Source of the DNA: Candidatus Sumerlaeota bacterium
GTDB taxonomy: Bacteria; Sumerlaeota; Sumerlaeia; JAFGJS01
Assembly (NCBI GenBank): GCA_016928995.1
Contig: JAFGJS010000039.1
Location: 1-7,822, forward strand
Reading direction: 5' to 3'
Length of the DNA stretch: 7,822 nt
Both the position numbers and the translations under genes were made by a program. The notes below the pieces were generated by a model that saw only the letters and a list, made by a program, of their open reading frames with translations, was not told the origin of the DNA and did not search any database. This document shows positions 1-7,822 of this stretch, piece after piece (position 1 is the stretch's first letter; every line of letters starts with the position of its first letter).

Positions 1-2
1 AC

Positions 3-74
3 CTGCTGCTGCTGGAACTGGCGCGACGAAACGACGACTGGGACGAAATCTGGAGCGAACGCTTGGTAGCTTGA
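3..74 (+). CDS. C-terminal tail of an unidentified protein (5' end outside window)
   Basis: In the frame starting at base 3 the window opens with 23 sense codons and a TGA stop at 72-74. The tail starts with four leucines and ends DEIWSERLVA; it is amphipathic and rich in charged and Trp residues. The codons (CTG, GCG, GAC, CGC) match those of the larger genes here, and the other two plus frames give less protein-like translations. A perfect 10-base palindrome, CTTGATCAAG, covers the stop codon at 70-79, but it has no T-run and is not a terminator. Too little is present to name a family, and the gene could belong to any protein with a helical C-terminus. Confidence 0.45.
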   Translation: MLLLELARRNDDWDEIWSERLVA

Positions 75-434
75 TCAAGATGCGCCCAATTTGACTCTTG
101 TGATGATATTCCGCTTGATATTTAGATCGACCGAATGTTGAATCTTTTTTCTGCTGCATTGTCTTTGCACTGAATTCAATCCCAGAACATGGAAATTAAA
201 CTTGTAAGGTGGGAATAAGGTTTTCTGATCTCTTTTCGTCATAATACTAGAGTGAAAAGATTGACGAAGAGTGGGTTAATTATTAAAGATAATCGTGGAT
301 TTACGCCATTTTTAATGAGGCAATTTTGCTTGTGACAATTCAATCCGGCCTTTATTTGCGCTGGATTTTTGATCGATGTGCCCAGATGTAATGACATTTT
401 GTCGCTAAAAAACCAAAAGGTGAGAGAGGGGATC
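75..434. other. AT-rich intergenic spacer, no gene seen
   Basis: This 360-base stretch is visibly AT-richer than the genes on either side. It separates the upstream partial gene from the glycanase. No reading frame in it looks like a protein: the minus-strand frame at 239-724 is cysteine-rich and lies largely opposite the glycanase, and a plus-strand extension from 369 would put 22 hydrophilic residues in front of a good signal peptide. It contains the inverted repeats at 231-271, an 11-base palindrome TTAATTATTAA at 276-286, and presumably the glycanase promoter. No clear rho-independent terminator for the upstream gene is visible. Confidence 0.6.
231..271. repeat. Overlapping inverted repeats forming two mutually exclusive hairpins
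   Basis: The left arm at 232-241 (CTTTTCGTCA) pairs with 262-271 (TGACGAAGAG) over 10 positions with one G-T pair and a 20-base loop. Most of the same left arm (231-237, TCTTTTC) also pairs perfectly with 254-260 (GAAAAGA). The two pairings compete. A TTGACG resembling a -35 box sits in the right arm at 261-266, with a poor -10 (TAAAGA, 284-289) at 17-base spacing. This could be an operator or leader structure of the glycanase gene, but AT-rich spacers produce such pairings by chance, so the role is unproven. Confidence 0.35.
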
Positions 435-3400
435 ATGAAAACAAACATGCGTATTCGACAGGGATTGACGTTAGCAATTTTGATGATGTCCATCTTGATT
501 GCAAGGGGGCAGACGATTGATCTGGCGGAGAATGTGCGCAAAGAGAGCAGTTTAAGCGGTACGACGGTGAATATGACCGGGCATTCGGAATTGCATTTAA
601 CCGATGAAACCACGCCGCTGACCAGTTGTACGATCAATCTCAATTCCCCTGACGCCTGGCTCTTTCTGGAGCAGGTGAAGCCATCCGTCGTCGTTTCAAC
701 ATACCTGAGCCAGATCCGCGTCAATGGCGCCGAGGCGGCATTAGATCATAATGTCCGTGTCGTGCAGCATCTGCAGGGCGCCGTGATCATTCCGCACGCT
801 CCCGATTATAAGGCGCTCAAGGTCTTCACCGGCGGCAATCTGACAGGGCAGCCGATGGAACTGGAGCCATACACTTATTACCGCAGCAATGAGCTGGGCG
901 ATTTCAATGACGCGATCAACTCCTTTGTGCTGAAGCGCGGCTACATGGCCACTTTTGCGCAGGAAGAGAATGGCGGCGGTTTCAGCAAGTGTTACGTGGC
1001 TCAGGATTATGACATCACTGTCGGCATGCTGCCGCCGAAACTGAGAGCGACGGCATCTTTTGTTCGCATCATCCCCTGGCGCTGGGTGGATAAAAAAGGA
1101 TGGTGCGGCGGCGGCGAAGAGCGCTTCATGCTGGATTGCGGCTGGTATTACGATTGGAACAACGTCCCCACATCGCCTCTGGACATGGAATATATCCCGA
1201 TGCGCCACAATCGGAATTGGAACGACTTTGAAAACATCAATGTGAAGCGTGAATCAACTCAAGCTTTAGGTTTCAACGAACCCAACTCCTCGGATCAGGC
1301 GGATATGTCCGTGGAAGAGGCGCTGGCGCTCTGGCCGAGAATGCTGGAGTCCGGCTTGCGGCTGGGTTCTCCGGCGCCGACGGACGGCGGAGCCGGATGG
1401 CTGTATGAATTCATGCGAAAAGCCGACGAGCGGGATTTGCGCGTCGATTTCGTCGCATTTCACTTTTATCGCGCCGGCTGGGATGGCCCTGGTCTGGTCA
1501 ATTGGATGCGCGATATTTCCGAGCAAACGGGACATCGTCCGATTTGGATTACGGAGTTCAACAACGGCGCCAACTGGACCGGCAATGAGCCTACGCAGGA
1601 ACGGAACGCCGTTGTCATCGGCGACTTCATTCAAAATCTGAACGCGGCGCCATTTATCGAGCGCTATGCGATTTACAATTGGGTTCAGCTCGGGCGGGAG
1701 TTGGTCACAGCCGGCAAGATCAATCCGGCGGGCGTGGTGTATCGCGACACCGACGCGCCCATGGCATACCAGCAGGAGATTCCCGAGGGTTACGGCAAGG
1801 TCTCCCATTACCAGTTCGAAGGCAATGTGCTGGATAGCTTTGGCAGTTATAACACCGGGATTCCTTTTGGCAATCCCGCATATGTCGAAGGAAAAACTGG
1901 GCAAGCCATCGATCTTGACGGCGAGAATGATTGCGTGGCTCTGCCGTCCAATCTGGGCGATGTCGAGCAATTCACCTTTGCCGCTTGGATCAACTGGGAT
2001 GGCGGCGCCGACAACCAGCGGTTGCTTGATTTCAGTCTTGGAAGATTGTTCGGCATGTACCTGACGCCGAAGTCCCAGGACGGCACGATGCGTTTCGCCA
2101 TTGCGACTTCGAGTTGGAACAATGAGCAAACATTGAAAACCGCTCCGCCGGCTGAAGGGGAGTGGACGCACGTGGCGGTGACGCTCCAGGGCGAGACCGG
2201 CAAACTGTACGTCAACGGCGCGCTGGCGGATACGAACACTACCATGACGATCGAACGAACCGGCGTCAGCACAGTGAACAATTACATCGGCAGAGGGCAG
2301 CATCCCGCTAATCCGTACTTCAACGGCCAGGTCGATGAGGCGCGCATCTTCAACTACGCCCTCAGCGATGAACAGATCGCCGCGCTGTATGAAGGCTCCC
2401 AGAGCAACGCGCCGGTCTTTATGACTCAAACCATCGCGCGCAAGAACGGCATGCCGGGGATGCCTTACAGCGATGACATGGCCAGCTTCGCCGCCGATAT
2501 CGACACCGGCGACGTGCTGGCGTTCAGCAAAGCCGAAGGCCCCGACTGGCTGCAAGTCTCTGAAGCCGGAGCGCTCACCGGCATTCCGGCAGAGGGCTGC
2601 CTCGGTCCCAATCAATTCACTGTCCGCGTCACGGACCGCGATGGGAATTCAGCCGACGCCACGCTGGACATCTTGATCAACGAGCCGATGCTCGTTCCTT
2701 TGTATAAATTCGACGGCGACGCCAACGACAGTTCCGGCAAGAATTTCAATGGAACCGAATGCGGCACTCCAACATACGTTGAAGGCGTGGACGGACAAGC
2801 CCTCAGCCTCGACGCCGATGATGATTACATCTTGCTGCCTAAAGACGCGGCAAAATCCGACGACCTGACCATCGCCGCATGGGTATACTGGGAAGGCGGA
2901 GCGGCATGGCAGCGCATCATGGACTTTGGCAACGGCACCGGCGAGTATCTTTTCCTCACGCCGCGCTCCGCAGGCGGCACGTTGAGGTTCGGTATGCGCA
3001 CAGTGGGAGGCGGCGAGCAAACGCTGAACGCTGACCGGGCGCTCTCCGATCAGCAATGGGTGCATGTGGCTGTCACGCTGAGCGACGACACGGGAAAACT
3101 CTATGTCAACGGGCAGGTTGTGGATACGGAAACGATGACCATGAATCCCAATGATATCGCCCAGGTCACCAACTATATCGGCAAGAGCCAGTGGCCCGAT
3201 CCGATGTTCAAGGGCCGCATCGACGACTTCCGCGTTTACAACTACGCCCTGAGCGATGAACAGATCAGAGACCTTCCCGGCGTGCGCGGGTATAACAATC
3301 CGCCCCGGTTTGTCGAGAGCGAGATGACGCGCTCCAACGCCACAGCGGGCGTGGAGTACACCGGCCAGACGCTGGCCGGCACAGCGACCGATGACGGCGC

Positions 3401-4202
3401 GGAACAGTTCACCTTCAGCAAGGTCGATGGCCCGGCTTGGCTTCAGGTCGCGGAAGACGGCGCGCTTTCCGGCACGCCTGGAGCGGACGATGCCGGACCG
3501 GCGGTTTTCACGGTTCGCGTCACGGACTCCCTCGACGGTTCCGCCGAGGCCAAACTGGGCGTCACGGTGAAGCCTCAAGCCATGATCCTCCACTACGAAT
3601 TTGATGGAAACGTCGATGATATCTCTGGCGCGAAATATGACACTCCAACGACCACAACGGGCAATCCGGAATTCGCCGAAGGCAAAATCAACCAGGCCCT
3701 TGCCTTCGACGGCGACGAGGATGCTGTGATTTTGCCTGCGGGCATCGCGGATTGCATGGATTTCACCGTCGCGACATGGGTTTACTGGATGGGCGGCGAA
3801 AAACCCTGGCAGCGCATTTTCGACTTCGGCGCCGGAAGACAGGAGAATCTATTTCTCACTCCGCAATCCGGCAGCAATGTGCTCCGTTTCGGCATTCGAA
3901 ACCGCGACACCAGCGAAGAACTGGATGCTGAGTCAGCGCTCGTCATTGGCGAATGGACCCACGTGGCCGTCGTGCTCAACGGCGGCACGGGCAAGCTTTA
4001 CATCAACGGCGCTGAGGCGGCTTCGAAAGCCATCACGCTGAATCCAGCGGACTTTCGCCGTGAGAAGAACTACATCGGCAAGAGCCAATACCCCGATCCG
4101 CTGTTCGTAGGCCGCATTGACGATTTCCGCGTATACAACTACGCCTTGACCAGTGGGGAGATCGCCGTGCTTGCGGGCGGCGGCAAACAGTTGGAGGAAT
4201 AG
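435..4202 (+). CDS. Secreted multidomain glycanase: betagamma-crystallin-like, GH128 core, three LamG and two Ig-like modules
   Basis: The protein has 1255 residues. The ATG at 435 is chosen because GAGAGGGG lies just upstream (424-431) and a signal peptide follows directly (basic start, hydrophobic residues 11-22, likely cleavage after ARG at 23-25); an ATG at 369 would bury it. Residues about 26-125 are unassigned. Residues about 127-211 resemble a two-motif betagamma-crystallin fold (NDAINS at 158-163, near the calcium-site pattern). Residues about 217-450 are a GH128-type catalytic core: WYYDW, EYIPM, GFNEPN with probable acid/base E282, VAFHFY, and WITEFN with probable nucleophile E374. 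Then follow LamG-like jellyrolls at about 456-652, 752-951 and 1050-1248, separated by He_PIG-type Ig-like modules at about 658-750 and 954-1050. The family is known for endo-beta-1,3-glucanases, so extracellular beta-glucan cleavage with LamG-assisted binding is inferred. No dockerin, sorting signal or C-terminal membrane anchor is seen. The gene appears monocistronic, closed by the terminator at 4255. The catalytic family is fairly sure; the substrate is not. Confidence 0.9.
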   Translation: MKTNMRIRQGLTLAILMMSILIARGQTIDLAENVRKESSLSGTTVNMTGHSELHLTDETTPLTSCTINLNSPDAWLFLEQVKPSVVVSTYLSQIRVNGAEAALDHNVRVVQHLQGAVIIPHAPDYKALKVFTGGNLTGQPMELEPYTYYRSNELGDFNDAINSFVLKRGYMATFAQEENGGGFSKCYVAQDYDITVGMLPPKLRATASFVRIIPWRWVDKKGWCGGGEERFMLDCGWYYDWNNVPTSPLDMEYIPMRHNRNWNDFENINVKRESTQALGFNEPNSSDQADMSVEEALALWPRMLESGLRLGSPAPTDGGAGWLYEFMRKADERDLRVDFVAFHFYRAGWDGPGLVNWMRDISEQTGHRPIWITEFNNGANWTGNEPTQERNAVVIGDFIQNLNAAPFIERYAIYNWVQLGRELVTAGKINPAGVVYRDTDAPMAYQQEIPEGYGKVSHYQFEGNVLDSFGSYNTGIPFGNPAYVEGKTGQAIDLDGENDCVALPSNLGDVEQFTFAAWINWDGGADNQRLLDFSLGRLFGMYLTPKSQDGTMRFAIATSSWNNEQTLKTAPPAEGEWTHVAVTLQGETGKLYVNGALADTNTTMTIERTGVSTVNNYIGRGQHPANPYFNGQVDEARIFNYALSDEQIAALYEGSQSNAPVFMTQTIARKNGMPGMPYSDDMASFAADIDTGDVLAFSKAEGPDWLQVSEAGALTGIPAEGCLGPNQFTVRVTDRDGNSADATLDILINEPMLVPLYKFDGDANDSSGKNFNGTECGTPTYVEGVDGQALSLDADDDYILLPKDAAKSDDLTIAAWVYWEGGAAWQRIMDFGNGTGEYLFLTPRSAGGTLRFGMRTVGGGEQTLNADRALSDQQWVHVAVTLSDDTGKLYVNGQVVDTETMTMNPNDIAQVTNYIGKSQWPDPMFKGRIDDFRVYNYALSDEQIRDLPGVRGYNNPPRFVESEMTRSNATAGVEYTGQTLAGTATDDGAEQFTFSKVDGPAWLQVAEDGALSGTPGADDAGPAVFTVRVTDSLDGSAEAKLGVTVKPQAMILHYEFDGNVDDISGAKYDTPTTTTGNPEFAEGKINQALAFDGDEDAVILPAGIADCMDFTVATWVYWMGGEKPWQRIFDFGAGRQENLFLTPQSGSNVLRFGIRNRDTSEELDAESALVIGEWTHVAVVLNGGTGKLYINGAEAASKAITLNPADFRREKNYIGKSQYPDPLFVGRIDDFRVYNYALTSGEIAVLAGGGKQLEE
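3171..3255 (+). repeat. Intragenic repeat, copy in LamG module 2
   Basis: This segment encodes NYIGKSQ, then PDP-F-GRIDDFRVYNYAL, the last strands of the second LamG module. It matches 4068-4152 in the third module with high identity at DNA level, including synonymous positions. A shorter related segment lies at 2280-2379 in the first module, sharing ACTACGCCCT and the following AGCGATGAACAGATC. The pattern indicates duplication of LamG plus Ig-like units inside the gene. Confidence 0.75.
4068..4152 (+). repeat. Intragenic repeat, copy in LamG module 3
   Basis: This is the partner of 3171-3255. The peptide NYIGKSQYPDPLFVGRIDD and the following FRVYNYAL are almost the same as in module 2, whereas module 1 (2280-2365) is more diverged. 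Modules 2 and 3 are therefore the most recent duplicates, or have been homogenised by recombination. Confidence 0.75.
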
Positions 4203-4254
4203 GTCCGGCCGTATGCATGGCTGGATTATTTGTCAGCAAGGCGATGATTGATCA

Positions 4255-4294
4255 AAACGCCCCGGTTTCGAGCTGAACCGGGGCGTTTCAGTTT
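4255..4294 (+). terminator. Rho-independent terminator of the glycanase gene
   Basis: A 13-bp perfect stem, AAACGCCCCGGTT (4255-4267) with AACCGGGGCGTTT (4276-4288), closes an 8-base loop. The T-rich tail (GTTTCAGTTTC) is interrupted. It starts 52 bases after the glycanase stop. Because the stem has A-runs on its left arm, it could also work on the opposite strand, but no minus-strand gene runs into it. Confidence 0.85.
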
Positions 4295-4341
4295 CAGGGG
4301 AGATCCGGCGGTGAGAAAAATAAAAGACGCTCAATTTTTGC

Positions 4342-4370
4342 TTGCACAAGACGAATATGCGCCATAGGAT
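4342..4370 (+). promoter_or_regulatory. Possible promoter of the tRNA-Leu gene
   Basis: TTGCAC (4342-4347) and TAGGAT (4365-4370) are separated by exactly 17 bases and would start transcription about 30 bases before the tRNA. Both hexamers are imperfect (3/6 and 4/6 to the sigma-70 consensus). Between promoter and tRNA lies a short hairpin, CGGCGC (4385-4390) with GCGCCG (4394-4399), which would be in the 5' leader removed by RNase P. Confidence 0.3.
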
Positions 4371-4409
4371 TCGCTTCCTTCGTTCGGCGCAGCGCGCCGG
4401 AGCGAGAAT

Positions 4410-4496
4410 GCCGAAGTGGCGGAATTGGCAGACGCGCACGGTTCAGGGCCGTGTGACCGCGAGGTCGTGTGGGTTCAACTCCCACCTTCGGCACCA
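4410..4496 (+). tRNA. tRNA-Leu (anticodon CAG)
   Basis: A full cloverleaf of class II type. The acceptor stem GCCGAAG (4410-4416) pairs with CTTCGGC (4486-4492), followed by discriminator A and an encoded CCA (4494-4496). The anticodon stem CACGG/CCGTG (4437-4441 and 4449-4453) holds the loop TTCAGGG with anticodon CAG at 4444-4446, which reads CUG. A long variable arm (GACC-GCGA-GGTC, 4455-4466) is typical of leucine tRNAs. The T-arm GTGGG/CCCAC encloses TTCAACT. It lies alone between two protein genes and has its own terminator. CUG is a frequent codon in the neighbouring genes. Confidence 0.97.
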
Positions 4497-4506
4497 AAGA
4501 GATTCC

Positions 4507-4543
4507 CGCGCCGCGATGCAGTTCGCGGCGCGTTTTTCATTTT
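4507..4543 (+). terminator. Rho-independent terminator of the tRNA-Leu gene
   Basis: A perfect 10-bp GC-rich stem, CGCGCCGCGA (4507-4516) with TCGCGGCGCG (4523-4532), closes a 6-base loop and is followed directly by TTTTT and then CATTTT. It begins 10 bases after the encoded CCA, a normal spacing for a single tRNA transcript. Confidence 0.92.
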
Positions 4544-4553
4544 AGGATGCGTA

Positions 4554-4577
4554 TGTCAGATTCCGTGTCATATTCCA
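4554..4577 (+). repeat. Tandem 12-nt direct repeat upstream of the phosphatase promoter
   Basis: TGTCAGATTCCG (4554-4565) is followed at once by TGTCATATTCCA (4566-4577), identical at 10 of 12 positions. The array ends 12 bases before the TTGACA box of the phosphatase gene. TGTCA is the core of the Pho-box half-site bound by PhoB in proteobacteria, where the period is 11, not 12. This is therefore a candidate activator site for phosphate control, not a proven Pho box. Confidence 0.45.
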
Positions 4578-4609
4578 ACATGTTGTGAGTTGACATTAAT
4601 TCTGGAATA
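4571..4609. promoter_or_regulatory. Inverted repeat and palindrome around the -35 region (candidate operator)
   Basis: TATTCCA (4571-4577) and TGGAATA (4603-4609) are perfect inverted repeats 25 bases apart and span the TTGACA box. Between them, overlapping the first arm, lies the perfect palindrome CAACATGTTG (4576-4585). Position and symmetry suit binding of a dimeric regulator. The left arm is also part of the second 12-nt direct repeat, so the two elements overlap. Confidence 0.4.
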
Positions 4610-4618
4610 CGCCAAAAT
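4590..4618 (+). promoter_or_regulatory. Sigma-70-type promoter of the alkaline phosphatase gene
   Basis: A consensus TTGACA (4590-4595) is followed after 17 bases by CAAAAT (4613-4618), which matches the -10 consensus at 4 of 6 positions. Transcription would start near 4625 and give a leader of roughly 55 bases. The weak -10 and upstream repeats fit an activated promoter. Confidence 0.5.
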
Positions 4619-4642
4619 GCCACTCTCAATGTAATTACAAAA

Positions 4643-4663
4643 GCGCGAGCTGGTTGCTCGTGC
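4643..4663 (+). promoter_or_regulatory. Leader hairpin just before the phosphatase ribosome binding site
   Basis: GCGCGAGC (4643-4650) pairs with GCTCGTGC (4656-4663) over 8 positions with one G-T pair and a 5-base loop. It ends 5 bases before the Shine-Dalgarno-like AAGGCGG (4669-4675). It lacks a T-run, so it is not a terminator; an effect on mRNA stability or translation is possible. Confidence 0.4.
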
Positions 4664-4680
4664 AAGATAAGGCGGTCATC

Positions 4681-6084
4681 ATGCGGAAGAGTATTTTCAT
4701 CCTTGCGTTATTCGTGTTAAGCCTGAATTTGTCCTGCTCCATTTTGGGGCTGAAAAAAGCCACGCCGGCGGAAACCGGCGCGTCGATGGTAAGCGCTCCG
4801 CTGGGCGTGAAGAATGTGATCCTGATGATCAGCGACGGCTGCGGCTATAATCACATCGCTACGGCCTCCGCTTATAAATATGGCGTTGAAGACGGCTTCA
4901 TTTACCAGTCGTTTCCGTTGCAAGTCGGGATGAGCACATACTGCATCGGCGATAGTTACGATCCGTCGAAGGCCTGGGAGTCGCTGGATTATCTGAAGAG
5001 CAATTTCACCGATTCCGCGGCCGCCGCCACGGCGATGTCAACGGGATTGAAAACCTATCGAAACGCCATCAACATGATCGGCGTTGATGATATGGAGGCA
5101 TCGGTCGGTTTCAACGTGGTTGAATATGCGGAAGACAACGGCAAATCCACCGGCGTTGTGACGTCCGTGGAACTCTCGCACGCCACGCCGGCCGGTTTTG
5201 TCGCGCATAACGCCTCGCGCAGTCACTACGCGGACATTGCCCGTGAAATGCTGCAAATGAGCGCAGTGGATGTGATTATGGGCTGCGGCCATCCGTTGTA
5301 TGACAACGACGGCCAGCCGCGGAAAGATGGGAAATATGACTATGTCGGCGGCGAGGCCGTGTGGAAGGAATTGAACGAGGGGAAACTCGCCGTGTCGGAC
5401 GCCAATGGCGATCATCTGCCGGACGTCTGGACGCTGATTCAAACGCGCGAGGAATTCCAGCAGCTCGCGCAGTCCGGCGCTCCTCCAGCGCGCGTGGTCG
5501 GCGTTGCGCAGGCGTATGAGACGCTTCAAGAGAAACGTAGCGGAGACGACAAAGCGGCGCCGTATGCCGTCGCCCTTACGCAAAGCGTGCCGGTGCTGAG
5601 CGAAATGACGCTGGGCGCGCTGAATACGCTTTCCCGCGATGAAGACGGCTTTTTCCTGATGGTGGAAGGCGGCGCCGTGGATTGGACCGGCCATGCCAAT
5701 CAGACTGGACGCTTGATTGAAGAAGAACTGGATTTTTGCGATGCGGTCGCGGCCGTCGTGCAGTGGGTCGAGGCGAACAGCAGCTGGGACGAAACGCTGG
5801 TCGTGGTGACCGCCGATCATGAGACCGGCTGCCTGACTGGACCCGAAAAGAAGGAATCGTTGAAAGAGCAGTTCCAGATTGTCAATGCTGGCCAGGGGAA
5901 CGTTCCCGGCGTTGAATGGCATTCCAACAACCACACCAATTCGCTGGTTCCGCTGTTCGCTAAAGGTCCGAAACTCGCGCTTAAACACTTGCAGCAAGCG
6001 GCCGATCAGCAGGATCCGGTGCGCGGCGCCTATCTGGATAACACCGAATTGGCCCAAACGCTGATTGATTGCGTCGGTCAGTAG
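4681..6084 (+). CDS. Alkaline phosphatase, PhoA family (exported)
   Basis: This enzyme of 467 residues hydrolyses phosphate monoesters with two zinc and one magnesium ion. The ATG at 4681 follows AAGGCGG (4669-4675) and opens a hydrophobic export signal; the upstream TTG at 4654 would add nine poorly placed residues. Catalytic serine S112 lies in DSAAAATA. Zn1 ligands are D334, H338 and H418, Zn2 ligands D52, D379 and H380, and magnesium ligands D52, T169 and E329. R180 matches the phosphate-binding arginine. H167 and W335 replace E. coli D153 and K328, the combination known from cold-active marine-type enzymes such as TAB5. C19 in NLSC could be lipidated, but Asn at -3 is unusual for a lipobox, so periplasmic release or membrane anchoring both remain open. 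The promoter region carries possible phosphate-control repeats. The 3' end overlaps the convergent SGNH gene by 7 bases. Confidence 0.95.
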   Translation: MRKSIFILALFVLSLNLSCSILGLKKATPAETGASMVSAPLGVKNVILMISDGCGYNHIATASAYKYGVEDGFIYQSFPLQVGMSTYCIGDSYDPSKAWESLDYLKSNFTDSAAAATAMSTGLKTYRNAINMIGVDDMEASVGFNVVEYAEDNGKSTGVVTSVELSHATPAGFVAHNASRSHYADIAREMLQMSAVDVIMGCGHPLYDNDGQPRKDGKYDYVGGEAVWKELNEGKLAVSDANGDHLPDVWTLIQTREEFQQLAQSGAPPARVVGVAQAYETLQEKRSGDDKAAPYAVALTQSVPVLSEMTLGALNTLSRDEDGFFLMVEGGAVDWTGHANQTGRLIEEELDFCDAVAAVVQWVEANSSWDETLVVVTADHETGCLTGPEKKESLKEQFQIVNAGQGNVPGVEWHSNNHTNSLVPLFAKGPKLALKHLQQAADQQDPVRGAYLDNTELAQTLIDCVGQ

Positions 6085-7148
6085 TTTTGGATGGCCTGCA
6101 TGACGGATTCCGAGAACGGCAATCCCGACTCGCTTTCGACGTGCCAGTAGTCGTGGTAGTCGTCGTTTGTCAATGGGTATAACTTTTCCGCGCCGATCAA
6201 GATCGCGTTGTTGTGTCTATCGCAAAGGGCGGCCAGCAAGTCCATCGCTTCATCGTGAATCTCCTGCTGTTCGCGCAGCACATCGGGATAGTAGCCTCCC
6301 TCGATGACGAAAATCCGCAAGTTCCGTTCAGCGGCCCAGGCGAAAAACTCATCCAGGATTTCAATGTTCGTCGCAAACCAGTGCGAGTTAATGTAGCGCA
6401 AGGCTTCGAGTTCGGCTTGATCGACGACATCCTGATCCACTGCGGTGATGTCGTCCGCCCGATAGGCGTCCATGCGTTTGAATTTTTTATCCGCCAGCCC
6501 CTTGAAAATATATTGAAGCCGGTAAGCGGCGATTTTGTTGGCGATGAGGAACTCCCAGATCAAGTTTTTATCCACGGTGGAGTCTTTCAGCGGCCATGCG
6601 GCATAGTGCAGCAGCTTGCCGGCAGGTTGCGGCGGCGCCAGTTTGGCGCCAAGCATATTCGTCCAGTTGGCCAGGTCGAAATCCGACAAGGTCAGGATGA
6701 TTGCCTTGTCGCATTTTTTATCGATGATATCGCGATGCAGCAGATAGTCATACGGGCACATCCCGCCCATGGAGAGCATATCGAAATCGTCATGCTTGCC
6801 GGCCCATACTTCATAAAGCCGGCCGACCTGGCTGCTTCCCACCGCGAGATAGTCCACCGGCTCCAGTTCTTGCATCCGCATCAATTCGCATTCCAGCGCG
6901 ACATACTGACGAAATCCCATGTCGCGCACATGGAAACGGTTCAACGCAGCCTGGAGAAAATACGGATTGCGCAGGATCAGCGTTTCAGCGCACAGCGCCA
7001 AGCAGATGGCGAAGAGGATCTTCCATCGCAGCGCAGCGGGCTGCCAAAGCCAAAGCGCAATCGCCCCGCCCAGCGCGAAGACTCCCAGCAACAGCGTCAG
7101 TTTGCATGATAGCGTCATGGCAATATATGAAAGACCAAGGACAAACAT
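6078..7148 (-). CDS. Membrane-anchored SGNH-hydrolase-like protein, probable partner of the MBOAT acyltransferase
   Basis: The protein has 356 residues. The start is the ATG at 7148-7146: AAGGCGG lies 4 bases before it, while the preceding TTG (7151) is too close. Hydrophobic segments at about 16-35 and 42-59, and possibly 2-14, suggest an N-terminal membrane anchor with the rest outside the cytoplasm. GSSQ at 104-107 resembles block I of SGNH esterases (nucleophile S106), and DYWH at 333-336 near the C-terminus supplies a DxxH pair (D333, H336); the YDYLL region after GG at 128-129 could be block II. DltD, AlgX/AlgJ and PatB share this plan and work beside an MBOAT protein in O-acylation of cell-surface polymers. 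The gene begins 9 bases after the MBOAT stop, whose TAA overlaps the Shine-Dalgarno, so translation is probably coupled. The exact family and acceptor polymer are not recognisable. Confidence 0.85.
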   Translation of the reverse strand: MFVLGLSYIAMTLSCKLTLLLGVFALGGAIALWLWQPAALRWKILFAICLALCAETLILRNPYFLQAALNRFHVRDMGFRQYVALECELMRMQELEPVDYLAVGSSQVGRLYEVWAGKHDDFDMLSMGGMCPYDYLLHRDIIDKKCDKAIILTLSDFDLANWTNMLGAKLAPPQPAGKLLHYAAWPLKDSTVDKNLIWEFLIANKIAAYRLQYIFKGLADKKFKRMDAYRADDITAVDQDVVDQAELEALRYINSHWFATNIEILDEFFAWAAERNLRIFVIEGGYYPDVLREQQEIHDEAMDLLAALCDRHNNAILIGAEKLYPLTNDDYHDYWHVESESGLPFSESVMQAIQNY

Positions 7149-7157
7149 CAATCCGCC

Positions 7158-7742
7158 TTAAAATTGAAAGTAAATAAAACTCCGCGTGCCCCAATTGCCG
7201 AACATCAGCAGCAGGTAAATCATGCCGATGACCAGCGTGATTTTATGATAGTCGTTGTCGAGCGGCATCTCGCGATGCGCTCCCCGCCGGAATTGCATCG
7301 CGAGAATCAACGTTGGAATCGATGCATAAAAGATCGTGCTGCCCAGCAGATACCTGGACTTCACCGTGGGCGCGAAGAAGTTGAACAACAGGCTTTCGCT
7401 GATGGATTTTAATGCCGCCATGTCTGGGGCGCGGAAAATCATCCAGCCCACGCAGGTGAGTTGAAACATGACGAACACTGCGGCCCAGCGCCATCGCGGA
7501 TATTTGCGCAGCGCCTCTTCCACTTTGGCCAGGCGGAACGCGACCAGCAACATTCCGTGATAGGCGCCCCACACCACAAAATGCCACGCCGCACCGTGCC
7601 AGAGGCCGCCCAGCAGCATGGTGATCGTCAGATTACGCAAGGTGCGCGCCGTTCCATACCGGTTACCGCCCAGCGGAATGTAGAGGTAATCGCGCAGCCA
7701 GCGCGACAGGGTGATGTGCCAATGCTGCCAGAACTCGCTAGC
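7158..7742 (-). CDS. MBOAT family O-acyltransferase, AlgI-like (C-terminal part; 5' end displaced)
   Basis: About 194 residues of the membrane-bound O-acyltransferase family remain, running from ASEFWQHWH to the TAA at 7160-7158. Family signatures are clear: EFWQHWHITLSRWLRDYLYI, PLGGN, then LLGGLWHGAAW with the catalytic histidine encoded at 7598-7596, followed by hydrophobic helices. Such proteins (AlgI, PatA, DltB) move acyl groups across the membrane to a partner esterase/transferase; RDYLYIPLGGN favours the AlgI branch. A full protein has about 450-500 residues, so the first half is missing. Upstream of 7742 the frame stays open to the window edge, but the translation (RITRLEQEKALFQR) is hydrophilic and unlike the expected membrane helix and NFNRPY-type segment. 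The break coincides with CTAG and an IS-like end, so the gene is probably interrupted. A short gene start at the TTG of 7640 is unlikely because conserved sequence precedes it. Confidence 0.85.
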   Translation of the reverse strand, partial: ASEFWQHWHITLSRWLRDYLYIPLGGNRYGTARTLRNLTITMLLGGLWHGAAWHFVVWGAYHGMLLVAFRLAKVEEALRKYPRWRWAAVFVMFQLTCVGWMIFRAPDMAALKSISESLLFNFFAPTVKSRYLLGSTIFYASIPTLILAMQFRRGAHREMPLDNDYHKITLVIGMIYLLLMFGNWGTRSFIYFQF

Positions 7743-7822
7743 AGCCCGTTGAAAAAGGGCCTTTTCTTGTTCCAGCCGCGTTATGCGGCCTTCCAGCGCG
7801 ATGTTTGTTGTAAGGCCAAGAT
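7742..7822 (-). mobile_element. Probable terminus of an insertion sequence inserted in the MBOAT gene (partial)
   Basis: MBOAT homology stops at CTAG (7738-7741). The next bases, CAGCCCGTTGAAAAAGGGCC, resemble terminal inverted repeats of DDE insertion sequences (IS1182/IS4-like ends of the form CAGnCnGTTGAAAAA), and CTAG would suit a 4-bp target duplication. GCCC (7744-7747) and GGGC (7757-7760) form a small stem. On the minus strand 7822-7781 reads as 13 codons ending TSRWKAA and a TAA stop, which could be the C-terminus of a transposase. Only 81 bases are visible, so neither the other end nor the second CTAG can be seen. The alternative is a rearrangement or assembly join. Confidence 0.45.

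What the first reader, a model, noticed from the sequence alone, without database searches (positions are those of the whole stretch)
7730..7822. MBOAT gene cut at CTAG by an IS-like end
Conserved MBOAT sequence reaches exactly to GCTAGC, then changes to CAGCCCGTTGAAAAAGGGCC, an IS-terminus-like sequence, with a possible transposase C-terminus on the minus strand. This would inactivate the acyltransferase or place the downstream SGNH gene under IS-borne transcription. If the contig ends here, it also fits an assembly break at a repeated element.
Basis: partly seen in the sequence, partly recalled or inferred. Interest (0 to 1): 0.6.

Follow-up and report, generated by a model that had tools for sequence, protein, structure and literature searches.

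The report
Jumping gene split an acyltransferase gene
A common kind of bacterial jumping gene, present in several copies in this genome, sits inside an acyltransferase gene, and the DNA assembly stops there because the element is repeated, so this is a real but ordinary event.

Summary
Window 7742-7822 is the terminal 81 bp of a multi-copy insertion sequence. The same 81 bp occur 100% identically at two other contig ends (C128, C9) and with one mismatch in a nearly intact copy (C61). That copy overlaps contig C19 by 87 bp to give a complete 1599-bp element: 16-bp perfect terminal inverted repeats, one DDE transposase of about 490 aa, and a 4-bp TTAA target duplication. The closest family model is IS1182, although the score is below NCBIfam's cut-off. 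The flanks follow a YTAR rule (CTAG, TTAG, TTAA, CTAA), and CTAG at 7738-7741 fits it. The MBOAT fragment (7158-7741, minus strand) keeps about 40% of the protein; its N-terminal half is not in the held bin. The window is the whole of contig C82, broken at the repeat (apparent assembly word about 87). Its other end (1-87) is a second, different repeat, found at 17 places. MBOAT inactivation is inferred, and effects on the downstream gene (6078-7151) are untested. Non-autonomous mini-elements with the same ends also occur. This is a new member of a known kind, with low interest.

The parts
7742..7822 (-). Terminal 81 bp of an IS1182-like insertion sequence (end downstream of the transposase), cut by the contig end
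   Evidence: 100% to C128 and C9 contig ends; 80/81 to the assembled copy in C61
7742..7757 (+). 16-bp terminal inverted repeat CAGCCCGTTGAAAAAG
   Evidence: Identical at both ends of the 1599-bp C61/C19 copy; 32 places with up to 2 mismatches in the genome against 2 for the reversed control
7781..7822 (-). Last 13 codons and stop of the transposase
   Evidence: Same residues as the C-terminus of P0001 and of the reading frame of the full element
7738..7741 (.). CTAG, presumed 4-bp target duplication (only one side visible)
   Evidence: YTAR flank at all 7 IS ends; identical duplications at two copies, TTAA and TTAG
7158..7741 (-). C-terminal part (about 194 codons) of an MBOAT O-acyltransferase gene, interrupted at its conserved (P)SEFW motif
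   Evidence: PF03062 6.4e-16; intact homologues of about 480 aa, including own C149
6078..7151 (-).
   Evidence: related gene directly after an intact MBOAT in L101 and L105
1..87 (+). End of a second, different multi-copy repeat that bounds the contig on the left, ending TTGATCAAGATGCGCCC
   Evidence: 100% to C61:1-87, 92-96% to 15 other places, with unique flanks after the boundary

Best explanation
An IS1182-like insertion sequence (about 1.6 kb, 16-bp inverted repeats, DDE transposase) transposed into a CTAG within the codons for the conserved (P)SEFW motif of an MBOAT gene and probably duplicated the 4 bp, splitting the gene. The transposase gene lies on the same strand as MBOAT and points towards its C-terminal fragment and the downstream gene. 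Because nearly identical copies sit elsewhere in the genome, the assembler (word about 87) could not pass the element and ended contig C82 81 bases into it. Shown: the junction, the repeat, the element with its ends, transposase and target duplications in other copies, and the absence of the MBOAT N-half from the bin. Inferred: the second CTAG at this site and loss of MBOAT function.
For: Multi-copy end sequence. Complete element from C61 and C19 (87-bp identical overlap, 1599 bp, 16/16 inverted repeats, TTAA on both sides). Transposase: Pfam DUF772, DDE_Tnp_1_6 and DDE_Tnp_1; best NCBIfam model IS1182 at 2.7e-46. YTAR flank at 7 of 7 IS ends against a background of 0.0034. C9 and C83 share TTAG, and an open frame of 471 codons spans the two flanks joined at it. 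Conserved MBOAT sequence stops at the CTAG; among 77 homologues the residues before E/D-F-W are most often P (29) and S (25), as the base sequence allows here. Intact MBOATs of about 480 aa exist in this genome (C149) and in relatives.
Against: The N-terminal half of this MBOAT and the second end of this insertion are not in the bin, so the target duplication of this copy is not seen, and a deletion next to the element cannot be excluded. The transposase scores below NCBIfam's IS1182 cut-off (158.5 against 270 bits).
Confidence: 0.93

Rival explanations
1. The junction is the edge of an IS-mediated deletion or rearrangement: the element lies next to the MBOAT C-terminal part, but the N-terminal half was lost from the genome.
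For: The N-half is not found in a 92.5% complete bin.
Against: The missing contig would start inside a repeat and could simply be short or unbinned. There are more downstream ends (C82, C128, C9, C61) than upstream ends (C34, C83, C19) among the contigs, so at least one contig with an upstream end is missing from the bin anyway.
Confidence: 0.15
2. The junction is an assembly chimera and the MBOAT gene is intact in the organism.
For: A repeat end at a contig end is where mis-joins happen; the population may also be mixed.
Against: The join falls exactly at the 16-bp inverted repeat, with a flank that obeys the YTAR rule seen at the other IS ends. The contig ends about one word length after the join, as expected where the repeat begins.
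Confidence: 0.04
3. In addition to splitting MBOAT, the element drives transcription of the downstream gene (6078-7151).
For: The transposase gene points towards MBOAT and the downstream gene, and no terminator-like site was found between 7781 and 7742.
Against: No promoter-like site was found in the visible IS end; the two promoter-like hits lie outside it and are within chance. A hit at 7151-7122, at the start of the downstream gene, shows nothing either way.
Confidence: 0.15

Closest known systems
IS1182 family, e.g. ISPse1 of Paracoccus seriniphilus (1653 bp, 16/16 inverted repeats, 4-bp duplication; PMC3281130)
   Same: Length (1599 bp), 16-bp perfect inverted repeats, 4-bp duplication, single DDE transposase; best NCBIfam model is IS1182
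   Different: Transposase below the curated score; no sequence comparison with ISPse1 was made. IS1272 of the same family replaces stem-loops and makes no duplication (PMC5678879), unlike this element
Transposases on plasmids of Sphingobium, Rhizorhabdus and others (H1-H5), one annotated as IS5 family
   Same: 46-48% identity over 87% of the protein, the closest annotated relatives found
   Different: The last about 60 residues of this transposase are not aligned
IS1182-related MITEs of Methanosarcina acetivorans (160 and 169 bp, partner ISMac2; PMC3852290)
   Same: Short non-autonomous elements that go with an IS in the same genome (97-129 bp here)
   Different: No sequence comparison was made; here the inner part consists of REP-like palindromic stretches

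Membership tests
IS1182 family insertion sequence | Transposase passes the family model | tested here: not met
   NF033551 is the best model at 2.7e-46, but 158.5 bits against a cut-off of 270 (480 of about 490 aa)
IS1182 family insertion sequence | Size of roughly 1.3-1.95 kb with terminal inverted repeats | tested here: met
   1599 bp, 16/16 inverted repeats; size range from general knowledge, ISPse1 1653 bp
IS1182 family insertion sequence | DDE transposase domains | tested here: met
   DUF772, DDE_Tnp_1_6 and DDE_Tnp_1 above their Pfam cut-offs
IS1182 family insertion sequence | Short target duplication (4 bp in ISPse1) | tested here: met
   TTAA at C61/C19 and TTAG at C9/C83; not visible for the window's own copy
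IS5 family | Transposase passes an IS5 model | tested here: not met
   NF033581 86.1 bits against 140; the YTAR target preference resembles that of the IS5 group (general knowledge)
MBOAT O-acyltransferase | PF03062 over the gathering score | tested here: met
   59 bits against 27, but only profile positions 225-328; N-half missing

The most novel reading that the evidence does not exclude
A not yet catalogued branch between the IS1182 and IS5 families, with a strict YTAR 4-bp target and a set of mini-elements that it moves within one genome of a poorly sampled bacterial family.
Probability: 0.25. Interest if true: 0.2.

Novelty: new member of a known kind. Interest (0 to 1): 0.12.

Why it matters
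Mostly as annotation. It explains why this contig ends here and flags that the MBOAT reading frame is a fragment, not a short protein. It also warns that the open frame 7158-7820 is a chance fusion of IS end and MBOAT. The repeat accounts for part of the fragmentation of this genome.

Tried and rejected
Pairing C82 with C34 (both CTAG): the joined frame has only 12 codons before a stop and no MBOAT similarity, so rejected. Reading the window's end as the mini-element: it departs from the mini-element after the terminal repeat and follows the transposase-bearing element. Finding the N-half of MBOAT in the bin by Pfam model and by an alignment of eight N-halves gave only the other MBOAT on C149. 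Literature searches for a CTAG rule in IS1182 elements gave nothing useful. Looking for a relative of the downstream gene beside the C149 MBOAT: none. A first join of C9 and C83 was off by one base and was corrected.

Full report
What is there. The window is the complete contig C82 (7822 bp) of a 161-contig, 4.55-Mb genome, 92.5% complete. MBOAT coding sequence on the minus strand (PF03062, 6.4e-16) runs up to CTAG at 7738-7741. From 7742 to the contig end lies CAGCCCGTTGAAAAAGGGCC..., which recurs at 100% at the ends of contigs C128 and C9 and at 80/81 in C61.

The element. C61 carries 1485 bp of it, and its last 87 bp are identical to the first 87 of C19. Together they give 1599 bp with perfect 16-bp inverted repeats, TTAA on both sides, and one transposase frame of about 490 residues. 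The transposase has DUF772 and DDE domains and fits the NCBIfam IS1182 model best, though below its cut-off. The closest annotated plasmid relatives are 46-48% identical and called IS5 family transposase or simply transposase. Among 39 other genomes of the phylum, one (G008) has fragments at 54-63% identity and four have only weak matches. The minus strand at 7781-7822 of the window is the transposase C-terminus, ILALQQTSRWKAA*.

Target sites. The four bases outside the element are CTAG (C82, C128, C34), TTAG (C9), CTAA (C83, the complement of TTAG) and TTAA (C61, C19): YTAR at 7 of 7 ends, while YTAR starts at 0.34% of positions in 118 kb of this genome. C9 and C83 share TTAG, and their joined flanks hold an open frame of 471 codons across the junction. 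That join was made by position alone, before the gene was known; the frame looks YD/RHS-repeat-like by eye and was not pursued. In the window, CTAG forms part of the codons of a (P)SEFW motif; P and S are the commonest residues there in 77 homologues.

Contig break. Ends of this element, of diverged relatives, or of mini-elements with the same terminal repeat lie at 16 contig ends. C61 and C19 overlap by 87 bp, several contigs end 87 bp into a repeat, and the window's left end shares exactly 87 bp with C61. This fits an assembler word of about 87 that could not pass repeats (inference). The left repeat is a different element, ending TTGATCAAGATGCGCCC, found at 17 places including the window.

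The interrupted gene. Intact homologues have about 480 residues; the fragment corresponds to the last 194 or so. The N-half is not in the bin. An intact MBOAT is on C149 (48% identical). A relative of the downstream gene directly follows an intact MBOAT in two Omnitrophota genomes (L101, L105), so the pair is a plausible unit, but the link is weak (2 of 80 loci). Loss of function is inferred from the split. The frame 7158-7820 listed as open is the MBOAT fragment fused by chance to a non-transposase frame of the IS end.

Mini-elements. About 18 places carry whole or contig-cut copies of 97-129-bp elements with similar ends and REP-like inner palindromes. Two have identical 4-bp duplications (ATAG, TTAG); others have unequal flanks. 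They are probably moved by the IS transposase (inference), as MITEs have been tied to an IS1182 element in Methanosarcina (PMC3852290).

Verdict.

Noticed in passing
window 1-87: Left contig end is the end of another multi-copy repeat (17 places, sharp boundary after GATGCGCCC) that encodes a protein C-terminus LLLLELARRNDDWDEIWSERLVA*; probably another insertion sequence, family not determined.
   Followed up: partly
L017:4762-4890 (C20:59761-59889) and about 17 other places: Mini-elements of 97-129 bp with the same terminal repeats as the IS and REP-like inner palindromes (GTAGCGCCAGCGTCCCGCTGGC and similar); some flanks are unequal.
   Followed up: partly
L013:5711-5937, L012 end, L057:4666-4960, L053:1-46: Diverged remnants or relatives of the same IS end (C103, C1, C96, C53), suggesting older related elements.
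   Followed up: no
window 369-4202: 1277-residue protein with a Glyco_hydro_cc catalytic core, three Laminin_G_3 domains and Ig-like domains.
   Followed up: no
window 4410-4496 and 4654-6084: tRNA-Leu (CAG) followed by an alkaline phosphatase family gene.
   Followed up: no
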